IMG/VR virus record: IMGVR_UViG_3300046648_000381
Location: 1 to 60,023 of that record
From: a virus
Reading direction: 5' to 3' (one strand)
DNA: 60,023 bases
In this document: positions 1 through 60,023 of the stretch, one piece after another
Numbering within the stretch: position 1 is the first letter of the stretch
Layout of the letters: each line of letters starts with the position of its first letter
The notes under the pieces: model-generated
Told to the model about the DNA's origin: nothing
The model's database searches: none
The model's input: only the letters and a program-made list of their open reading frames with translations
Program-made: the position numbers and the translations under genes

Positions 1-1110
1 TCAAGGGGTTACGAGCTTTAAGGCCCCCGATCCTCGCGACACTGGAACATCTGCGTGAACTGATCGTGAACTCGTCATTTCTCGCAGCCCATCCAAAACC
101 CTCACTGCATCTCTGACTCTGGCTGGCGCCAAGTGCGCATATCGCTCTGTCATCGTGATCGTCGAGTGGCCCAACAAATCCCGAACTTCTGCCAGCGCAA
201 CCCCCGCACTGATCAAATGTGCCGCACATGTATGGCGCAGATCGTGAATCACGAAATCCTTGATTCCGGCCCGCTCACACGCCGCCTCGAATCCCTTCCT
301 TATACAAGCCACTCGCTCGCCCGAACTTCGACTGAAGACCCACGGCGATGCTGGGCATGTCTCGGCGCGATACGCCATCCTTCCTTTAAGAGCATCCAGA
401 GCGCCTTCATTGAGCGGAATACTCCGCCGCTTGCCTGCCTTTGTGTGCTTTCCCTCCAGATAGATCAGCCGGTTGACCAGATCGACCCGGCGCCATTCCA
501 AACCCAGCATTTCCTCTTTTCGACAACCGGTGTTCACTGCAAGGTGAATGAAGTCATCCAGCAGGTCCCCGTTGCGCTGTGTTCTGGCTACCCGGCACAG
601 CGACTCAAGCTCAGCCCGGGTCAGCCATCGCACCCGGCCTTCCGGCTCGCGCAAAGTCCGGCCTTTCACCTGATTGGGCAATGCCCATTCAAATTCCACG
701 TTGCACCAGTTGATCGCTGCCGACAGTGCGGCCAATTCCCGATTTACCGTGGCCGCAGATACGCCGGATTCCATGCGCAATGTCGTGTACTCACGAATCT
801 GCTTACCCCCTAGGTCATTCATCACAACCCCTGTAAAATGGGCTCGCAATGGCTTGACCCTGTGCATGGTCGTCTCGAAACTGCGCTGATGCTGGCTGGC
901 GTGGCGCAGGTACGGGATCATCACATCATCAAAGGACCGGGGCGGATTCACGCCCCACTCCTTTTCCTTCCAGGCATCCGCCTTCGCTTGCTGCTCTACG
1001 GCTTTCGCCGCCGCATAGTCGCTAGTGCCAGAAGATCGTCGTACTCTTTTTCCGTTTGCTTCGGTGACAAAGATCCACCAATAAGGTGAATCCGCTCTTT
1101 TGTAGGGCAT
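1..1110 (-). CDS. int: Tyrosine recombinase (phage integrase)
   Basis: Catalyses site-specific integration and excision of the prophage. The 369-residue protein has an N-terminal SAM-like core-binding region and a C-terminal catalytic domain. All catalytic residues are visible: R197 (in NTGCRKEEM), H289 and R292 (in HDLRH), H315 (in LLGHS) and the nucleophile Y324 (ERYAHL). The ATG at 1110 has GGAGG upstream. The stop lies on the first bases of the window, so the left attachment site should be just outside. The N-terminal coding region overlaps the excisionase gene by 115 nt in another frame. The likely target is the tRNA-Leu whose 3' half remains at 58313-58367. Confidence 0.97.
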   Translation of the reverse strand: MPYKRADSPYWWIFVTEANGKRVRRSSGTSDYAAAKAVEQQAKADAWKEKEWGVNPPRSFDDVMIPYLRHASQHQRSFETTMHRVKPLRAHFTGVVMNDLGGKQIREYTTLRMESGVSAATVNRELAALSAAINWCNVEFEWALPNQVKGRTLREPEGRVRWLTRAELESLCRVARTQRNGDLLDDFIHLAVNTGCRKEEMLGLEWRRVDLVNRLIYLEGKHTKAGKRRSIPLNEGALDALKGRMAYRAETCPASPWVFSRSSGERVACIRKGFEAACERAGIKDFVIHDLRHTCAAHLISAGVALAEVRDLLGHSTITMTERYAHLAPARVRDAVRVLDGLREMTSSRSVHADVPVSRGSGALKLVTP

Positions 1111-1316
1111 ATCGTTTCCTCCGACATGCCGCCCGCGCCGGAGATACTAGCAGCGGCGGCATCGTCGATCATCTTCTGCAGTTGTTCCTGGTGGACGCGA
1201 ACGCCTCGCTTCATCCACTTCACGCAAGGGATTAGGCGGTCGCGGACCATGCGATACGCCGTCGTGCGGCTGACACCGAGCATGTCGGCTGCCGTCTCGA
1301 CTGAAATCAGGCTCAT
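996..1316 (-). CDS. AlpA-like excisionase / HTH regulator
   Basis: A 106-residue protein with a MerR/AlpA-type helix-turn-helix at residues 4-40 (SVETAADMLGVSRTTAYRMV). This fits an excisionase or integrase regulator beside int. The ATG at 1316 is chosen because it follows an ACGGAG ribosome site and puts the HTH at the N-terminus; upstream in-frame codons have no such support. The gene runs 115 nt into int in a different frame, which would couple the two translationally. The C-terminal half has no recognised domain. Confidence 0.8.
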   Translation of the reverse strand: MSLISVETAADMLGVSRTTAYRMVRDRLIPCVKWMKRGVRVHQEQLQKMIDDAAAASISGAGGMSEETICPTKERIHLIGGSLSPKQTEKEYDDLLALATMRRRKP

Positions 1317-1350
1317 GTGCTGCTCCGTGCCGCGCAGGGCGGCGAAGGGG

Positions 1351-1941
1351 TTAAAGGCTTTCGCGCAATCGGCGAACCCAGATGTTTCGTTGATCGGTGC
1401 GCTGGACTTCCTCGGCCCATTTCTCCTTGTGATAGCCGATATCCTTGATGGCCTTCGCCTTCGCGCTCTCCAACCAATCGGCACCTGACAGCAGTGCAGT
1501 CGGATCCTGGTAGAAGCTCGCATCGCAATCCCAGTCGATGCTGTCGGTGATTTGTCTGACCATGAACTCCTTCAGCGGATGGTGCTCTGCCGTAGGGGGT
1601 GTCCATGCTTGAGCGCACACCAGCATCTCTTCGTACTTCTGGCGCAGGTCGTCCAACTCCTTGATGCGCGCCAGGCGCTGGAGCTCTGCATTCTTGTGCT
1701 CGGCTGCCGCTTTGAATCCGCACTCCATCGTCGTCATGGATTCCAGGGTGGTGAGCGTTTCGCGCGCTTCTGCCAAGGCCTTGAAGTGGTAATCGCTCGG
1801 CTGGAACTCTTGGGGGATCTTGTCGCCGCCGGATGGCTCGTCACGGAGGGTGATGCAAGCTCCGAAAGCGCGGGCGCACCCAAGGGCAAACTGCGAAAAG
1901 GCGATTCCGTCTTTGATGTCGTGGGTATAACCAGTAGGCAT
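1351..1941 (-). CDS. Hypothetical phage protein
   Basis: 196 residues, starting at the ATG at 1941 with GGAG upstream. The middle is rich in charged residues and predicted helix (EHKNAELQRLARIKELDDLRQKYEEM), suggesting a coiled coil. I recognise no catalytic motif. It is the first gene downstream of the methyltransferase in the leftward early operon. The function is unknown. Confidence 0.75.
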   Translation of the reverse strand: MPTGYTHDIKDGIAFSQFALGCARAFGACITLRDEPSGGDKIPQEFQPSDYHFKALAEARETLTTLESMTTMECGFKAAAEHKNAELQRLARIKELDDLRQKYEEMLVCAQAWTPPTAEHHPLKEFMVRQITDSIDWDCDASFYQDPTALLSGADWLESAKAKAIKDIGYHKEKWAEEVQRTDQRNIWVRRLRESL

Positions 1942-2005
1942 GACTGTTCTCCGCCCGCCATGCGGCAGGCTTGAAGTGGGGAGGGGAGTTACTGAATCTT
2001 GCCGG

Positions 2006-3109
2006 TCAGGCGTTCGCGCCATCGAGCCATGCCGCGTCGATTCTCGCTCGAGCTAACTGCGCATATTCTGGGTTCAGCTCGCACAGGATCGACCGGCGAC
2101 CCTCCTGCATGGATACCAGCGCAGTCGTACCGGCACCGCCGAACGGGTCAAGCACGACCCCGCCGCGCGGCGCGCCGGCCAAAATACATGGACGAATCAG
2201 GTCAGGCGGGAAGGTGGCGAAGTGGGCGCCCTTGAAACTGTGTGTTGCCACCGTCCAGACGCTACGCTTGTTCCGCGTCAGTATGTCCCAGCTGCTCGGC
2301 TCTCGATCTGGCCGATGCGTGCCCTTGGCCTGTCCAGGTATCGACTGTTCGCGCTTAGATCCTTCACGCAGGAAAGTGTCGCGATTGGTCCGCGCAGATC
2401 CTGACTTATGAAATGTGCCGTGACCGCCTTCACCGGTTGTAGTGTCCCAGCCTGCAGGTACTGTTACTCGCGGCTTCGGTACCGCATCAAAGCCGTGGCC
2501 GAAACCGACGCCACTTGGAGTTGGTCCATATGCTGCTGGCTCCCGGATAGCCTGCATGTCGCAGTGGTACCGTCGCGACTTGCTGAGAAGGAACAAATAC
2601 TCATGAGCCTTGGTGCAGCGGTCGCGCGTCGACTCTGGCATTGGGTTCGGCTTGTGCCAGATGATGTCCTGCCGCAGATACCAGCCATCATCCTGCAGTG
2701 CGAACGCAAGACGCCAGGGCATGCCCATCAAGTCCTTCGGCTTGTACTCGGCGTGCGTGGCGGCTTTGGCTTTTCGCTGACTCGCCATAACCTGCCGCTG
2801 GCTGATCGTTGAAACGCCGACCCCCATATCATCCCGGCCATGAGCACCCCAGCTGCCTGCATAGCTGTCACCCATGTTCACCCAGGCCGTGCCGTCATCG
2901 CGAAGCACGCGGCGAACCTCACGGAAGACCTCAACCAAGCGGGCGATAAACTCAGCCGGTGTTTCCTCTAGGCCAATCTGGCCTTCTACACCGCAGTCTC
3001 GGAGGCCGAAGTAGGGAGGCGACGTTACACAGGTCTGCACGGACTGGTCAGGCAGCGTCCGCATCATCTCGATGCAGTCACCGACCAATATCTGGTGAAG
3101 CTCGCTCAT
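2006..3109 (-). CDS. Site-specific DNA methyltransferase (N4-cytosine/N6-adenine, beta class)
   Basis: Transfers a methyl group from S-adenosylmethionine to an exocyclic amino group in DNA. The catalytic motif IV TSPPY is at residues 29-33 and the SAM-binding motif I DPFGGAG at about 321-327. This IV-before-I order defines beta-class amino methyltransferases. The start is the ATG at 3109 with GGA upstream; a TTG four codons earlier is less likely. No endonuclease is adjacent, so this looks like an orphan phage methylase that could protect phage DNA from host restriction. The recognition sequence cannot be read from the protein. Confidence 0.93.
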   Translation of the reverse strand: MSELHQILVGDCIEMMRTLPDQSVQTCVTSPPYFGLRDCGVEGQIGLEETPAEFIARLVEVFREVRRVLRDDGTAWVNMGDSYAGSWGAHGRDDMGVGVSTISQRQVMASQRKAKAATHAEYKPKDLMGMPWRLAFALQDDGWYLRQDIIWHKPNPMPESTRDRCTKAHEYLFLLSKSRRYHCDMQAIREPAAYGPTPSGVGFGHGFDAVPKPRVTVPAGWDTTTGEGGHGTFHKSGSARTNRDTFLREGSKREQSIPGQAKGTHRPDREPSSWDILTRNKRSVWTVATHSFKGAHFATFPPDLIRPCILAGAPRGGVVLDPFGGAGTTALVSMQEGRRSILCELNPEYAQLARARIDAAWLDGANA

Positions 3110-3216
3110 ATTGAATTCCAATGCGCGCGCCGCCCTCCAATACTGGCTGGTGGCAATTTGATTAGGGTTCAGGTATTACGGGTGACCGGCATGGAGCCGG
3201 GTCAAAGGAGTGATAC

Positions 3217-3420
3217 ATGAGTCAGCAGCAGGCACAAATTGATGCTTTGGAGCACCTTCTACTCGCAGTCTTGAAAAGCTCGATCACGAACGGGGTACCG
3301 CTGGGTCACTTCTTCGAGAAGGCCCAAGGGACGCTGATGGGTAGTGACGGCCCTGGAGGCCCGACCGAGAAGTCGGCCGCCGTCGACTACCTTAACTATT
3401 TGAAATCAAGAGTGGAATAA
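3217..3420 (+). CDS. Small hypothetical protein on the opposite strand
   Basis: A 67-residue acidic protein with a hydrophobic helix near residues 10-24 (DALEHLLLAVLKSSI). It has an excellent ribosome site (AAAGGAG, 6 nt before the ATG). It is the only rightward gene in the leftward early region and sits next to the methyltransferase gene in divergent orientation. The function is unknown. Confidence 0.7.
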   Translation: MSQQQAQIDALEHLLLAVLKSSITNGVPLGHFFEKAQGTLMGSDGPGGPTEKSAAVDYLNYLKSRVE

Positions 3421-3732
3421 TCACTCATCTCGCCCAATCCGCAGCGCTTCCCGACTGTAGGCAATCTCGAGTTTTCGCGCCACGTTTTCGGGTATCACGT
3501 AAACGTGGCGCGGCGGGGTCAAGAATGGCTTCGAGCCTTCGCGTCCCAGGCCATGAATATGGTGTAACAGCAGCGTCACTGCCTCGGCCTGCTCAGTAAT
3601 GCCATGCCACTCCATCAACTCCTGAAGCACCGTTCGGGTCGCAGGCTTGGTCCAGACCCGCAACTCTTCCTCGTCGCTATCCCGGCGCCTCTTTGCAGTC
3701 TTGGCTGATCTTTCTGCTGAATTCATCGCCAT
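3421..3732 (-). CDS. Hypothetical protein, possibly ribbon-helix-helix DNA binding
   Basis: 103 residues with a basic N-terminus and a region (VWTKPATRTVLQELMEWHG) that could form a short DNA-binding strand and helices. The start at 3732 forms TGATG with the stop of the preceding gene, so the two are probably translationally coupled. Family assignment is weak. Confidence 0.6.
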   Translation of the reverse strand: MAMNSAERSAKTAKRRRDSDEEELRVWTKPATRTVLQELMEWHGITEQAEAVTLLLHHIHGLGREGSKPFLTPPRHVYVIPENVARKLEIAYSREALRIGRDE

Positions 3733-4142
3733 CACGCGGCCCTCAGCGCTTCATCCTCGACATCGAGGTTATCCAGCGCTTCCCAGATGATTTGCCGTGG
3801 CGCATTCGACATGGCGCACATCGCGACGATCTTGCGGTGTGCCGGGTTCTTTGCTCGGCCACCTACATCCGCCAGCACCTCTTTCAGCCGTTCGCCCGAT
3901 GGCTGCAGTGTCGCCGCCAGCGCCATGACCAGCAGAACGTCCAGGCCATCCAGCGGGCGTTTCTCGGCGCGCCACCAGAGGTGAGGCTTGCCAACTGATC
4001 CGCGCTCCCGGGCAACCTTGCCCTGAGTTTCCAGCGCTACCAGATCAGCGCGAACTGCCTGGATTGACATGCCGGTCGCATCCGCCAGGGTCTGAGCGGT
4101 CATCCCGGCCGATTGAGTTAGGTAACGCCAGATTGGGGTCAT
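3732..4142 (-). CDS. Winged-helix DNA-binding protein
   Basis: 136 residues with an N-terminal winged HTH (SAGMTAQTLADATGMSIQAV, about residues 11-30, then a wing around GKVARERG). The C-terminal part is a helical region without a known motif. The ribosome site is weak, so translation may depend on coupling to upstream genes. Probably an early transcriptional regulator; its target is unknown. Confidence 0.65.
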   Translation of the reverse strand: MTPIWRYLTQSAGMTAQTLADATGMSIQAVRADLVALETQGKVARERGSVGKPHLWWRAEKRPLDGLDVLLVMALAATLQPSGERLKEVLADVGGRAKNPAHRKIVAMCAMSNAPRQIIWEALDNLDVEDEALRAA

Positions 4143-4218
4143 GTTTGATACCGCTCGGAATTAGATGGATATGTTCGGCCCGGCGTCGGATGCGGACCTT
4201 TGCGTTGATGCGCTTCAT
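4045..4218 (-). CDS. Possible small basic protein overlapping the next gene
   Basis: A 57-codon frame whose ATG overlaps the stop of the upstream gene as ATGA. It starts MKRINAKVRIRRRAEHIHLI, which is strongly basic, and overlaps the winged-helix gene by 98 nt. The coupled start favours a real gene and the overlap argues against it. Confidence 0.3.
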   Translation of the reverse strand: MKRINAKVRIRRRAEHIHLIPSGIKHDPNLALPNSIGRDDRSDPGGCDRHVNPGSSR

Positions 4219-4676
4219 GCTGCCTTCGCTCGCTCCCAAACGCCCATGGCCGAGAACACGGCATTGGCCTGGGCTTCAGTGAGGCTGATCTGGTCAGGTA
4301 TGGCGATCCAGCCCGAACCGATCACATGCTTCTGGTTAGCAGATGCGCAGACCTCGGCGTGTTTCTCGATCATCAGCGCTTCCAGATTTGCAACCAGGTG
4401 CATGCCGGCGGTCGTGAACTCGGTCGCCTTGCTGTACTGGGCGCCGCCGGGCTCCTGGCAGAAGACTGCGATGTACACCGTCCATGTATGGGCGATATCG
4501 CACAGGGCATCGGCTACCGGTAGGGTGCGAATCTGCTTGCAGCTCTTCCAGTTGACCATCACCTGCACGTCGCCGGGCTCAACATTGGCTACGGCGGCAT
4601 GGTTGGTTCGCACCAAGGCCCGGCGGGCGCGGTCGATCTGGGCGCGACGGTTGCAAACTTTGCGGACCTTGCTCAT
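4215..4676 (-). CDS. Hypothetical phage protein
   Basis: 153 residues with a basic N-terminus (SKVRKVCNRRAQIDRARRAL). The ATG at 4676 follows GGAGG and overlaps the stop of the upstream gene as ATGA. It belongs to the recombination operon, but I recognise no domain. Confidence 0.7.
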   Translation of the reverse strand: MSKVRKVCNRRAQIDRARRALVRTNHAAVANVEPGDVQVMVNWKSCKQIRTLPVADALCDIAHTWTVYIAVFCQEPGGAQYSKATEFTTAGMHLVANLEALMIEKHAEVCASANQKHVIGSGWIAIPDQISLTEAQANAVFSAMGVWERAKAA

Positions 4677-4906
4677 AGCGCCTCCGTCATCTGACGAAGT
4701 TGCTTGCGGCCTGCCGGGGAGATGATCCGGGACTTTCGCTTGAGGACCGTTTCAGGGTCTACCCAGTCCTTGCGGACGGGCGGGATGGCGCGCTCTGGCA
4801 TGCTCGGACCGATCTTGACCCGGCCGCCAGAATTGAAAAAGGCAGCCTTGGCCGCCTCGATCTGTGCTTGCCGCTCGTTGGCGGCGATGATGAAGTTGTT
4901 TGTCAT
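4673..4906 (-). CDS. Small hypothetical protein in the recombination operon
   Basis: 77 residues, basic at the C-terminus (LKRKSRIISPAGRKQLRQMT). ATGA overlaps at both ends place it tightly between the exonuclease gene and the next gene. The function is unknown. Confidence 0.7.
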   Translation of the reverse strand: MTNNFIIAANERQAQIEAAKAAFFNSGGRVKIGPSMPERAIPPVRKDWVDPETVLKRKSRIISPAGRKQLRQMTEAL

Positions 4907-6546
4907 GCTGCTACCTTCTCGAGGATTACCCCCGGCATGCTAAATGTGTCGCCCTGGACCTCCACAAGGTCGTCGAGGTTCTGCCAGTTAACGGTGAGCA
5001 CCGAAATAGGGGCTTCACCATTCGCCACAGCCTTCACCAGAGCTTCAATATCGGTTACCCGGGCCCGATTGCGCTCTGAGCGTGGCGCCACCTTCGGCGA
5101 GCTGGATACCTGGCGCACGGTGGTGGCTTGAGCAACGCTCGTGACCGGTTCGGGCGCCGCCACATGGACAGGCGCAACCTCTGCCGTCTTAGCCGCTGCG
5201 GCCTGATCGTCGGCGATGCGCTTCAGCTCCTGCTGGCGGATCTGCTCGCGCTGCGCTTCCAGCTTTTTCGCCTCGGCCTGTTCGTGCTCGTTGATCCGCA
5301 CCTTGATCAGGGAAACCAGGTCCTCGTTCTGCTTCAAGACGAGCTGCTGCAGGTCGCTGAACAGAAAGGTGTGATCGACAGCCAGCTCAGCCAGGCTCGA
5401 CAGGTTCACGCGAATGGCGTCGGCGATCTGACTTGCCTCGATCTTCGCCCGGGCAAGCTCCGTATCTACCGCGTCTTGCAGGCTGGCAATCGTCCGTTTG
5501 TTCTTCATGGCGCCAGCGAAGTCTGCGGCAACCGCCGGGATGGTCACGCGGCCCAGCGTCTGATTGATCGTCAGGACGTGAGCGGCAAGCGCCTGCTCGG
5601 CCGCCTGCTTTATGTTCGTTTTCACCAGCAGCTCTTGAGCCTTGACCAGCTTGTCGACCTTGAGGCGGGTTTCCCGGGCGTGAGCGCTGATCCGATCCAG
5701 CGACGAGAAGAGCTCATCAATGGTCTGGGTTTGCGACAGTGCCTGCTTCTTCGCTGCCGCTACCGCCTCTTCGACGTCGCCGCACCACTTGACGGCTTTC
5801 TTCGCGTCGGCGAAGTCCTGATCAGTCGTCAGGGTAGTTTTCACCGAGTCGATAACCGCCAGGGCAGATTGCTCAAACGCCTTGAGGTTGCTGGCGGTGA
5901 CCATGCCGGTCAGCTCTATACGCAGGGCCGGGAGCTCGTCCGGGGCCTTGCCGACCACAATCGAAGGCGCTTCTGCAAACTCATGAGCTTCGAGGTCGGC
6001 CTCGAACTGCTTCCATCCGGCAACAAGCTTGGCGGCGCGGCCTGGAACCGGGGTGTATTCCATCGACACGAAGTTTTCTTCGGTTCCGTCCGAGCAAACG
6101 AAAATCACTTTATCGGCGCCACTCACCAGCAGTTGTTGCTCCAGCTGCCAGTAGTAGTGCGGATCGAGGCTGCCTGAGCGAACGTCGGCGGCGAGCTGCT
6201 CATTCCACATTTTGTGTTCGAACAGGGTTTCGCCGAGCATGGTGCAGCCGTCGAGCGAGGCCAGCAGGTCGTCCTTTGTGCCGACTACAGGGAAAAGGTC
6301 TTCGCCGATCCTGGCTTCCAGAATTGGACGGGCCAATGCTTCGAACTCGTGGCCCTTGTCGAAAAGGTATTTCTGAACCCACCACGAAACATCGCGATCA
6401 AGTCCTGATTTTTTGGCATCGAGCAACTCGGTGCGCTTCATCTGCTTCGACGCGCCCATCATCACAGGGGCTTCCGAGGCTGTTTTGTATTTGGCGCGAA
6501 GTGCGTGCCAAGCGTCAGAGCCCTGAGCTACGTTATGCGTCTTCAT
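4903..6546 (-). CDS. YqaJ-type viral recombinase / exonuclease
   Basis: Expected to resect double-stranded DNA ends to give single strands for the annealase encoded just upstream. The N-terminal 200 residues match the YqaJ/lambda-Exo family (start VAQGSDAWHALRAKYKTASEA, later LFEHKMWNEQ with a catalytic E-x-K-type element). At 547 residues it is much longer than lambda Exo. The extra C-terminal half is mostly alpha-helical, with a charged coiled coil near residues 410-455. The start overlaps the annealase stop as ATGA, so the two proteins are co-produced. Confidence 0.9.
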   Translation of the reverse strand: MKTHNVAQGSDAWHALRAKYKTASEAPVMMGASKQMKRTELLDAKKSGLDRDVSWWVQKYLFDKGHEFEALARPILEARIGEDLFPVVGTKDDLLASLDGCTMLGETLFEHKMWNEQLAADVRSGSLDPHYYWQLEQQLLVSGADKVIFVCSDGTEENFVSMEYTPVPGRAAKLVAGWKQFEADLEAHEFAEAPSIVVGKAPDELPALRIELTGMVTASNLKAFEQSALAVIDSVKTTLTTDQDFADAKKAVKWCGDVEEAVAAAKKQALSQTQTIDELFSSLDRISAHARETRLKVDKLVKAQELLVKTNIKQAAEQALAAHVLTINQTLGRVTIPAVAADFAGAMKNKRTIASLQDAVDTELARAKIEASQIADAIRVNLSSLAELAVDHTFLFSDLQQLVLKQNEDLVSLIKVRINEHEQAEAKKLEAQREQIRQQELKRIADDQAAAAKTAEVAPVHVAAPEPVTSVAQATTVRQVSSSPKVAPRSERNRARVTDIEALVKAVANGEAPISVLTVNWQNLDDLVEVQGDTFSMPGVILEKVAA

Positions 6547-7436
6547 GCGGCTTCTCCCTGGATTGGAGTCATTTGATTGATGCGATCGATTTGCGCACCA
6601 GTGAGTGTGTATTTGGATTGGAGGAAAGCGATCAGGCTTTCCGAGTCCGTCTTTCCGCTATCTACCCCGTCTTGCCATTTGGGGAGCATGGTTTCGAACT
6701 TGGCGTCGTCGTAGGCTGGACTTGCCGGTGGTTCGTTGACCGCCTGCGTTGGGGGTGTAATGTCGCGAGCCCCCTCCATGCCTTTGCCCTCCATCTCCTC
6801 GGCCGTTGGAGCTGATCCGACTTCCGGGAAAGCTTTGCGCAAGGCCTGTGCTTCGGCGCACTTGGCGATCTGGCCACGAGGCCGTTTGGCCCACATGGTG
6901 TTCGGAGCACCCGAATCACCTTTCTCGGCGTAATTCTCAAGCCAATACTCGGTTGCGGTGAAATGGCAGATGTGTCCATCGACCAGCTTGTCCACCGTTA
7001 CCCGGCACCATTCCGGGTACTCAATGCTGGCCTGCATCAAGGTTTTCTGGCGCTTGCCGGTAGGGCCGTCGACCCATACTTCCTTTTGGAATTCCAGGGC
7101 GCGGGTTGGGCCATATTCAGGCTCGCTCACGCCGGCGTATTGCCCTGTGCGAGAAGCGTTGATTCGATACAGTCCGATGCCCGGCATCACGACATCGCGA
7201 TTCGCCTTGATGTCATTCCCGTATTGATCTTTCTGTCCGGTCGAGACCTTCATCGGAACGATGTGGACGGGCTTCTGCATCGGATCAAGGCCAGTAGCCT
7301 GGCAGTAACCGATCACCATCTTGATCGATGCATCCGCCGCACCTGGGTAAAGACTGCTGCGAAGGACATCGATCAACTCTTTTTCATCCAGCGCCAGTGA
7401 CGGCATGGATTCTTGGCGTTGCATAACTGCGGACAT
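6543..7436 (-). CDS. bet: Redbeta-type single-strand annealing protein
   Basis: Anneals complementary single strands during phage recombination, paired with the exonuclease next door. The Bet-family signature region (GYCQATGLDPMQKPVHIVPM) is followed by a typical GIGLYRINASRTGQYAG stretch and by RGQIAKCAEAQALRKAFP. The start is the ATG at 7436 (MSAVMQ) with GGAG upstream; a GTG 27 nt earlier is less likely. The protein has 297 residues, close to lambda Beta. Confidence 0.95.
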   Translation of the reverse strand: MSAVMQRQESMPSLALDEKELIDVLRSSLYPGAADASIKMVIGYCQATGLDPMQKPVHIVPMKVSTGQKDQYGNDIKANRDVVMPGIGLYRINASRTGQYAGVSEPEYGPTRALEFQKEVWVDGPTGKRQKTLMQASIEYPEWCRVTVDKLVDGHICHFTATEYWLENYAEKGDSGAPNTMWAKRPRGQIAKCAEAQALRKAFPEVGSAPTAEEMEGKGMEGARDITPPTQAVNEPPASPAYDDAKFETMLPKWQDGVDSGKTDSESLIAFLQSKYTLTGAQIDRINQMTPIQGEAA

Positions 7437-7490
7437 GACTATCTCCACGCGCCACGCCGTCACCGGGGCGCTGCGAGTAAATGAAAGGGG

Positions 7491-7643
7491 TTATTGCTGG
7501 GTTTGTGCTTTGGCCTGGCGGGCCGCTATCGCGCATTCAGCGTGATGGACGCGCCACTTGCCTTGGTATCGGTTGAAGTGGCCAGCTCCGGCGGCGACAG
7601 GCAGGTGGCACTGGTAGCAGGTGCCGGGGTGCTTATTGCGCAT
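7491..7643 (-). CDS. Small zinc-ribbon-like protein
   Basis: 50 residues starting MRNKHPGTCYQCHLPV. The C-x2-C pair and a later HHAEC could bind zinc. The start at 7643 has GAGGT upstream, which contains the stop of the preceding tiny gene. The role is unknown. Confidence 0.65.
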   Translation of the reverse strand: MRNKHPGTCYQCHLPVAAGAGHFNRYQGKWRVHHAECAIAARQAKAQTQQ

Positions 7644-7650
7644 GGCTACC

Positions 7651-7767
7651 TCAGTTCGTGATTCGCTCTGCGTATGCGCTTGCGAGCATCCAGAGCGTGA
7701 AAAGGAGAAGGGCGACTGCACTACCTCGCCATGTGTACAGCCGGCGGGCGCGCTGTAGGCGGGTCAT
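7651..7767 (-). CDS. Tiny single-pass membrane protein (38 aa)
   Basis: Frame of 38 codons beginning MTRLQRARRLYTWRGSA, followed by one hydrophobic helix (ALLLFTLWMLASAYA). It has an arginine-rich N-terminus that should stay in the cytoplasm. It sits 8 nt after the upstream gene and its stop overlaps the ribosome site of the downstream gene. The ribosome site is weak. Context and composition support a real gene; the function is unknown. Confidence 0.6.
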   Translation of the reverse strand: MTRLQRARRLYTWRGSAVALLLFTLWMLASAYAERITN

Positions 7768-7775
7768 TTCGATGT

Positions 7776-8081
7776 CTATCGGTTGATTACAATCGACATG
7801 AAGTCGTCATCGTCGAGTGCACCCCACTTGTCGTAGAACGCCAGCACGTCGGCTTGGAAGAGCTTCTTCCGTTCAATCAATGTTTGCTCTTCCTTATCCA
7901 TGGATAGCCACTTGGGATCGTCTGCGCAGCAGGCGCGATGACACGAAACATAGGCGTCAGCTGTTTCGTGGTAACGATAAAGCCCTTCAGTTATTTTATT
8001 TCCGCAGGCACAGCACTGCATGGTCCCAGACATTTGGGAGCGGGCGTCTGCGTAGTTGTAGTGGCGATTCTTGCGACTCAT
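7776..8081 (-). CDS. Zinc-ribbon protein
   Basis: 101 residues with MQCCACGNKITEGLYRY and a downstream CHRACC pair, a probable zinc ribbon of the type common in phage early regions. The start at 8081 overlaps the stop of the 45-aa upstream gene (GCATGA) and has GAGGTG upstream. Confidence 0.7.
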   Translation of the reverse strand: MSRKNRHYNYADARSQMSGTMQCCACGNKITEGLYRYHETADAYVSCHRACCADDPKWLSMDKEEQTLIERKKLFQADVLAFYDKWGALDDDDFMSIVINR

Positions 8082-8215
8082 GCCCGCACCTCACAACGCC
8101 ACCGCCCATTAACCCGGCGCGGCTGGCGAATCCATTGCACATCCGACACCAACAAAAAGCCCCGCAGTTGCAGGGCTTGGGTTATTCCTTCGAATGATCC
8201 GGCGATGATGCTCAC
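8078..8215 (-). CDS. Small hypothetical protein, GTG start (45 aa)
   Basis: A 45-codon frame that starts with GTG inside the stop of the upstream gene (GTGA) and ends in the start of the downstream gene (ATGA). It has a basic C-terminus (WIRQPRRVNGRWRCEVRA). A terminator-like hairpin followed by T5 lies within the coding strand at 8151-8177 (see findings). Overlaps at both ends are good support. Confidence 0.6.
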   Translation of the reverse strand: MSIIAGSFEGITQALQLRGFLLVSDVQWIRQPRRVNGRWRCEVRA

Positions 8216-8646
8216 GGCGTCACCTCATCATCTGCATACGGCGGCAGATTCCTAGGAGCTACAGGATCAAGAAACATCGCATGCTCGCCAGCCGTAACAT
8301 AGGCCGGGAGATTCAGCACATGCGAATCCCACACGATGTGGGCGCGATCACGATACGGCGTGTCGACACTATTCGACTCCAGCCAAACCAGGGGCTGATT
8401 TCCTCCGCCGCTTCTGACGGTGCAGCGCATTTCAGTTTCAAACGTGCTACGGACCTGTTCGCAGTTTTCGTCTTCCCGGCGAATATCCCACTGATCAAGC
8501 GGCAGCACGATAAGATAGCGGCAGGCCCGAGCGCCTGCTGGATAGCCGTCTGGCGGTGGCGCATCATCAGCGTCCCAGCGCAGCTCTAAGCGCGGCAGTG
8601 GCAGTTCGCTCGTCTTGAGCAGTGGTGGGTTTGGTTGGTCGCTCAT
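8212..8646 (-). CDS. Hypothetical phage protein
   Basis: 144 residues, mostly beta-rich and acidic at the C-terminus, with no recognised motif. It overlaps its neighbours at both ends (ATGA upstream, GTGA downstream). Part of the early leftward accessory operon. Confidence 0.7.
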   Translation of the reverse strand: MSDQPNPPLLKTSELPLPRLELRWDADDAPPPDGYPAGARACRYLIVLPLDQWDIRREDENCEQVRSTFETEMRCTVRSGGGNQPLVWLESNSVDTPYRDRAHIVWDSHVLNLPAYVTAGEHAMFLDPVAPRNLPPYADDEVTP

Positions 8647-8837
8647 GCCACTTTCCTCGGTTGGCGCTCAAGGCTTTCCGCCCGGATCTGCGCGCAGTAG
8701 TTTTTGAATTCTTCGGAGTCGATGACCTGCGACGTGAAGTAGGCGATGACCAACCCTTCAGCGAGGCCAGAGGCCATATCCGTGTTGGGATGGGTTGATA
8801 TCGCCGCAATGGCTGATTCTATGGCTTGCTTACTCAT
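8643..8837 (-). CDS. Small hypothetical protein
   Basis: 64 residues (starts MSKQAIESAIAAIS), predicted helical. ATGA overlaps with both neighbours. No known family recognised. Confidence 0.65.
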   Translation of the reverse strand: MSKQAIESAIAAISTHPNTDMASGLAEGLVIAYFTSQVIDSEEFKNYCAQIRAESLERQPRKVA

Positions 8838-9244
8838 AGCGCGTCATCCTCAGCTTCTTCCAGCAAAGCCTCTACACCGTCGGCGGCGTGAGGGGAGAGC
8901 AACTCGACAGCGAGGTCTCGGAGGGCCTGAGCCGTGCCCAGTAAGTAGCTGGCCGAAGCCTTATCAGCGACACCGCGCATTGCGCTCAGGACCAGATCGG
9001 CGAATGCATCGCACTGATCCTCGCCTTCCTTCTGTCGGTCAACCAAATGACATTGGACGCGGTCGCGGAAGTCATCGGCGGTGACCGACTTCGCGCCTTC
9101 AAAGCGGCGCTTCCAGCGAACATCGGCGCCAAGCAGCAACTGCTCAACCCCGTTTTCGATCCATTCTGTTTCGGCCGTATCGTCATCCTCAGGAGGCAAC
9201 GCACGGTCGTAGTTCTGTTGTGCAAGCTGCAAGGCTGCGTTCAT
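8834..9244 (-). CDS. Hypothetical phage protein
   Basis: 136 residues, acidic and helical, ending EALLEEAEDDAL. The start is the ATG at 9244, directly behind a consensus GGAGG; a longer frame reaching 9316 lacks such a signal. The function is unknown. Confidence 0.7.
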   Translation of the reverse strand: MNAALQLAQQNYDRALPPEDDDTAETEWIENGVEQLLLGADVRWKRRFEGAKSVTADDFRDRVQCHLVDRQKEGEDQCDAFADLVLSAMRGVADKASASYLLGTAQALRDLAVELLSPHAADGVEALLEEAEDDAL

Positions 9245-9266
9245 TTTGCCTCCAGGGCTGAGGGAG

Positions 9267-9395
9267 TTATTGGCCGATATCGCTTTCTGCGGCGTACCAG
9301 CCGCATTGCCATTCACTGGACTTGCTGTGATTCATCGGCTCGCCGTCTTGGCGGGCGTCGTAACCTTTTTGGTATTCCTTGCTGTTCTCGCTCAT
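9267..9395 (-). CDS. Rmf/CrpP-like small protein (42 aa)
   Basis: Starts MSENSKEYQKGYDARQDG and continues with SSEWQCGWYAAE. The spacing of G-x2-A, an N/H turn and W-x3-GW resembles the ribosome modulation factor/CrpP-like family of small proteins found in gammaproteobacteria and phages. GAGGA precedes the ATG at 9395. Whether it binds ribosomes is untested; the family link rests only on this short pattern. Confidence 0.6.
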   Translation of the reverse strand: MSENSKEYQKGYDARQDGEPMNHSKSSEWQCGWYAAESDIGQ

Positions 9396-9465
9396 CACTC
9401 AATCCTCAGTCAGTGAATCAATTCGGCTGACCACTCCAAAGCGGTCATGCGAATAAATTCAGGGC

Positions 9466-9490
9466 AATAAAAACCCGGCGTTAACCGGGC
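9466..9490 (-). terminator. Intrinsic terminator, leftward
   Basis: On the minus strand a CCCGG/CCGGG stem with a 6-nt loop is followed by TTTTTATT. It lies downstream of the AP2/HNH-like gene and would limit transcription into the genes further left. Confidence 0.65.
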
Positions 9491-9545
9491 TTCCTTCGTA
9501 TGTCAGTCAGCCAAGCGCGCCATGTGGGCGGGCAGGGCAATGTTG

Positions 9546-9713
9546 TTAGCCCATGATGAAACCCTCAGTTGCTCGCTCACTGGGCAGGCAGTGGCCACCT
9601 ATTGAAGCTGCATTGGAAGGCGCGCCCCAGCAATCCGCGAACTTCTCACGGGACAGCAGATGGCTGGCTATGGATGGGCGCGCCTCCGATGCAGCCTCGA
9701 TTGCCGCGCATAT
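9546..9713 (-). other. In-frame open stretch after the AP2/HNH gene stop; no gene assigned
   Basis: This gap holds no confident gene. Directly after the TAG of the upstream gene the same frame stays open for 55 codons and reads like protein (for example IEAASEARPSIASHLLSREK), ending in TAA at 9546-9548. It has no start signal of its own until an ATG two codons before its end. It may be a degraded gene or a lost C-terminal extension. Confidence 0.35.
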
Positions 9714-10331
9714 CTAAGCATTGCCGGCCAATCGGTAAGAGTCAGCCCTAGCAGATATGGCTACAGCTACCCGCTCATCGAATCGCTCGGTTTGCCTATA
9801 TCTTGCCTCGGCATCAGATAGAACTATCGCCTTTGCCTTTCTCCATGCCGCATGAGCCTCTTGATCGGTCTCATATGAACCAATGCAAACACGACGACCT
9901 TGGTTGTCATTTATCCGAGCTTGAAATCTTAGCTTTTTGTTTCGGCTGTCAAATGACACGCCCGGCGAAAGCGAATCGCATCTACCCCCATGATCAGCCA
10001 TGAGGGCATTAAGCCATGGAGGCACGAATACCGATGTTTCAGGCCTATATAGCTTCATGCCTGGAGAGAGGATGTCTTTATCAAGATGATTTCCTTGCCA
10101 TGGCTGGCCTAGCATCCACGATCTAAAAGTCATGAATGAGTGCCATCTCGCATCTACGCCGCAATCACCATAGCGGGCCTTGTACTTTTCATTGTCGCCG
10201 TAACACCTTTCGATCAAGCCCTTCCATCGAGAATACATCGGGCAAGAGACGCGGTTTGAGCCTCTTGAGAAAACACTGTAATCGGCATCATTAATTCCGA
10301 CGCCACGAATCATTCCCTTTAGTTTATTCAT
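9714..10331 (-). CDS. AP2/HNH-type homing endonuclease-like protein
   Basis: 205 residues from the ATG at 10331 (MNKLKGMIRGVGINDADY). The central part (RWKGLIERCYGDNEKYKARY, then LDKDILSPG and YRPETSVFVP) is the typical layout of phage proteins with an HNH-like nuclease half and an AP2 DNA-binding domain. The AP2-like strand pattern follows (FQARINDNQGRRVCIGSYET). Such genes are usually selfish inserts. Codon use is less GC-rich than in neighbouring genes, consistent with recent arrival. Confidence 0.75.
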   Translation of the reverse strand: MNKLKGMIRGVGINDADYSVFSRGSNRVSCPMYSRWKGLIERCYGDNEKYKARYGDCGVDARWHSFMTFRSWMLGQPWQGNHLDKDILSPGMKLYRPETSVFVPPWLNALMADHGGRCDSLSPGVSFDSRNKKLRFQARINDNQGRRVCIGSYETDQEAHAAWRKAKAIVLSDAEARYRQTERFDERVAVAISARADSYRLAGNA

Positions 10332-10389
10332 GCTTCGGCCCTCTCTATTTCCGGACAACTCCACGAATTGGCTGAGGCGATGCTTTCTC

Positions 10390-10746
10390 TCACTCCTTGC
10401 CCATAGGGCTGGCTGTGGCGAAGATCGGCATCGGAGAGAAAAGGTAGCCCCGAGCCTTTGCTGCTGCCGATTCAGCCTTGTTTAGCCATGGTCTAAAATG
10501 ACTTTCGATATAGTCCAAATCCACATCAGAGAGGACCAGCTCCCGCTTAAGGTCTTCCAGCGCCTCAATCAGATCAGGCGCGGCGGCGATCAGACGGGCA
10601 TTGGCCTCGATCTCGTCCAGACTGCGCATATTCGACACAGCGGCGGCCACAGCAAGTGAGTCGCCATCGTGCAGAATGTTGAAGTCTCGAAAGTCATCAG
10701 GCCCTTCGGCGCGCCAAGGCCCCGGCGTAAACCTCGACTCACTCAT
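10390..10746 (-). CDS. Hypothetical phage protein with ANARLIAAAPDLIEAL motif
   Basis: 118 residues. The N-terminal FTPGPWR and central ANARLIAAAPDLIEAL are hallmarks of a widespread small phage protein family of unknown function. The ATG at 10746 follows GGAGG; a GTG codon sits just before it. Confidence 0.8.
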   Translation of the reverse strand: MSESRFTPGPWRAEGPDDFRDFNILHDGDSLAVAAAVSNMRSLDEIEANARLIAAAPDLIEALEDLKRELVLSDVDLDYIESHFRPWLNKAESAAAKARGYLFSPMPIFATASPMGKE

Positions 10747-10822
10747 CACTTACCTCCTGATGCTGCTTGAAGTCGCTGTAGCCCTCTTCTGTTGCCGGAG
10801 TCTTGCTGCCTGATTCGTTCAT
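10739..10822 (-). CDS. Leader-like micro-protein (27 aa)
   Basis: A 27-codon frame starting MNESGSKTPATEEG behind a perfect GGAGG. It ends 8 nt inside the next gene, whose own ribosome site lies within it. This suggests either a real micro-protein or a translational coupler. Confidence 0.5.
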   Translation of the reverse strand: MNESGSKTPATEEGYSDFKQHQEVSDE

Positions 10823-10834
10823 CTCACTTACCTC

Positions 10835-11014
10835 CTACCGATCTCGCCAGACGCATCCATACATCACGCTGAGCGAGTGCCATTTGACTGAATTCTTTCT
10901 CCCGTATAGCCAGATGGTTATGGCTACGGGCTGCTTGTACTGCGAGTTGCAGAAGGGACATGAGGGGCTTCCTTGCGGATTGATTTCCCGATGCGGCCTA
11001 GGCGTAAGCCGCAT
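10835..11014 (-). CDS. Small protein with a possible zinc knuckle
   Basis: 59 residues from the ATG at 11014 (MRLTPRPHREINPQG), with a CPFCNSQ pair reminiscent of Lar/zinc-ribbon phage proteins. The second cysteine pair is missing. There is no clear ribosome site and the start follows the upstream stop by 10 nt. A longer reading from 11050 would overlap the upstream gene. Confidence 0.45.
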   Translation of the reverse strand: MRLTPRPHREINPQGSPSCPFCNSQYKQPVAITIWLYGRKNSVKWHSLSVMYGCVWRDR

Positions 11015-11024
11015 AAGGAAAGCG

Positions 11025-11243
11025 TTACGTTGCAAAATCGTGCCAAGCATTTAGGTACTGGCTGCCGTTGCCGCTGTTCGTAAACCTCCAGATCAACACG
11101 TCCATCCCGCCACCAACCTCGCGGAAGTAACAGAGGTTTTCATCGACGCGATCAACCCAGCCGAGTAACTCCCCGGCAGGCTTGGTCATGTGTTTGTCGC
11201 TCGTAAAGACACGACAGCCTTTCATAGGCTTGAACAGCCGCAT
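11025..11243 (-). CDS. Small hypothetical protein
   Basis: 72 residues (starts MRLFKPMKGCRVFTSD), beta-rich. The ATG shares a base with the upstream stop (TGATG), so the two are coupled. No family recognised. Confidence 0.65.
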   Translation of the reverse strand: MRLFKPMKGCRVFTSDKHMTKPAGELLGWVDRVDENLCYFREVGGGMDVLIWRFTNSGNGSQYLNAWHDFAT

Positions 11244-11449
11244 CACGCATGCATCCGCACGGTGATGTAGCCGTTACTGGCCACGATGCGCTCCCACTGG
11301 TTGAAGTAGACGGTGGCCCCGAACTTGTCGATGGCTGCCTGCTTCACCTTGCTGAGCACATCGTCTGGGCTCTCGCTGCCCTCTGGCAGAGCGAGCCATT
11401 CGAGACGCTTGCCGTTGCTGAGACTTGAATCGATATTGAATTGAGCCAT
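11243..11449 (-). CDS. Small hypothetical protein
   Basis: 68 residues starting MAQFNIDSSLSNGKRLEW, with a strong GGAGG 7 nt before the start. No known motif. Confidence 0.7.
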   Translation of the reverse strand: MAQFNIDSSLSNGKRLEWLALPEGSESPDDVLSKVKQAAIDKFGATVYFNQWERIVASNGYITVRMHA

Positions 11450-11492
11450 CTCTCTACCTCCTGATTGCCCATAGGCGAATGGGGGAATGGGG

Positions 11493-11951
11493 TTAGGTCC
11501 GCTCCAACAAGACCAGTTTCTCGATCTGCGGGACCGGGGTGATCATGTAGCGATAGGCGTCCGTGGTTTCGTTGATCACAAAGCCAAATCGCTCGCCAAT
11601 CGCTCTTAAGGCGGGAATTGAAAGCCCGATCACAACCAAGTTGAAGCTGGTCGATACCGAGTCGACGCCACTTACCTTGAACACGTCGCCAGGATTGCTA
11701 CTCCAGGCGCCGCTGACTTTCTCTACGCTGCCATCGCGCATCGTGAACGTGCCGCCGCATCCGCCGCCATCACCCTCACAGCAGTAATCAACGACACCTT
11801 CGTGCTGAGCCAGATATAGCGGACCGAATCGGTCGTAAATCAGCCCCTGGTTGATATCCTTTCGAGCCTGCGGATCGCCTTTGAGAAACAGGTTCCAGCG
11901 GCGGTTGTACCAAGCCAGCTCTACGCTGGTCACTGCATCAACAATCTTCAT
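11493..11951 (-). CDS. Hypothetical phage protein with Cys/Gly cluster
   Basis: 152 residues. A CCEGDGGGCGG segment in the middle could be a metal-binding or flexible loop. GGAG precedes the ATG. It sits near the promoter end of the leftward operon, so it should be expressed early. The function is unknown. Confidence 0.7.
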   Translation of the reverse strand: MKIVDAVTSVELAWYNRRWNLFLKGDPQARKDINQGLIYDRFGPLYLAQHEGVVDYCCEGDGGGCGGTFTMRDGSVEKVSGAWSSNPGDVFKVSGVDSVSTSFNLVVIGLSIPALRAIGERFGFVINETTDAYRYMITPVPQIEKLVLLERT

Positions 11952-12011
11952 CGTGGGTCTCCGTTGATTTCCAAAGCGCCCTCATTGAAGGCGCTTCAGT
12001 AAATCGTTCGG

Positions 12012-12203
12012 TTACGCAGTCAGCGCTTTGAGCTTCTGGCGGCAATCAGTCATCTCTGCGTAGCAGCGTCTTGCTTCGGCTGAGTCGCCTTTGCGAAGTG
12101 CTTGGATCGCCCAGCGCTTCCACTCAGATATGAAAAAGCGAAGATCCATTGCGATTGCTGCGGTTTCGTTGATGAACTGACCTTTCTCGTTTCGGTAAAC
12201 CAT
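12012..12203 (-). CDS. First gene of the leftward early operon, hypothetical
   Basis: 63 residues, helical and basic (LRFFISEWKRWAIQALRKG). GGGA precedes the ATG. It is the gene closest to the leftward promoter at 12496-12524, the place occupied by an antiterminator in lambda-like phages. No N-like arginine-rich motif is evident, so I assign no function. Confidence 0.65.
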   Translation of the reverse strand: MVYRNEKGQFINETAAIAMDLRFFISEWKRWAIQALRKGDSAEARRCYAEMTDCRQKLKALTA

Positions 12204-12495
12204 GGCGAATCCCTCCCGGTTGATTTCCCTGATGCCCCTGTCTCCAAGGGCATCGAGGAAATCTGTTTGTTTCCTTATCGATGGCCGCGAATCCCCGCCA
12301 TCACTCCACTTACCGGCCCTTCAGCGCCGGAACGAGGGAGGCCCTCGCGGACCCAGGCTCACTGTGCTGGGTCACTTAACAGGTTCTGGCTTCTTGAGGC
12401 CTGCCGGCGAACCGGACGTGCAACTAAAGAACGACTCCGAATCGGAGCGGGCCTTGTCAGGCCCTGGCGAGTCGCTGTAGTGGCTCGATGGAGTG

Positions 12496-12541
12496 AATTT
12501 ATCCCTGTGATAAATTGGTGTCAATATCATTCTGATAAATT
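12496..12541 (-). promoter_or_regulatory. Leftward early promoter with two repressor operators
   Basis: On the minus strand, -35 TTGACA (12519-12524), a 17-bp spacer and -10 TAAATT (12496-12501). A perfect dyad AATTTATC-N5-GATAAATT covers the -10 (12496-12516). A second, imperfect copy covers the -35 (12521-12541). More GATAA/TTATC half-sites run on to about 12575. The region 12204-12495 upstream of the first gene has no clear gene. Confidence 0.8.
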
Positions 12542-12593
12542 TCTCGATAATTTTGATAAATTGATTATCTACTGTGTTTTCTTCCGCCCACAA

Positions 12594-12617
12594 AAAAGCC
12601 CGCTCAAGGCAGGCTCT
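12594..12617 (-). terminator. Intrinsic terminator, leftward
   Basis: AGCCTGC, a CTTGA loop and GCGGGCT are followed by a T run on the minus strand. It lies between the toxin-antitoxin/repressor transcript and the leftward promoter, insulating them. An identical copy lies on the + strand at 56751-56775. Confidence 0.75.
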
Positions 12618-12729
12618 GTCTCAGGATCAGGTGCAGGTCAACCGCAGATCAGCAGGTCGACGCTAAAGATGCAGGTCGATGCCTGCGAGGGGTAGGGTGG
12701 CTCGCCGGGATTGCCCAAGCGCCAGAACG

Positions 12730-12757
12730 AAAAAGCCCGGCGCTTGGCCGGGCATCG
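12730..12757 (-). terminator. Intrinsic terminator after the antitoxin gene
   Basis: A perfect 7-bp GCCCGGC/GCCGGGC stem with a 5-nt loop, then TTTTTC on the minus strand, immediately after the antitoxin stop. Confidence 0.85.
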
Positions 12758-12759
12758 AG

Positions 12760-13191
12760 TCAGGCCGCTTGGGCCTCAGTCCATTTATCGTCGCATAATT
12801 GGAATGTGGTGCTTTGGTACGGGTCAACTCCCGAAGGAATTCGTTCCGGCCCGTAGTTGGCATGGATGTATGCCGAGTACCATGCTCTCATCGCCACGTC
12901 GGAAGCGCCTGGAACCGGCTCGGAACCTTTCTTCTCCCAGTTCGCGATGGTTTGGGCGTCCACACGGAACAGTGCTGCGGCCTCTTCCTGTACCAGGTCC
13001 TGTTCCTTGCGGAGAAATCTGAACTGGTGGCCGGTCATAGGTTTCTTCTGACTCACGATGTCTGCGGCGATAGCCCTGTGAAGGCCCTCTACATTGTGAA
13101 TCCTTACGCCTGGGCCATACGACGTTTCTACGATCGTGTAGCCATTCTTCAGGTAGATGCCGTCGAGGCCGCTGCCTGTATATTTATACAT
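12760..13191 (-). CDS. HTH antitoxin (partner of the DUF4258 toxin)
   Basis: 143 residues from the ATG at 13191 (GGGAGG upstream). The N-terminal YTGSGLDGIYLKNGY motif is followed by an XRE-type HTH (RKEQDLVQEEAAALFRV ... TIANWEKKG), the layout of HTH antitoxins of the MqsA/YgiT-related group. It overlaps the toxin gene by 8 nt, as expected for a coupled pair. It should neutralise the toxin and repress the shared promoter at the palindrome 13515-13533. Confidence 0.8.
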   Translation of the reverse strand: MYKYTGSGLDGIYLKNGYTIVETSYGPGVRIHNVEGLHRAIAADIVSQKKPMTGHQFRFLRKEQDLVQEEAAALFRVDAQTIANWEKKGSEPVPGASDVAMRAWYSAYIHANYGPERIPSGVDPYQSTTFQLCDDKWTEAQAA

Positions 13192-13510
13192 TTCCCACCT
13201 CCCAGACGGTGACGGCGACAACCTCGCCAGGGTTGGACACCGGTTTGACAGAGGCAACGACGCACACGATATCTCGCGGCCAGGGCTCTCTGATCCTAAA
13301 CTCGTAGCTCTTGTGCTTGGCGCTCCAGTCGGGGCCAGCAATGATTACGCCCCGTTGCAGACACCTAAGCGCCTCTCCGGCCGTAACGCCCCGCTCATCG
13401 AGACGCTGAAGAAAATGATCGGTGAAAATCACCTTTTCCGAATCGCGCGCAAGAGCATGCACAATACCCTCGAGCTGTTGCCGAGACCATTTCGGTTCAA
13501 CCACTTTCAT
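13184..13510 (-). CDS. DUF4258 / RelE-fold toxin
   Basis: 108 residues. The FTDHFLQRLDERGVTAGEAL helix region followed by beta strands (SYEFRIREPWPRDIVCVVAS) matches DUF4258-type toxins, probable ribonucleases related to RelE. It precedes and overlaps the antitoxin gene. The ribosome site is only AGG and lies in the arm of the operator palindrome, so repressor binding may also limit access. Confidence 0.75.
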   Translation of the reverse strand: MKVVEPKWSRQQLEGIVHALARDSEKVIFTDHFLQRLDERGVTAGEALRCLQRGVIIAGPDWSAKHKSYEFRIREPWPRDIVCVVASVKPVSNPGEVVAVTVWEVGNV

Positions 13511-13514
13511 ACGT

Positions 13515-13567
13515 ACCTATAATATTTATAGGTGGCGCCATCATAATGCGCAACCGGTTGTTGTCAA
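13515..13567 (-). promoter_or_regulatory. Toxin-antitoxin promoter and operator
   Basis: Minus-strand -35 TTGACA (13562-13567), 16-bp spacer, -10 TATGAT (13540-13545). Just downstream is a perfect 19-bp palindrome ACCTATAA-TAT-TTATAGGT (13515-13533), ending 5 nt before the toxin start. This is a textbook site for autoregulation. Confidence 0.8.
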
Positions 13568-13709
13568 TAAACGTTAAAATCGAACCGGTCGACCAGCGCG
13601 AGAAATCGCCCTGCAGCCCTATGAAAACGTAGATTCCATTCTATTTTATAGCTGACGAATGGTTGTAATGCCTGACCTCACAAATCCCCGCCGCGCCAGA
13701 CGACCCGGC

Positions 13710-14447
13710 CTACCAGAGCGCCGAAGACCAAAAGACCCGGCCGATTATCGTGATCAGACAGTCTTCCATCTGTTGAGAGGTGTATTCCTCATCCGGGTGC
13801 TCGTCGCGGTTAAAGCTGCGCATGCGGATTCCGCCTCCGGCCAGGCGGTAGAGAGTCTTAACCCGAAGCTGTCCGTCATGGTCGAGGGCGTACATCTTCC
13901 CGTCAACGACTGTCGTTGAGCCTTGGTCAACGCCCACGGTGCTCTTGTCAGGCAGAACCGGCTCCATGCTGTTGCCGCTCACGGTCACGCACACGGCGTC
14001 ACTCGGCTGCACCCCCTGTCTGCGCAAGGTCAGCTTTCCGAACCGTAGCTTCTGCTTATGCGACTGCTCCACGATGGTCTTCCCAGACCCTGCAGACAGC
14101 TCCACTTCCTTGAGGAACGGCACATACACCTCATCATCATCCAGTGGGGTGTCGTCATCCCATACGTCGAACGGGCCGATCATGGTGGCGTTCGATATGA
14201 CTTTGCGCGGCGGATCGGTCCGAACGCCGGCATCACCTTGAGGCGTATCCAGCCACCCAGGCGCAAGGCCCTGGGCTGCCTCAATCTTTCGAGCCAACTG
14301 GTTGCCAAGGTTTCGCTTCGGATTGGGTGACACGATCAGACTGATAACCGAGGGCGCGGTGCCGCACGCTGCTGCGAATTCCGCCTGTGTAGGGAATCGA
14401 GCCGATAGGGCGCGAAGGTTATCTCTGCGAATGCTGTTTATGTCCAT
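13710..14447 (-). CDS. cI: CI-type repressor (HTH + S24 peptidase)
   Basis: 245 residues. An N-terminal HTH (FPTQAEFAAACGTAPSVISL, about 18-37) binds the dyads on both sides. The C-terminal S24 domain has the Ala-Gly cleavage pair at 119-120, catalytic S160 (VSGNSMEP) and K197 (LRVKTLYR). RecA-stimulated self-cleavage and SOS induction are therefore likely. The start is the ATG at 14447 with AAGGAGGG about 11 nt upstream. Transcription runs leftward into the toxin-antitoxin genes. Confidence 0.95.
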   Translation of the reverse strand: MDINSIRRDNLRALSARFPTQAEFAAACGTAPSVISLIVSPNPKRNLGNQLARKIEAAQGLAPGWLDTPQGDAGVRTDPPRKVISNATMIGPFDVWDDDTPLDDDEVYVPFLKEVELSAGSGKTIVEQSHKQKLRFGKLTLRRQGVQPSDAVCVTVSGNSMEPVLPDKSTVGVDQGSTTVVDGKMYALDHDGQLRVKTLYRLAGGGIRMRSFNRDEHPDEEYTSQQMEDCLITIIGRVFWSSALW

Positions 14448-14463
14448 CTACAGATGATCCCTC

Positions 14464-14556
14464 CTTTTATCTATCTGATAAATAATCAATCTGATAAATC
14501 ATCGCTTGCTTGAAAATTATCACTGAGATAAATTTGCATTATCTCCGCGATAGGTG
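14464..14556 (+). promoter_or_regulatory. Right operator region and rightward promoter
   Basis: Four copies of the AATTTATC-N5-GATAAATT type dyad: 14464-14484, 14480-14500, 14514-14534 (best) and 14536-14556 (weakest). A rightward promoter fits the third: -35 TTGCTT (14506-14511), 17-bp spacer, -10 TAAATT (14529-14534). The -10 lies in the right operator arm, exactly as in the leftward promoter. I cannot define the repressor-maintenance promoter with confidence. Confidence 0.75.
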
Positions 14557-14562
14557 ACAACC

Positions 14563-14808
14563 ATGAAAAACCCAGTTCCCGACATGCAGGCTTGGCTGAC
14601 ACATGCCAGCCCTGACGAGCGCCAGAGGGTTGCCGATGAGTCGGGAATCTCCGTTGGCTATCTGTGGCTGATCGCTGGGGGGCACAGAAAGCCCTCTGAA
14701 GACGTTGCGACCAATCTCCACAAGGCCACCGCAGGGCGCGTGTCCGCCTTTTCCTTTTTCCCGAAGCTCGCGGCTATTGCTGCGCACTCGACCGAATCTG
14801 CCGCCTAA
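14563..14808 (+). CDS. cro: Cro-like HTH regulator
   Basis: 81 residues with an HTH (RVADESGISVGYLWLIAGG, then HRKPSEDVATNL) typical of small Cro/YdaS-like phage repressors. First gene rightward of the operator, divergent from cI. The ATG at 14563 is chosen; the GTG at 14554 lies in its ribosome site. Confidence 0.8.
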   Translation: MKNPVPDMQAWLTHASPDERQRVADESGISVGYLWLIAGGHRKPSEDVATNLHKATAGRVSAFSFFPKLAAIAAHSTESAA

Positions 14809-14839
14809 CCACTTCATCAGCCACAAGGAAAAACCAAGC

Positions 14840-15031
14840 ATGTACGACGAACCACGCCATCTGAAGGACCGGGAAATCAAGTCCCGCTACGACGATGAAA
14901 CATACGAAGCGCTGAAGGCGGTAGCGAGGCTTCACAAGCTCCAGCTCGCTGTCTTCGTGCGCATGTGCGTCGAAGAAAAACTGGAAAGCATCATCGAGAC
15001 CGATGTTACCGACAAACACCAAGTGGCCTGA
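14840..15031 (+). CDS. Ribbon-helix-helix-like small protein
   Basis: 63 residues starting MYDEPRHLKDREIKSRYDDE, then TYEALKAVARLHKLQLAVFV. The strand-helix-helix pattern resembles Arc/CopG-type DNA-binding proteins. AAGGA precedes the ATG at 14840. It takes the lambda cII position, but the fold is different. Confidence 0.7.
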   Translation: MYDEPRHLKDREIKSRYDDETYEALKAVARLHKLQLAVFVRMCVEEKLESIIETDVTDKHQVA

Positions 15032-15051
15032 AGTCCCGCAAGGAGGCCTAC

Positions 15052-15300
15052 GTGCCCGAAAACACGATCTGCCATGGGATCGATGGGCGGCTCTACGAAA
15101 AGCTTGAACGGCTGGCTAAAGCAGCGGGGGTAACCCCCGAGCAGTATGCCGCGCAGCTTGGAACAGAACGCTTCTTCGAAAAGACCAGGCCAAAAGGTGC
15201 CGGAAAGATTCGGAACCTGCCAGTAGCGAAGCGCGACCCGGCGCGGGACTCACCAGTCCCTGAAAAGGGCGGGGGAGGGGCTGATGAAGGCCTCAAATGA
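15052..15300 (+). CDS. Hypothetical early protein, GTG start
   Basis: 82 residues. The GTG at 15052 follows a strong AAGGAGG; longer in-frame readings overlap the previous gene without such a signal. Helical N-terminus (GRLYEKLERLAKAAGVTPEQ) and a disordered, glycine-rich tail. The function is unknown. Confidence 0.7.
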   Translation: MPENTICHGIDGRLYEKLERLAKAAGVTPEQYAAQLGTERFFEKTRPKGAGKIRNLPVAKRDPARDSPVPEKGGGGADEGLK

Positions 15301-15328
15301 AAGACTCACCAAATCGCAGGCACAAAAA

Positions 15329-15353
15329 AGCCGGGGCGCAATCCCGGCTCTTT
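15329..15353 (+). terminator. Intrinsic terminator
   Basis: AGCCGGG/CCCGGCT stem with a 7-nt loop, then CTTT. It lies between the cro operon and the Rha-type gene, a likely antitermination-controlled site like lambda tR1. Confidence 0.7.
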
Positions 15354-15387
15354 CCACTGCATGTGTAACTAATCTCTTGGGTGAATA

Positions 15388-16194
15388 ATGAACGAATCCG
15401 CGAAAACAGGCAAGGGCCTCACCAGTCCCGCGCCACAAAGCGACGGTGATGAAAACGTGGCGCGCACAATGTCGTCACGCGAGATCGCCGAACTGACCGG
15501 CAAGCGCCATCCAGACGTGAAGCGCGACATCGTGTCGATGCTGTCCGACCTCAATGAAGATGTGAGCATCTTTGCTCACACCTATTTGGACCGCTCGAAC
15601 AGATCCCAGGTCGAGTACCGACTTGACCGCGAGCATACGGACTGCCTGCTGACCGGCTACAGCTCCATGCTCCGCATGCGCGTTATCCGTCGCTGGAAGG
15701 AGCTGGAGCAGCAGGTGGCGGCCTCGCCGAAGAAGATCAACGGCGCCAAGGTCAATGGTGAGATCGCGATCTTCGAATGCTTCACGCGCCTGCTGAAGCC
15801 TTCCCCGTCAAGCCAGATGCTCATGCTCTCCAAGATCGCCGCCAATAACGGCCTGGAGTCGAGTTTTCTGCCTGGCTACGCAATTGACGCCGCCCCCGAT
15901 GCCACCGGCGGCTCATCCATGGAAACCAAGCCAATCAGCGACTTGATCCGTGAAAACGGAATCACCAGTGCTGCCGCTGCTTTCAACCGCCTACTTGCCG
16001 CCCAGGGCTTTATCAAGAAGTGCCAGCGCAACAGCACCAAGCGTGGCGTTGTTGAGTTCTGGTCGATCACTGAAAAGGGCCTGCGCTTCGGCAAGAACCT
16101 TACCAGCCCCAACAATCCCCGCGAGACGCAGCCTCACTGGTACGTGGATCGCTTCCTTGAACTGGCCGACCTGGTCGGCAAAGGACGTCCGTAA
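15388..16194 (+). CDS. Rha-family phage regulatory protein
   Basis: 268 residues. The N-terminal Rha domain is clear: MSSREIAELTGKRHPDVKRD, then YRLDREHTDCLLTGYSS and RVIRRWKELE. The C-terminal part (ISDLIRENGITSAAAAFNRL) looks like a second DNA-binding domain, as in phage antirepressors. The Shine-Dalgarno is weak. The stop overlaps the next gene by one base. Confidence 0.85.
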   Translation: MNESAKTGKGLTSPAPQSDGDENVARTMSSREIAELTGKRHPDVKRDIVSMLSDLNEDVSIFAHTYLDRSNRSQVEYRLDREHTDCLLTGYSSMLRMRVIRRWKELEQQVAASPKKINGAKVNGEIAIFECFTRLLKPSPSSQMLMLSKIAANNGLESSFLPGYAIDAAPDATGGSSMETKPISDLIRENGITSAAAAFNRLLAAQGFIKKCQRNSTKRGVVEFWSITEKGLRFGKNLTSPNNPRETQPHWYVDRFLELADLVGKGRP

Positions 16195-16964
16195 TGGCCG
16201 GAGACTGGATAAAAATGCGCATTGAACTGCAAACGCATCCGAAAGTTTTCCGCATGGTGTCCGCATTGCAAGCGGACAGATTGCGGATTATCGGCGGACT
16301 GCACATCGCCTGGAGTATCTTCGACACCCACTCAAGCGACGGTGTTCTGGTGGGTTACACCGTGGATGCGATGGATGCTGTAGTGGGCTGGCCGGGCTTT
16401 ACCCAGGCTATGATCGACGTCGAATGGGCGTCCGTTGATATTGGCGGAAGCCTTGTAATGCCTCGCTTTGATGAGCATAACGGGGCAAGTGCAAAGCGCC
16501 GTGCCAACGACTCCGAGCGCAAGCGCAACGAGCGTAAAAGTTCTGTCCGCAATTTGTCCGCAAACGAAGCGGACAAAACTCGGACCAGAGAAGAGAAGAG
16601 AAGAGAAGAGAAGAAAGAGCAAGATCAAAATCAAGGTGCTGGCGCACCGGCGAAGTCTTCCAAATTCGATCCCCTCACTGCCAAGCCTGAAAACGTGTCC
16701 GACAAGGCCTGGGCCGACTGGTGTCAGCACCGCAAGGAAATCCGTAAGCCGCTGACCGCCAAGAGCTGCGAGCAGCAGGCAAAGGCGCTTCTGGGCCATT
16801 CAGCCCCTGATCAGGTTCTCGCCACCTCAATCTCCAATGGCTGGACCGGGATATTCCCGGACAAGCCGAGCAGCAATGTCCACCAGTTCCCTTCGCGCCG
16901 ACAAGGAGTCGAGCCTGACTTCGACAGCACCGCATGGGCTAAAGACCTGATGGTGCCTCAGTGA
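16194..16964 (+). CDS. Replication protein, O/DnaT-like
   Basis: 256 residues. The N-terminus (WIKMRIELQTHPKVFRMVSA) is typical of phage replication initiators with a winged helix. A charged linker (KRREEKKEQDQNQ) leads to a C-terminal region resembling a DnaT-like single-strand binding domain (DKAWADWCQHRKEIRKPLT). It lies directly before the P-like gene. The linker is encoded by a pentanucleotide repeat (16587-16614), described in findings. Confidence 0.75.
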   Translation: MAGDWIKMRIELQTHPKVFRMVSALQADRLRIIGGLHIAWSIFDTHSSDGVLVGYTVDAMDAVVGWPGFTQAMIDVEWASVDIGGSLVMPRFDEHNGASAKRRANDSERKRNERKSSVRNLSANEADKTRTREEKRREEKKEQDQNQGAGAPAKSSKFDPLTAKPENVSDKAWADWCQHRKEIRKPLTAKSCEQQAKALLGHSAPDQVLATSISNGWTGIFPDKPSSNVHQFPSRRQGVEPDFDSTAWAKDLMVPQ

Positions 16965-17665
16965 AACCCGCCTCGCAGCTCATGGCGACCATGAGCAACT
17001 TGCCTCCGGTGAAGGTGTCGGCGCCTGTCGTCGTCTCGCTGGAGACTGCCGAGGTGGTGAACGACCTGTTTCGCCGGTTGCGCGGGATCTTCCCGGCATG
17101 GCGCCAAGCGTGGCCGTCTACCGAGGCCCTGGACGCCGCCAAGTCTGAGTGGATCAAGGAATTCGCAGACGAAGGTATCCGCACCCTGGAGCAGATCGAG
17201 TTCGGTATCCAGAAGTGCCGCAAGCTCAAGAAGCCATTCGCCCCCAGCGTCGGCGAGTTCATCGCCATGTGCCAGCCAAGCGCCGAAGACTTCGGTATGC
17301 CCAGCTCCGCAGATGCCTGGATGGAGGCGCTGATGGGCACTTACGGACATGAGGCCGTGAAGATCGCTGCGGTGGCTACCGGCCTGTTCGACCTGCGTTC
17401 AGCCAAGCAGACCGACAAGGGCCTTCGTGAGCGCTTCGACCGCAACTACGAAATCGTTCTTCGCCGCGCCCAGGCCGGTCAGCCGCTCGACGGCAAGATC
17501 CTGACCGGCATCGGTCATGACAGCCAGAAATCGGTGCTTGAACTGGCCGACGACCTGGCCGAGCGCCAGGCGCAAGAGCGAATCATCAAACAAGGAATCC
17601 CGGCAGACGGCGCATCGGCGCGCGAGCTGCTGATGGCCAAATTCGGGAAGAGGGCTGCGCAATGA
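16961..17665 (+). CDS. Lambda P-like replication protein (helicase loader)
   Basis: 234 residues. The signature FRRLRGIFPAWRQAWPSTEA and KPFAPSVGEFIAMCQP match the phage replication protein P family, which brings the host DnaB helicase to the initiator. The GTG start at 16961 overlaps the upstream stop (GTGA); an ATG at 16982 is the alternative. Confidence 0.88.
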   Translation: MKPASQLMATMSNLPPVKVSAPVVVSLETAEVVNDLFRRLRGIFPAWRQAWPSTEALDAAKSEWIKEFADEGIRTLEQIEFGIQKCRKLKKPFAPSVGEFIAMCQPSAEDFGMPSSADAWMEALMGTYGHEAVKIAAVATGLFDLRSAKQTDKGLRERFDRNYEIVLRRAQAGQPLDGKILTGIGHDSQKSVLELADDLAERQAQERIIKQGIPADGASARELLMAKFGKRAAQ

Positions 17666-17838
17666 TTCGAATACTCGCTGTGATCGCGATTATCGCGCTC
17701 GCTGGCTGCGACAAGGTCAGGAGTGACGTTAAGAGCCAAGTCGAGGATTACGCCGTCTGCCAGAAGGCCGGGATGGGCAGTTATCTGAACGCCTATTCCG
17801 AAGTCCGCTGCATGCCGCCCAAGGGGATTGCCCAATGA
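17662..17838 (+). CDS. Small lipoprotein (58 aa)
   Basis: Starts MIRILAVIAIIALAGCDKVR: a signal peptide with the lipobox LAGC, lipidated cysteine at residue 16. It has ATGA overlaps with both neighbours. Probably anchored in the envelope. Its role in the early region is unknown; superinfection exclusion is one possibility. Confidence 0.7.
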   Translation: MIRILAVIAIIALAGCDKVRSDVKSQVEDYAVCQKAGMGSYLNAYSEVRCMPPKGIAQ

Positions 17839-18038
17839 CCCCCTTCGACCACTCCGTACTCGCTTACTACCAGCAGCATGGCGGCGCAACAGCCTGGATC
17901 TGCGCATCAGCCCTTCAAGTCACCCGGGAAGAAGTCAGTAAAGCCCTCCAGCGTCTCAAGCGTAAGGGCGTCATGAAGAACAACGGCCCCTTTTGGGAGT
18001 GGAAAGCACCATCGCGCCAGGAGGTTGGTTATGAGTGA
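17835..18038 (+). CDS. Small winged-helix protein
   Basis: 67 residues. YYQQHGGATAWICASALQVT followed by EVSKALQRLKRKGVMKN fits a compact winged helix. It overlaps the lipoprotein stop (ATGA) and the next start. Probably a regulator. Confidence 0.65.
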   Translation: MTPFDHSVLAYYQQHGGATAWICASALQVTREEVSKALQRLKRKGVMKNNGPFWEWKAPSRQEVGYE

Positions 18039-18411
18039 GTTCATCGAAGTGAAGGTAAGCGAGCTGAGTGGCGAAGCCTTGAACTGGACCGTCGCAAAAG
18101 CCGTCGGCGAGCCAGTGGAGGTCATGCCCGGCATGGAATGGAAAAGCCAGCACGTTTGGACTGCTGGCTCATTCAATCGCTACAGGCCATCCACTGACTG
18201 GTCTCAGGGTGGCCCGCTGATCGAGAAGTACCTCGTTGACCTGCATTACCCGCACGGTCTTCCGGGGCGCGGCTGGTGGGCGCAGGCCGGTACGCACTCG
18301 CAAGACAACCCGCTCGCCGCCATTGATGCAACACCCCTCATCGCAGCCTGCCGCGCCATCGTTGCCTCTGTACTTGGCCCTGTCGTGTCTGTGCCGAAGG
18401 AGCTTGTATGA
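18031..18411 (+). CDS. NinX-like protein (DUF2591)
   Basis: 126 residues. The N-terminus (EVKVSELSGEALNWTVAKAV) and the later PLIEKYLVDL and AGTHSQDNPLAA segments match DUF2591/NinX proteins of lambdoid phages. GGAGG precedes the ATG at 18031. The function is unknown. Confidence 0.8.
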   Translation: MSEFIEVKVSELSGEALNWTVAKAVGEPVEVMPGMEWKSQHVWTAGSFNRYRPSTDWSQGGPLIEKYLVDLHYPHGLPGRGWWAQAGTHSQDNPLAAIDATPLIAACRAIVASVLGPVVSVPKELV

Positions 18412-18674
18412 ACGATAAGAAATCGCGTGAAGAGTTTGAAGTGTGGATGCGCGACGTAGCCAAAACAGTAGTCGGGAGCAGCGATCTGTACGCGGCGAGA
18501 CTTGAGCGGATGTACTGGGATACATGGCAGGCCTCCCGCGCCGCCCTGGTTATCCAACCGCCCGCGAAATTTGAATTTGCCGATCCTGACGGTCCGTATC
18601 ACAAGGGCTATCGCCAAGGAGTGCGCAGCATGGTCGACGCCATAGAGGCCGCTGGCGTGAGGGCGAAGTCATGA
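18408..18674 (+). CDS. Hypothetical nin-region protein
   Basis: 88 residues with a W-rich helical N-terminus (EEFEVWMRDVAKTV ... MYWDTWQASRAAL). ATGA overlaps on both sides. Resembles short phage proteins often found near Ead/Ea22; function unknown. Confidence 0.7.
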   Translation: MNDKKSREEFEVWMRDVAKTVVGSSDLYAARLERMYWDTWQASRAALVIQPPAKFEFADPDGPYHKGYRQGVRSMVDAIEAAGVRAKS

Positions 18675-18898
18675 GCGCATGTCCGAAATGCTCAGGCGAA
18701 AAGATCGTGGTTTCTTTCACACCTGCGAACGCGCTGATAAACCACTCGGGGCACACCCAGATCGAAACGGACTTCGTCACCTCCAGCCAGTATGACTTCT
18801 TCTGGCAGCACAAAGCGGCCAAGGATCACTTGAAGAAGCACTGCAGAACTTGCCAGTACGTGTGGCGCGAAGCAACTGCTGACGAGGTGAAGCCATGA
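18671..18898 (+). CDS. Zinc-ribbon protein
   Basis: 75 residues with SACPKCSGEK at the N-terminus and HCRTCQYVW near the C-terminus: two C-x2-C pairs that should bind one zinc. ATGA overlaps with both neighbours. Confidence 0.7.
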   Translation: MSACPKCSGEKIVVSFTPANALINHSGHTQIETDFVTSSQYDFFWQHKAAKDHLKKHCRTCQYVWREATADEVKP

Positions 18899-19410
18899 CC
18901 AATGAAGAGCTGAAGGCGATTGCTGAAGACGCATCCGAAGGGAAATGGCAGCAGGATGGATTCGAGGTTATCAGCGACGGCATTGAGGATCGCCGTATAG
19001 CCCGTTGCAGTTGGCTGACTGATGCCAAGTTCATGGCCGCCGCCAATCCTGCCGCAGTGCTGGGGCTGATTGCGGATAACGATCGCCTGGAGCGAAAGAA
19101 TGCCAATCAGGCCGAGAGTATTCGCGAGTACCAGGACCTCGTCACGGGCGGCGACGTAAGCCTTGGGACGCTTAAAGCAGATCTGCGGGTGACGACTGGT
19201 GAGCGTGACGCGCTCAAGGCTGAGTGCGAAGGGCTGCGGAAAGATGCTGAGCGTTATCGGTGGCTTCGCAGAGACACGTCATCAGGGAAAGTTGATTTCT
19301 GCATCATGCGTAAGCACTGGGGCGCTGACGTCTTGAGCGCCATTCTTGAGCTTGAGCAGGCTGATCAGCAGATCGACGCCGCCATGAGCAAGGAGGCTTC
19401 CAATGGCTGA
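18895..19410 (+). CDS. Ead/Ea22-like protein
   Basis: 171 residues. NEELKAIAEDASEGKWQ and AKFMAAANPAAVLGLIADN are typical of the Ead/Ea22 family. They are followed by a coiled coil and a conserved RKDAERYRWLRR tail. In lambdoid phages these genes are expressed early and are non-essential. Confidence 0.8.
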   Translation: MTNEELKAIAEDASEGKWQQDGFEVISDGIEDRRIARCSWLTDAKFMAAANPAAVLGLIADNDRLERKNANQAESIREYQDLVTGGDVSLGTLKADLRVTTGERDALKAECEGLRKDAERYRWLRRDTSSGKVDFCIMRKHWGADVLSAILELEQADQQIDAAMSKEASNG

Positions 19411-19849
19411 CCACCAACTCCGCAACGAATCCGACCGCGCCCGGCTGATGGGCTACCTCCAGGGCCTGGACCTGAGCAAGCCCCGCAAGGTGTCTATCAG
19501 TGAAAGCCGGAACAAGCGCAGCGACGCCCAAAATCGCCTCCTGTGGCAATGGAATGGCCTGATCCAAACCCATCTGCGCGATTCGTACGGCCAGCTGGCC
19601 AGCGCCGAGCAGTGGCATGAGATTCTGGTCGCCAAGCTGTGGCCTGCTGAGCTGCACCCTGTCGCACTGCCTGACGGCTCAACCTTCCGCGTCGGCCGGG
19701 CCAAGACCAGCAAGTTCACCACGGTGCAGATGACGACCTATCTGGAGCTGCTGGATGCCTATTGCGCCGAGTACCTGCAGCTCCTGCTGCCGCACCCGGA
19801 TGACTTGATGAATGCCATCTATGGCGAGCGGCGGAGGGTGGCGGCATGA
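19403..19849 (+). CDS. ninB: NinB recombination protein
   Basis: 148 residues. The KRSDAQNRLLWQWNGLI and HEILVAKLWPAE segments match NinB (Orf), which helps load recombination proteins on SSB-coated DNA. It lies in the nin region, consistent with the Bet/exonuclease pair on the left arm. Confidence 0.85.
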   Translation: MADHQLRNESDRARLMGYLQGLDLSKPRKVSISESRNKRSDAQNRLLWQWNGLIQTHLRDSYGQLASAEQWHEILVAKLWPAELHPVALPDGSTFRVGRAKTSKFTTVQMTTYLELLDAYCAEYLQLLLPHPDDLMNAIYGERRRVAA

Positions 19850-20004
19850 ACGAATCCAAGGCTTTCAAGTTCATCGCCGGAGCAATGCTGGTTATCGCTA
19901 TGACCGTGTACTCGCAGACGACTGAGCATCTGCAGGGGGCCGCAGTATTCCTCATCTCAGCGACCACCTTCCTTGTCGGGTATTTCGCCGGGGAGGACGT
20001 CTGA
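19846..20004 (+). CDS. Small two-helix membrane protein (52 aa)
   Basis: Frame starting MNESKAFKFIAGAMLVIAMT with a second hydrophobic helix (GAAVFLISATTFLVGYFAG). It overlaps ninB (ATGA) and shares one base with ninG (TGATG). The function is unknown. Confidence 0.65.
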   Translation: MNESKAFKFIAGAMLVIAMTVYSQTTEHLQGAAVFLISATTFLVGYFAGEDV

Positions 20005-20624
20005 TGAAGCGCACGGAGTTGAAGCGAACCGTCCCCCTCAAGGCCAGCGGCATAACCCCGCGCACACCCCGCAAGAAGAAGTGCGCCCACTGCACGGAAG
20101 CCTTCCAGCCTTCGCGTGTCGGTCAAAAGGTATGCAGCCCTGCCTGTGCCATAGCTCTGCCGCCGGAGAACCTGGTGCAGGCGCGCAAGGCGTTGGCTGA
20201 TGTGGGGCGCAAGGAGCATCGGGCGGCAAAGGAGAGGGTGAAGTCGCGGGCAGAGCACATGCGCGAGGCCCAACAAGCCTTTAACCAGTGGATCCGCCTA
20301 CGTGACGTCGACCTTGGCTGCGTGAGCTGCAATAAGCCGGCGACCTGGCAGGGGCAATGGCACGCATCGCATTTTCTCAGCGTCGGATCGTCGCCAGAGC
20401 ACCGCTTTAACCCGGCCAACGTCCATAAGGCCTGTTCCATCTGCAATAACCATTTGAGCGGCAATATTCTGGGGTTCAGGCCTGAGCTGGAGCGCCGGAT
20501 TGGGCTGCGGGCTTTAGAGGAATTGATCGGACCTTGCGAACCGCGGCGCTACACGATTGAGGATTTGAAGGCGCTGAAGGCCGAGTACCGAGCAAAAACG
20601 CGAGAGCTGAAGAAGTCCGCTTAA
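20004..20624 (+). CDS. ninG: NinG (Rap) recombination protein
   Basis: 206 residues. An N-terminal cysteine motif (KCAHCTEAF ... KVCSPAC), a helical middle and a C-terminal HNH-like part (GCVSCNKPATWQGQWHASHF ... HKACSICNNHLSG) are characteristic of NinG/Rap. This is a structure-specific nuclease that resolves branched recombination intermediates. Confidence 0.92.
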   Translation: MKRTELKRTVPLKASGITPRTPRKKKCAHCTEAFQPSRVGQKVCSPACAIALPPENLVQARKALADVGRKEHRAAKERVKSRAEHMREAQQAFNQWIRLRDVDLGCVSCNKPATWQGQWHASHFLSVGSSPEHRFNPANVHKACSICNNHLSGNILGFRPELERRIGLRALEELIGPCEPRRYTIEDLKALKAEYRAKTRELKKSA

Positions 20625-20638
20625 CGAAGGGGTAGACC

Positions 20639-21001
20639 ATGCCAGAGCAGATGTCATTCGAGTTGCCAGCTCAGTCAGTACGCCCACGCCTTCGACTCGT
20701 ACCGAAGGCCAGGGCCGAATCAGGCCCTCAGCCTGAGCAACTGTGCATCGACTTCACTGCGCCTGTTCTGGCGTTGGCTACGTACATTCCTCGGATGCCG
20801 CACCGGGACACGACTTGCGCCGGGGCTACACCGATCACCAGGGATGGGATAACCCTTCCGGCCGCCGAGTGGGCGGCCAGACTGGGGATCAAGTGGAACA
20901 CGGTGAAGATGCGCCGGCTTCGCGGAGATGGCTGGACCGAGGCCCTGAAGCCGGAGCTGCGCCGGACCACGTTCATGTCGAACTGGAGAATGCACGCTTA
21001 G
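20639..21001 (+). CDS. HTH-containing protein in the late-regulator position
   Basis: 120 residues with a disordered N-terminus and a C-terminal HTH-like region (DGITLPAAEWAARLGIKWNT, then VKMRRLRGDGW). It is the last rightward early gene before the late region, where lambdoid phages encode the late regulator Q. It has no Q similarity that I can see. It overlaps a leftward gene by 4 nt at its 3' end. Confidence 0.6.
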   Translation: MPEQMSFELPAQSVRPRLRLVPKARAESGPQPEQLCIDFTAPVLALATYIPRMPHRDTTCAGATPITRDGITLPAAEWAARLGIKWNTVKMRRLRGDGWTEALKPELRRTTFMSNWRMHA

Positions 21002-21264
21002 CGCCAGACGTGCAGAACCTTGTCGCCGTCGCCTTCGTTGGCTGCGCGGAACTTCAATTCGTCGAGCAATGCCTGGAGTCTGGTGATTTTCTCGGAATTA
21101 AGCGTGCCGCCAATGAGCGCGTTCTCATGCTTGCCGGACAGGGTAATCACCAGCAGGGCGTCGGATTCTCCCTGGTCCATGGCGTCGGCGGTCAGCGCCA
21201 TCACTTCGGTGATTGCGAAGTAAGCCGAATCGCGAGTGTTACTGCTGAATTGTCGTTGTGTCAT
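20998..21264 (-). CDS. Leftward hypothetical gene between early and late regions
   Basis: 88 residues (starts MTQRQFSSNTRDSAYFAI) with GGGG upstream of the ATG. It converges with the preceding gene, the two stop codons overlapping. The opposite orientation suggests lysogenic expression or a regulatory role. No family recognised. Confidence 0.6.
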   Translation of the reverse strand: MTQRQFSSNTRDSAYFAITEVMALTADAMDQGESDALLVITLSGKHENALIGGTLNSEKITRLQALLDELKFRAANEGDGDKVLHVWR

Positions 21265-21323
21265 GTGGAATGCCCCTTTGGATTGAGCGGCCAGTACATG
21301 TGGCTGATCGGGGAGGGCAAGTG

Positions 21324-21348
21324 TTGCGTTGTGGATTCAGCCACATAA
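21324..21348 (+). promoter_or_regulatory. Late promoter-like element 1
   Basis: TTGC, 6 nt, GATTCAGCCACATAA. First of ten copies; lies 97 nt before the start at 21445, the first gene of the late region. Confidence 0.65.
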
Positions 21349-21444
21349 ATTCGAGTTGCGGCTAGGGTAGCTCCCGAAATGCTGGCCCCTAACCGGCCTG
21401 CCGCATCCATTCAGTTAGGGCTTCGTACTTTAGGAGTATGAGAT

Positions 21445-21828
21445 ATGAGTATTTACATCCCCGATGAGTTTGAAAAACCGTTGCTGGAGATCGTCAGCGT
21501 CTTCTGGGCAGATTGGCAAGATAAAGTCCTAGAGACCTTTGATGAGGGTGGCGGAAGCTTTATCCACGCCCCTTTCCTTGATAGCCATAGCGGCATCACT
21601 GACCCATTGGCGCTCAGGGTCAGCGTTCTCATACCGTCTGTTCTTGATGATCATGGCAAGGGCGACAAAGAGCGTTACAGCGCCCCAGTTAATTTGAGAG
21701 ATGAGCTCATGGAGCTTATTTCCGAAGATCCTGATCATTTCAGGGATAAGGCGCTGCAGATGGTTGCAGCGTTTCGCGCCCTGGCTGACGAAATTGAGTT
21801 AACAGTGGCGTCGGGTGTTGCGAAATGA
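21445..21828 (+). CDS. Hypothetical protein, paralogue of next gene
   Basis: 127 residues starting MSIYIPDEFEKPLLEIVSVF. It resembles its downstream neighbour along the whole length (I-P-[DE]-E-x2-K-P-L start, APxL then DPxA[LM]R middle, ADEI end), so the pair arose by tandem duplication. GGAG precedes the ATG. The function is unknown. Confidence 0.7.
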   Translation: MSIYIPDEFEKPLLEIVSVFWADWQDKVLETFDEGGGSFIHAPFLDSHSGITDPLALRVSVLIPSVLDDHGKGDKERYSAPVNLRDELMELISEDPDHFRDKALQMVAAFRALADEIELTVASGVAK

Positions 21829-22184
21829 TGATTGATATTCCAGAAGAAGCTGGTAAGCCCCTTGCAGAATTTGTTTCTGCACTTCGCAAGGATTTCCAGC
21901 AAGCTTTTAAAGAAACATTCGAAGGGGATGTGCGTGAGAGCTACATCACTGCGCCATATCTTTATCGGAGCGATATTGAAGACCCGTTCGCTATGCGCGC
22001 AATGCTATTTGTTCCCGGCTGCGGGGGCTTTTACACGCCATGCCAAAGCTTCAGGGATGACGTAATCAGGACCATTGAGGATTGTCCCTCTGAATACAAA
22101 GACAAGGCGGCAATTCTATCTGCTGCTCTCCGCAAGCTTGCTGATGAGATTGATGCGATGGTTGCCGCTGATCCCGATGAATAG
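21825..22184 (+). CDS. Hypothetical protein, paralogue of previous gene
   Basis: 119 residues starting MMIDIPEEAGKPLAEFVSAL. The start overlaps the upstream stop (ATGA). Clearly related to the preceding gene but diverged. The function is unknown; both are cytoplasmic and acidic. Confidence 0.7.
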   Translation: MMIDIPEEAGKPLAEFVSALRKDFQQAFKETFEGDVRESYITAPYLYRSDIEDPFAMRAMLFVPGCGGFYTPCQSFRDDVIRTIEDCPSEYKDKAAILSAALRKLADEIDAMVAADPDE

Positions 22185-22222
22185 CGGCAATACCTGAGCG
22201 TGACTGCATAAGTTTTGATGTG

Positions 22223-22247
22223 TTGCATCGTCGATCCAGCCACATAG
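22223..22247 (+). promoter_or_regulatory. Late promoter-like element 2
   Basis: TTGC, 6 nt, GATCCAGCCACATAG, 66 nt before the holin gene. Confidence 0.7.
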
Positions 22248-22312
22248 CCTGATGGCAAGTAGCAATCAAGCCCAAGGGCCGACGATGACCAATCACACAG
22301 CGAGGGCCGGGC

Positions 22313-22639
22313 ATGGAGTTCGTGTATCGGCTCTTTGAGAAAATAACCGACGTAGTGTTTGCGGGCTTTATCGGGTCTTTAGTCGCCAGTTGGTGGCACC
22401 GAGACGACCTTACAAACTACAAAGCCTGGATCATTTTCTTGGTCACAGGTGTTGCATGTGCGTTCTATCTGACGGGGATGGTCAGCTCGCACCTTAGTAT
22501 TACGGAGCCCAGCAATGTCGCGGGGGTTGGCTTTCTGTTAGGCGCCTTTGGCGGCTCCCTGATGACGGCCATCAACCGCGCGATTAAAGCCGCTGACCTT
22601 TGGGCGCTCATACGCTCGAAGTTCGGAGGAGGCAGCTAA
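22313..22639 (+). CDS. Holin
   Basis: 108 residues with three hydrophobic segments (about 14-28, 37-60 and 68-88) and a short charged C-terminus. Size and topology suit a class I-like holin that permeabilises the inner membrane for the endolysin. In this phage it is separated from endolysin and spanins by about 34 kb. It shares a base with the next start. Confidence 0.75.
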   Translation: MEFVYRLFEKITDVVFAGFIGSLVASWWHRDDLTNYKAWIIFLVTGVACAFYLTGMVSSHLSITEPSNVAGVGFLLGAFGGSLMTAINRAIKAADLWALIRSKFGGGS

Positions 22640-22986
22640 TGACGCTTCAATTCCTGAGCACCACCTTCATCGCAATCATTTCAGCCTGGGCCTTGTGGTC
22701 GATGCTCAGCCCTAAAGTCCGGGACGGCATCGTTGGCAAGTGCATCTACGCCACCATCGCCATGGCGGGCTACGCCATCGTCCAGCGAGACGAAACGTTC
22801 TTCATCACCCCGACAGTCGCGGGTGTCACCTTTCACGCCGCCCTGGCCCTTGCCGGGGTGCGCCACATCTTCATGGTCACCTACTGGCTGGCCGTCAAGC
22901 GCTGGATCTGCCGCCACCTTAACTGCGAGCACTGCGTCAACTTCGGGCCAGGCGAAACCCAGACCGAGCGCCGGAAGGGCGAATGA
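22639..22986 (+). CDS. Second holin-like membrane protein
   Basis: 115 residues from the ATG at 22639 (TAATG with the holin stop; GGAGG upstream). Hydrophobic helices at about 3-22, 32-48 and 58-78, then a cysteine-containing tail (CRHLNCEHCVNF). Probably an antiholin or second holin. Confidence 0.7.
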   Translation: MTLQFLSTTFIAIISAWALWSMLSPKVRDGIVGKCIYATIAMAGYAIVQRDETFFITPTVAGVTFHAALALAGVRHIFMVTYWLAVKRWICRHLNCEHCVNFGPGETQTERRKGE

Positions 22987-23306
22987 GCTGGTTCAACCTA
23001 TTCAGGCCCAAACCACATCAAGAGGATTTACCCATGGACAACGAACCGCAACTGGTACCGGCAAGCTCCGGCATTTCGGTATCGGCACAACCGGCCCTTG
23101 CTTCTACGGCGAATGGTGATAACAGCCTATTGCTGACCGGCGTTGCCAGCCCGACACCGGCCACGCCGCTGCAGGCCGCCACCCCGACCGGCGTACCACA
23201 ACCCTCCGTCGACACCGGCAAGCTCAAGGCCCTCCTGATCACCCTGGGCCACGACATCGAAGCCGAATGGGATCACCTAATCGCCCTGGCCAAGAAAGCG
23301 CTGTAA
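22983..23306 (+). CDS. Hypothetical Pro/Ala-rich protein
   Basis: 107 residues. The N-terminus SWFNLFRPKPHQ, a long disordered Pro/Ala/Ser linker and a helical C-terminus (KLKALLITLGHDIEAEWDHL). It overlaps the second holin gene (ATGA). The function is unknown. Confidence 0.65.
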   Translation: MSWFNLFRPKPHQEDLPMDNEPQLVPASSGISVSAQPALASTANGDNSLLLTGVASPTPATPLQAATPTGVPQPSVDTGKLKALLITLGHDIEAEWDHLIALAKKAL

Positions 23307-23334
23307 TCGATCAATCAAGCACGGGAGCAGTGCT

Positions 23335-23598
23335 ATGAGTATCTATGAAGTAGTTTTGACATCTGGCAAGCGATTCGAGGTGGAGGCTGATCGAATTGCC
23401 TCCGGACCATCGGGATGTACGGCAATCAAGGACGACAAAGATATTGCCCATTTTTATGGGGTTGCGTATTGGGCGGATAAGGCGGCAATGGGCAATCCAG
23501 TGCAAGGGGGTGACCCGGCACGCCAGCATCTTGAAGAAACGGTCGGGGCTTATATGCGGAAGTATTCCCCGCTGATGAGTCAGTACGAGGCTCGCTAA
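23335..23598 (+). CDS. Hypothetical protein
   Basis: 87 residues (starts MSIYEVVLTSGKRFEVEADR), beta-rich N-terminus. It shares one base with the terminase small subunit start (TAATG). No known family. Confidence 0.65.
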   Translation: MSIYEVVLTSGKRFEVEADRIASGPSGCTAIKDDKDIAHFYGVAYWADKAAMGNPVQGGDPARQHLEETVGAYMRKYSPLMSQYEAR

Positions 23599-24113
23599 TG
23601 ACTGGTACGAACGCCCCTGACTGGTTCGAAGCCGAGAAAGCCTACCGGGCAGGAATGGTCTCGGTAGTTGTCATCGCCCAGCAGTGCGGAATGAGCGAGG
23701 GCGCTATCCGCAAGCGCGCCAAGAAGCTTGGGTGGGAGAGAGACCTCACTGACAAGGTACGCAGCCTCACCAAAAGCAAATTGGTACGAACGGTACGAGG
23801 TCCTGAGGATTCGTACCGCACCGACACTCAGATCATCGAGGATGCGTCAAAGCTCGGGGTTACAAAGGTCCTGGCGCAGCGAGTAAGCATCGGTCGATGG
23901 ATGAGCGTGTCTCAGAAGCTGCTGACGTTCCTGGAGGCTCTGGACGTGAACGAGGACAACCACGCCGAGTACGCCCGATCGCTGAATACCGGCGTCACGG
24001 CAGAAATGAACCTGATCAAGGCTGAGCGCCAGGCCTACGGCATCGACGACGCCAGTTCCGAAGAATCATACGAAAGCCGGTTGGCACGTTTGTTTGAGGG
24101 GGCGAAAGCATGA
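23598..24113 (+). CDS. Terminase small subunit
   Basis: 171 residues. The N-terminal HTH (YRAGMVSVVVIAQQCGMSEG, then AIRKRAKKLGWER) is typical of small terminases that bind the packaging start site. A helical oligomerisation region follows. It lies about 2 kb before the large subunit, with small genes in between. Confidence 0.8.
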   Translation: MTGTNAPDWFEAEKAYRAGMVSVVVIAQQCGMSEGAIRKRAKKLGWERDLTDKVRSLTKSKLVRTVRGPEDSYRTDTQIIEDASKLGVTKVLAQRVSIGRWMSVSQKLLTFLEALDVNEDNHAEYARSLNTGVTAEMNLIKAERQAYGIDDASSEESYESRLARLFEGAKA

Positions 24114-24367
24114 ATCAATTGGAAATCAGCTGTATGCCAGGCGCGTACGAGATTGCATTCTGCGATCAATACAAGAAGCCAGTAGGGCCATGGCTTTGGC
24201 TGCTGCCTAGAACGCTGTTCGATGAGGATGTTTGTGTCTCGTTCGTTTGCGATGTAGAGCAGTTCGTGACCGGCATTATTGATCGGAGTGGCCGATATAG
24301 GCGTATCGGGCCCTACAGCGTATCCGCAGGGTCGACGCTCAAACTGAGAGCGGGAGTAGTCTCATGA
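24110..24367 (+). CDS. Hypothetical protein
   Basis: 85 residues, beta-rich (YEIAFCDQYKKPVGPWLWLL). ATGA overlaps with both neighbours. No family recognised. Confidence 0.6.
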   Translation: MNQLEISCMPGAYEIAFCDQYKKPVGPWLWLLPRTLFDEDVCVSFVCDVEQFVTGIIDRSGRYRRIGPYSVSAGSTLKLRAGVVS

Positions 24368-24624
24368 GATCCACTCTTTCCCGTCTGCTTAAATCTGTCG
24401 CTGATCGAATTAGCAATACTCCAGCTGTGCCGACACCGCAGGAAATACAGGCGAAGATCGACTTTGTGATGCCTTGCTCGCTGTGCGGCCAGCCTGCTGT
24501 ATGGGCCGTGCCGGGATACAACGCCTATGGAGAATTTGGCAGGGCGTTGCTTCGCTGCGACAAATGCGTTCATTCTGCGACAGGCCGCCGTCGCCTCGTC
24601 GATCCGCGCCACGAAACGCCTTGA
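24364..24624 (+). CDS. Zinc-ribbon protein
   Basis: 86 residues with CSLCGQPAVW and a later CDKCVH: two C-x2-C pairs. It overlaps both neighbours. The function is unknown. Confidence 0.65.
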   Translation: MRSTLSRLLKSVADRISNTPAVPTPQEIQAKIDFVMPCSLCGQPAVWAVPGYNAYGEFGRALLRCDKCVHSATGRRRLVDPRHETP

Positions 24625-24773
24625 CTGAAATCGTGGCGCGCCCAAAAAAGAACTGGACCATCACCACTCCCGGCTATCGGCCATTCCCCATGATTCTGCT
24701 GGAAGAGGCATTGGATTATGGGAGGGCGTTGGCGTTTGCTCGGTCGATTTGGCCAGGATGCGAAATAGCCTGA
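24621..24773 (+). CDS. Small hypothetical protein, TTG start (50 aa)
   Basis: Frame of 50 codons beginning at a TTG that overlaps the previous stop (TTGA). The protein reads TEIVARPKKNWTITTPGYRP and ends in a helix (LDYGRALAFARSIWP). The overlap and composition support it despite the rare start codon. Confidence 0.6.
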   Translation: MTEIVARPKKNWTITTPGYRPFPMILLEEALDYGRALAFARSIWPGCEIA

Positions 24774-24779
24774 TATCAG

Positions 24780-24804
24780 TTGCTTTCCCCATACAGCCAC
24801 AAAA
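24780..24804 (+). promoter_or_regulatory. Late promoter-like element 3
   Basis: TTGC, 6 nt, CATACAGCCACAAAA: three or four mismatches to consensus in the 3' box. 49 nt before the next start. Confidence 0.55.
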
Positions 24805-24852
24805 CCTGAGCTCTCCATTTGGCACTTCCCTGCAACCTCCGGAGACTCACCC

Positions 24853-25158
24853 ATGATCATGAAGCGATTCCTACAATACGCCTGCCTCGCCCTCTGCGCC
24901 TGCCTCGGTTCTGCCTTCGCCTCGACTGTCGAGCGCTCGGTCGGCTACCTGCTCACCACCCTCAAGCAGGTCGGCGACTTCCACCAGACCGCCGCCACTC
25001 GCCTGGATATCGCCCTGGTGCATTGGCGCTCCGGCGACGAGACCGTTACCGCTGGCCTGAAGTCGAATCTGCGCGCAAAGAGCAACCATTACGTGATGGC
25101 GACTGCATTGCCGTTGCCTGAAGGTGTCGGCGTTAGTGCGGGCTCTCTGCACTGCTAA
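24853..25158 (+). CDS. Exported small protein
   Basis: 101 residues with a Sec signal peptide (MIMKRFLQYACLALCACLGS, then AFA-S cleavage). The mature part is helical, with a C-terminal cysteine. GGAG upstream. Followed by a terminator, so it is a one-gene unit behind element 3. Perhaps a periplasmic lysis or exclusion factor; unproven. Confidence 0.65.
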   Translation: MIMKRFLQYACLALCACLGSAFASTVERSVGYLLTTLKQVGDFHQTAATRLDIALVHWRSGDETVTAGLKSNLRAKSNHYVMATALPLPEGVGVSAGSLHC

Positions 25159-25181
25159 AAGCATTCTGAGCGGCACCCGAT

Positions 25182-25212
25182 AAAAAGCCCGGCCTAACCC
25201 GTCGGGCTTTTT
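25182..25212 (+). terminator. Bidirectional intrinsic terminator
   Basis: AAAAAGCCCG paired with CGGGCTTTTT, 11-nt loop. Promoter-like element 4 starts 2 nt downstream. Confidence 0.85.
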
Positions 25213-25213
25213 C

Positions 25214-25238
25214 TTGCGCGCACGGTTCAGCCACAGAA
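25214..25238 (+). promoter_or_regulatory. Late promoter-like element 4
   Basis: TTGC, 6 nt, GGTTCAGCCACAGAA, directly after a terminator and 37 nt before the next start. Confidence 0.6.
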
Positions 25239-25274
25239 ACTCCCACGTCTACACAAACGACCGGGGGCGGATTC

Positions 25275-25766
25275 ATGAGCAAGAGATTCGGCAGGAACCA
25301 GAAGCGCAGGATGCAGCAGCAGATTGATAGCGCTGCCTACAATGAAGAAATAGCGTATGGGCAGGTCCAGTCGCTGCGAGCATCAGTAGGGCGCTATAGG
25401 GGCGTGATAGAGCAGGTTGCAGATTTGCTTGGAAAGCATTTCGTCGGGCTTCCACCTGAAACAATTCAAGTTAGACAGCTCTACAGCGGATTCCAAATGG
25501 CAAGCCCTGCTAAGCTGGAGCCTCCGCCACTCTACCCCTGCAATCAGGCGCCGGAATTCGTGGAGATGTCTTTGGATCTGCTCAACGTCTACCGCTCCGA
25601 ACTGCACCTGAATCGGATGACCGGAAGCACTCATGTCTATCTGAAATCCGACAACGGTGATCTGGCGTACAGCATCAGCCAGTCAGGTCTGCGCAACATC
25701 GACAAGCGCGACTTGGCCCAGCATATCGCCAAAACCTTCGCCGAAGAGATCAAGGCCAAGCTCTGA
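25275..25766 (+). CDS. Hypothetical protein
   Basis: 163 residues with a basic N-terminus (SKRFGRNQKRRMQQQID) and a helical body. GGGGCGG precedes the ATG. A single-gene unit between promoter-like elements 4 and 5. No known domain. Confidence 0.65.
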   Translation: MSKRFGRNQKRRMQQQIDSAAYNEEIAYGQVQSLRASVGRYRGVIEQVADLLGKHFVGLPPETIQVRQLYSGFQMASPAKLEPPPLYPCNQAPEFVEMSLDLLNVYRSELHLNRMTGSTHVYLKSDNGDLAYSISQSGLRNIDKRDLAQHIAKTFAEEIKAKL

Positions 25767-25774
25767 TCATCTTG

Positions 25775-25799
25775 TTGCACTCCCGATCCAGCCACATAA
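25775..25799 (+). promoter_or_regulatory. Late promoter-like element 5
   Basis: TTGC, 6 nt, GATCCAGCCACATAA: perfect consensus. 36 nt before the start at 25835, upstream of the terminase-portal block. Confidence 0.75.
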
Positions 25800-25834
25800 C
25801 GTCGCCCCATCGATAAATGAGATAGGGGCGGATT

Positions 25835-26119
25835 ATGAGTCAGAGCGACCAAATGACTTTCGGGTCGGCAATCGAAGCGCTAAAGCAGGGCAAGCGCGTT
25901 GCTCGATCGGGCTGTAATGGTAAAGGCATGTGGCTGGTGCTCGATCCTGGCTCCGTAGTTGGAGAGGTCCGCGAAGGCAGCGCCTATCACAAGGCTGGCG
26001 TAACCGGCTCGTTCACGATCAATCCGCACATCGACATGAGGACGGCTACCGGCGAGATGCAGCCCGGCTGGCTCGCCTCGCAAACCGACATGCTGGCCGA
26101 CGACTGGATGCTGGTCTAA
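25835..26119 (+). CDS. DUF2829 protein
   Basis: 94 residues. FGSAIEALKQGKRVARSGCN followed by GKGMWLVL is the DUF2829 signature found in many phage proteins; its biochemical role is unknown. Starts 16 nt after GATAGGGG and lies just before terminase. Confidence 0.8.
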   Translation: MSQSDQMTFGSAIEALKQGKRVARSGCNGKGMWLVLDPGSVVGEVREGSAYHKAGVTGSFTINPHIDMRTATGEMQPGWLASQTDMLADDWMLV

Positions 26120-26122
26120 CCC

Positions 26123-27661
26123 ATGTCAGCCGACGCCATGCTCAGCCAGCTCATCACCGACGATGAGCTTTACTGTGCGCGCAATCTGAAGATCCGCACG
26201 AAGAAAGGCGAGATCGTTCCTTTCATCTGGAACGACGCCCAGCGAATCCTGCACGCCGCTATTGAGAAGCAGAAGGCTGACAAGGGCTGGGTTCGCATCA
26301 TTGTCTTGAAAGGCAGGCAGCAGGGCATCAGCACCTACGTCGCCGCCCGGTTCTACAAGCGCACAAGCATGGGGTTCGGCAAGCGGACCATGATCCTGAC
26401 GCACCTGGACGCGGCCACGCAGAACCTGTTCGGCATGGCCAAGACCTTCTTCGAGCTGAGCGACGACACTCTTCGCCCGACGATCAAGGCTAACTCTGGC
26501 ACCGAACTGTCATTCGCCAAGCTCCGCAGCGGCTACAAGGTCGCCACAGCTGGAAGTCCAGGCGCTGGCCGGTCCGACACCATCCAGTACTTGCACGCCT
26601 CGGAAATGGCGTTCTGGGCCAACGCTCAGAAGATCATGGCCGGTCTCGGGCAGACGGTCCCATTGGTCGAGGACAGCGAATCGATCATTGAATCCACAGC
26701 CAATGGCATGGGCAACCTGTTCCACGACTTCTGGGGGCTGGCAGAGGCCGGCAAGTCTGACTACGTTGCCGTGTTCATCCCTTGGTTCGCCGATCAGGAA
26801 TACCGGCGCAATGCCGACGGCTTGGACCTTTCCGACGAAGATTACGAATACATGGAGGCGTACGGCCTCGATGAGGAACAAATGGCCTGGCGGGCCGCCA
26901 AGATCCAAACGGACTTTGCTGGCGATCACAACTGGTTCAACCAGGAGTATCCGGCCACGGTCGACCTTGCATTCCAGCGCATCGGGCACAAGCCGCTGAT
27001 CAACACCGTAAAGGTGTCGCTGGCCCGCAAGAAGCCACTGAAGAATGCCCCGCGCATCGGCGCCCACGTCGTCGGCCTCGATCCTGGCCGTGGCGGAGAC
27101 CCGTCGTCGTTCATTCATCGCCAGGGCCGCGTTGCCTGGGGTCTTGAGCGCAACAACTCAGCCGACACCATGGCGGTAGCAGGGCAGGCGGCTCGCATGC
27201 TCCGTGAAGATCCGACCATCCGCATGATGTTCATCGACATTGGCGGCATTGGCGCCGGGGTTTACGACCGTCTTGTCGAGCTTGGCTTTGGCGATCGCGT
27301 CACCGCCGTCAACTTTGGCGCATCCGCCACTGACCAGCGCAAGTACTTCAACAAGCGATCCGAGATGTGGGGCGAGATGGCCGAGTGGATTCATGACGAC
27401 ATTACTCCATGCATTCCTGACGACGATCGCCTGCATGGCGACCTGACTTCGGCTCGCGGCGACCAGTACAGCAGCAACGGACAGCTCAAGCTGGACAAGA
27501 AAGAAGTCATCAAGAAGGAACTGCGCCGCTCCCCCGACGACGGCGACGCCCTGGCCCTGACATTCGCCGAGCCGGTGGCTGCGGACGATCAATTCACCGA
27601 GGACTGGAAGGCGAAGCTCTTGCGCCGGAACGCTCGTAATAAATCTGCGATGAGTGCCTGA
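26123..27661 (+). CDS. Terminase large subunit
   Basis: 512 residues. ATP-driven DNA packaging motor plus nuclease. A deviant Walker A (KGRQQGIS, 63-70), a DECH-like Walker B region (IQYLHASEMAFW) and C-terminal nuclease acidic residues starting with VVGLDPGRGGD. Closest in style to P22-type podovirus terminases that pair with the portal that follows. Confidence 0.92.
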   Translation: MSADAMLSQLITDDELYCARNLKIRTKKGEIVPFIWNDAQRILHAAIEKQKADKGWVRIIVLKGRQQGISTYVAARFYKRTSMGFGKRTMILTHLDAATQNLFGMAKTFFELSDDTLRPTIKANSGTELSFAKLRSGYKVATAGSPGAGRSDTIQYLHASEMAFWANAQKIMAGLGQTVPLVEDSESIIESTANGMGNLFHDFWGLAEAGKSDYVAVFIPWFADQEYRRNADGLDLSDEDYEYMEAYGLDEEQMAWRAAKIQTDFAGDHNWFNQEYPATVDLAFQRIGHKPLINTVKVSLARKKPLKNAPRIGAHVVGLDPGRGGDPSSFIHRQGRVAWGLERNNSADTMAVAGQAARMLREDPTIRMMFIDIGGIGAGVYDRLVELGFGDRVTAVNFGASATDQRKYFNKRSEMWGEMAEWIHDDITPCIPDDDRLHGDLTSARGDQYSSNGQLKLDKKEVIKKELRRSPDDGDALALTFAEPVAADDQFTEDWKAKLLRRNARNKSAMSA

Positions 27662-27662
27662 T

Positions 27663-29843
27663 ATGGCTGATGCCTCCGACAAGCAAAAAGCGACGGACAA
27701 CTGGGCTCGGTATGAGTACGGGCTGAATCGTGGCCACCGGAACTACGTGGATACAGCGCGGGAGTGCGAGGACTACTACCTGGGCGGCGGCTGCCAGTGG
27801 AAAGCGGCTGACGTTGCTATCCTCACCGAAGCGGGTCGGCCGGCGCTTGAGTTCAACCAGATCAAGAACAAGATCAACGCTGCAGTCGGGTATCAGATCG
27901 GTAATCGCATGGACATCGGGTTTCGCCCGCGCTCCGGAGCCGCTGATGCCGAGACAGCTACCACGCTGTCGAAGCTGGCTATGCAGATCGCCGACAACAA
28001 TCAGCTTCACTTCAAAGAAACCCAGGTATTCAGCGACGGCGTGATTCAGCAGCGCGGTTACTTCGACATCCGCATGAGCTACGAGGACACAATCCTGGGC
28101 GAGGTCAAAATTGACATTCTCGACCCGATGGACGTGATCCCTGACCCGGACGCCAACAGCTACGACCCGGACGATTGGGCTGATGTGACTATCACCCGAA
28201 TGCTGACCGCTATCGAAATCGAGGCCATGCACGGCAGTAAGGCCGCCCGAGCTATCGATGACGAAAGCGGCTCCGGCGACACCTTCCTGCCTGTCTTGGA
28301 CGATATCGAGCGAGCTACGTTTGGCGAATCAGACTCGCTGTTCCCGGAATTTTATGGTGATGACCCTGATGACAAGTCCACCAAGCGCTATCGCGTCATT
28401 GATCGCCAGTTCTGGCAGATGGACCTTGCCGAGGTAATCATCACCGCAACGGGCGACATCCGGCTCGTCGAGGACATCAACCCGAAGGCCGTCCAAGAGA
28501 TGGTAGAGGCGGGCGGCATCCAACAGAAGCGCAAGATTCGCCGCGTGCGCTGGCTGATCACCACCAAGGACAAGGTTCTGCACGACGATTGGTCCCCGTT
28601 CAACCATTTCACCGTGGTTCCGTTCTTCCCCACGTTTCGCCGCGGTAAAACCCGTGGCCTGGTGGATGACGCGATTGGGCCGCAACAACTCCTGAACAAG
28701 TCGATGAGCCAGTTCCTGCACATCATCAACACTACTGCCAATAGCGGCTGGGTCACGGTTGCAGGCACGCTTGTGAACATGGCAGACGATGAGTTGGCTA
28801 ATCGCGGCGCCGAGACTGGGCTGCACATAGTTATCAAGAAGGGCACCGAGCAACTCGACAGGCCTCAGAAGATCCAGCCCAACCAGGTGCCGACCGGATT
28901 CGATCGCATCATTGATAGAGCCTCCGCACTGCTGGAGTCGGCAACCGGCGTAAACCAGGCCATGTCCGGCAACCAGAGCAACGAGGTCTCCGGCATTGCT
29001 ATTCAGACTCGCCAGTTTGCTGCTCAGCAGCAGCTCGCCGTCCCCCTAGATAACCTTGCCAGAACACGGGCAATGGTCGCCACCCGCATCCTTGAGCTGA
29101 TCCAGGCCTATTACGATCAGCCGCGCATCATGCGCATTACGGAGTCCGATCCATCCGGCCAAGAGGCCACCACCGAAATCCCGCTGAACTGGCCGCAGCC
29201 AGACCAGCGCATCCTGAATGACCTGACCATCGGGGAATATGACGTCATCGTCACCGAGGCGCCGGCGCAGATCACGTTCGAGAACAGCCAGTTCCTGCAA
29301 GCTATCGAGCTGAACGAGAAGGGCGCCAACATCCCCTGGCCGTTCATCATCCAGTACTCGAACCTTGCGAATAAGCAGGAAATCGTCAAAGCGATGCAGG
29401 ATCAGCAGCACGCCGCACCCGTCGATCCTACTCTTCAGGCTAAGGCTGATTTGCTGGCTGCCCAGACGCAGAAGACCCAGGCCGACGCAGGCCGCTCTCA
29501 GGTGGACGCCGCAAAATCCAAGGCATCGCTTGATCTGCTCAATGCACAGACCGACGACACCCGAGCGGACACCGTTTCGAAGTCTGTCACCGCGATGTAC
29601 AGCGCAATCCAGACCGCAGGGGTTATTGCCGCGACACCGGCTACCTCGAATCTGGCCGACGCGCTCCTACTGTCCGCAGGCTTCCAAGACCACAACGCCG
29701 CGCCAATCGTCCCGCAGTACGTGGGCACGGTCCTGGCCTCGCCTGATATCCCTCACAACACGAATCCTCTAACCCCAGCCAGTCCGGCCGTCGGCCTTGA
29801 CGCAGGCATTGAAACCCCACGCATTGAAGGAGCGCCAGCATGA
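27663..29843 (+). CDS. Portal protein, P22-type
   Basis: 726 residues, about the length of P22 gp1. The N-terminal ARECEDYYLGGGCQW and EFNQIKNKINAAVGYQIGNR segments and the QQLLNKSMSQFLHIINTTAN region fit the P22-like portal family. The C-terminus carries a long helical barrel (TLQAKADLLAAQTQKTQADA). The ATG at 27663 follows the terminase stop by 1 nt. It forms the dodecameric DNA channel. Confidence 0.9.
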   Translation: MADASDKQKATDNWARYEYGLNRGHRNYVDTARECEDYYLGGGCQWKAADVAILTEAGRPALEFNQIKNKINAAVGYQIGNRMDIGFRPRSGAADAETATTLSKLAMQIADNNQLHFKETQVFSDGVIQQRGYFDIRMSYEDTILGEVKIDILDPMDVIPDPDANSYDPDDWADVTITRMLTAIEIEAMHGSKAARAIDDESGSGDTFLPVLDDIERATFGESDSLFPEFYGDDPDDKSTKRYRVIDRQFWQMDLAEVIITATGDIRLVEDINPKAVQEMVEAGGIQQKRKIRRVRWLITTKDKVLHDDWSPFNHFTVVPFFPTFRRGKTRGLVDDAIGPQQLLNKSMSQFLHIINTTANSGWVTVAGTLVNMADDELANRGAETGLHIVIKKGTEQLDRPQKIQPNQVPTGFDRIIDRASALLESATGVNQAMSGNQSNEVSGIAIQTRQFAAQQQLAVPLDNLARTRAMVATRILELIQAYYDQPRIMRITESDPSGQEATTEIPLNWPQPDQRILNDLTIGEYDVIVTEAPAQITFENSQFLQAIELNEKGANIPWPFIIQYSNLANKQEIVKAMQDQQHAAPVDPTLQAKADLLAAQTQKTQADAGRSQVDAAKSKASLDLLNAQTDDTRADTVSKSVTAMYSAIQTAGVIAATPATSNLADALLLSAGFQDHNAAPIVPQYVGTVLASPDIPHNTNPLTPASPAVGLDAGIETPRIEGAPA

Positions 29844-30001
29844 GCAAGTCCGACGTCGAAATTGACCAGAAGTGGAAAGTTGAACAAGACCTTCGCTCAC
29901 TGGTCGAGGCCGCAGAAATCAATAAAGACCAGAAACGCTTGGCGGCAGTGAAAGCTCTCGCTAAGGAAAAAGCCGCAGAACTGGCAAAAATCACCAAGTA
30001 A
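29840..30001 (+). CDS. Small coiled-coil protein between portal and scaffold (53 aa)
   Basis: Frame starting MSKSDVEIDQKWKVEQDLRS, entirely helical and charged (AVKALAKEKAAELAKITK). It overlaps the portal stop (ATGA). The function is unknown. Confidence 0.7.
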   Translation: MSKSDVEIDQKWKVEQDLRSLVEAAEINKDQKRLAAVKALAKEKAAELAKITK

Positions 30002-30024
30002 TCACGAATACCCAGGGGCAAACC

Positions 30025-30987
30025 ATGAGCACAGCAGCAAACGCAGCAGCACAAGAGACCCAAGAACAGATCGACGCGCGCCTGGCCGAAGAGGCGGCGT
30101 TGAGTGGCGAGGACTTCAACCCCGACGAAGGCGGTGCGGAAGGAAAAGCGCCGGCGGCTTCCCTTTCGGATGCTGGCAATGATTCTGGCGCGGCGGATGA
30201 CGGCGCGAAGATCGAATACGACGCAGACACGCTCGCTTCGATTGTCGGTGATGAAAAGCCTACGACCGTGCCGCATGCCCGCTTCAACGAAGTGAACCAA
30301 GGCAAGAAGGCCGCAGAGGCGCGCGTTCACGAACTGGAATTGCAGCTCGCCCGCCTGAATGGCAAGGCCGAAGCGTCTGCGCCGAAGGATGAGCAGAAGC
30401 AGGAAGCGGCCGCTTACGACTTCGACGCCGCCGAGGCGAATTATCAGGATGCGCTGCTGGACGGTGACAAGACCAAGGCAAATGCGATCAGGGCTGAAAT
30501 CCGCACGCATGAGCGGGAAGCAGCGCGCATCGAGGCCGAGGCTGCTGCTGATCGCCGCTACAGCACCAACAAAGCCGCCGATGACGCCAAGCGCGCAAAG
30601 CTGGAGTTTGACCTTGAGGTCAGCAAGGCCTACTCCGCATTTCCCTTCCTGAATGGCGAGAGCGCCGACGCCAATCCCGAGGCGATCGAAGAGGTGCTGG
30701 TATGGCATCAGTCTCAAATGAGCAAGGGCAAGTCTCCTGCTGAGGCCATGGCGGCAGCGGTTGCCCGGGTCGCGCCGCGTTACGCCAAGCCAGACGAGAA
30801 GGAGGCCGCCGCTCCTGTCGGCAAACCAGATATCCAGAAGGGCATCGACCGGGCCAACAAGGTCCCGAGCAAGCCAAATGGCGTGGGCGCCAGGGCCTCG
30901 ACTCTGGACGTCAGCAAGATGACCGGCAAAGACCTCAAGTCCTTGTCCGCCGAAGATGAGGCCAGTCTGGCAGGTGACATTGTTTAG
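30025..30987 (+). CDS. Scaffolding protein
   Basis: 320 residues, highly charged, acidic N-terminus and helical middle. The conserved RFNEVNQGKKAAEARVHELE segment is typical of podovirus scaffolds. It directs coat assembly and leaves the mature head. Position between portal and capsid is canonical. Confidence 0.85.
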   Translation: MSTAANAAAQETQEQIDARLAEEAALSGEDFNPDEGGAEGKAPAASLSDAGNDSGAADDGAKIEYDADTLASIVGDEKPTTVPHARFNEVNQGKKAAEARVHELELQLARLNGKAEASAPKDEQKQEAAAYDFDAAEANYQDALLDGDKTKANAIRAEIRTHEREAARIEAEAAADRRYSTNKAADDAKRAKLEFDLEVSKAYSAFPFLNGESADANPEAIEEVLVWHQSQMSKGKSPAEAMAAAVARVAPRYAKPDEKEAAAPVGKPDIQKGIDRANKVPSKPNGVGARASTLDVSKMTGKDLKSLSAEDEASLAGDIV

Positions 30988-31012
30988 TTGACAGCTTGAT
31001 CCAGCCACATAA
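30988..31012 (+). promoter_or_regulatory. Late promoter-like element 6
   Basis: TTGA, 6 nt, GATCCAGCCACATAA; overlaps the scaffold stop. Serves the capsid gene, leaving a leader of about 200 nt. Confidence 0.7.
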
Positions 31013-31044
31013 TTTCGCAACTGCAACGCCATTGAGACAAGGAC

Positions 31045-31070
31045 GTCACCCAGCTTCCTAAGTGGGTGAC
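31045..31070 (+). other. Hairpin in the capsid mRNA leader
   Basis: GTCACCCA paired with TGGGTGAC, 10-nt loop. The 213-nt gap 31012-31224 holds no other gene that I can support. Confidence 0.6.
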
Positions 31071-31224
31071 CCGCTCAATACGTAGCTCGCTCACCGAGTC
31101 CGGTGTCTCTCGCCAGCAGGGCGTAAAGCTGACCGATTCAAGCGCATCAGGAGCGTCCAAACCTGTCCTCGCAAGGGTGGCGACATACCCAGAACCACAA
31201 AGCCACCTTTATAGGACTGCCCTC

Positions 31225-32343
31225 ATGGCAACTACCAATTTCGCGGCCTTGCAGCCGCAGCAAAAAGTTTACTGGTCGAAAAAGACCTGGGAAGCCGCCC
31301 GCGACGACATGTTCGTCAACAAATTCCTGGGCGATGGCGAATCGGCAATCATCCAGCACATTACCGAGCTGACCAAAACCGAGAAAGGCACGCAGGTCAT
31401 CATGAACCTGGTGGCCGATCTGGTCGGCGACGGCGTGACCGGTGATAACTGGCGCGAAGGCAACGAAGAAGAAATGCAAGCGTACTTCCAGGAGATTCAG
31501 ATTGACCTGATCTCCAACGCAGTACGCAGCAAGGGCAAGCTGGCCGAGCAGAAGTCTGTTATCGACTTCCGCCGCATGGCTCGCGGCCGTCTTTCCAACT
31601 GGCTGGCTCAACGTGTTGACGAGCTGGCAATCCTGACCCTGTCCGGCATTGCCTACAACTTCAACACCGACGGCTCGACCCGTGTCGGTTCCGCCTTCCC
31701 AGGCCTGGCTTTTGCCGAAGACGTGAGTGCCCCCTCATCGAAGCGGTATCTGACCTGGGACGGCTCTAACTTGATCGCTGGCAGCACTGCCTCGGTCGCA
31801 GCTACTGGCATCCCGAAATACAAGATGATCGTGGACCTCATCGCCTACGCGAAGTCGCACCACATTCGTCCGGTGATCGCTAACGGCAAAGAGTACTACG
31901 TGCTGCTGGTTCAGCCCGGCACCCTGGCGGCCCTGAAAATGGACCCGCTGTGGCAGAACGGCCTGACCAATGCCGGTGTGCGTGGCGACAACAACCCATG
32001 GTTCACCGGCGCGACCGTGACCGTGGACGGCGCAATCATCCAGGAATCGAACAAGGTCTACACCACCCTGGGCGCCGCTGCGGGCAGCAAGTGGGGCGCT
32101 GGCGGCAACATCAACGGCACCCGGACTCTGCTGCTGGGTTCGCAGGCTCTCGGCTTCGCTGATATCGAGCAAGGCGGCGCGGGCTGGGTTGAGAAGCTTT
32201 TCAACTACGACACCCAGATGGGCGTCTCGCTGGATCGCTTCATCGGCTTCAAAAAACCGCAGTTCTACAGCATCTACGACAAGTCGGTTCAAGACTTCGG
32301 CGTGATCGCTGTCGACCACTACCTGCCGAACTCGGGCGCTTAA
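31225..32343 (+). CDS. Major capsid protein, N4-gp56-like (DUF4043)
   Basis: 372 residues from the ATG at 31225. TTNFAALQPQQKVYWSKKTW and HITELTKTEKGTQVIMNLVA are hallmarks of the N4-gp56/DUF4043 capsid family (HK97 fold). An upstream in-frame extension to 31066 has no ribosome site and lies in the structured leader. It is distinct from the P22 coat protein, although the portal is P22-like. Confidence 0.88.
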   Translation: MATTNFAALQPQQKVYWSKKTWEAARDDMFVNKFLGDGESAIIQHITELTKTEKGTQVIMNLVADLVGDGVTGDNWREGNEEEMQAYFQEIQIDLISNAVRSKGKLAEQKSVIDFRRMARGRLSNWLAQRVDELAILTLSGIAYNFNTDGSTRVGSAFPGLAFAEDVSAPSSKRYLTWDGSNLIAGSTASVAATGIPKYKMIVDLIAYAKSHHIRPVIANGKEYYVLLVQPGTLAALKMDPLWQNGLTNAGVRGDNNPWFTGATVTVDGAIIQESNKVYTTLGAAAGSKWGAGGNINGTRTLLLGSQALGFADIEQGGAGWVEKLFNYDTQMGVSLDRFIGFKKPQFYSIYDKSVQDFGVIAVDHYLPNSGA

Positions 32344-32352
32344 GGAGGCCTC

Positions 32353-32745
32353 ATGAACTACTTCCATTACGACCATCAGTGGCCGCTGATTGGCTACAAC
32401 GAGATGCTTTCCACTGACTTCGCCACGGCCGCAACTCAGAACGTCGTGGTGTTGCCGGAAGGCGCCATGGTCATCCGCGCCTTTGTGTTGGTGACCACTG
32501 CCTACAACTCGGCCACCACCGCAACCCTGAGCGTCGGCGACAGCGTCACGCCTGCCCGTTACGGGTCTGGTATCGACCTGAAAACCACCGGCATCAAAGC
32601 GCTGGTTCCGACTGGCTACATCACGCCAGGCCAGGGCCCGGTGACCGTGACTTTCGCCCAAACCGGCGCGGCTGCTACCGCTGGCGCTGCTCGGGTGTAT
32701 GTCGAGTACATCGTCGAGCGTAAAGGCGACGAAATCTCCGAGTAA
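32353..32745 (+). CDS. Head decoration-like protein
   Basis: 130 residues, beta-rich (AMVIRAFVLVTTAYNSATTA). AAGGAGG precedes the ATG. Directly after the capsid gene, the usual place for decoration or stabilising proteins. Assignment from context. Confidence 0.6.
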   Translation: MNYFHYDHQWPLIGYNEMLSTDFATAATQNVVVLPEGAMVIRAFVLVTTAYNSATTATLSVGDSVTPARYGSGIDLKTTGIKALVPTGYITPGQGPVTVTFAQTGAAATAGAARVYVEYIVERKGDEISE

Positions 32746-32797
32746 CACCACCGCCCCGGTTCGCCGGGGCAATTCATCATGAGAAGGGGCAATAACC

Positions 32798-33193
32798 ATG
32801 GCTGAAGCACTGCGTATCCTCCCGCCAAAAGGCGACGAATCTTTTCCGGTATTCCTGCCGTCGGGCCATAGCGTGCGCGTTTACCGCGTCGACCCCGAAG
32901 ACCAGAAGCCGGGCAGCGTCATTCTGACCAAGTACCACAAGCACGCACTCAAGGCTGGCTGCATCTACCTGGGCGCCGAGTACGACGAAGACGAAAGTGA
33001 CGATCAAGGCGGTTCTGAGAACGGCGCTCTGATCATTGCGGCCATTGAAGCGATCGTTACCCGTGACGAAGCGGATGATCTCGATAGCACCGGTAAGCCG
33101 ACTCTCAAGGCATTGAAGGCTCAGGCCGGGTTCAACGTGACCCGCGCTCAAGCTAACGATGCCTGGGATCACTTCCAAGACTCGCTGGCATAA
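32798..33193 (+). CDS. Hypothetical head protein
   Basis: 131 residues, beta-rich N-terminus (PVFLPSGHSVRVYRVDPEDQ) and helical C-terminus. Located between decoration-like and adaptor genes. No family recognised. Confidence 0.6.
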   Translation: MAEALRILPPKGDESFPVFLPSGHSVRVYRVDPEDQKPGSVILTKYHKHALKAGCIYLGAEYDEDESDDQGGSENGALIIAAIEAIVTRDEADDLDSTGKPTLKALKAQAGFNVTRAQANDAWDHFQDSLA

Positions 33194-33196
33194 CCC

Positions 33197-33850
33197 ATGG
33201 CCTACGAAACCGTCGAGTCCCTCATCAAAGCCTTTCGTGATGACGAAAAGGACACTGTGCAGCCATACTTCTGGTCGGAAGGCCAGTTGGTGCGCTGGGT
33301 GAATGAGGGGCTTGTCGAGTTCGCTGAGAATGCCAAGAGCTTCTACGATGACCAGGGCGACGTGACGCTGATCCCTTACAGCATCGGTGATGACTGCTTC
33401 CAGCTCGATCCGTGCATCATTGATGTGGTCGGCGCCTGGATAGAAGGCAGCCCGTCCTGCTCGCTGACGCGATGCTGCGACGATTACGGCAGAGGCCGAT
33501 ATTGGCTGGCCTTCAACGGCTGCGGCTCCCACTTCCATTTCAATGGTGCTGGCAGTCTGCGGCTTTATCCGAAGCCTGCTGCTGCGGGTGAGATTCGTCT
33601 GCGAGTCATCCGCCGGCCGGTCAAAGACGTCGACAAATGCGATGCCATCCCAGACATGCTGCCGTCTGAGCGCCGCCACTTGCTGCTGTACCTGGCCTAC
33701 AAGGCCTACAACGTCAGCGATGCTGAGACGTTCGACAAGTCCAAATCCAACAACCGCTATGCCGAATTCCTCGGCAAATGCCAGTCCGCGCTTGAGGCCT
33801 CGATCCTGCGGCGCGGCGCATGCTCCAGGCCGATCCGGAGTCACTGGTAA
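33197..33850 (+). CDS. Head-tail adaptor, gp4-like
   Basis: 217 residues. VESLIKAFRDDEKDTVQPYF, WVNEGLVEFAENAK and the later SERRHLLLYLAYKAYNVSDA pattern fit the phage adaptor family that extends the portal ring in podoviruses. TAATG coupling to the next gene. Confidence 0.75.
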   Translation: MAYETVESLIKAFRDDEKDTVQPYFWSEGQLVRWVNEGLVEFAENAKSFYDDQGDVTLIPYSIGDDCFQLDPCIIDVVGAWIEGSPSCSLTRCCDDYGRGRYWLAFNGCGSHFHFNGAGSLRLYPKPAAAGEIRLRVIRRPVKDVDKCDAIPDMLPSERRHLLLYLAYKAYNVSDAETFDKSKSNNRYAEFLGKCQSALEASILRRGACSRPIRSHW

Positions 33851-35046
33851 TGGCTGGTACCACCGCTTGGGCGGGCGGGATCAACAACCGGGCGAATTAC
33901 CGGGATATTCCAGACGGCTACGTCCGTGACATGGTGAACCTCGATCCTCTGGTCGGCGGCACCCTCGGTCTGCGCTCTGGGTTCGACAAGGTGTGTCCGG
34001 CCACGAATGGCCGCGGCGCATTGTCAGTCGGTTCGAAAATCCTGTTCGCAGACGGTGGCTCGCTGATCTGCTTCGACACCGCGACCAACACCCAAACAGT
34101 CCTGGGCTCTATCGCGGGCGGAGGCCGACTGGCTGGCGCTGTGATGAATCAAGAGTTGTTCTTCTGCACCGCGAACGACGTATTGCGATTTGATGGATCG
34201 ACACTGCGTCCTTGGGGCGTGCCCACCGTCGTTAATCAGCCATACCCTGGCGTTGGTGGCGGCGGCATCCCGGCAGGCCTGTATCAAGCTGCAATGACGC
34301 TGGTGAATGCCAAGGGGGAAGAGGGCGGGACCGTCAACCCTATTCAGGTGACGGTTCCGGCCAAGTCCTCGCTGCAGTTCTCGCTGTCACCACCTGCTGG
34401 TTACACAGCGAGGCTGTACGTCAGCACCTCCAGCGGCGAAAGCCTCTATCTGCAATATCAAGGCTCCGGCGGCTACACGGTCAGCACCATTCGTGACGAT
34501 ACAGCTCGCCTGGACACGCTAAACCTGCGCGAGCCGGTGGGCGGTGACTACATCGCGGCGCTGGGCGGCATCCTGCTCATCGCCGACGGCAAAACGCTTT
34601 GGCACACCTCGCCAATGAGCCCGCACCAGCTCAACATGGCTAACTCCTTCTTCCAATATCCGTCAGCCATCAGCCTGGTCATCCAGGTGAATGGCGGCGT
34701 GTTCGTGTGTGCTGACAAGACCTATTTCCTTCAATCGCCTGAATCTGGCGATGCAGTCGTGCAGACAACAAAGCTTGAATACGGCGCCATCCCTGGCACT
34801 GGAACCATCCTGCCCGACGGCCGCGCATCCTGGATGACCCAGTACGGCCTCGCGGTCGGCGCCGTGGACGGAAGTGTCACCTTGCTCAGTCAGGGCAATT
34901 TCATTCCCGACATGAGCACCACAGGCGCCTCCGGCGTCATCGATCACAACGGCAACCAGATGGTTGTCACCACTATGGCCGGTCAGCGCGGACCAAACCC
35001 GCTTGCCGCCACCGATTACTACGAAGCGGAGATCGTCACCCCATGA
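33850..35046 (+). CDS. Tail hub / DNA-stabilisation protein (gp10-like)
   Basis: 398 residues starting MAGTTAWAGGINNRANYRDI. Repeating beta blades suggest a beta-propeller such as P22 gp10 or related tail nozzle proteins. It follows the adaptor and is coupled to it. Function inferred from position and fold. Confidence 0.7.
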   Translation: MAGTTAWAGGINNRANYRDIPDGYVRDMVNLDPLVGGTLGLRSGFDKVCPATNGRGALSVGSKILFADGGSLICFDTATNTQTVLGSIAGGGRLAGAVMNQELFFCTANDVLRFDGSTLRPWGVPTVVNQPYPGVGGGGIPAGLYQAAMTLVNAKGEEGGTVNPIQVTVPAKSSLQFSLSPPAGYTARLYVSTSSGESLYLQYQGSGGYTVSTIRDDTARLDTLNLREPVGGDYIAALGGILLIADGKTLWHTSPMSPHQLNMANSFFQYPSAISLVIQVNGGVFVCADKTYFLQSPESGDAVVQTTKLEYGAIPGTGTILPDGRASWMTQYGLAVGAVDGSVTLLSQGNFIPDMSTTGASGVIDHNGNQMVVTTMAGQRGPNPLAATDYYEAEIVTP

Positions 35047-35558
35047 CCTGCATGACGGAAGGCCTGGCAAAGTTCGGCTTTGTCTTTACCGGTGAGGTCG
35101 TGTCGCCGTCTGGCGAGGTGATCTATTCGCGCACCGACCACAACATTATCCCGCAGAGCGGTATTGATCACATTGTCGGCCTGCTGCGCGGCACCGGCAC
35201 GATCAACTCAAGCTGGTACGTGGGCGTTGGTGCTGCCAACTATGTGCCTACCTCAGCGACCACCTCTGCAGACTTGCCGGTAGTCGTGGGCGAGAGCGTC
35301 GGCTACTCCCAGGCGACTCGGCCCACGTGGTCCAACACTTACGATGGCGTGTCCATGGTGGGCAACCTCGATGCCAAGGCCGAGTTCACATTCCCGGCCG
35401 CGACCCGGCTGTATAGCGGGTTTCTGGTATCGAACTCTGGCAAGGGTGCGAACGCTGGCATTCTGCTATCGATCTCGCGTTTTGCCTCGCCCTACGACAT
35501 CCCGGCCGGATCTACTTTCCGCCTGGGCGTTGCCATCTCTCTTCTGTCGGCGAGCTAA
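35043..35558 (+). CDS. Tail protein
   Basis: 171 residues, beta-rich (YVGVGAANYVPTSATTSADL). It overlaps the propeller gene (ATGA). Similar to small tail proteins next to fibre-network genes; exact role unknown. Confidence 0.6.
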   Translation: MTCMTEGLAKFGFVFTGEVVSPSGEVIYSRTDHNIIPQSGIDHIVGLLRGTGTINSSWYVGVGAANYVPTSATTSADLPVVVGESVGYSQATRPTWSNTYDGVSMVGNLDAKAEFTFPAATRLYSGFLVSNSGKGANAGILLSISRFASPYDIPAGSTFRLGVAISLLSAS

Positions 35559-35561
35559 GCC

Positions 35562-35921
35562 ATGAGCCTGACCCTCTCTGCACGAAATTCGATTCTGCCA
35601 ACACTGGTTGGCGGAACGGTCTATATCGGCCTGCACTCAGCCAACCCGGGCGACACCGGCGCGGCCAGTGAAGTATCCGGCGGCGGATATAACCGGCAGG
35701 CGGCGAACTTCACCTTGAACACCACGACCGGCACGGCAATCCTGGCGGCAGGCCTGAGCTTCAGCGTCACTGCTTCGACCACGCTGACCCATATCACCAT
35801 GTGGCCTGCCTCGACTGGCGGCAACGCATTCGAGCGCCAAGCCCTTACCGCGCCGGTAACCGTAACTTCCGGCACCTTCACCATCGCTGCGGGCGATATC
35901 ACCCTGGGGGGCGCGTCATGA
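35562..35921 (+). CDS. Tail-associated protein
   Basis: 119 residues. TVYIGLHSANPGDTGAASEV is typical of small tail/fibre-base proteins in phages. ATGA overlap with the next gene. Confidence 0.65.
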   Translation: MSLTLSARNSILPTLVGGTVYIGLHSANPGDTGAASEVSGGGYNRQAANFTLNTTTGTAILAAGLSFSVTASTTLTHITMWPASTGGNAFERQALTAPVTVTSGTFTIAAGDITLGGAS

Positions 35922-36361
35922 AGCGCAGCACTGGTCTTCGCAACTCCATGTTGGCAACCGGGTCGTTCAAGGCGGCTTTGACAGGCACGGTAATCAACAT
36001 TTACTCGGCAGCCACCGAGCCGGCGACAGCTGACGTGGCATTGCCGGGCGATGCCTTGCTACTGCTGACCTATTCGCTGGATGGCACTGGCGGCGGCGTC
36101 TCGTTTGAGGCTACTCCGTCGGGCGGTACGCTCCAGAAGAATGCCGCTGAAGTCTGGCAAGGCACCATCGTCGCCTCTGGCACGCCGAAATTCTTCCGCA
36201 TGCAGTTGCCGTCTGACGCGAACACGGACAGCGCGACCCTTGCGCGCCTGCAGGGCGGTATCGGGCTTGTCGACGCCGATCTGGTTGTCAGCAGCACGAC
36301 CTGGACGGCCGGCGACCAGCGCAAACTCAACTACTTCGTGGCCTCTATCGCCGCTGGCTAA
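35918..36361 (+). CDS. Tail-associated protein
   Basis: 147 residues from the ATG at 35918. STGLRNSMLATGSFKAALTG followed by VINIYSAATEP resembles the previous protein's family of tail structural proteins. Confidence 0.65.
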   Translation: MKRSTGLRNSMLATGSFKAALTGTVINIYSAATEPATADVALPGDALLLLTYSLDGTGGGVSFEATPSGGTLQKNAAEVWQGTIVASGTPKFFRMQLPSDANTDSATLARLQGGIGLVDADLVVSSTTWTAGDQRKLNYFVASIAAG

Positions 36362-36375
36362 TCGGGAAGACCGCC

Positions 36376-38154
36376 ATGTCTAACCGACTGACGAAGCAAG
36401 GCAAGGTCACGTTCATTGCCGCCATCCCGGCGGTGGTCGCAACTCCGGCCCGGTGCGTGACGACCACCGGCAATGCCGTGAAGTACTTTCTTGTTACTGA
36501 TGTGATCAACCTCGGCTATGAAGTTGCGCCCGGATATCCAGTGCGCATGGATACGCATGAGGAAAACGGGCAGACCGTAATCGACAATATTTATTACCCG
36601 TTTCTGGTCCCTAATTCGAAAGTGACGGTGTGCTATCCCGCAGTCAAGGGAGTTGCGGGTCGCGAGGCATCGGTCATCACCGAGGGCTTCACTGGCTGGA
36701 ATTCTGGTGCGCGCAGCGTTGACTCTGTCGATAACGACTTCAGCGTTTCGTTTCAACTTCCATATGCCGCTAGCGGCGCAGTTATCTGCGGGATGGCGCC
36801 TGACTCTGTATCGATCGGCGACTTCGCAGCCATTCAGCATGGTCTGTATAGCGCTGGAGGTGGCATTAAGGTCTATGAGTCCGGCATCGAGCTTGCAACG
36901 CTCTCGATCAGTGCTGATGATGCCTCAGCGCTAGTCATTCAGCGCATAGCAGGGGTCGTCACCTACCGAGCCGGGATCAACTCTTACATCAGCGGCCAGC
37001 GATCGAGCGGTCCGAAGAAGCTGACTGCGGCCATGTATACGGCCGGCGACTACGTGGATTCGCCCACACTGGGCACTTCGAATTCTGGATCGTCGTTTGC
37101 GCCGCTGAGCCTTGGCACTCCAACCGCAGCTAATTCTGGATCCTCGTTTGAGTTGAATCTGCTCGGCGGGACAGCCTCCGGTAAAAATGCCAAACCCATC
37201 GTGGTGCCCGACATCGGCCTGGATGGCATCGCCACAGAGTTCGATCTCGTCATGAGCGCGATCGATATCGGATTGTCGATTGATCCGGGCGTGCTGAATT
37301 TCGACGTCACACCAACCGCGAGGATGTCCGAAGAGTTTCAATCGGGCATACGGTTCGCGATGGATGCTCCAACGATCAGCGCCTATGACACCGACAGCTT
37401 CTTCGACGTCTCTCTGGTCGAGGGAATCATCGCGCAGTCTGAGCCGTACTTTCAGCCCGTCCTGTTCGCCACGATCAACGAGAAGCTGCGGCTCGGCAGT
37501 GTCATCGACTTCTTCATCGCGATTGATGCTCGCATCGCTGAAATGCTGGTCATCTCGGACCGAACCGACGCAAGCCTGCTCATCACAGCGCTCATCCAGG
37601 GCGGCCTGACGCTGAGCGACTACTCGCTACGCAATCGGATCACCAACAGCTCTTACACCGGAAGCGATGGCGGGATCCAGTATGCCGCGGCTAATGAGGC
37701 CATCCAGTACGCCACCAACATCGCTACCGGTGCCGTCACTCGGTATGTGGGATTCGGCTTCACCAGCTTTTGCCGAGTGGGGCAAGTGCTCTACGGCGTG
37801 CGCCAGGACGGACTCTACAAGATCGGCGGGGATACGGATGACGGCAAGCTACTGTCCTTCCTGATCGATTTCGCCGCCGAGGATCAGGGCACGGCCCGAA
37901 CCAAGAGACTGGAAAACATCTTCTTCGGCATCACCACTGACGGCCAGGCCCTGGCGCGGCTGAAGGACGACTATGGCCGCGAAATCACCTACAAGCTGAT
38001 CCAGCGCGATAGTTCTGAATCCCGGATCAACACAGCAAAGGGCGTGTCTTCGCGCTACTGGCATCTACGCCTTGAGGTTGAAGAGGCCAGCTACGCCGAG
38101 ATCGACAATATTGAATGGGTGGCCGCGACCGGCGCCAGGAGAACCAAGCGATGA
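36376..38154 (+). CDS. Large tail structural protein
   Basis: 592 residues, beta-rich. It carries a near-repeat SNSGSSF twice near residues 236-258 and a C-terminal part rich in aromatic beta strands. ATGA overlap with the next gene. Probably part of the tail hub or fibre base. Confidence 0.65.
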   Translation: MSNRLTKQGKVTFIAAIPAVVATPARCVTTTGNAVKYFLVTDVINLGYEVAPGYPVRMDTHEENGQTVIDNIYYPFLVPNSKVTVCYPAVKGVAGREASVITEGFTGWNSGARSVDSVDNDFSVSFQLPYAASGAVICGMAPDSVSIGDFAAIQHGLYSAGGGIKVYESGIELATLSISADDASALVIQRIAGVVTYRAGINSYISGQRSSGPKKLTAAMYTAGDYVDSPTLGTSNSGSSFAPLSLGTPTAANSGSSFELNLLGGTASGKNAKPIVVPDIGLDGIATEFDLVMSAIDIGLSIDPGVLNFDVTPTARMSEEFQSGIRFAMDAPTISAYDTDSFFDVSLVEGIIAQSEPYFQPVLFATINEKLRLGSVIDFFIAIDARIAEMLVISDRTDASLLITALIQGGLTLSDYSLRNRITNSSYTGSDGGIQYAAANEAIQYATNIATGAVTRYVGFGFTSFCRVGQVLYGVRQDGLYKIGGDTDDGKLLSFLIDFAAEDQGTARTKRLENIFFGITTDGQALARLKDDYGREITYKLIQRDSSESRINTAKGVSSRYWHLRLEVEEASYAEIDNIEWVAATGARRTKR

Positions 38155-39098
38155 CCATCGACAGCACAACCAGTCAGCTATTTTCGCTGGCTCAGCAGTC
38201 TCTTAGCTATGCATCGGGAAGCGCCGGCCGGATTCAGATAACGTCGAAACCGACACTGAAGGAAACGCCGTTTTCTTACACGGTTGGCAACATCGCCCTG
38301 GAAGCTCCGCCCAAGTTCAGTGACTTGTTCGGCGGCACGGACAACGCCGCGATCAACGCCCAAGCCATTGACGGCAACGTAGCAGAATGGATGAAGACCT
38401 ACTTCCCGTCGATCAGCGGTGACTTCCAGGGCATCCCTGAGGACTACCTGATCGGCGTGATCAGCGGAGTTACACCATTTGGCACTGCGTCCACCATCTT
38501 CGACCTGGTCTGGGATCATGCGCGGGATCGAGCATCGCGGACGGTTCGGTCCGAGATGGCAACCATAACAGCGACGTTTTCGGCCCGTGGGTTCTCGCTC
38601 CCGCCTGGCGCGATGGTTGATCAGATCGCATTCTCAGAGCGGCGCGGTACTAACAATGTGCTCGACGTTAACCGTGATCAGACCCAAAAGGACGCGGACA
38701 TCCGGGTGCAACTGCTCCAGCAGGCCGTACAGCTCGCTAATCAGCTCAAGCTGGGTATTCTCAACGCTGCTTCAGATCTGTTTCGCTCCTATACGGCGCT
38801 GTATCAGCTCGATTCACAGACTGCCCAGATCAAGGCGTCGGCTTATCAGTCGTTCTATAACGCCCTGGCCAGCTACTACAGCGTTGAAGTGAACCTTGAG
38901 CAGCTGAAGCTCCGGGCGGCAGAGACGAAGGCAGGCGTCGACGGGAACATCGACCGAAACCGAGTTGCCAACAACGGTTCGAACTCCACAGGCAATGCGC
39001 ATGCTACGGCGGCTAACGCATTCGCAGCGATCGCCAACGGCGCGGCAAGCGCGGCAGGGACTCTTCAGGCAAACATCACAACCGGCAGCGGCCAATAA
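38151..39098 (+). CDS. Tail/internal structural protein
   Basis: 315 residues from the ATG at 38151. A central helical block (LLQQAVQLANQLKLGILNAA ... RSYTALYQLDSQTAQIKASA) and an alanine-rich C-terminus suggest a coiled-coil virion protein. Role unknown. Confidence 0.6.
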   Translation: MTIDSTTSQLFSLAQQSLSYASGSAGRIQITSKPTLKETPFSYTVGNIALEAPPKFSDLFGGTDNAAINAQAIDGNVAEWMKTYFPSISGDFQGIPEDYLIGVISGVTPFGTASTIFDLVWDHARDRASRTVRSEMATITATFSARGFSLPPGAMVDQIAFSERRGTNNVLDVNRDQTQKDADIRVQLLQQAVQLANQLKLGILNAASDLFRSYTALYQLDSQTAQIKASAYQSFYNALASYYSVEVNLEQLKLRAAETKAGVDGNIDRNRVANNGSNSTGNAHATAANAFAAIANGAASAAGTLQANITTGSGQ

Positions 39099-41309
39099 AT
39101 GGCCGTCGTCCGTCGATCGATATCGTCGTCCGGTCTTTTTTTGACAAAGACCGTCGTCGATATGGCCGAGTCTTTAGGGAAACGCAATGGCCCGGCGCTT
39201 TCTTCAAAGAAAGTCATGTCGGGATACATCCTGATCGCAAAGAAAAACCAGACCCAGCCAGATGTGCCAGGGCTACCGCCGCACTTGCAGTCGCCGCTGG
39301 TGCGAAATTCTGTGCACCTGAACGCGATAATTCTGGATTGCCCAGGGTATCTCTGCCTGCCAGGGCGTTACATCATCGGTAGCAACGTCTATCTGGAGTT
39401 TGCATACGTGCAGCCGCTCCCTCTGGGGCGTGATACCTACATGCCAGGCGCGATCGATGATGTACTCGAGAGCCAAGATGATCCGCCGGCCTTGGCCGGG
39501 CCTTACACATTCATCAAGCTTGGGTCGGAGGGGGCTGGCAACAAGGTGGCTACGCGCGTCTGGGGGGTTGGAACATCGTTTAATGGGGCTGGGTGTGCCT
39601 ACGGGTTTGCGGCCGTGTACCTGTCCCTCAATCAGCTGAGCTGGGCGCTGTCCTATGCGAGAGAGGGCGATCCATTCGTCTATGTCATCCATGTGCTAAG
39701 CCCAAGCAATGTGCTGTGGACGCCTACCGATACTCCTGGGCAGTTTTCAGGCCAGGGAAACGTAGATTCACCGGTGATCCATTGGTCACTTGAAATCGGG
39801 GAGTCGGTCCTTGCTGCAGTTGGGGCAAAGGCATTCGTCCGGCGCATGGGGGTGCCTTCGCCAAACTATGAGGCGACGTGGGATCTTGAAAACTACCCAT
39901 GGATGACCTTCTCAGCGCCTCAGCCATACGTCGATGATGACGGCCAGCAGTCCTACCGGATGATCGTAGCAGGGCAGGTCGTGTACGACGTAGGCGGGCC
40001 GTATTACACCGATGACACGCCAGACGAGTATGGGTGGGGTGGCGGCAATTTCAAGACCGCCTCTGGATCGAAGGGCCTATGGGCTTGCCAGGTAGATGTC
40101 AACGGATTGGACGGAATGATTACCGCTCAGTACAAAATCGACGGTGCTGACGACCCTGATGAGGATCGGCACCCATGGGAGGTATCAGAGAAAGAGGATG
40201 ATCCTCAGCCAGCAGGCACATGGTATCAACCAAATCATCATTTCAAGTCGTCTCCGGTGATGCTGGATACCGGCGAAGGGGTGATGATTGATATCTCTTA
40301 TGTCCAGCGAACCAAGCAGTACGAGGATAGCCCTACTCCATCTACAGAGGGCGCAAACCTATTCGTAGATGTCTGCTGGTTTATCGATGGGGGGAGTCGA
40401 TCCCAAGCCATCAAAAAGACCCGGCTCCGAGCGGACATCTACGATAAAGACGGCGAACAAATCACAGACCAATACGGGCATGACGTTAAGTTCGATGCTG
40501 GCGACGACGAGATGAGATTTTTTTGCGGATCAGCTACCAACGGAGAGGTGATGGTTTCGGTACTGTTCTCAACCTTTATCCCCGACAGTTCGCCCCTACT
40601 GAGTATCGTTGTTGCGAATCGATCAGGCGCATCTGTCGCCTACTCAGGCAAGCCTGGCTTTGCTCAGAACATATCAAGCACCCTCGACGAGGCAGTAACG
40701 GCTCAGTACACGGATCACCCCACGCTGGATCCTGACGCAGAAGATCCCAACGACCGCGATACCAGTCGATACTGGACAATGCCTACAGGTGACGGCCAGG
40801 TCTCCTACATCGGCAATGGCAGGTTTATGTTTTATGTATCTTCAGAGTGGACAACGCCTGAAGAGGACGACATTTTCTTTACTCCGAACGGGAATCTCGC
40901 AGTCGCAATATTCGACCTTGAGGGTGGGATAGAACTGGCCGGAGTAATCGAGTCAGCCTTGACAGATTCAATGGTTCGCGGCGGCGGTACGTCTGGCGGT
41001 GGCATTCTCACTCAGCAATATAGAGGCCCGCGGGTTGGCCGAATTGAGGTCGTCAGACCCGAGAGCGACGGCTATGACGCCTCCACCGACTCTGGTCACC
41101 CGGCGACCTTGATAGCCACCAGGGGCTGGGGAAGTCCAGCGATCTCATCTACCGAGCAGAACGGCCAAGACATCAGAAACGGCACGACGTGGATCAGCTA
41201 CGACTCTGGCGCGAGCTGGACCGTCATGCTGAATTACGGCTCGCCCGCCGGCGCATTCCATTGCGGCAATGCCGCCCAGGCCCGAGACGAGCCCATCGTT
41301 CGGGTCTAA
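39099..41309 (+). CDS. Large virion protein, unknown
   Basis: 736 residues starting on the base after the previous stop. Beta-rich with many aromatic residues; no catalytic motif recognised. Base composition is slightly more AT-rich than the head genes. Tail-associated by position. Confidence 0.6.
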   Translation: MAVVRRSISSSGLFLTKTVVDMAESLGKRNGPALSSKKVMSGYILIAKKNQTQPDVPGLPPHLQSPLVRNSVHLNAIILDCPGYLCLPGRYIIGSNVYLEFAYVQPLPLGRDTYMPGAIDDVLESQDDPPALAGPYTFIKLGSEGAGNKVATRVWGVGTSFNGAGCAYGFAAVYLSLNQLSWALSYAREGDPFVYVIHVLSPSNVLWTPTDTPGQFSGQGNVDSPVIHWSLEIGESVLAAVGAKAFVRRMGVPSPNYEATWDLENYPWMTFSAPQPYVDDDGQQSYRMIVAGQVVYDVGGPYYTDDTPDEYGWGGGNFKTASGSKGLWACQVDVNGLDGMITAQYKIDGADDPDEDRHPWEVSEKEDDPQPAGTWYQPNHHFKSSPVMLDTGEGVMIDISYVQRTKQYEDSPTPSTEGANLFVDVCWFIDGGSRSQAIKKTRLRADIYDKDGEQITDQYGHDVKFDAGDDEMRFFCGSATNGEVMVSVLFSTFIPDSSPLLSIVVANRSGASVAYSGKPGFAQNISSTLDEAVTAQYTDHPTLDPDAEDPNDRDTSRYWTMPTGDGQVSYIGNGRFMFYVSSEWTTPEEDDIFFTPNGNLAVAIFDLEGGIELAGVIESALTDSMVRGGGTSGGGILTQQYRGPRVGRIEVVRPESDGYDASTDSGHPATLIATRGWGSPAISSTEQNGQDIRNGTTWISYDSGASWTVMLNYGSPAGAFHCGNAAQARDEPIVRV

Positions 41310-41325
41310 CTGAAGAGGATTATTC

Positions 41326-42402
41326 ATGGCGATTATTGGCTATCTTGACGCTGGCACTCGGGCGACCCCTGATGATGATTACGTCTACTCGCTTTTCCTG
41401 TTCGACTCGGTTAGTGGGGCGCAGACCGCGCAGATCGCCCTGCAGAGTCAGGCATACAACTTTGGCAATGGCACCTTGTCGAGAGATGGGTTGACCCTGG
41501 CGGTCAAGGGAGTTAACGACAGCTTTATCTATTTTTGCGACACGGCAAGCGGGAATATTCGAACAACGCCAATCACCGGATTTATTAGTGCCGGGCAGTA
41601 CGGATTTGGCCCTGAGGGTAATTTTTACGCTTACGTTTTCGGCACCCCCGGAGTTCTGATTAGCATTCCACCTCCCTACACTACGCCGTCGTATATTTCT
41701 TTATCGTCCGATCCGATCACTGATTTCAGCGTAACCGGGGTAGCAGATCTGATTGTTATCTCAACCCGCGATCAAAATAGCGGGAGCCCCACAGGGATAT
41801 TTCGGCTGAATGCCAGTACTGGGGCGCAATCTACCTATATCGACCTCGGGCAGACGGCGTGGTCGTACGGGTCCTATGCTGGTGTGATAGCAAGCCCGGA
41901 TGCGCGATTCATGGCTCTATCCCCGGCAAACCTGAGACAGAACATCACTACATTCGACGTCGACGCCACTCTGTTGACGTCATCTGACTCTTCAGGCAAC
42001 AACACTGACAAGTCCAAAAATGCCGGGTTCAGCGGCGATGGCGAGCAGCTTGTATACCGGTATGGCGACACCACGCTTGCGGTGCGAAACCTAACATCCA
42101 ATGTGCTCAATATTCGAGACTTCCAAGTACAGCTGGATGATAACGTCACAGGCAGCTTCGCCGCCGACTACACCCTGGTGGGCATGGTTGATGACAGTCA
42201 TGTGCTGTTGCATAACCGTGGGTTGTTGGCGGTATTGGACTTCAATTCTGGGGTCGTCACGACGCGGATCAACAAGCGAAACCAAGGGCTATATGAGACT
42301 GACGGCCTACCAATCGCTTATCGAGGGCTCGGCATCGGTGGCCCGCCACCTGAGCCTGCCGGGTTCTGGCAGGACTTCGTCAAAGCGACCGAGGCTGCTT
42401 AG
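41326..42402 (+). CDS. Beta-propeller-like virion protein
   Basis: 358 residues with recurring blade-like segments (LFDSVSGAQTAQIALQSQAY; FRLNASTGAQSTYIDL; FDVDATLLTSSD). The C-terminal PPPEPAGFWQDFVKATEA may be a docking tail. GAAGAGG upstream of the ATG. Function unknown. Confidence 0.65.
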   Translation: MAIIGYLDAGTRATPDDDYVYSLFLFDSVSGAQTAQIALQSQAYNFGNGTLSRDGLTLAVKGVNDSFIYFCDTASGNIRTTPITGFISAGQYGFGPEGNFYAYVFGTPGVLISIPPPYTTPSYISLSSDPITDFSVTGVADLIVISTRDQNSGSPTGIFRLNASTGAQSTYIDLGQTAWSYGSYAGVIASPDARFMALSPANLRQNITTFDVDATLLTSSDSSGNNTDKSKNAGFSGDGEQLVYRYGDTTLAVRNLTSNVLNIRDFQVQLDDNVTGSFAADYTLVGMVDDSHVLLHNRGLLAVLDFNSGVVTTRINKRNQGLYETDGLPIAYRGLGIGGPPPEPAGFWQDFVKATEAA

Positions 42403-42405
42403 GGA

Positions 42406-42430
42406 TTGCCATAGTCATCCAGCCACATAG
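42406..42430 (+). promoter_or_regulatory. Late promoter-like element 7
   Basis: TTGC, 6 nt, CATCCAGCCACATAG; 37 nt before the next start. Its 5' 21-22 nt recur truncated at 47675-47695. Confidence 0.7.
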
Positions 42431-42466
42431 TTTGACCGCATCAGAATTGGGCGTGGAGTGATTGAG

Positions 42467-44446
42467 ATGGCTGTCGGGGATAGAATCGGGGAGATTGCGA
42501 GCACATACCTTACGCCTGCCGAAAGGGCTGCGCAGATGGGGCTTAAACAAACATCGTTCGATGTCACGAATACTGGGCCGATCGCCAAGGCATCACTGCA
42601 GTGGCGGTCCGATTTTAACCAGGGATCGGCGCCGCAGGGATCTACCGACTTTAACCAGATAGCGCCTACCACCGCCGCGCCCGCGCCTACCCAGCCCGTC
42701 AGTCTTTTATCAGCGAGGCCCTCAGGAGTTCCGGATTCCTCAACGCCTTCGCAACCTTCGCCGACCAGCTTCGCTGATGCTGGCTCTCGGATTGGCGCTG
42801 GTCTTCTAGGCAATCCTCAGTCCGCCACTCAGAAACCAGCGTCACTCTGGGACGGCCTGCCTATTGGAGTACAACCTATTCCAGGATCGCCAACTTACCC
42901 AGCGCCAGGACAGCAAGCGATCCCCACCACAAGCAGTGCGCCGACTGCAGCGCCGGTGTCTCAGTCAGGCGGCCAGCCACCAGTGGCATCGCTTGATGAT
43001 GGATACCGTCCTGTAGTCGGTACTTCCGACACCTCGAATGGACAGACAAGCATCGTAGGTAAGCTCAATCCAGATGGCACAGCGTCGTTCTCGAATGACA
43101 AAACCGACCTTCGGAGCGCTTACGGAATGGCGCCGGTTAACGCACCGAAAACCTTGTCCTTGGCTGATCAGGCGAATATCGAAAATGCCTCTGGCTCCGG
43201 TCCGTCGTTCGCAGCACTGGGGTCAGCCAAGAACATGGGCGATGGCGTGGGCGGTTTCAGTCAATTCAACCAGGGCGACGCCAAGCTGGCCATGGATCGA
43301 TACCAGAAAGCGGCCGATCTTCGGCAAGGGTACAAAGAGCAGGACGCACTCGCCATTGCACGGCAGCAGGCAAGCATTGATTCAAGTGTCAACACGATCA
43401 GGGACAGCAGCCAGCCGATTACACGGAATGACCTGGCGCAGGCAGCTCTTGATCAGCAGGGGCGTCAGAGCGACCAGCAAGCAATTCTTAATGCCCAAAA
43501 CGGGATCACCTCTGGACAGGCCCAGCGTGCCGCAGCAACTCAGGCGCGTCAGGCCCAAGGCATCGAGGACCTGCGGTCGGCCGCTCTTGCACCTAATGCC
43601 ACGCCTGATCAGAAGCTTGCCTACCAAAATGCCATCGACCCGACTGGCGCCCAAGCTCTTCAGAAGCAGCTTGCTCAGGCACAAATCGGCAAAACCAATG
43701 CTGAGGCAGGGAAAACAAGGGCTGAGACAGATACGGCCCCGGCCCTTGCCAAGTCTCAGATCGGCAAAAACGAAGCCGAGACCGCAAAACTGAACGGTGA
43801 GGCCAATGGTACTGGCGCGGCAGGGCAGCAGCGGCAATTGAACCAGCTTGAGATCGACAAGCGCAAAACGGATGCGGCGAACGCGGCTCAGGCCCTGAGC
43901 ACGCAAAAGGCTGGCGCGTATGATCTCGCCAAAGAGGCTAGCGCCTTGGTTTCTGACATTGGCGATAGCAAGAGCCTTGATTCCATAACAGGGCCGATTT
44001 ACTCCCGACTTATGACGGTCAGCGGACCATCTCAAGACCTGATCAATAAAGCTGAGAGACTTCAAACCCTGCTCACGGTGGACAATCTGAAGCTCATGAG
44101 TGGCGTCCTCACCGACAAAGATATTACCTTCTTAGCTCAAGTTGGTTCTGGCTTGAACATTGGAGATGGCGGCATAAAGGGTTCCACCGAGGGCACGAAG
44201 CAGCGTCTGTCGCAGATAGCTGGAAAGCTATCTACAAAGCTGACCGAATATGAAAAAGCCAACCCGAACGCTGGCAAGCCTCAAGCTTCCGCCCCTGGCG
44301 CCGCCCAGCCTGCGACAACCACCGCTCAGCAGGCGCCCGCCACTCAGCAAGCGCAGATCCCAACTGTAGCCAATCAAGCCCAAGCTGCCGCTCTGCCAGC
44401 AGGCTCAACATTCATCGGGCCTGACGGCCACACGTACCGGAAATAA
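42467..44446 (+). CDS. Internal virion / DNA-ejection protein
   Basis: 659 residues from the ATG at 42467. Disordered Pro/Ser/Ala N-terminus, then Gln/Ala-rich helices (QAILNAQNGITSGQAQRAAA). The composition matches podovirus ejection proteins such as P22 gp7/gp20, released into the host envelope before DNA. Pairs with the next gene. Confidence 0.7.
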   Translation: MAVGDRIGEIASTYLTPAERAAQMGLKQTSFDVTNTGPIAKASLQWRSDFNQGSAPQGSTDFNQIAPTTAAPAPTQPVSLLSARPSGVPDSSTPSQPSPTSFADAGSRIGAGLLGNPQSATQKPASLWDGLPIGVQPIPGSPTYPAPGQQAIPTTSSAPTAAPVSQSGGQPPVASLDDGYRPVVGTSDTSNGQTSIVGKLNPDGTASFSNDKTDLRSAYGMAPVNAPKTLSLADQANIENASGSGPSFAALGSAKNMGDGVGGFSQFNQGDAKLAMDRYQKAADLRQGYKEQDALAIARQQASIDSSVNTIRDSSQPITRNDLAQAALDQQGRQSDQQAILNAQNGITSGQAQRAAATQARQAQGIEDLRSAALAPNATPDQKLAYQNAIDPTGAQALQKQLAQAQIGKTNAEAGKTRAETDTAPALAKSQIGKNEAETAKLNGEANGTGAAGQQRQLNQLEIDKRKTDAANAAQALSTQKAGAYDLAKEASALVSDIGDSKSLDSITGPIYSRLMTVSGPSQDLINKAERLQTLLTVDNLKLMSGVLTDKDITFLAQVGSGLNIGDGGIKGSTEGTKQRLSQIAGKLSTKLTEYEKANPNAGKPQASAPGAAQPATTTAQQAPATQQAQIPTVANQAQAAALPAGSTFIGPDGHTYRK

Positions 44447-44448
44447 TC

Positions 44449-46887
44449 ATGGCTGATAATAGTTGGCTGGGCGCGTACACCCGGGTGGATCCTGACCCAG
44501 CGAGCGCGGCAGTCATGCCTGCTCCGGCACCTGCTCCCGCTCCAGCACAATCGCCAGCGGCCGCCGACGATCATTCATGGCTTGGGGCGTATACGCGAGT
44601 TGATGCGCCTTCGGACGCTACCGTGCCCGCACAACCAGCGGCATCAACCAGCCCGCAGCCATATCATTATGAGAAACCACCAGAAGTCGGCACAGGCGAA
44701 GCATTCCTGCGTGGCGCTGGCGATGGACTCACGTTCGGTCTTTCCGACGAACTGGTAGGCGGCGCCAAGGCGGCACTGCAGCCAGTCTTCGGCACTGGCG
44801 ACAGTAGCGAGTCATTCGGCGATCGCTACGACAAGAACGTCGATGAACAACGCGGCCTACTGAAGGCAGCGCAGGATCAGCACCCTGTTGCGACAATTGC
44901 GGGCGGCCTGGTCGGCGGTATTGCGCCAGCCGTGCTCACCGGCGGCACCACGGCCGGGGCGAGTCTCGCAGCCAACGTCGGTCGCGGCGCGCTTTATGGT
45001 GCGGGATATGGAGCGGCCTATGGCTTTGGTTCTGCCGAGGGCGATCCGATTGAGCGTCTGCCTGAGGCGGCCAAGGGCGCAGCGATTGGTGGCGTCCTGG
45101 GTGGTGCGCTCCCGGCAGTGATCGGCGGTGCCGGGGCGCTCACCCGCAGCGCGGCGAACAAGACCGAGGCCGAGCTAACGACTCAGCAGGCAGCCATCCA
45201 GACCGCCCGAAATGACCAGGCCGCCGCGAATGCTGCTGGCGGCACTGCCGACGTGGCATCCGAGCAGGCTGGCGCGGTCAGGGCGGCAGCCGATGCTGCC
45301 CAGGCCACTCCGCGCACGCAAGCGCAGAAAGTCGCCGATCTGGCAGAAGAAGTGGCGCCCAACCAAGAAATCCTTGGTGCTGCTGACCGGCTAGGGCTGA
45401 AAGAGACGCTGATCCCATCTCAGTATTCACGCAGCCAGTCCTACCGCGAGATTGAGCAGGCATTGGCTTCGGTGCCAGGCAGCGTGCTGAACGCCCAACA
45501 GAAAGAATCCTATGCGGCTCTGGCACAGAAAGCCGACGATCTCATCGTGCAATACGGCGGGTCTCTGGACAAAAGCGCGTTCTCCGACAAGTTCAGAACC
45601 CAGAGCCAAAGCACTATTCAGGGGCTGAACAAGCAGGCTGAAGACCTATATTCGAATGTGTCGAAGGCAATCCCGGCCCAGACCCAGGCGCCGGCTGATT
45701 CGACGATCAGCTACATCCGGGGGCGCTCGGCAGACTTCGGCGGGGCTCCGCTGCTGTCGGCCGACGAGCGAAAGGCCCTCAATATCCTCTCACCAAAGGT
45801 CGAGACTGTTCCGAACCCACTGATTCCCGGCACAGTCCAGACAATCACCACGCACCCGACCTACGCAGCGCTGGACTCGGTTCGTAAGTCCGTCGGCGAC
45901 GGGTACAAAGGGCGCGGGCCGTTCGCTAACTCAAGCTCTCGCACCCTGGATGCCCTATACGCCAATCTCAGCAAGGACCAGCAGGCGGTTGCGGACGCCG
46001 CCGGTGTCGGGAACATCTTTACCGCGGCAAAATCGGTCGTCGCCCAGCGCAAGGGCCTGGAAGACGGATTGATCCAGGCGATCGGCAAGGACATGTCTGG
46101 ATCCATCAGCTCTACCTTCGGTTCGGCTGTGGAAAAACTGGGTAGCGGAAACTTCAAGGATTTCGACAAGCTGGTTACGCTGATTCCGGCCAATCTGCGC
46201 CAGGAAGCCGTGCTGACCGCCCTGAACAATGCTTTTACGAAGCGGAGCGGGGCGCAGCAGCAACTCAGCGCGCCAGGCTTTGTGGACTGGTACGACAGCC
46301 TCAGTCGAAACGGCGCAGCGAAGAATCGACTGACCCAATACCTGCCCGCCGACGCGGCAAAGACGCTGGACGACATTGCTACGGTAGCGCGCGGCATGCG
46401 CGAGGCCTCGAAGGAGCGGATCACCACGGGGCGCCTCAACTCGATAAATCTGCTCGAGCAATACGCCGACGAGGGTGGCCTGTTATCCAGGGTCTGGGAT
46501 GTCAGCAAGAAGGCCGGGGCAGCCGAGGGCGTAACCAGCACTCTTGGATTCCCTGGCGCCGGGACCATCGGGGTGCTATCTACTGCCTTCTCGAAAGAGA
46601 AGACGCCTATAAAGGAAGCGGCAGAGAAGCTTATCGCAAGCCCTAAATTCCGTGACGCCATCTACACAGCAACTAGCACCGATGGCGCTCAGATCGGCCG
46701 GATGAAAGCGCGGGAGGCGCAGCTCATGCGCACCCTGGCCTACCGGAAGTGGTTCGCTGCCTTGGGCGAAGATGCGCAGAACCAAATCCGCACGGTCGGC
46801 CCAATCGCCTATATCACGACAGATCAGACGCCGCAGCCAGCAAAGCCGAAGCCTGTCGAGCTGCCGCCTACCACTGTCACGCCATAA
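44449..46887 (+). CDS. Large DNA-ejection (transfer) protein
   Basis: 812 residues. The motif SWLGAYTRVD occurs twice near the N-terminus (about 5-14 and 44-53), separated by a Pro/Ala linker. A glycine-rich hydrophobic region (about 145-230) could insert in membranes, followed by long helices. This resembles P22 gp16-like transfer proteins. Confidence 0.7.
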   Translation: MADNSWLGAYTRVDPDPASAAVMPAPAPAPAPAQSPAAADDHSWLGAYTRVDAPSDATVPAQPAASTSPQPYHYEKPPEVGTGEAFLRGAGDGLTFGLSDELVGGAKAALQPVFGTGDSSESFGDRYDKNVDEQRGLLKAAQDQHPVATIAGGLVGGIAPAVLTGGTTAGASLAANVGRGALYGAGYGAAYGFGSAEGDPIERLPEAAKGAAIGGVLGGALPAVIGGAGALTRSAANKTEAELTTQQAAIQTARNDQAAANAAGGTADVASEQAGAVRAAADAAQATPRTQAQKVADLAEEVAPNQEILGAADRLGLKETLIPSQYSRSQSYREIEQALASVPGSVLNAQQKESYAALAQKADDLIVQYGGSLDKSAFSDKFRTQSQSTIQGLNKQAEDLYSNVSKAIPAQTQAPADSTISYIRGRSADFGGAPLLSADERKALNILSPKVETVPNPLIPGTVQTITTHPTYAALDSVRKSVGDGYKGRGPFANSSSRTLDALYANLSKDQQAVADAAGVGNIFTAAKSVVAQRKGLEDGLIQAIGKDMSGSISSTFGSAVEKLGSGNFKDFDKLVTLIPANLRQEAVLTALNNAFTKRSGAQQQLSAPGFVDWYDSLSRNGAAKNRLTQYLPADAAKTLDDIATVARGMREASKERITTGRLNSINLLEQYADEGGLLSRVWDVSKKAGAAEGVTSTLGFPGAGTIGVLSTAFSKEKTPIKEAAEKLIASPKFRDAIYTATSTDGAQIGRMKAREAQLMRTLAYRKWFAALGEDAQNQIRTVGPIAYITTDQTPQPAKPKPVELPPTTVTP

Positions 46888-46925
46888 CCACTATGATGGC
46901 GTCTTGCTCCCCGGATCAGGACGCC

Positions 46926-47144
46926 ATGCGCGATATCAACTCGAAACCGTCGTACAGAATTGGATTGCGCCGTCTATGGCTGGTGATTTCTGTAATCTGG
47001 ATCTTGGGCGCTGGCGCTGTCAACATTCAGAACACCAGTTGGATTCATGACTGCTTCTGGTACGTCCTTATGCCCGTGGTTTTTCTATACGCCCTGATGG
47101 CTGGTATCAACTGGGTGATCGAAGGGTTTCGCTCAGATAGATAG
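46926..47144 (+). CDS. Small two-helix membrane protein
   Basis: 72 residues from the ATG at 46926 (AGGA upstream). Hydrophobic helices LWLVISVIWILGAGAV and FWYVLMPVVFLYALMAGI. Could be a superinfection-exclusion or lysis accessory protein; function unknown. Confidence 0.65.
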   Translation: MRDINSKPSYRIGLRRLWLVISVIWILGAGAVNIQNTSWIHDCFWYVLMPVVFLYALMAGINWVIEGFRSDR

Positions 47145-47151
47145 CTATCGC

Positions 47152-47176
47152 TTGCATACCTGATGCAGCCACATAA
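47152..47176 (+). promoter_or_regulatory. Late promoter-like element 8
   Basis: TTGC, 6 nt, GATGCAGCCACATAA; 32 nt before the next start. Confidence 0.7.
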
Positions 47177-47207
47177 GCCCGATGCACCACAATCGAGGTG
47201 CACCGCT

Positions 47208-47399
47208 ATGTCAGTAGATAAATCGCTGGAAGATGAGGCATTCATCAACGCAGTTGCTGATCGGGTTATCGCTGAAATTGATCGACGTCGCGAGCTGACA
47301 GCCGCCCAAGCCCCTATAGGCCCGTCTGTTACCGAGCGGTATGAAGCAATCCGCGAAGTAGCGCGACGGTCTTGTCAATCGCCGAATCAGGAACAATAG
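47208..47399 (+). CDS. Small hypothetical protein
   Basis: 63 residues (starts MSVDKSLEDEAFINAVADRV), helical and acidic. GAGGTG upstream of the ATG at 47208 and a late element just before. The 3' end overlaps a convergent gene by 71 nt. Confidence 0.6.
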   Translation: MSVDKSLEDEAFINAVADRVIAEIDRRRELTAAQAPIGPSVTERYEAIREVARRSCQSPNQEQ

Positions 47400-47583
47400 A
47401 GGCTACTAGTTCTGCCTCTAAACGAATAAGCTGGTCAGAAAGCCTGAAGGCTATTTCTGGCTTATCCGGGAATGCTCCTACCAAGGCGTGAAGGACGCTT
47501 CGAATGGCGCTTACCTCAGCCTGGGTATTGAGCAGAAGCGTTACCAGCTCGTCGTATTCCTCGCGTGTCACTTCGGCCATCAT
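47329..47583 (-). CDS. Small helical protein, convergent
   Basis: 84 residues, all-helical (YDELVTLLLNTQAEVSAIRS). Two adjacent ATGs follow AAGGA; the second (47580) has better spacing. Overlaps the rightward gene at its 3' end, so one of the two may be less used. Confidence 0.6.
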   Translation of the reverse strand: MMAEVTREEYDELVTLLLNTQAEVSAIRSVLHALVGAFPDKPEIAFRLSDQLIRLEAELVASIVPDSAIDKTVALLRGLLHTAR

Positions 47584-47674
47584 CTCATCCTTGATTGGAG
47601 TTTCGGCCGGTCAACCTATCCTCATGATGGCGCTTTGACCATATGTTCATTTGTCCACGCTGGACGAGTAGACA

Positions 47675-47695
47675 GGGATTGCCATAGCCATCCAG
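47675..47695 (+). other. Truncated copy of the late element (module boundary)
   Basis: AGGGATTGCCATAGYCATCCAG matches the start of element 7 (42401-42422) with one change, but the CCACATAG box is missing and the sequence continues GCTTTTTTG. It marks the left edge of the 47.7-51.1 kb module. Confidence 0.6.
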
Positions 47696-47723
47696 GCTTT
47701 TTTGCGGGGCTCAAGAAACAGTG

Positions 47724-48386
47724 TTACCTAGTCTTCTTCATGCCTGCAACGATCTCCATGAATGCGCGCGATGCGTGATTAGGGGTTCCTGCGACATCGC
47801 CAAGTTTTTTCATGAGCAGCTCTAGAGCTTCGCTAGTGCTTAACCCGAGCTGCTCGCCAAGCTGGACTAAGGATGCGTAGCTACGAGGCGTAACAGGTAC
47901 AAGGTCTACTCTTTCCGAGTCCTCATAAGCGACCCGAAGAACCATAACGTCATCCTCGTCTTCGGATCCTACAAGGGCTTTTACCGGAACGCCTAGCGCC
48001 CTCGATAAGCTTATTAGATCCTCGGGGCTGGGAGCCGCTTCACCTCGCTCGAGCTGTCTTAGCGCTACCTCTTCGATACCGGCTTCAAGTGAAAGTGTTT
48101 TGATGCTGACGCTTGCGTTTTGCCTGGCATCGAGAAGCCGCGAGGAAAACCCCTCAAACAGGCGCAGGCCTTGACCCGCTGCGGGTTTAGCCCCCTTTAA
48201 ATCCTCTGTAGCCACGCCTAGAGCTTTCGCAAGTTTCAGCATTACCGTCTTTCTAGGCATCGCCAATCCAGACTCGTATCTTGAAATCTGCGAGGAGGAT
48301 ATGCCGACAGCATGGGCCAGTTGTTGCTGAGTAAGGTCCTTTTCGACCCTCAGCGCGATTAGTTTCGTAGCGAATTCTTCAGACAT
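47724..48386 (-). CDS. Double-HTH repressor of the immI-like module
   Basis: 220 residues with two XRE-type HTH domains: EKDLTQQQLAHAVGISSSQI (about 15-34) and VSIKTLSLEAGIEEVALRQL (about 92-111). GGGGA precedes the ATG. It is divergent from the arc-like/bro operon across an operator region, so it should repress that operon, comparable in position to Mnt in P22 immI. Confidence 0.8.
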   Translation of the reverse strand: MSEEFATKLIALRVEKDLTQQQLAHAVGISSSQISRYESGLAMPRKTVMLKLAKALGVATEDLKGAKPAAGQGLRLFEGFSSRLLDARQNASVSIKTLSLEAGIEEVALRQLERGEAAPSPEDLISLSRALGVPVKALVGSEDEDDVMVLRVAYEDSERVDLVPVTPRSYASLVQLGEQLGLSTSEALELLMKKLGDVAGTPNHASRAFMEIVAGMKKTR

Positions 48387-48420
48387 TTTTATCCCCAGAT
48401 ATCACCCTAGGATAATACAA

Positions 48421-48482
48421 ACGCAGAAAACGCAAAACTTGTTTGACGTAACGCATAAAACGCAATAAAGTCAGCAAACGCA
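48421..48482 (+). promoter_or_regulatory. immI-like promoter with ACGCA operators
   Basis: Rightward -35 TTGACG (48443-48448), 17-bp spacer, -10 TAAAGT (48466-48471). ACGCA occurs at 48421, 48430, 48451, 48460 and 48478. The two pairs are near-identical 17-nt blocks exactly 30 bp apart, one upstream of the -35 and one in the spacer. A leftward -10 TATTAT (48412-48417) may serve the repressor gene. Confidence 0.75.
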
Positions 48483-48498
48483 AACAAGGAGACGTGCA

Positions 48499-48663
48499 AT
48501 GTCAACGCAAAAAATCACTACGGCAGTAAGGATGCTCTGCGATATGAGGGCGAAGCTGGAAATCCTGGCAGCAGAGAACGGACGCAGCCTGAGCGGGGAG
48601 ATCGTTTTCCGACTAAGGAAGTCCCTTGAGCAGGATCAAAATCATGAAAAGCAGCAGGCATAA
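48499..48663 (+). CDS. Arc-like ribbon-helix-helix protein (54 aa)
   Basis: Frame starting MSTQKITTAVRMLCDMRAKL with AAGGAGA upstream. The sequence LEILAAENGRSLSGEIVFRL is the Arc/Mnt-type RHH fold. It probably autoregulates the operon and limits antirepressor production, as Arc does in P22. Confidence 0.8.
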   Translation: MSTQKITTAVRMLCDMRAKLEILAAENGRSLSGEIVFRLRKSLEQDQNHEKQQA

Positions 48664-48697
48664 AAAAACCCCAACGCTGGCAGGCGACGGGGTTTCG
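48664..48697. terminator. Terminator-like hairpin between arc-like and bro genes
   Basis: AAACCCC/GGGGTTT 7-bp stem. The T run is better on the minus strand (T7); rightward it may act as an attenuator. Confidence 0.45.
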
Positions 48698-48726
48698 GTA
48701 ACGAGATCAGTCTGGAGAAAGATCAC

Positions 48727-49590
48727 ATGACGAATACTAACACGAATGTTCTGCCTTTCAAATTCGAGGCAAAAGAAGTCCGCGCGATCATCCTCAATGG
48801 TGAGCCGTGGTTTGTGGCGAGCGATGTTTGTGAATCGCTAGAGCTGTTAGGCCGGTCCCGCAACTTTCTGCGCATGCTGGATGATGATGAAAAGGGGGCT
48901 CACAATGTGAGCACCCCTGGCGGCGACCAAGAAGTGCAGATCATCAATGAGTCCGGCCTCTATTCGCTGACCTTTAAAAGTCGCAAGCCAGAAGCTAAGC
49001 GATTCAAGAAGTGGGTTACATCTGAAGTCCTGCCAGCTATTCGCAAGCATGGCCGGTATGAGGATGGACAGGGAAGAATGGCTACGCTGATCGGCCAGAC
49101 CATCGGCACCGACGGCTTTCATATGCTCGGCGCGGTGATCAAGGGCAAAGTTACTAGCCTGCCACTTTCTATACAGCGCCGCGCCACTGCAAAGCTCTGG
49201 TCGCAAACTCATGCAGCGTTCGGCGTGCGTTCGGCGGCTGACATTCCTGCCGACCAACTCGACTCCGCCAGAAACTTCATCGCAGCATACGAAGTGAAGG
49301 AGGGCGAATACATCCAGGGTCCAAGCAAAAAGGAAGGCATTCATCTGGACCGCGTTGAAACCCAGCATCTGTACTTGCTGATGTCTTGTTTTTCAGCCAT
49401 GCACAAATACAAGCGCGACATGCTCCAAGCGGCGCGAGCGCTGGACTCTCGCCCGCTGATGGCATTTTTCGATCAGTTGCAGGGCGGGCACTCCGCATTT
49501 TTCAATCTCGATAAGCGTCGCGAAGAGATCTACGCCCAATACACCAGTTTTGGCATGCGTGGCGGTTACGCCATGGGGAGTGCAGCATGA
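48727..49590 (+). CDS. BRO-N family antirepressor
   Basis: 287 residues. The Bro-N domain is clear: NGEPWFVASDVCESLELLGR, then INESGLYSLTFKSRKPEAKR and KKWVTSEVLPAIRKHGRYED. The C-terminal part is variable, as in phage antirepressors. GGAG upstream. The stop overlaps the next start (ATGA). Confidence 0.88.
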   Translation: MTNTNTNVLPFKFEAKEVRAIILNGEPWFVASDVCESLELLGRSRNFLRMLDDDEKGAHNVSTPGGDQEVQIINESGLYSLTFKSRKPEAKRFKKWVTSEVLPAIRKHGRYEDGQGRMATLIGQTIGTDGFHMLGAVIKGKVTSLPLSIQRRATAKLWSQTHAAFGVRSAADIPADQLDSARNFIAAYEVKEGEYIQGPSKKEGIHLDRVETQHLYLLMSCFSAMHKYKRDMLQAARALDSRPLMAFFDQLQGGHSAFFNLDKRREEIYAQYTSFGMRGGYAMGSAA

Positions 49591-50162
49591 GCATGGAAAT
49601 GTTGAACATCCGCATCACTGGCACCTCGCCGCTCATGATGCACAGTGACCGGCTGGCAAACCCTCTACTGCCAGAGACCAAAGCTCACAAGGAGCTGACC
49701 GGAAAACGCAAAAAAACCGACGACGATCATTTGGCAATTGCTCGATCCGAATTCGTCTCAGGTGCGTATTTCGACGAGAAAACAGGTTTCTTCGTACCGG
49801 GCCAAAACTTCGACGCGACGTTTTGGGCGGGAGCAAAACTCCAAAAGCTTGGCGTCCATTGGAAGCGCGGCGCCATGGTTATGACGGACAAGGCGAAGCT
49901 TGAGTTCGATGGCCCAGACACTCCTGCCAAGCTCTGGGAAGACACTCGCTTCGTTGACTGCCGGGGCGTGAAAGTAGGGCAGGCGAAGATCATGCGCTAT
50001 CGCCCGATCTTCCTCGACTGGGCTGTGACGCTTGAAGTTGTGGTAAACCCTGATGTTCTGGACTTGAAGGAGGCCAAGAAGGCTATCTCAGACGCTGGAA
50101 AGCTGATTGGCGTCTGCGAGTATCGCCCGCGCTTCGGGCGCTTCGAGGTGGCTTATGAGTGA
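49587..50162 (+). CDS. Unknown protein with RAMP-like features, linked to the RNA array
   Basis: 191 residues. The N-terminus (LNIRITGTSPLMMHSDRLAN) resembles the first strand and 'PLLMH' turn of RAMP/Cas7-type proteins. The C-terminus (GKLIGVCEYRPRFGRFEV) resembles the glycine-rich loop before the last strand. Between them lie a Lys-rich segment (KELTGKRKKTDDD) and basic strands. These are visual similarities, not a proven family match. It overlaps both neighbours and lies 458 nt before the pentamer array, making it the best candidate RNA-binding partner. Confidence 0.6.
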   Translation: MSMEMLNIRITGTSPLMMHSDRLANPLLPETKAHKELTGKRKKTDDDHLAIARSEFVSGAYFDEKTGFFVPGQNFDATFWAGAKLQKLGVHWKRGAMVMTDKAKLEFDGPDTPAKLWEDTRFVDCRGVKVGQAKIMRYRPIFLDWAVTLEVVVNPDVLDLKEAKKAISDAGKLIGVCEYRPRFGRFEVAYE

Positions 50163-50619
50163 GGTGGCGCGTTATCCATTGTGGCGTCAGGCCGTGCAAG
50201 ACTTCATAGCCGAGTTCGAGTATGGCGATATCGTTGGGCATGACTGGCTCGAAACGAGATTCGGTATGCCGGGTCTCGCGGAAGACCAGCAGCTCACATC
50301 TGACAAGTTTCGGGAGCGGCAATTCGAATGGTTGGCCAACGTTGAGGCATTCAAAACTGAGCTGCTTCGTGACCACCAGATTTGCCTGCAATCCATCCGT
50401 GGCAAGGGCTACCGGTGGGTGCCGCCGAACGAGCAGACCGATATCGCGGTCGCCGACTTCCAGCGTGGAGCGAAGAAGATTTTCAGCTCAGCAGGACAGA
50501 AGCTGCGCAATCTCAGGCTGAGCGAGCTATCTGATGGTGAGCGCAAGAGCAATATTGATGCCGTCGCAAAGCTTTCAGCTCTCCAGGGTATGGCGGCAAA
50601 AACATTGATCACCGAATAA
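50155..50619 (+). CDS. Unknown wHTH-like protein immediately before the RNA array
   Basis: 154 residues from the ATG at 50155, overlapping the previous gene by 8 nt. The first 110 residues look like a winged helix (YGDIVGHDWLETRFGMPGL ... LQSIRGKGYRWVPP), followed by a helical C-terminus. The stop codon abuts the first base of the array. No family recognised. Confidence 0.6.
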   Translation: MSEVARYPLWRQAVQDFIAEFEYGDIVGHDWLETRFGMPGLAEDQQLTSDKFRERQFEWLANVEAFKTELLRDHQICLQSIRGKGYRWVPPNEQTDIAVADFQRGAKKIFSSAGQKLRNLRLSELSDGERKSNIDAVAKLSALQGMAAKTLITE

Positions 50620-51103
50620 GCATCGCGGCGAGCCATGACCTGATGCGGTCGGGCCTGCTGAGGTGAGGTAGGGCTAGGTTTGATAGGGGCTGCAAGCAGC
50701 GTTCAGCCACTTCTCGCGAGGTGGTTGAGCGGTGTGAAAGCATCACAAAGAAAGGCACGCCGGGCTATGGCTTGGCTTGGCAAGGCGGGGCGAGGCGCGA
50801 CAAGTTATGGGCTGAAAACAGCGTACTGGGTTTTCTTACGAGAACTCAGTGCGGTGCGAAGGCATCAATGGTTGGGCGCGGCTTGCCTAGGTCGGACTTG
50901 GAAAGGTCGGGCACGGCGAGGTAAGGGCTGGTAACAGCGTAATACCGATTGGTGACAGTCGGTATTGCGATGTGAAAACATCATTAGGTCTGGCCTGGCT
51001 CGCTCTGGTACGGCGTGACGTGGCAAGGTCTGGCTTGCTTCGGCATGTTTAGGTATGGGCCGTAAACGGCATTGGATAGGCACCTTCGGGTGCCTTTTCT
51101 TTT
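50620..51103 (+). ncRNA. Tandem structured RNA array with GGYNN pentamers
   Basis: Four units. Pentamer runs of consensus GGYNN: 50627-50686 (12), 50754-50808 (11), 50870-50924 (11), 50987-51056 (14). Each run ends in GG plus a 4-bp hairpin: 50689-50700, 50811-50822, 50927-50938, 51059-51070. Units 2-4 also carry GT, a 26-nt hairpin (11 bp, 4-nt loop: 50703-50728, 50825-50850, 50941-50966), GC, and a 14-nt hairpin (5 bp, loop GAAA or GAAG: 50731-50744, 50853-50866, 50969-50982). A UUCG terminator closes the array. It does not look coding. Likely co-transcribed with the operon from 48466. Confidence 0.85.
51078..51103 (+). terminator. UUCG-loop intrinsic terminator of the RNA array
   Basis: AGGCACC/GGTGCCT 7-bp stem, TTCG loop, then TTTTCTTTT. 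It ends the array transcript 3 nt before late element 9. Confidence 0.92.
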
Positions 51104-51106
51104 GGC

Positions 51107-51131
51107 TTGCGTCGCGGATCCAGCCACATAG
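51107..51131 (+). promoter_or_regulatory. Late promoter-like element 9
   Basis: TTGC, 6 nt, GATCCAGCCACATAG; perfect consensus, right after a terminator and 28 nt before the next start. Confidence 0.75.
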
Positions 51132-51158
51132 CTTATTTGGAAATCGCAGGAGATTTCC

Positions 51159-51764
51159 ATGGGCGCCCCCGTCGTCGACATCAACATCGTCAGAGGCAAG
51201 ACATTCGAGTTCATGTACCGCTATGCGGACAAGGAGCTGGTCTATCTGCCCATTACTGGCATGCCGAACACAGCGCCTGTACGCCTGACTGTCGCCAATC
51301 ATGAAATCCCTGATGGCTGGCCGGTCCGCATCGAGGGTGTTCGCCAGCCTGAAGAGCTGAATAGCGAGGACGACAGCTTCTACTTCGCCGCGACCTTCAG
51401 CCCCAGCGTCATCGAGTTGAACGCCGTCCGGGCCGACTCCTGGCGCACCTACACCACTGGCGGCCTGGTCATCTTCAATCGCCCATTCGACCTGACCGGT
51501 TGCTCTGCTCGGATGCAGATCCGTGACAAGGTGGACGGTAAGATCCTGCTCACCCTGAGTTCGGATTCCTCGACTGATCCAGATGGCGAGATCGATATCG
51601 ACGAGGCCCTGGCTGCGCTGGTCGTCCGTCTGAGCCCGACCGTCACTGCCGCCATTGACTGGACGAAGGGCGTCTACGACCTCGAACTGATCACCCCTGG
51701 CGGCAACGTCTATCCAATCACAGCCATCAGCAAGGTCAGTGTCGGCGCCGAGGTGACTAAATGA
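51159..51764 (+). CDS. Tail/baseplate protein
   Basis: 201 residues, beta-rich (FDLTGCSARMQIRDKVDGKI; VYDLELITPGGNVYPITAIS), a pattern shared by phage proteins at the base of fibres. GGAG upstream. First gene of the fibre operon; ATGA overlap with the next. Confidence 0.65.
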   Translation: MGAPVVDINIVRGKTFEFMYRYADKELVYLPITGMPNTAPVRLTVANHEIPDGWPVRIEGVRQPEELNSEDDSFYFAATFSPSVIELNAVRADSWRTYTTGGLVIFNRPFDLTGCSARMQIRDKVDGKILLTLSSDSSTDPDGEIDIDEALAALVVRLSPTVTAAIDWTKGVYDLELITPGGNVYPITAISKVSVGAEVTK

Positions 51765-52228
51765 ACTCGGCATTCGTGGTGCGGGGTTCTACCGGGTGTT
51801 GTATCCGACAGGATGGCGGCGCCTTCACCATCATGGCGGGCCAGCGCGGCGCCCAAGGCAGGCCCGGCACCGACACGGGCGGCGGCATCCAGACAATCGT
51901 CCGCACCGCTGGCGCAACCATCAGCGCCTTACGCGTCGTCTACGAGTCTCAGGCCAAGGTCTTTGCGGTCGATCCGCAGACCCTTTCTGTGTTCCAGGCG
52001 CTCGGCCTGGCTATCACATCAGCCACCACCGGCACTGACATCAGCATCCAGACGCAGGGCTTCATCGACGACTCATCGTGGTCGTGGACCGAGGGCATCG
52101 TCTGGTGCAGCCCAACTGGCGCGCTCACTCAAACCCCGCCGACCTCTGGCTGGGACTTCATCATTGGCTTCGCCACCAGCGCGACACGCCTTTATATCGA
52201 CCTCAATGAGCCGGTTTTACTGGCGTAG
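51761..52228 (+). CDS. Tail fibre-associated protein
   Basis: 155 residues with a collagen-like GQRGAQGRPG segment near the N-terminus, typical of fibre attachment parts. Beta-rich C-terminus. Confidence 0.65.
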   Translation: MNSAFVVRGSTGCCIRQDGGAFTIMAGQRGAQGRPGTDTGGGIQTIVRTAGATISALRVVYESQAKVFAVDPQTLSVFQALGLAITSATTGTDISIQTQGFIDDSSWSWTEGIVWCSPTGALTQTPPTSGWDFIIGFATSATRLYIDLNEPVLLA

Positions 52229-52237
52229 GAGCATATC

Positions 52238-52753
52238 GTGGTAGACAAAGTTCTTCGCCGGGTAAATGGCCAGAATCAGCAGTACACCCCCATCACCACG
52301 TCGGCAGGCTCTGCTGATGCCGGGAAGATTCCGGCCTTGGGTGCTGACGGCAAGCTGGACCCGACCCTGTACAACGCAGGCAGCGGCCCATCCAGCCGAT
52401 CCATTCCGGCGAGCGAGGCCATTGCGGCCGGGAAGTTGGTCAACATCTTCTCCAATGCCGGTGTGGTGAATGTGCGTTTGGCTGACAACTCGAACGGTCG
52501 CCCGGCTCATGGCTATGTGCTGGCCGCCGTGGCATCTGCCGGTAACGCCTCGGTTTACGACCTCGATGGCGTTAACTCGCAACTGACCGGCCTGACTCTG
52601 GGCGCTACTTACTACCTGGGCACCGCTGGCGGCGTCATCACTCCCGCACTCGACGCGACCACGGCAACCTCCGGCACCATCGACCAGAAGATCGGCGTAG
52701 CCCTGTCGGCGACTGAGCTGGACACCGACGACTACGACTTCGTGGTGCTGTAA
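52238..52753 (+). CDS. Tail fibre protein, GTG start
   Basis: 171 residues from the GTG at 52238 (GGAG upstream). GKIPALGADGKLDPTLYNAG is a recurring fibre motif and the rest is beta-rich and Gly/Ala-rich. It shares one base with the next start. Confidence 0.65.
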   Translation: MVDKVLRRVNGQNQQYTPITTSAGSADAGKIPALGADGKLDPTLYNAGSGPSSRSIPASEAIAAGKLVNIFSNAGVVNVRLADNSNGRPAHGYVLAAVASAGNASVYDLDGVNSQLTGLTLGATYYLGTAGGVITPALDATTATSGTIDQKIGVALSATELDTDDYDFVVL

Positions 52754-53763
52754 TGGCATCGCGCCTGACGCTGGTTCGCAAGGACGGCCAGCCCGTTCAG
52801 ATCCCGGAAGGCGACGCGCTACTGCTGCGCGGGGCTCTGTACGGTCCGAATATTATGTCGGCAGTCAGCGGGGACTATCCAGATCTGGCCGCAGCCAAAA
52901 GCAACAACGTAACCATCACAGGCGCCGTTCAGATAATTGGCTTTGAGCTGGGCGGCACGCAAACACCGTCCGGGACCGAGTGGCGAGTTACGTTCGAGCA
53001 AAGCCTGCGCATTGTGCACAACTACGCGAACGACAGGCACGTCCTTAACCTCGGTCAGGCGGATGTAATAACCCAGCCGGGTGATATTGCAGTGTTCCAA
53101 AAGACGGGAACAGGCAACGAAGCGAAAATGGTTTCGTACACCCGGCTGGATGGGACAGCGTTGACAGGGTCGTCATTCCGTGGCGGCACGATGACGAGCG
53201 CTATCAACGAAGCGCCGATTACTCGTTTGTACGCACAGAACCCGTCAGACCTTGGAGCGACCACATCTAACGTGGTCAATCTGGTGTACTTCAACTCTAC
53301 CGTAACATCGTTCGGAACGTCGCCAATAGGATTTAGACGCACCGTCATAAGGACGGGGTCCGATCAGCCTGACGGCGTAACTGGCGCAGGCGATACCGGC
53401 CCAATAACCCTTGTCCACAGCTCAGCCCTTCGTCTGCCCGGCGCCGCCAACATCGTGATGGTAATCGGCGACAGCGCTGAGTTCGAGAGCCTTGGTTCTG
53501 GCAACTGGTTCTGCACCTACTACAAGAAGGCCGACGGCACTGCTGTCGTATCTTCCGGCTCCGGCGGCGCCAGCACCTACACATGGACCCAAGACACCGC
53601 AACGGCTGTCTGGACCATCCCGCACAACCTGAATCGCCGACCTTCGGTAACCGTTGTCGACACTCTCGATAACGTCATTGTGCCCGACGTTTCCTACGTC
53701 GATTCGAACACCGTTCAAGTAACCCATGGCGCGGCCTACGCAGGCAAGGCGTACTTAAACTGA
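52753..53763 (+). CDS. Tail fibre protein
   Basis: 336 residues. The C-terminal block WTQDTATAVWTIPHNLNRRP plus SVTVVDTLDNVIVPDVSYVD is a small fibre domain common in phage tail fibres. Probably part of the host-recognition apparatus. Confidence 0.7.
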   Translation: MASRLTLVRKDGQPVQIPEGDALLLRGALYGPNIMSAVSGDYPDLAAAKSNNVTITGAVQIIGFELGGTQTPSGTEWRVTFEQSLRIVHNYANDRHVLNLGQADVITQPGDIAVFQKTGTGNEAKMVSYTRLDGTALTGSSFRGGTMTSAINEAPITRLYAQNPSDLGATTSNVVNLVYFNSTVTSFGTSPIGFRRTVIRTGSDQPDGVTGAGDTGPITLVHSSALRLPGAANIVMVIGDSAEFESLGSGNWFCTYYKKADGTAVVSSGSGGASTYTWTQDTATAVWTIPHNLNRRPSVTVVDTLDNVIVPDVSYVDSNTVQVTHGAAYAGKAYLN

Positions 53764-53774
53764 GGTAGACCCGC

Positions 53775-54497
53775 ATGAAAATCACGAACACGCTGGACGG
53801 TAGTGGATTTGCTTTCATCAACTTGAAGGACGCCGTCAACCCGCAAGACGCAGTGACGTATGCCCAGCTCCAGGCAGCCATTCAGGGTTATAGCTGGAAG
53901 CAGCCGGTACGGGCCATGGCAACCGCGAACGTCACACTGTCCGGCCTGCAAACGGTCGATGGCGTGAGCCTCGTTGCCGGTGATCGCGTGCTGCTCCCGG
54001 CCCAGACGGCGGGAGCCCAGAATGGTCCTTACGTCGTAGCTTCCGGCGCATGGACCCGCGCAACTGACATGGATACTGGCGCAGAAGCTCTCGGCGCGGC
54101 CTTCTTTGTCAGTGAGGGTACAACTCGCGGCAACACCGTCTGGCTGCAAACTACCGATGCCCCTATCACCATCGGCACGACCGCTCTGGTGTTCGCTCAG
54201 ATCGGCGGCGGGGCAACGTACACCGCAGGCAATGGCGTAACCATCACCAGCGGCGTTATCGCAGTAGACCCGACTGTCGTAGCCCGTAAAGCCTCGGCCA
54301 CCATCGGCGACGGCACAGCCACAACCATCACCTTCACGCACAACCTGAACACTCAGGACGTGCTGGTCATGGTCCGTCTGGTCAGCTCGAACGAACAGGT
54401 CATCGTCGACAACGTGGCGAACGGCGTGAACACGGTACAGCTGACCTTCGGCACTGCGCCTACGACCGGCCAGTACCGCGTTACCGTGGTGGCGTAA
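53775..54497 (+). CDS. Tail fibre protein
   Basis: 240 residues. MKITNTLDGSGFAFINLKDA and the middle VSLVAGDRVLLPAQTAGAQN with GPYVVASGAWTRATDMDT are typical fibre repeats. The next gene starts on the following base. Confidence 0.72.
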   Translation: MKITNTLDGSGFAFINLKDAVNPQDAVTYAQLQAAIQGYSWKQPVRAMATANVTLSGLQTVDGVSLVAGDRVLLPAQTAGAQNGPYVVASGAWTRATDMDTGAEALGAAFFVSEGTTRGNTVWLQTTDAPITIGTTALVFAQIGGGATYTAGNGVTITSGVIAVDPTVVARKASATIGDGTATTITFTHNLNTQDVLVMVRLVSSNEQVIVDNVANGVNTVQLTFGTAPTTGQYRVTVVA

Positions 54498-54953
54498 ATG
54501 CTCGCCAATATCCGGCAGGACCGGCCTAAGGACCTCGTCACGCAGGACCAGCTGACCGCCCTCGGCCAGATATTCCGCGTCGAGACCATCGCCACAACGA
54601 CGGTTGGCCAGACCGCCTATACGGTGCCGAACGGGTATACCCCCGGCTCGATTCTGGTCCTGCTCAACGGTGTGCTCCAGCAGCCTTCTGACTACACCGC
54701 GACTACCAGCCCTACGGTGACCCTGGCCGTGGGCGCGCTCGCGACAACCGACGTCATGTCCGTGGTCGTGCTCAGCGCTATCCGGGCTCAGGACGACGCG
54801 CTGCTGCAATATACGGTCGCCGGGCTTCCCTCTGCCTCGACGAACGCCTTCAAGCAGCGCTGGTGCACGAATATGGCCGGTGGGGCGGGGATGGTGATAA
54901 GCAATGGCACCAACTGGGTGCGGGTCGCAGACAACACAATAGTGACGGTGTGA
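54498..54953 (+). CDS. Tail fibre protein
   Basis: 151 residues starting MLANIRQDRPKDLVTQDQLT. TAYTVPNGYTPGSILVLLNG followed by LQQPSDYTAT matches a common fibre domain. No catalytic signs. Confidence 0.65.
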   Translation: MLANIRQDRPKDLVTQDQLTALGQIFRVETIATTTVGQTAYTVPNGYTPGSILVLLNGVLQQPSDYTATTSPTVTLAVGALATTDVMSVVVLSAIRAQDDALLQYTVAGLPSASTNAFKQRWCTNMAGGAGMVISNGTNWVRVADNTIVTV

Positions 54954-54954
54954 T

Positions 54955-55665
54955 ATGGCCTATAACGTAAACGACGCAAGGATTGTCGGGCTTAAACTGA
55001 GCGTTGCCGGTGATGGGGTGACGGTTAGCCTTAGCCCCGGCGCGGCCTATATCCCGAATCAGGGCCGGGCTTTGTTGCAGACCGATATGTCAGTGGTGGT
55101 GACCGGCGTTACGAACGCGTGGCGTCATTTCTACCTCGGCAACGATAACGGCGCACTGGCCTTCGAGTATTCCGCCACGGCACCGGCTGACCCCTACCAA
55201 GGCACGGCCCGGACGAAATCGAACGACGCCACCCGGCGCTACCTCGGCTCGCTGTACTTCAATGCCTCGGGCGTGACGCTGGCCTTCCTGCACTCCCAAG
55301 TCGGCGACCGGGCCAACCGCATCAGCTTCACGCCTCCGGGCGGTGCGGCAATCGCTCAGTCTCGCCTGCTCAACATCGCCACCGGCACAACGCCGACACT
55401 CGTCGACGCCTCGGCAGTGGTTCCGATGACGTGCCGTCTCATGTACACGCTGATCAACAACACATCGACCAGCGATGCCTACCTCGGCACTCCCGACGGC
55501 GGAACGCTATCAACCACAAACTACCTCCTGTTCGTCAAAGCGAATCAGGCAGGCCAGTTTGACGTGGAAGTAAACGGCAACCAGTTGCTGAACTACTTCC
55601 TAAACGGAATCATCACCCTCGGCGGCCTGACTATTCAGGTTCGCGGCTACCTCTTTGATCGGTGA
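54955..55665 (+). CDS. Tail fibre/spike component
   Basis: 236 residues, beta-rich (VSLSPGAAYIPNQGRALLQT). It follows the previous gene by 1 nt (TGATATG). Role inferred from position. Confidence 0.62.
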   Translation: MAYNVNDARIVGLKLSVAGDGVTVSLSPGAAYIPNQGRALLQTDMSVVVTGVTNAWRHFYLGNDNGALAFEYSATAPADPYQGTARTKSNDATRRYLGSLYFNASGVTLAFLHSQVGDRANRISFTPPGGAAIAQSRLLNIATGTTPTLVDASAVVPMTCRLMYTLINNTSTSDAYLGTPDGGTLSTTNYLLFVKANQAGQFDVEVNGNQLLNYFLNGIITLGGLTIQVRGYLFDR

Positions 55666-55668
55666 CTT

Positions 55669-56241
55669 ATGAGCAATTCACGTAACTTATCGACTTACGG
55701 GGAATACGCACTCCCCACCGACACAACCAAGACCTACACGTTTACGCCAGGGACGGGGTGGGTTGTGGCTGCTGGGGGCGGCGCTCCTCCTTATATGTCG
55801 GTGCGGGAGGAGCAACCGTCCGGGACCTATCCGGGAGCGCTCGTTGTCGGCCCGCAAAGCAGGGTTTTAAACACTGTGGTAGCCAATACTATCCCCGGCG
55901 CGTCTCTGTCAGGAAACTCAGTAACGTTGCCTGCCGGGACATATCACGTATCCGGCCGAGCCACATCCCTCTACCCTAAGCCAGATAAAGTTTGGCTACA
56001 AACATCGGCAGGCACAAAAATTGTGATTGGCGGTGCGACTTTAACAAACGAAAGCAGCTCTGTCAGGAGTGTGGGTGACCTATTTGTTAATGGCTCATTC
56101 GTACTGTCAGTAGCAACTACATTTTCTTTTATCCACTACGTAACAACAACGGTATCGAGCGTCGCCATGGGAGGATACCCAGGCGTAGTCACTGGAGTAA
56201 TTGAAGTTTATACAACCCTCGAAATATGGAAGGACGCTTAA
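55669..56241 (+). CDS. Fibre tip candidate
   Basis: 190 residues. The last large beta-structured protein before the fibre-assembly gene, with visibly more AT-rich codons after about 55990 than its neighbours. C-terminal strands resemble trimeric fibre heads. Likely receptor contact and a region of exchange between phages. Confidence 0.6.
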   Translation: MSNSRNLSTYGEYALPTDTTKTYTFTPGTGWVVAAGGGAPPYMSVREEQPSGTYPGALVVGPQSRVLNTVVANTIPGASLSGNSVTLPAGTYHVSGRATSLYPKPDKVWLQTSAGTKIVIGGATLTNESSSVRSVGDLFVNGSFVLSVATTFSFIHYVTTTVSSVAMGGYPGVVTGVIEVYTTLEIWKDA

Positions 56242-56243
56242 AA

Positions 56244-56726
56244 ATGGACGAAGAAATTATTTGCTGGTTCCTTATCGAAGACGGCGTAGTTATCCAGAAG
56301 TCCTATCCCCCTGTCGAGGGATGGATCGAAGGCCCTGACTACGTTGCCCCCGGCTACCTCTACGCCGACGGCGTATTCACCGCACCGCCAATTCCGCCGC
56401 CTGACTATTTAGCTATCAACACGGCCGAATTTGAGCGCCTGCAACGTCTGGCAAACGCCCAAGTCACAGCCCTGCAAGGCCGGGTCAACACGCTGGACTA
56501 CCTGATCAACCAGCAAGACCCTGACGACGAGGATTACATCGCACCGACAGCGGCTGAAATCGCTGAACTCCCGGTGCGCAAAGCCCAGCTCAAGTCCTGG
56601 AACAGCTACAACGTGAAGCTCGGCCGCGTATCCACCCAAGCAACATGGCCGAGCGCTCCGGTGTGGCCGGTACAGCCAGAGCCCTACACGAACGAAACCT
56701 CGGCAGTGGTTCAGCCAGCGGCATAG
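56244..56726 (+). CDS. Tail fibre assembly protein
   Basis: 160 residues from the ATG at 56244 (AAGGA upstream). EFERLQRLANAQVTALQGRV followed by a long acidic helix and NSYNVKLGRVSTQATWPSAP matches the caudoviral fibre-assembly/chaperone family that follows fibre genes. Confidence 0.78.
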   Translation: MDEEIICWFLIEDGVVIQKSYPPVEGWIEGPDYVAPGYLYADGVFTAPPIPPPDYLAINTAEFERLQRLANAQVTALQGRVNTLDYLINQQDPDDEDYIAPTAAEIAELPVRKAQLKSWNSYNVKLGRVSTQATWPSAPVWPVQPEPYTNETSAVVQPAA

Positions 56727-56727
56727 C

Positions 56728-56752
56728 TTGCCAAACCGATACAGCCACAGAG
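56728..56752 (+). promoter_or_regulatory. Late promoter-like element 10
   Basis: TTGC, 6 nt, GATACAGCCACAGAG; 40 nt before the endolysin gene, with a terminator hairpin beginning at its last bases. Confidence 0.6.
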
Positions 56753-56775
56753 CCTGCCTTGAGCGGGCTTTTTTT
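56751..56775 (+). terminator. Intrinsic terminator after fibre genes
   Basis: GCCTGC/GCGGGC stem, CTTGA loop, T7. Same sequence as the leftward terminator at 12594-12617. Confidence 0.75.
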
Positions 56776-56792
56776 CGTCTGAGGTAAATTGA

Positions 56793-57227
56793 ATGCCAAC
56801 TACACGCGGCGTCAGGAATTTTAATCCGGGCAACATCGACTTCAACAAAGCCAACCAGTGGCAGGGTCAGCTCGGCATCGAGGAAGGCGTACCGACTCCA
56901 CGCTTCGCCCGGTTCGACTCGGCCGAGAACGGAATCCGGGCTCTGGGCAAGCTGCTGCTGACCTACCAGTCCAAGTACGGGCTGAAGACGGTCAAGGCAA
57001 TCATCAATCGGTGGGCGCCCCCTGGCGAGAATGATACCGGCGCCTACGTCAGCTCGGTGCAGCAGAGCATCAAGCTCAGCACCGGCAAGGACGCGACCGG
57101 CGAACTGGTGCTGACCGATCCTGCAGTCATGACCGGGCTGGTGAAGGCGATCATCAAGCATGAGAACGCGGGCTTTGAATACCCGGCCACAATCGTCGCG
57201 GAAGGCGTCCGGCGGGCGCTGGCATGA
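56793..57227 (+). CDS. Endolysin-like protein
   Basis: 144 residues. RGVRNFNPGNIDFNKANQWQ, then NGIRALGKLLLTYQSKYGLK and INRWAPPGENDTGAYV match a family annotated as phage endolysin or structural lytic protein. It should cleave peptidoglycan. No signal peptide, so it relies on the holins. ATGA overlap with Rz. Confidence 0.8.
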   Translation: MPTTRGVRNFNPGNIDFNKANQWQGQLGIEEGVPTPRFARFDSAENGIRALGKLLLTYQSKYGLKTVKAIINRWAPPGENDTGAYVSSVQQSIKLSTGKDATGELVLTDPAVMTGLVKAIIKHENAGFEYPATIVAEGVRRALA

Positions 57228-57757
57228 CCACCCTCTACGCCAAGGTAGGGGCGGCGCTACTAATCATGCTGGCCATCACCGGCATTCTGTTCGGCGCCTA
57301 TCACCACGGCGTGACCGTGACTGATGCTGAGTGGCAAGCCAAGTGGTCAGACCGCGACAAGGCCGATACCGCAGCAACTCTCAAGGCCACCGAAGCCGCC
57401 CGCGAACTTGAACAAACCCTCCAACGTGACATTGACCAGGTACAGACCGATGCAACGAAAAGACTCGATCAGGCCCGCGCTACTGCTGCTTCTGCCTCTA
57501 CTGCTGCTGACGGGCTGCGCAAGCAAGTCGAGCAACTACTCGCCGCCGGTCGCGCCAGCAGCAATTCCAGCTCTGGCACCGGCAGCACGCCAAGGGACAC
57601 TTCCGCCGATCTGCTCGCCGGACTGCTCGACAAATCTGTCCAAAGAAATCGAGAACTGGCAGCGGTCGCTGATTCTTCCCGAATAGCCGGGCTGGCGTGT
57701 GAGGCGGCTTATGATTCAGTGCACGGCGACCCGAAAAGGACCTCAGGCACTCCGTAA
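57224..57757 (+). CDS. Rz inner-membrane spanin
   Basis: 177 residues with an N-terminal membrane helix (VGAALLIMLAITGILFGAYH) and a long periplasmic coiled coil. With Rz1 it fuses inner and outer membranes in the last step of lysis. The C-terminal end overlaps a convergent gene by 49 nt. Confidence 0.88.
   Translation: MTTLYAKVGAALLIMLAITGILFGAYHHGVTVTDAEWQAKWSDRDKADTAATLKATEAARELEQTLQRDIDQVQTDATKRLDQARATAASASTAADGLRKQVEQLLAAGRASSNSSSGTGSTPRDTSADLLAGLLDKSVQRNRELAAVADSSRIAGLACEAAYDSVHGDPKRTSGTP
57450..57686 (+). CDS. Rz1 outer-membrane spanin lipoprotein, embedded in Rz
   Basis: 78 residues, encoded in another frame fully inside Rz. Signal peptide MQRKDSIRPALLLLLPLLLL with lipobox LTGC, followed by a proline-rich region (SPPVAPAAIPALAPA). 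Typical embedded Rz1 arrangement. The ATG at 57450 is chosen because it starts the signal peptide. Confidence 0.88.
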   Translation: MQRKDSIRPALLLLLPLLLLTGCASKSSNYSPPVAPAAIPALAPAARQGTLPPICSPDCSTNLSKEIENWQRSLILPE

Positions 57758-58065
57758 TGACGCATGATCGCATCCCGCTGTGATACGACGCGCTGTAGCT
57801 CACTGATCTCCCGCATCCTTTCATAGCTCTGGCTGCTGGTTTCAGACAAGCGTGTTTTTGTGGTTTCCAGATCCTTGCCCAACCGATCACGCTCGATCGT
57901 CAATACCGAAACCATGTCGATCAGCTTGGCCTGGTTCTTCCGGTACCGGTCAACCTCCTGGCGCAGGAGTTCGTTCTCGGCCTCGATCAGCTTGTTGTGG
58001 TGCTCGAGCATTTCCTCTCGGGTCGGATTGCCGAGCCAGTTCTCGGCGTCGTAGTCGATGCACAT
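57709..58065 (-). CDS. Coiled-coil protein behind a LexA-like box
   Basis: 118 residues from the ATG at 58065 (MCIDYDAENWLGNPTREEML), then a long coiled coil (NKLIEAENELLRQEVDRYRK). Leftward and convergent with Rz. A LexA-type palindrome lies 14 nt upstream, suggesting SOS-controlled expression in the lysogen. Function unknown. Confidence 0.72.
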   Translation of the reverse strand: MCIDYDAENWLGNPTREEMLEHHNKLIEAENELLRQEVDRYRKNQAKLIDMVSVLTIERDRLGKDLETTKTRLSETSSQSYERMREISELQRVVSQRDAIMRHYGVPEVLFGSPCTES

Positions 58066-58078
58066 GTGGGATATCCGA

Positions 58079-58098
58079 TACTGTTTGGATATACAGTA
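58079..58098 (-). promoter_or_regulatory. LexA-like SOS box
   Basis: TACTGTTTGGATATACAGTA: the CTG-N10-CAG core with flanking TA on both sides, close to the LexA consensus CTGTATATATATACAG. It is placed to repress the leftward gene starting at 58065. Confidence 0.75.
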
Positions 58099-58312
58099 AT
58101 CGAGATGATGAATGGATGACGAGTGTAAGGTGATGAAAGGGTGTTTTGAATGTCGGCAGGACGCCGGGGGGGGGGTGTTCAAAATAGCTGCGTGTACAAA
58201 ACGTGAGCCACGCAAAGCGACAGCGTGTACACTGCGGCGGCTTTTGGTACAGCGTGACCGATTGCGGGCGGCATGTGCTGCTGATTTAAAAGGTTTTTTG
58301 CTTGGTGAGGAT

Positions 58313-58367
58313 GATTTAGGTTCCAGCGCCGCAAGGTGTGAGAGTTCGAGTCTCTCCGTCCGCACCA
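58313..58367 (+). other. attR: 3' half of tRNA-Leu (anticodon TAG)
   Basis: From the anticodon loop (TTTAGGT, anticodon TAG at 58317-58319) through the variable arm and T arm to the CCA end. The 5' strand of the anticodon stem and everything before it is missing, so this is the phage/host junction, not a working tRNA. The stretch 58099-58312 holds no supported gene, only a 10-G run and repeated GCGTGTACA words. Confidence 0.85.
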
Positions 58368-58375
58368 GACAATAG

Positions 58376-58402
58376 AAAAAGCCGCCTAGTGCGGCTTTTT
58401 TT
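58376..58402 (+). terminator. tRNA operon terminator (host)
   Basis: AAAAAGCCGC/GCGGCTTTTTTT stem-loop with CTAGT loop, just after the tRNA 3' end. From here to tig (58403-58712) I see no other gene; a TAGAAT -10-like word lies near 58643. Confidence 0.85.
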
Positions 58403-58712
58403 GTTTCAGCGTTTTGTTTTTCGTGCCGCAGGTCAGTCAGCCCAGGCTGCCGCCGGTCTTGCGGGGCGTGTTTCATGGTTGGAGGCGGTGTCAGGGTCTG
58501 CGTATTCCTTCCTTTATATAAAGGCCGGGCCAGACACCTTTTTGGCAGATGGAAGGCAGTCCCGATTGCCCTCAGCTGTCCGCCTGTCTCCGGCACCCTA
58601 ATTTGCCCTTTTTCAGTAGGGTGACTTCTTGAGTTCGACCCACTAGAATGCTTGCCCTTAGATTCTGGGGTCGGGAAACGGCCGGCTAACGTCTGTGCAA
58701 CGAGGAATATCC

Positions 58713-60023
58713 ATGCAAGTTTCTGTTGAAAATACTTCCGCTCTTGAGCGCCGCATGACCATTGGCGTGCCTGCCGAACGCATCGAGACTGAAGTCAACA
58801 AGCGTCTGCAGCAGACTGCACGCAATGCCAAGATTCCAGGCTTCCGCCCTGGCAAGGTGCCAATGAGCGTGATCCGTCAGCGCTACGAAGAAGGCGCGCG
58901 TCAGGATGCACTGGGCGAAGTCATCCAGGCTTCGTTCTACGAAGCTGTTGTCGAGCAAAAGCTGAACCCGGCAGGTGCTCCTTCCGTAGAGCCCAAGTCC
59001 TTTGAAAAGGGCAAGGATCTGGAATACGTAGCCACCTTCGAAGTGTTCCCGGAGTTCACCGTTGCCGGTTTCGAGTCGATCGCTGTAGAGCGTCTGTCGG
59101 CCGAAGTCGCTGACAGCGATCTGGACAACATGCTGGAAATCCTGCGCAAGCAGAACGTTCGTTTCGAAGTGGCCGATCGCGCTGCCCAGAACGAAGACCA
59201 GCTGAACATCGATTTCGTCGGCAAGGTCGACGGTGAAGTCTTCGCAGGTGGTTCGGCCACCGGCACCCAGCTGGTTCTGGGTTCCGGCCGCATGATCCCG
59301 GGCTTCGAAGACGGTCTGGTGGGCGCCAAGGCTGGCGAAGAGCGCGTGCTGAACGTGACCTTCCCAGAGGACTACCAGAATCTGGAGCTGGCTGGTAAAG
59401 CTGCTGAGTTCACCGTTACCGTCAACACTGTTTCCGAGCCTAAGCTGCCTGAGCTGAACGAAGAGTTCTTCAAGCAGTTCGGCATCAAGGAAACCGGCAT
59501 CGACGGCTTCCGCACCGAAGTTCGCAAGAACATGGAGCGCGAGCTGCGTCAGGCTATCAAGTCCAAGGTCAAGAATCAGGTAATGGACGGCTTGCTGAGC
59601 GCCAACCCGATCGAAGTACCGAAAGCCCTGCTGGAAAACGAAGTCAACCGTCTGCGCGTGCAAGCGGTTCAGCAGTTCGGTGGCAACATCAAGCCTGACC
59701 AACTGCCGGCCGAGCTGTTCGAAGAGCAGGCCAAGCGCCGCGTCGAGCTGGGTCTGATCGTTGCTGAAGTGGTCAAGCAGTTCGAACTCAAGCCTGATGA
59801 CGCCCGCGTTCGCGAGATGATCCAGGAAATGGCTTCCGCTTATCAGGAGCCTGAGCAGGTTGTGGCCTGGTACTACAAGAACGAACAGCAAATGAACGAA
59901 GTGCGTTCGGTTGTGCTGGAAGAACAAGTTGTGGATACTGTTTTGCAGAAAGCGAGCGTGACCGATAAAGCGGTCTCGTACGAAGAAGCAGTCAAGCCGG
60001 TAGAAGCTCCACAAGCCGACTGA
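58713..60023 (+). CDS. tig: Trigger factor (host)
   Basis: 436 residues. Ribosome-bound chaperone and peptidyl-prolyl isomerase. The N-terminal ribosome-docking signature is GFRPGKVP (about residues 44-51), the FKBP-like domain follows ([20 protein letters not shown]) and the C-terminal arms complete the protein. The ATG at 58713 follows GAGGA; an in-frame codon at 58695 lacks support. The gene is complete and ends at the last base of the window. It is not part of the phage. Confidence 0.98.

Follow-up and report, generated by a model that had tools for sequence, protein, structure and literature searches.

Based on computational analysis of a 60,023-nt stretch of viral DNA (IMG/VR record IMGVR_UViG_3300046648_000381, positions 1 to 60,023; here called the window), we identified a locus that is very probably a VIPR system carried by a provirus and working by RNA-guided DNA silencing as proposed for such systems; its most likely placement is the type II / Pseudomonas fulva-prophage clade. 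VIPR (Viral Interference Programmable Repeat) was described in a 2026 bioRxiv preprint, the sole paper found by full-text search, and consists of Vipr, a RAMP protein borne by phages, together with an accessory gene (vap) and vrRNAs that combine YNNGG repeats with a structured tail (PMC13142463). The vrRNA guides contain 9-16 YNNGG (GGY/NN) units and bind DNA via the NN bases only, with one target base skipped between the pairs (PMC13142463). In the window we found a Vipr homologue with a RAMP fold, a vap gene, YNNGG guides and structured 3' tails, and the 1-nt-skip code was observed both clade-wide and for guide 1. The locus is new; VIPR as a kind has already been reported. By computation we showed the genes and their homology, the protein fold, the register of the repeats, covariation in the tails, co-occurrence, the 1-nt-skip code and one target class. 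As a way of recognising DNA with RNA guides, VIPR has only recently been reported and may be pre-CRISPR. The present locus contributes a well-resolved member in which all four guides could be decoded, together with an independent statistical check that confirms the 1-nt-skip code for the Pseudomonas clade. It also supplies a concrete target prediction (Arc-type repressors) and a testable idea of how phages of this sort spare their own genes.

The vipr gene (ORF1, 49587..50162, + strand) encodes a Cas7-type RAMP protein of 191 aa (phrog_4652) and is followed on the + strand by vap (ORF2, 50155..50619, ATG start at 50155), which encodes a winged-helix-like accessory protein of 154 aa (phrog_5926). 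The bro/ant antirepressor gene (48727..49590, + strand; Pfam Bro-N, 1.2e-24) overlaps the start of vipr by 4 nt and is probably its operon neighbour, ORF2 overlaps ORF1 by 8 nt, and a gap of 8 nt separates the ORF2 stop (50619) from the first guide unit (50627). The original prediction had described the two genes as overlapping each other and bro, with the second stop adjoining the array, and its coordinates proved exact. Further upstream lie a divergent Xre-type regulator (47724-48386, - strand) and the Arc-type gene of the window's own phage (48499-48663, + strand), and between them are five AAACGCAA-like repeats, three of them exact (48419..48510, + strand). These repeats are possible operators of the VIPR operon, which the divergent Xre-type repressor probably controls, as judged from this arrangement. 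An integrase gene is located at the left end of the window (1-1110), and a trigger factor (tig) reading frame that looks complete lies at the other end (58695-60023), which marks the record as a provirus that includes some flanking host DNA. The carrier of the VIPR locus is a Pseudomonas prophage.

ORF1 was 42% identical to the Vipr of Escherichia phage SUSP1 (ALH47069.1), and a 99%-identical vipr is present in another virus. An AlphaFold model built on 41 homologues (pLDDT 93.5) was compared with known structures, and the Foldseek matches listed were all CRISPR-complex proteins, mostly Cas7-type proteins of type III and type VII (best E 4.8e-05). The best structural match was Csm3 (8do6_E; VIA-align Z 11.0, 152 residues, 3.3 A). 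The earlier suggestion of a RAMP/Cas7-like protein was thus borne out as a Cas7-type RAMP fold. The features on which that suggestion had been based were also recovered, with the N-terminal strand modelled at E4-12 and G175, R180, P181, G184, R185 and F186 of the G-rich C-terminal end invariant in 44 homologues. The K40-K43 block is invariant among the homologues as well. In the published Vipr, a G-loop and a thumb contact the guide RNA (PMC13142463), and the invariant residues of ORF1, as seen in the sequences, would be compatible with such a role. Neither ORF1 nor ORF2 gave anything significant in Pfam, NCBIfam or PADLOC, and they matched only the unnamed PHROGs 4652 and 5926, respectively, so the system is easily overlooked.

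The ORF2 family was matched by hhalign to the SUSP1 accessory protein ALH47068.1 (98.9% probability, E 2.3e-17), and a Vap homologue was present in 80 fetched loci. The ORF2 model (pLDDT 89.5) had no confident match in Foldseek (best E 0.12); its structural matches were weak, and many of them were winged-helix DNA-binding proteins, which amounts to a tendency only. With this tendency and the SUSP1 homologue, the idea of a wHTH-like second protein as a partner of the first is plausible.

Downstream of vap, on the + strand, are four guides, each made up of about 11-15 GGY-NN units and followed by a structured tail. The guide of vrRNA 1 (50627..50686) has 12 units (NN = GA AT CT GC CG CT GA GA AG TA TT AG) and its tail (50687..50745) forms hairpins I, II and III. 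The guides of vrRNA 2 (50754..50808; NN = AC GG AT TT TT AA GG GA GC AA AT) and vrRNA 3 (50870..50924; NN = TG GC TT TA CG TT AA CG AC GA AA) have 11 units each, with tails at 50809..50867 and 50925..50983, respectively. The guide of vrRNA 4 (50984..51056) has 14 full units and a leading TTA (NN = TA CT CT TC CT AC GT GT AA CT TT TC AT TA AT), and in its tail (51057..51105) hairpin I (GCCG/CGGC) is followed by an intrinsic terminator (stem 51078-51095) that replaces hairpins II and III. A log-odds GGYNN scan found runs at 50627, 50754, 50870 and 50987 with scores of 33, 29, 39 and 44, compared to 20.8 for the best run in 40 shuffles of the whole window, and in the array region the top four runs summed to 127, whereas none of 500 shuffles exceeded 43. 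With the four runs so far above the shuffles, the array and its 5-nt register are real. The reading of one pentamer per Vipr subunit, which the original prediction had put forward, agrees with the published model (PMC13142463). Several units depart from GGY (GACAA, GTTAT, GGAAA), and imperfect units of this sort recur in other arrays.

In the tails an invariant GGGCUG....CAGC hairpin (I) comes first, then a long hairpin (II) and then a short one (III). Among 40 tails of the clade hairpin I was invariant, and all 10 of the 10 pairs of hairpin II showed double-sided compensatory change, showing that structural selection acts on the + strand as an RNA. No Rfam family reached its gathering score, and a sub-threshold match to 'sar' was on the opposite strand only. 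A CRISPR array was also considered and rejected, as there is no repeat-spacer structure and the best repeat family (32 nt, 66-78% identity) is the guide-tail junction.

Of the homologue loci, 92 offered 900 nt or more of downstream sequence, and 90 of these (91 when a GGA-type array is counted) had same-strand GGYNN runs within 3 kb on either side of the gene; a single run was on the opposite strand. The neighbourhood check that had been proposed thus found that homologues are not widespread without an array, and vipr and the array are coupled. The two loci without a GGYNN array are L097, which has a GGA-NN array with its own tail, and L045, in which vipr is truncated. At L097 (3480-3960) a distant homologue (36% identity, Candidatus Zixiibacteriota MAG) adjoins the GGA-NN array with its repeated tail CTTTCCTTCTAGGCGTACAG; judged by its letters, with a purine where the others have C or T, this array is a variant of the code. 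The phage of L045 (2378-2935 and 4001-4460) has the truncated vipr with neither array nor vap, and the Arc-type gene matched by guide 1 of the window is located 1.3 kb upstream. Homologues of bro were found in 42 fetched loci, so bro is an optional neighbour that is not needed for VIPR.

To read the guides, 205 non-redundant guides from the homologue loci were compared with all loci, with the arrays masked, at skips of 0, 1, 2 or 3 nt. Matches of at least 85% were obtained for 2, 27, 1 and 2 guides, respectively. The 1-nt-skip code is a statistical property of this clade, and the VIPR decoding rule was re-derived here independently on separately gathered data, some loci of which may overlap those of the preprint. 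For 20 of the 28 best hits the skipped base was the third (wobble) position of a codon in the longest ORF (P = 4e-5 versus one third expected, an approximate value because of relatedness among the guides and targets). The guides matched genes of other phages in both sense and antisense.

Under the 1-nt-skip code the target site of guide 1 is GAnATnCTnGCnCGnCTnGAnGAnAGnTAnTTnAG, and the codons that the guide spells out are "AEI-ARLEES", which are conserved in Arc-type repressors of phages. Its match to the Arc-type repressor gene in L045 was 21/24, a value that none of 400 guides with permuted units reached. A pattern made from 9 units of guide 1 gave 45 sites in IMG/VR, about 44 of them Arc (33 by a strict Arc-context test and 11 by eye), compared to 5 sites, none evidently Arc, for the 2-nt-skip control. 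The best viral matches were 22/24 (L136, L139, L132, L121), and the phage's own Arc-type gene matched at 14/24. No match at up to 3 mismatches was found for guide 1 in 398 genomes, a sample of the one genus Pseudomonas, and exact 9-unit scans with guides 1 and 4 found nothing. With 22/24 as the best viral match and none in the genomes, the true target was not seen among the sequences searched. Arc-type repressor genes are the predicted target of guide 1; the Arc motif is common, so many Arc genes match in part and the match does not fix the particular phage aimed at.

For guides 2-4 no convincing target was found in the loci, in viral contigs or, for guide 4, in the 398-genome sample. The one hit of guide 4 in that sample (3 mismatches) was attributed to chance, with the reversed-pattern control giving two. 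In viral contigs, the hits of guides 2 and 4 were rejected because their extension was no better than chance, and near-identical 19/22 sites of guide 3 in five contigs were rejected as targets for want of a recognisable protein in the matching frame. This outcome, together with the units that depart from GGY, would fit a VIPR relic in which the genes are intact and guides 2-4 drift without live targets. We consider such a relic unlikely, given that both ORFs are intact and that another virus carries the nearly identical vipr; moreover, rival phages are thinly covered by databases and the imperfect units have counterparts in other arrays.

Targeting of one VIPR system by another has already been mentioned (PMC13142463), and L024 and L033 have guides that read the vipr genes of other phages at the codons for the conserved KAHKELT-KRKK stretch. 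The window's own vipr (49674-49709) is a predicted target of both guides (20/22 for L024 and 19/24 for L033). When tested against its own guide, the vipr of L024 matched at 17/22, with only 2 of 53 vipr genes lower, and that of L033 matched at 15/24, the lowest of 53. Additionally, guides of six phages (L006, L011, L012, L021, L040, L087) matched one tape-measure segment of L024 (6171-6227, Pfam TMP_2) in overlapping registers. Guides against rivals' vipr that match their own poorly, and the convergence of several phages' guides on one tape-measure gene, are further additions to what is known of VIPR. We lean somewhat towards the view that guides of these Pseudomonas phages target the most conserved codons of their rivals (vipr KAHKELT-KRKK, the Arc motif and the tape-measure motif) and that their own copies have diverged there, so that self and non-self would be told apart by wobble-independent codon divergence and not by a PAM; the self-sparing pattern comes from a small set and is in part affected by the choice of best hits.

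The closest solved folds of ORF1 are RNA-targeting type III Cas7/Csm3 proteins, and the Cas7-like protein and its array might accordingly act on RNA or on the phage's own transcripts, for example as an RNA chaperone or autoregulator, instead of providing DNA-targeting guides. This appears highly improbable in view of the 1-nt-skip matches that guides make, in either sense or antisense, to genes of other phages, and of the own gene matching less well in the 13 cases with a detectable own homologue (a partly selected set; the comparison over 53 vipr genes is stronger). Furthermore, the homologous SUSP1 Vipr-vrRNA complex binds dsDNA, represses in either strand orientation and blocks transcription (PMC13142463). 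The GGC-rich low-complexity look of the array and its lack of annotation in Pfam, NCBIfam, PADLOC and Rfam might suggest a degenerate simple-sequence repeat rich in GC, or a recombination patch, beside unrelated phage genes. This reading is contradicted by the register, the tail covariation, the conserved place beside vipr and the code-following target matches, and we practically discount it.

For DNA silencing by VIPR, expression, RNP formation, DNA binding and repression at the window locus would be expected by analogy with the SUSP1 experiments. Four vrRNAs of roughly 100 nt each would be transcribed with the operon, ending at the terminator (51078-51095), and each would be coated by Vipr. 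In each unit GGY would serve as scaffold and NN would read two DNA bases with the third skipped, so that 11-15 units would specify a DNA site of 33-45 bp without a contiguous duplex. The DNA-bound complex, assisted by Vap, would then block transcription of the target. In a lysogen it would repress the Arc-type regulators of rival phages, and could either block or induce the competing phage. We infer that its biological role is to shut off the repressor gene of a competing phage or prophage.

Seven Vipr types have been published, with SUSP1 belonging to type II (PMC13142463), and the window locus is probably type II as well, an assignment made by similarity to SUSP1 and by the accessory gene and not from a seven-type tree. 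Applied to SUSP1, our GGYNN parser found one run upstream and three downstream, the same as the preprint's RNA-seq, which gave one vrRNA upstream and three downstream of vipr (PMC13142463). Both systems are phage-borne and share the related Vipr, an accessory homologue at the same position, GGY-NN guides that carry structured tails, and the 1-nt-skip code. However, all four guides are downstream in the window, the tail hairpins differ, the window operon is coupled to a bro gene, and the SUSP1 target is a satellite phage whereas an Arc repressor is predicted here. The VIPR of P. fulva prophages is apparently of the same clade, judged by host genus. The targets reported for it are for the most part lysogeny regulators of prophages resident in Pseudomonas (PMC13142463), and guide 1 of the window suggests a similar targeting of lysogeny regulators. 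With the Cas7 proteins of class 1 CRISPR systems (Csm3, Cmr4, type VII Cas7) ORF1 shares the RAMP fold along almost its entire length (Z about 10-11), but identity is about 10%, the window has no repeat-spacer array and the guide-target pairing is non-contiguous. A VIPR locus was also found in Pseudomonas phage vB_Pae_LESphi2 (L084; OQ594955.1), which is LES prophage 2 of P. aeruginosa LESB58, with a 46% identical Vipr and three guide runs upstream of vipr, and its proteins are annotated only as hypothetical.

Follow-up and report, generated by a model that had tools for sequence, protein, structure and literature searches.

Sequence and predicted fold identify the pentamer array analysed here, together with the two genes upstream of it, as a VIPR (Viral Interference Programmable Repeat) locus composed of vipr, a putative vap and four vrRNAs. 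The identification follows from the match of the Vipr protein to a known Vipr protein (PDB 36pp) and from its Cas7/Csm3-like fold. We give a probability of about 95% to the explanation as a whole, which is four VIPR vrRNAs on a temperate phage with a predicted action on the lysogeny control of competitors. The array lies in a stretch of 60,023 nucleotides, IMG/VR record IMGVR_UViG_3300046648_000381, referred to as the window. A sequence-only reading of the window had taken the array for an undescribed system. It belongs instead to a known kind, reported only months ago in a preprint (bioRxiv 2026.04.26.720920 v2, April-June 2026; PMC13142463). The locus adds two predicted natural targets to the kind described in 2026. 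Both are concrete and testable: the Arc-like repressor of a sibling phage and an immunity operon controlled by C4 RNA.

VIPR comprises the RAMP protein Vipr, the accessory gene vap and the vrRNAs (PMC13142463). Vipr is defined by a single RRM core and a G-loop. Each vrRNA contains 9-16 GGY/NN repeats and a 3' tail, with a pseudoknot in the SUSP1 clade. The NN letters pair with double-stranded DNA, and one base is skipped between dinucleotides. Staggered arrays are also mentioned (PMC13142463).

The record carries an integrase and a RecE-like exonuclease, a terminase, a portal and regulators, and is therefore a temperate phage. Its host is probably Pseudomonas, judging from its relatives. An AGAGA tandem repeat of 7.6 copies is found at 16587-16624 of the window.

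The pentamer array

The array consists of four runs on the plus strand. By direct count they contain 12, 11, 11 and 14 pentamers, 48 in total.

50627-50686, plus strand: vrRNA1 repeat tract, 12 pentamers; NN = GA AT CT GC CG CT GA GA AG TA TT AG
50754-50808, plus strand: vrRNA2 repeat tract, 11 pentamers; NN = AC GG AT TT TT AA GG GA GC AA AT
50870-50924, plus strand: vrRNA3 repeat tract, 11 pentamers; NN = TG GC TT TA CG TT AA CG AC GA AA
50987-51056, plus strand: vrRNA4 repeat tract, 14 pentamers; NN = CT CT TC CT AC GT GT AA CT TT TC AT TA AT

Position 1 is G in all 48 pentamers. Position 2 is G in 33, C in 7, A in 6 and T in 2. Position 3 is a pyrimidine in 47 of the 48 (27 C, 20 T, one A), and the letters at positions 4-5 are mixed. 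The register and base counts of the sequence-only reading were reproduced exactly. All four of its runs are present, but they are not all unbroken, as run 3 contains one GGAAA and is divided into 6+5 under strict GNYNN. The GG and 4-bp hairpin that it had placed after the runs is seen after each of the four, as GG(G) and a hairpin such as GCTG-AAAA-CAGC.

The regularity of the array is far beyond chance. The longest GNYNN run is 14 pentamers, compared to a maximum of 7 when the 511-nt array region was dinucleotide-shuffled 3000 times. The longest run over whole-window shuffles (n=100) is also 7, and elsewhere on the plus strand of the window it is 5. The sequence-only reading had been prepared to give way if shuffles yielded equal runs or if no other genome had the same layout; shuffles fall short, and the layout recurs in other genomes. 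Two open reading frames that span the array (84 and 302 amino acids) were judged mechanical because a 5-nt period does not keep frame, and the earlier view of the array as non-coding RNA stands. Rfam covariance models gave no match to the array at gathering score. The only Rfam match in the window lies elsewhere, an int-alpA RNA (RF02996) at 21355-21420 on the plus strand. When phages were searched for DNA similar to the array, only terminator matches were returned.

A structural RNA was considered as a rival explanation. Runs 1 and 4, and runs 2 and 3, would pair into a long duplex, imperfect in that every fifth position is mismatched, and the NN letters would merely be helix partners. The lowest-energy fold does pair run 1 with run 4 in the 5-nt register, with a z of -9.1 against dinucleotide shuffles. 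However, the energy did not change when the scaffold was kept and the NN letters alone were shuffled (-240.0 vs -236.7 +/- 5.2, z -0.65). The run pairing is therefore a consequence of the G/Y scaffold together with the long spacer hairpins, and can be rejected as an explanation of the variable letters. The number of runs varies between relatives, which also argues against run-run pairing. We consider a structural role of this kind highly improbable.

The vipr and putative vap genes

Two genes precede the array.

49587-50162, plus strand: vipr, RAMP (Cas7-like) protein, 191 aa, phrog_4652
50155-50619, plus strand: putative vap, 154-aa accessory protein, phrog_5926; overlaps the stop codon of vipr

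The Vipr protein matches PDB 36pp, 'SUSP1 Vipr protein', with a phmmer E of 2e-44. Its AlphaFold model has a pLDDT of 93.9, and its closest fold matches in the PDB are type VII Cas7 and Csm3 (E 2.7e-5). It is thus homologous to a known Vipr by sequence and by fold. A C-terminal G-loop-like GVCEYRPRFGRF is conserved. The similarity to SUSP1 suggests a type II VIPR.

The putative vap adjoins vipr in all relatives examined. From this gene order and the two-gene layout, as in PMC13142463, we infer that the product of 50155-50619 is vap1. Its AlphaFold model has a pLDDT of 73.7, and the fold search gave only weak winged-helix-like matches (E at least 0.12), none of them significant. Both products are listed as of unknown function in PHROGs, and neither has a significant match in Pfam or any in NCBIfam or PADLOC.

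The identity of the neighboring protein bears on a second explanation of the period. TRAP binds 11 (G/U)AG triplets spaced by 2-3 nt, and its sites place G-containing triplets in a tandem 5-nt register. By this general likeness, the 5-nt period and the 11-14 repeats of the window could reflect a ring of 11-12 RNA-binding subunits that wraps each run, with the NN letters as spacers. The ring was rejected since the neighboring protein is a RAMP, by the match to 36pp and the Cas7/Csm3-like fold, and does not have the TRAP fold. Run length ranges from ~8 to >20 in relatives, which also counts against a ring. In addition, the NN letters match gapped targets and are kept between related guides, unlike spacers. 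They appear to carry target information here, and a TRAP-like ring is barely conceivable.

The vrRNA tails

Each repeat tract of the VIPR is followed by a tail.

50687-50745, plus strand: vrRNA1 tail; GCUG hairpin, long hairpin and GGUG-CAUC hairpin, from an alignment of 19 tails
50809-50867, plus strand: vrRNA2 tail, from the alignment of 19 tails
50925-50983, plus strand: vrRNA3 tail, from the alignment of 19 tails
51057-51105, plus strand: vrRNA4 tail; GCCG-UAAA-CGGC hairpin and intrinsic terminator

The 19 aligned tails predict a 16-pair hairpin. Compensatory changes on both sides are found in 13 of the 16 predicted pairs, consistent with the structured and conserved 3' tail that follows the repeats in VIPR. 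The outer pairs use bases that are also able to form two flanking small hairpins. The intrinsic terminator after run 4 has a stem at 51078-51095, followed by a T run.

The guide code

We decoded 99 unique natural guides from this and related loci. They were scanned against 0.6 Mb of collected loci with the arrays masked, and a score of at least 17 was counted as a strong match. The scan gave 11 strong matches when one base was skipped and none at skips of 0, 2 or 3. There were none after dinucleotide shuffling. Ten of the 11 are located in an open frame and in codon phase, with the skipped base at the wobble position. The 11 are not all independent, as several related guides share the target in gene J. 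By this comparison, the published 1-nt-skip code of VIPR is reproduced with natural guides. This is an independent confirmation of the non-contiguous code from sequence alone, at different loci. Of the four guides in the window, guides 1 and 3 alone have predicted targets.

The code agrees with much of the sequence-only reading, which had proposed a protein-contacted scaffold, variable dinucleotides that carry information, and gapped complementarity of the variable letters to phage targets. The GGY is then the scaffold held by the protein. Its suggestion that position 2 may also be informative found no support: it agrees with the skipped base of the target in 44 cases, where permutation gives 38.3 +/- 3.6.

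The following genes are hit by guides.

L018: tape measure-like tail protein (labelled by inspection)
L064: Arc-like repressor, with the 35-bp target of guide 1 at 1500-1535
L037 (phage Medea1): tail-tip protein L and host-specificity protein J
L044: vipr gene of another VIPR

One site in gene J of Medea1 (L037 8703-8735) is matched by guides of five loci, L016, L017, L029, L034 and L036. A guide of L028 (5511) matches the Pusillimonas vipr gene at L044 4082-4117, with ATKAHKELTGKR codons, a case of VIPR against VIPR.

Targets of the four guides

The match of guide 1 covers 22 of 24 bases and is located at 48312-48346 (minus strand) of a sibling phage, IMGVR_UViG_3300046558_000406 (G008), which has structural genes in common with the phage of the window. 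The two mismatches are counted against the match. Reversed-pattern controls gave no match. The target gene encodes an Arc-like protein, and the matched codons read EIIARLEESYFN. An 18-base guide 1 pattern has one match in all of IMG/VR, the same site. Because chance matches of the order of one are expected for this pattern in the viral collection, the weight of the match lies in its location. G008 is 91% identical to the window over window positions 51097-55774 and 72% over 45062-47147, whereas the cassette between them differs. The target sits inside the differing cassette of G008. At this site, a guide of another phage (L007) has a local score better than that of guide 1. Guide 1 thus appears to aim at the Arc-like repressor gene of a sibling phage.

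The cassette of the window contains HTH, Arc, BRO, vipr, vap and vrRNA genes, and that of G008 contains Arc-like, antirepressor-like and KilA-N-like genes. The two cassettes lie between the same flanks, at window 47148-51096 and L004 2087-4938.

An Arc-like gene related to the target class of guide 1 is also found in the window's own cassette (48499-48663). This raises the possibility that the RNAs derive from VIPR and have another role, such as regulating the phage's own genes and not those of competitors. However, the best matches of the guides in their own genome are at background (16/24, 14/22, 15/22 and 19/28 for guides 1-4), compared to 22/24 for guide 1 in the sibling phage. We regard such a role as very unlikely.

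Guide 3 has two matches with no more than two mismatches (20 of 22 bases) in 249 Pseudomonas genomes, where a simple calculation gives a chance expectation of ~0.4. Both sites belong to homologues of a single small gene and lie on its opposite strand, in codon phase. In two Pseudomonas genomes, the gene adjoins a C4 antisense RNA and its targets. Eight viral contigs are matched by 16 bases of guide 3, five of them through the same small gene. The target of guide 3 is probably this small gene, in the C4-RNA immunity operon of Pseudomonas prophages. C4 RNA controls immunity in P4-like and P1-like phages. A VIPR guide of Pseudomonas juntendi (L055 3690) weakly matches L277 1268-1303, in the gene adjoining the guide 3 target in the C4 operon.

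For guides 2 and 4, the searches gave no convincing target. In exact scans of IMG/VR with 20 guide bases, guides 1 and 4 had no match. The 16-base scans returned 82 stretches for guide 2 and at least 120 for guide 4; the best of them do not extend to the remaining guide, and they are read as chance or common motifs. Guides 1 and 4 had no match with up to three mismatches in 399 Pseudomonas genomes, nor guide 2 in 249 genomes, nor guides 2-4 in 30 related virus records. The NN letters of guide 2 overlap with those of a guide of L015.

Proposed mechanism

The steps on processing, oligomerization and pairing are taken from PMC13142463 and the RAMP fold. The sequences analysed here show the array itself, the homology to Vipr and Cas7-like proteins, the joint occurrence of genes and array, the structure of the tails, and a 1-nt-skip code whose skipped base falls on the codon wobble position. 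The operon vipr-vap-vrRNA1-4 would be transcribed and the transcript cut into vrRNAs of ~100 nt. Vipr subunits would oligomerize along each vrRNA, one GGY per subunit. Holding the GGY would present the following two bases, and the Vipr-vrRNA complex would pair with double-stranded DNA in the pattern NN, skip one, NN, skip one. Pairing is expected to silence the covered gene.

In this mechanism, vrRNA1 is predicted to silence the Arc-like repressor of a sibling phage, in which another regulatory cassette occupies the corresponding genomic position. vrRNA3 is predicted to silence the small gene of the C4-RNA-controlled immunity operon in Pseudomonas prophages. The VIPR locus would then act on the lysogeny control of competitors, either blocking rivals or provoking their induction.

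Comparison with known systems

The closest known systems are the VIPRs of the SUSP1 and Pseudomonas fulva prophage clades (type II, PMC13142463). A homologous RAMP, a two-gene locus and a temperate phage carrier are common to them and the window. As in the preprint, a vrRNA array is located downstream, with 9-16 GGY/NN repeats and a structured 3' tail, and the matches skip one nucleotide, with the skips on wobble bases. The predicted targets are similar as well, lysogeny-control genes of other phages and another vipr gene. The 12, 11, 11 and 14 repeats of the window lie within the published range, with G at position 2 in only 33 of 48. This G is present in 69-71% here, compared to a conserved GGY in the preprint, which counts against the identification. 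Several guides of relatives are directed at tail genes (tape measure, tail-tip L, host-specificity J), a target class that the main text of the preprint does not stress. Compared to the published layouts, all four vrRNAs of the window are downstream, and the last has a terminator.

The predicted fold of Vipr is common to the Cas7/Csm3 backbones of class 1 CRISPR effectors (type III-A and type VII), in which a protein backbone also reads RNA with a fixed period. However, the period is 5 nt here and 6 nt in CRISPR, and the target letters are spread and not contiguous. CRISPR repeats, spacers and further cas genes are absent from the window. At the locus, no array of identical repeats and unique spacers was found; the neighbors are HTH/Arc/BRO regulators, vipr and vap. 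TIGR arrays (TIGR-Tas) are phage-borne tandem guide arrays like that of the window, but their unit length and layout differ, and no Tas protein is seen in the window.

Relatives and evolution of the guides

A search with the putative vap protein found 23 loci in viral contigs. Pentamer tracts are present in all 22 that have sequence beyond the gene. More distant vipr-vap pairs with tracts are found in Pseudomonas phage Medea1, LESphi2 and a Felix O1-like E. coli phage. The tracts are located upstream of the pair in LESphi2 and on both sides of it in the Felix O1-like phage. The Vipr protein found 24 loci in bacterial genomes, of which ~20 have clear tracts and one, a Clostridia bin, has a variant scaffold. 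Across relatives, the repeats per run range from ~8 to >20, and the number of runs varies too.

The guides differ between close relatives. Locus L014 is 92% identical to the window over vipr-vap. The NN letters of its guide 4 are identical to those of the window, with two scaffold changes, and its other guides differ. Between guide 1 and its counterpart in L007, the NN letters differ at 3 of 24 positions and positions 2-3 at 11 of 24; such pairs were chosen for NN similarity. Outside the selection seed, 19 related guide pairs differ at position 4 in 18%, position 5 in 26%, position 2 in 23% and position 3 in 40%. By these counts, related guides conserve their NN bases more than the pyrimidine of the scaffold.

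The 66 guides from closely related loci form a family with in-place turnover, a useful resource for how VIPR guides are acquired. The in-place exchange may reflect a dedicated route of gain, such as recombination between the conserved tails. This would give heritable and updatable targeting, with the swappable regulatory cassettes of siblings and the C4 immunity operons among the main prey. We offer this proposal tentatively and consider it rather doubtful.

Several bins have unusual tracts. In a Dokdonella bin (L063 2261-2836), many short and nearly overlapping GGYNN tracts are found without the usual tails; these are perhaps the staggered arrays of PMC13142463. The Clostridia bin (L060 4590-5008) encodes a Vipr of 37% identity and has an odd scaffold built from pentamers of the form G-N-Y or T-G-Y; several of its tracts are followed by GCATTTT. 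In a Nitrococcus bin (L053 3548-4153), tracts contain up to 26 near-perfect GGCNN pentamers and have a common ACACGGTAGCGGGCAGGGC tail.
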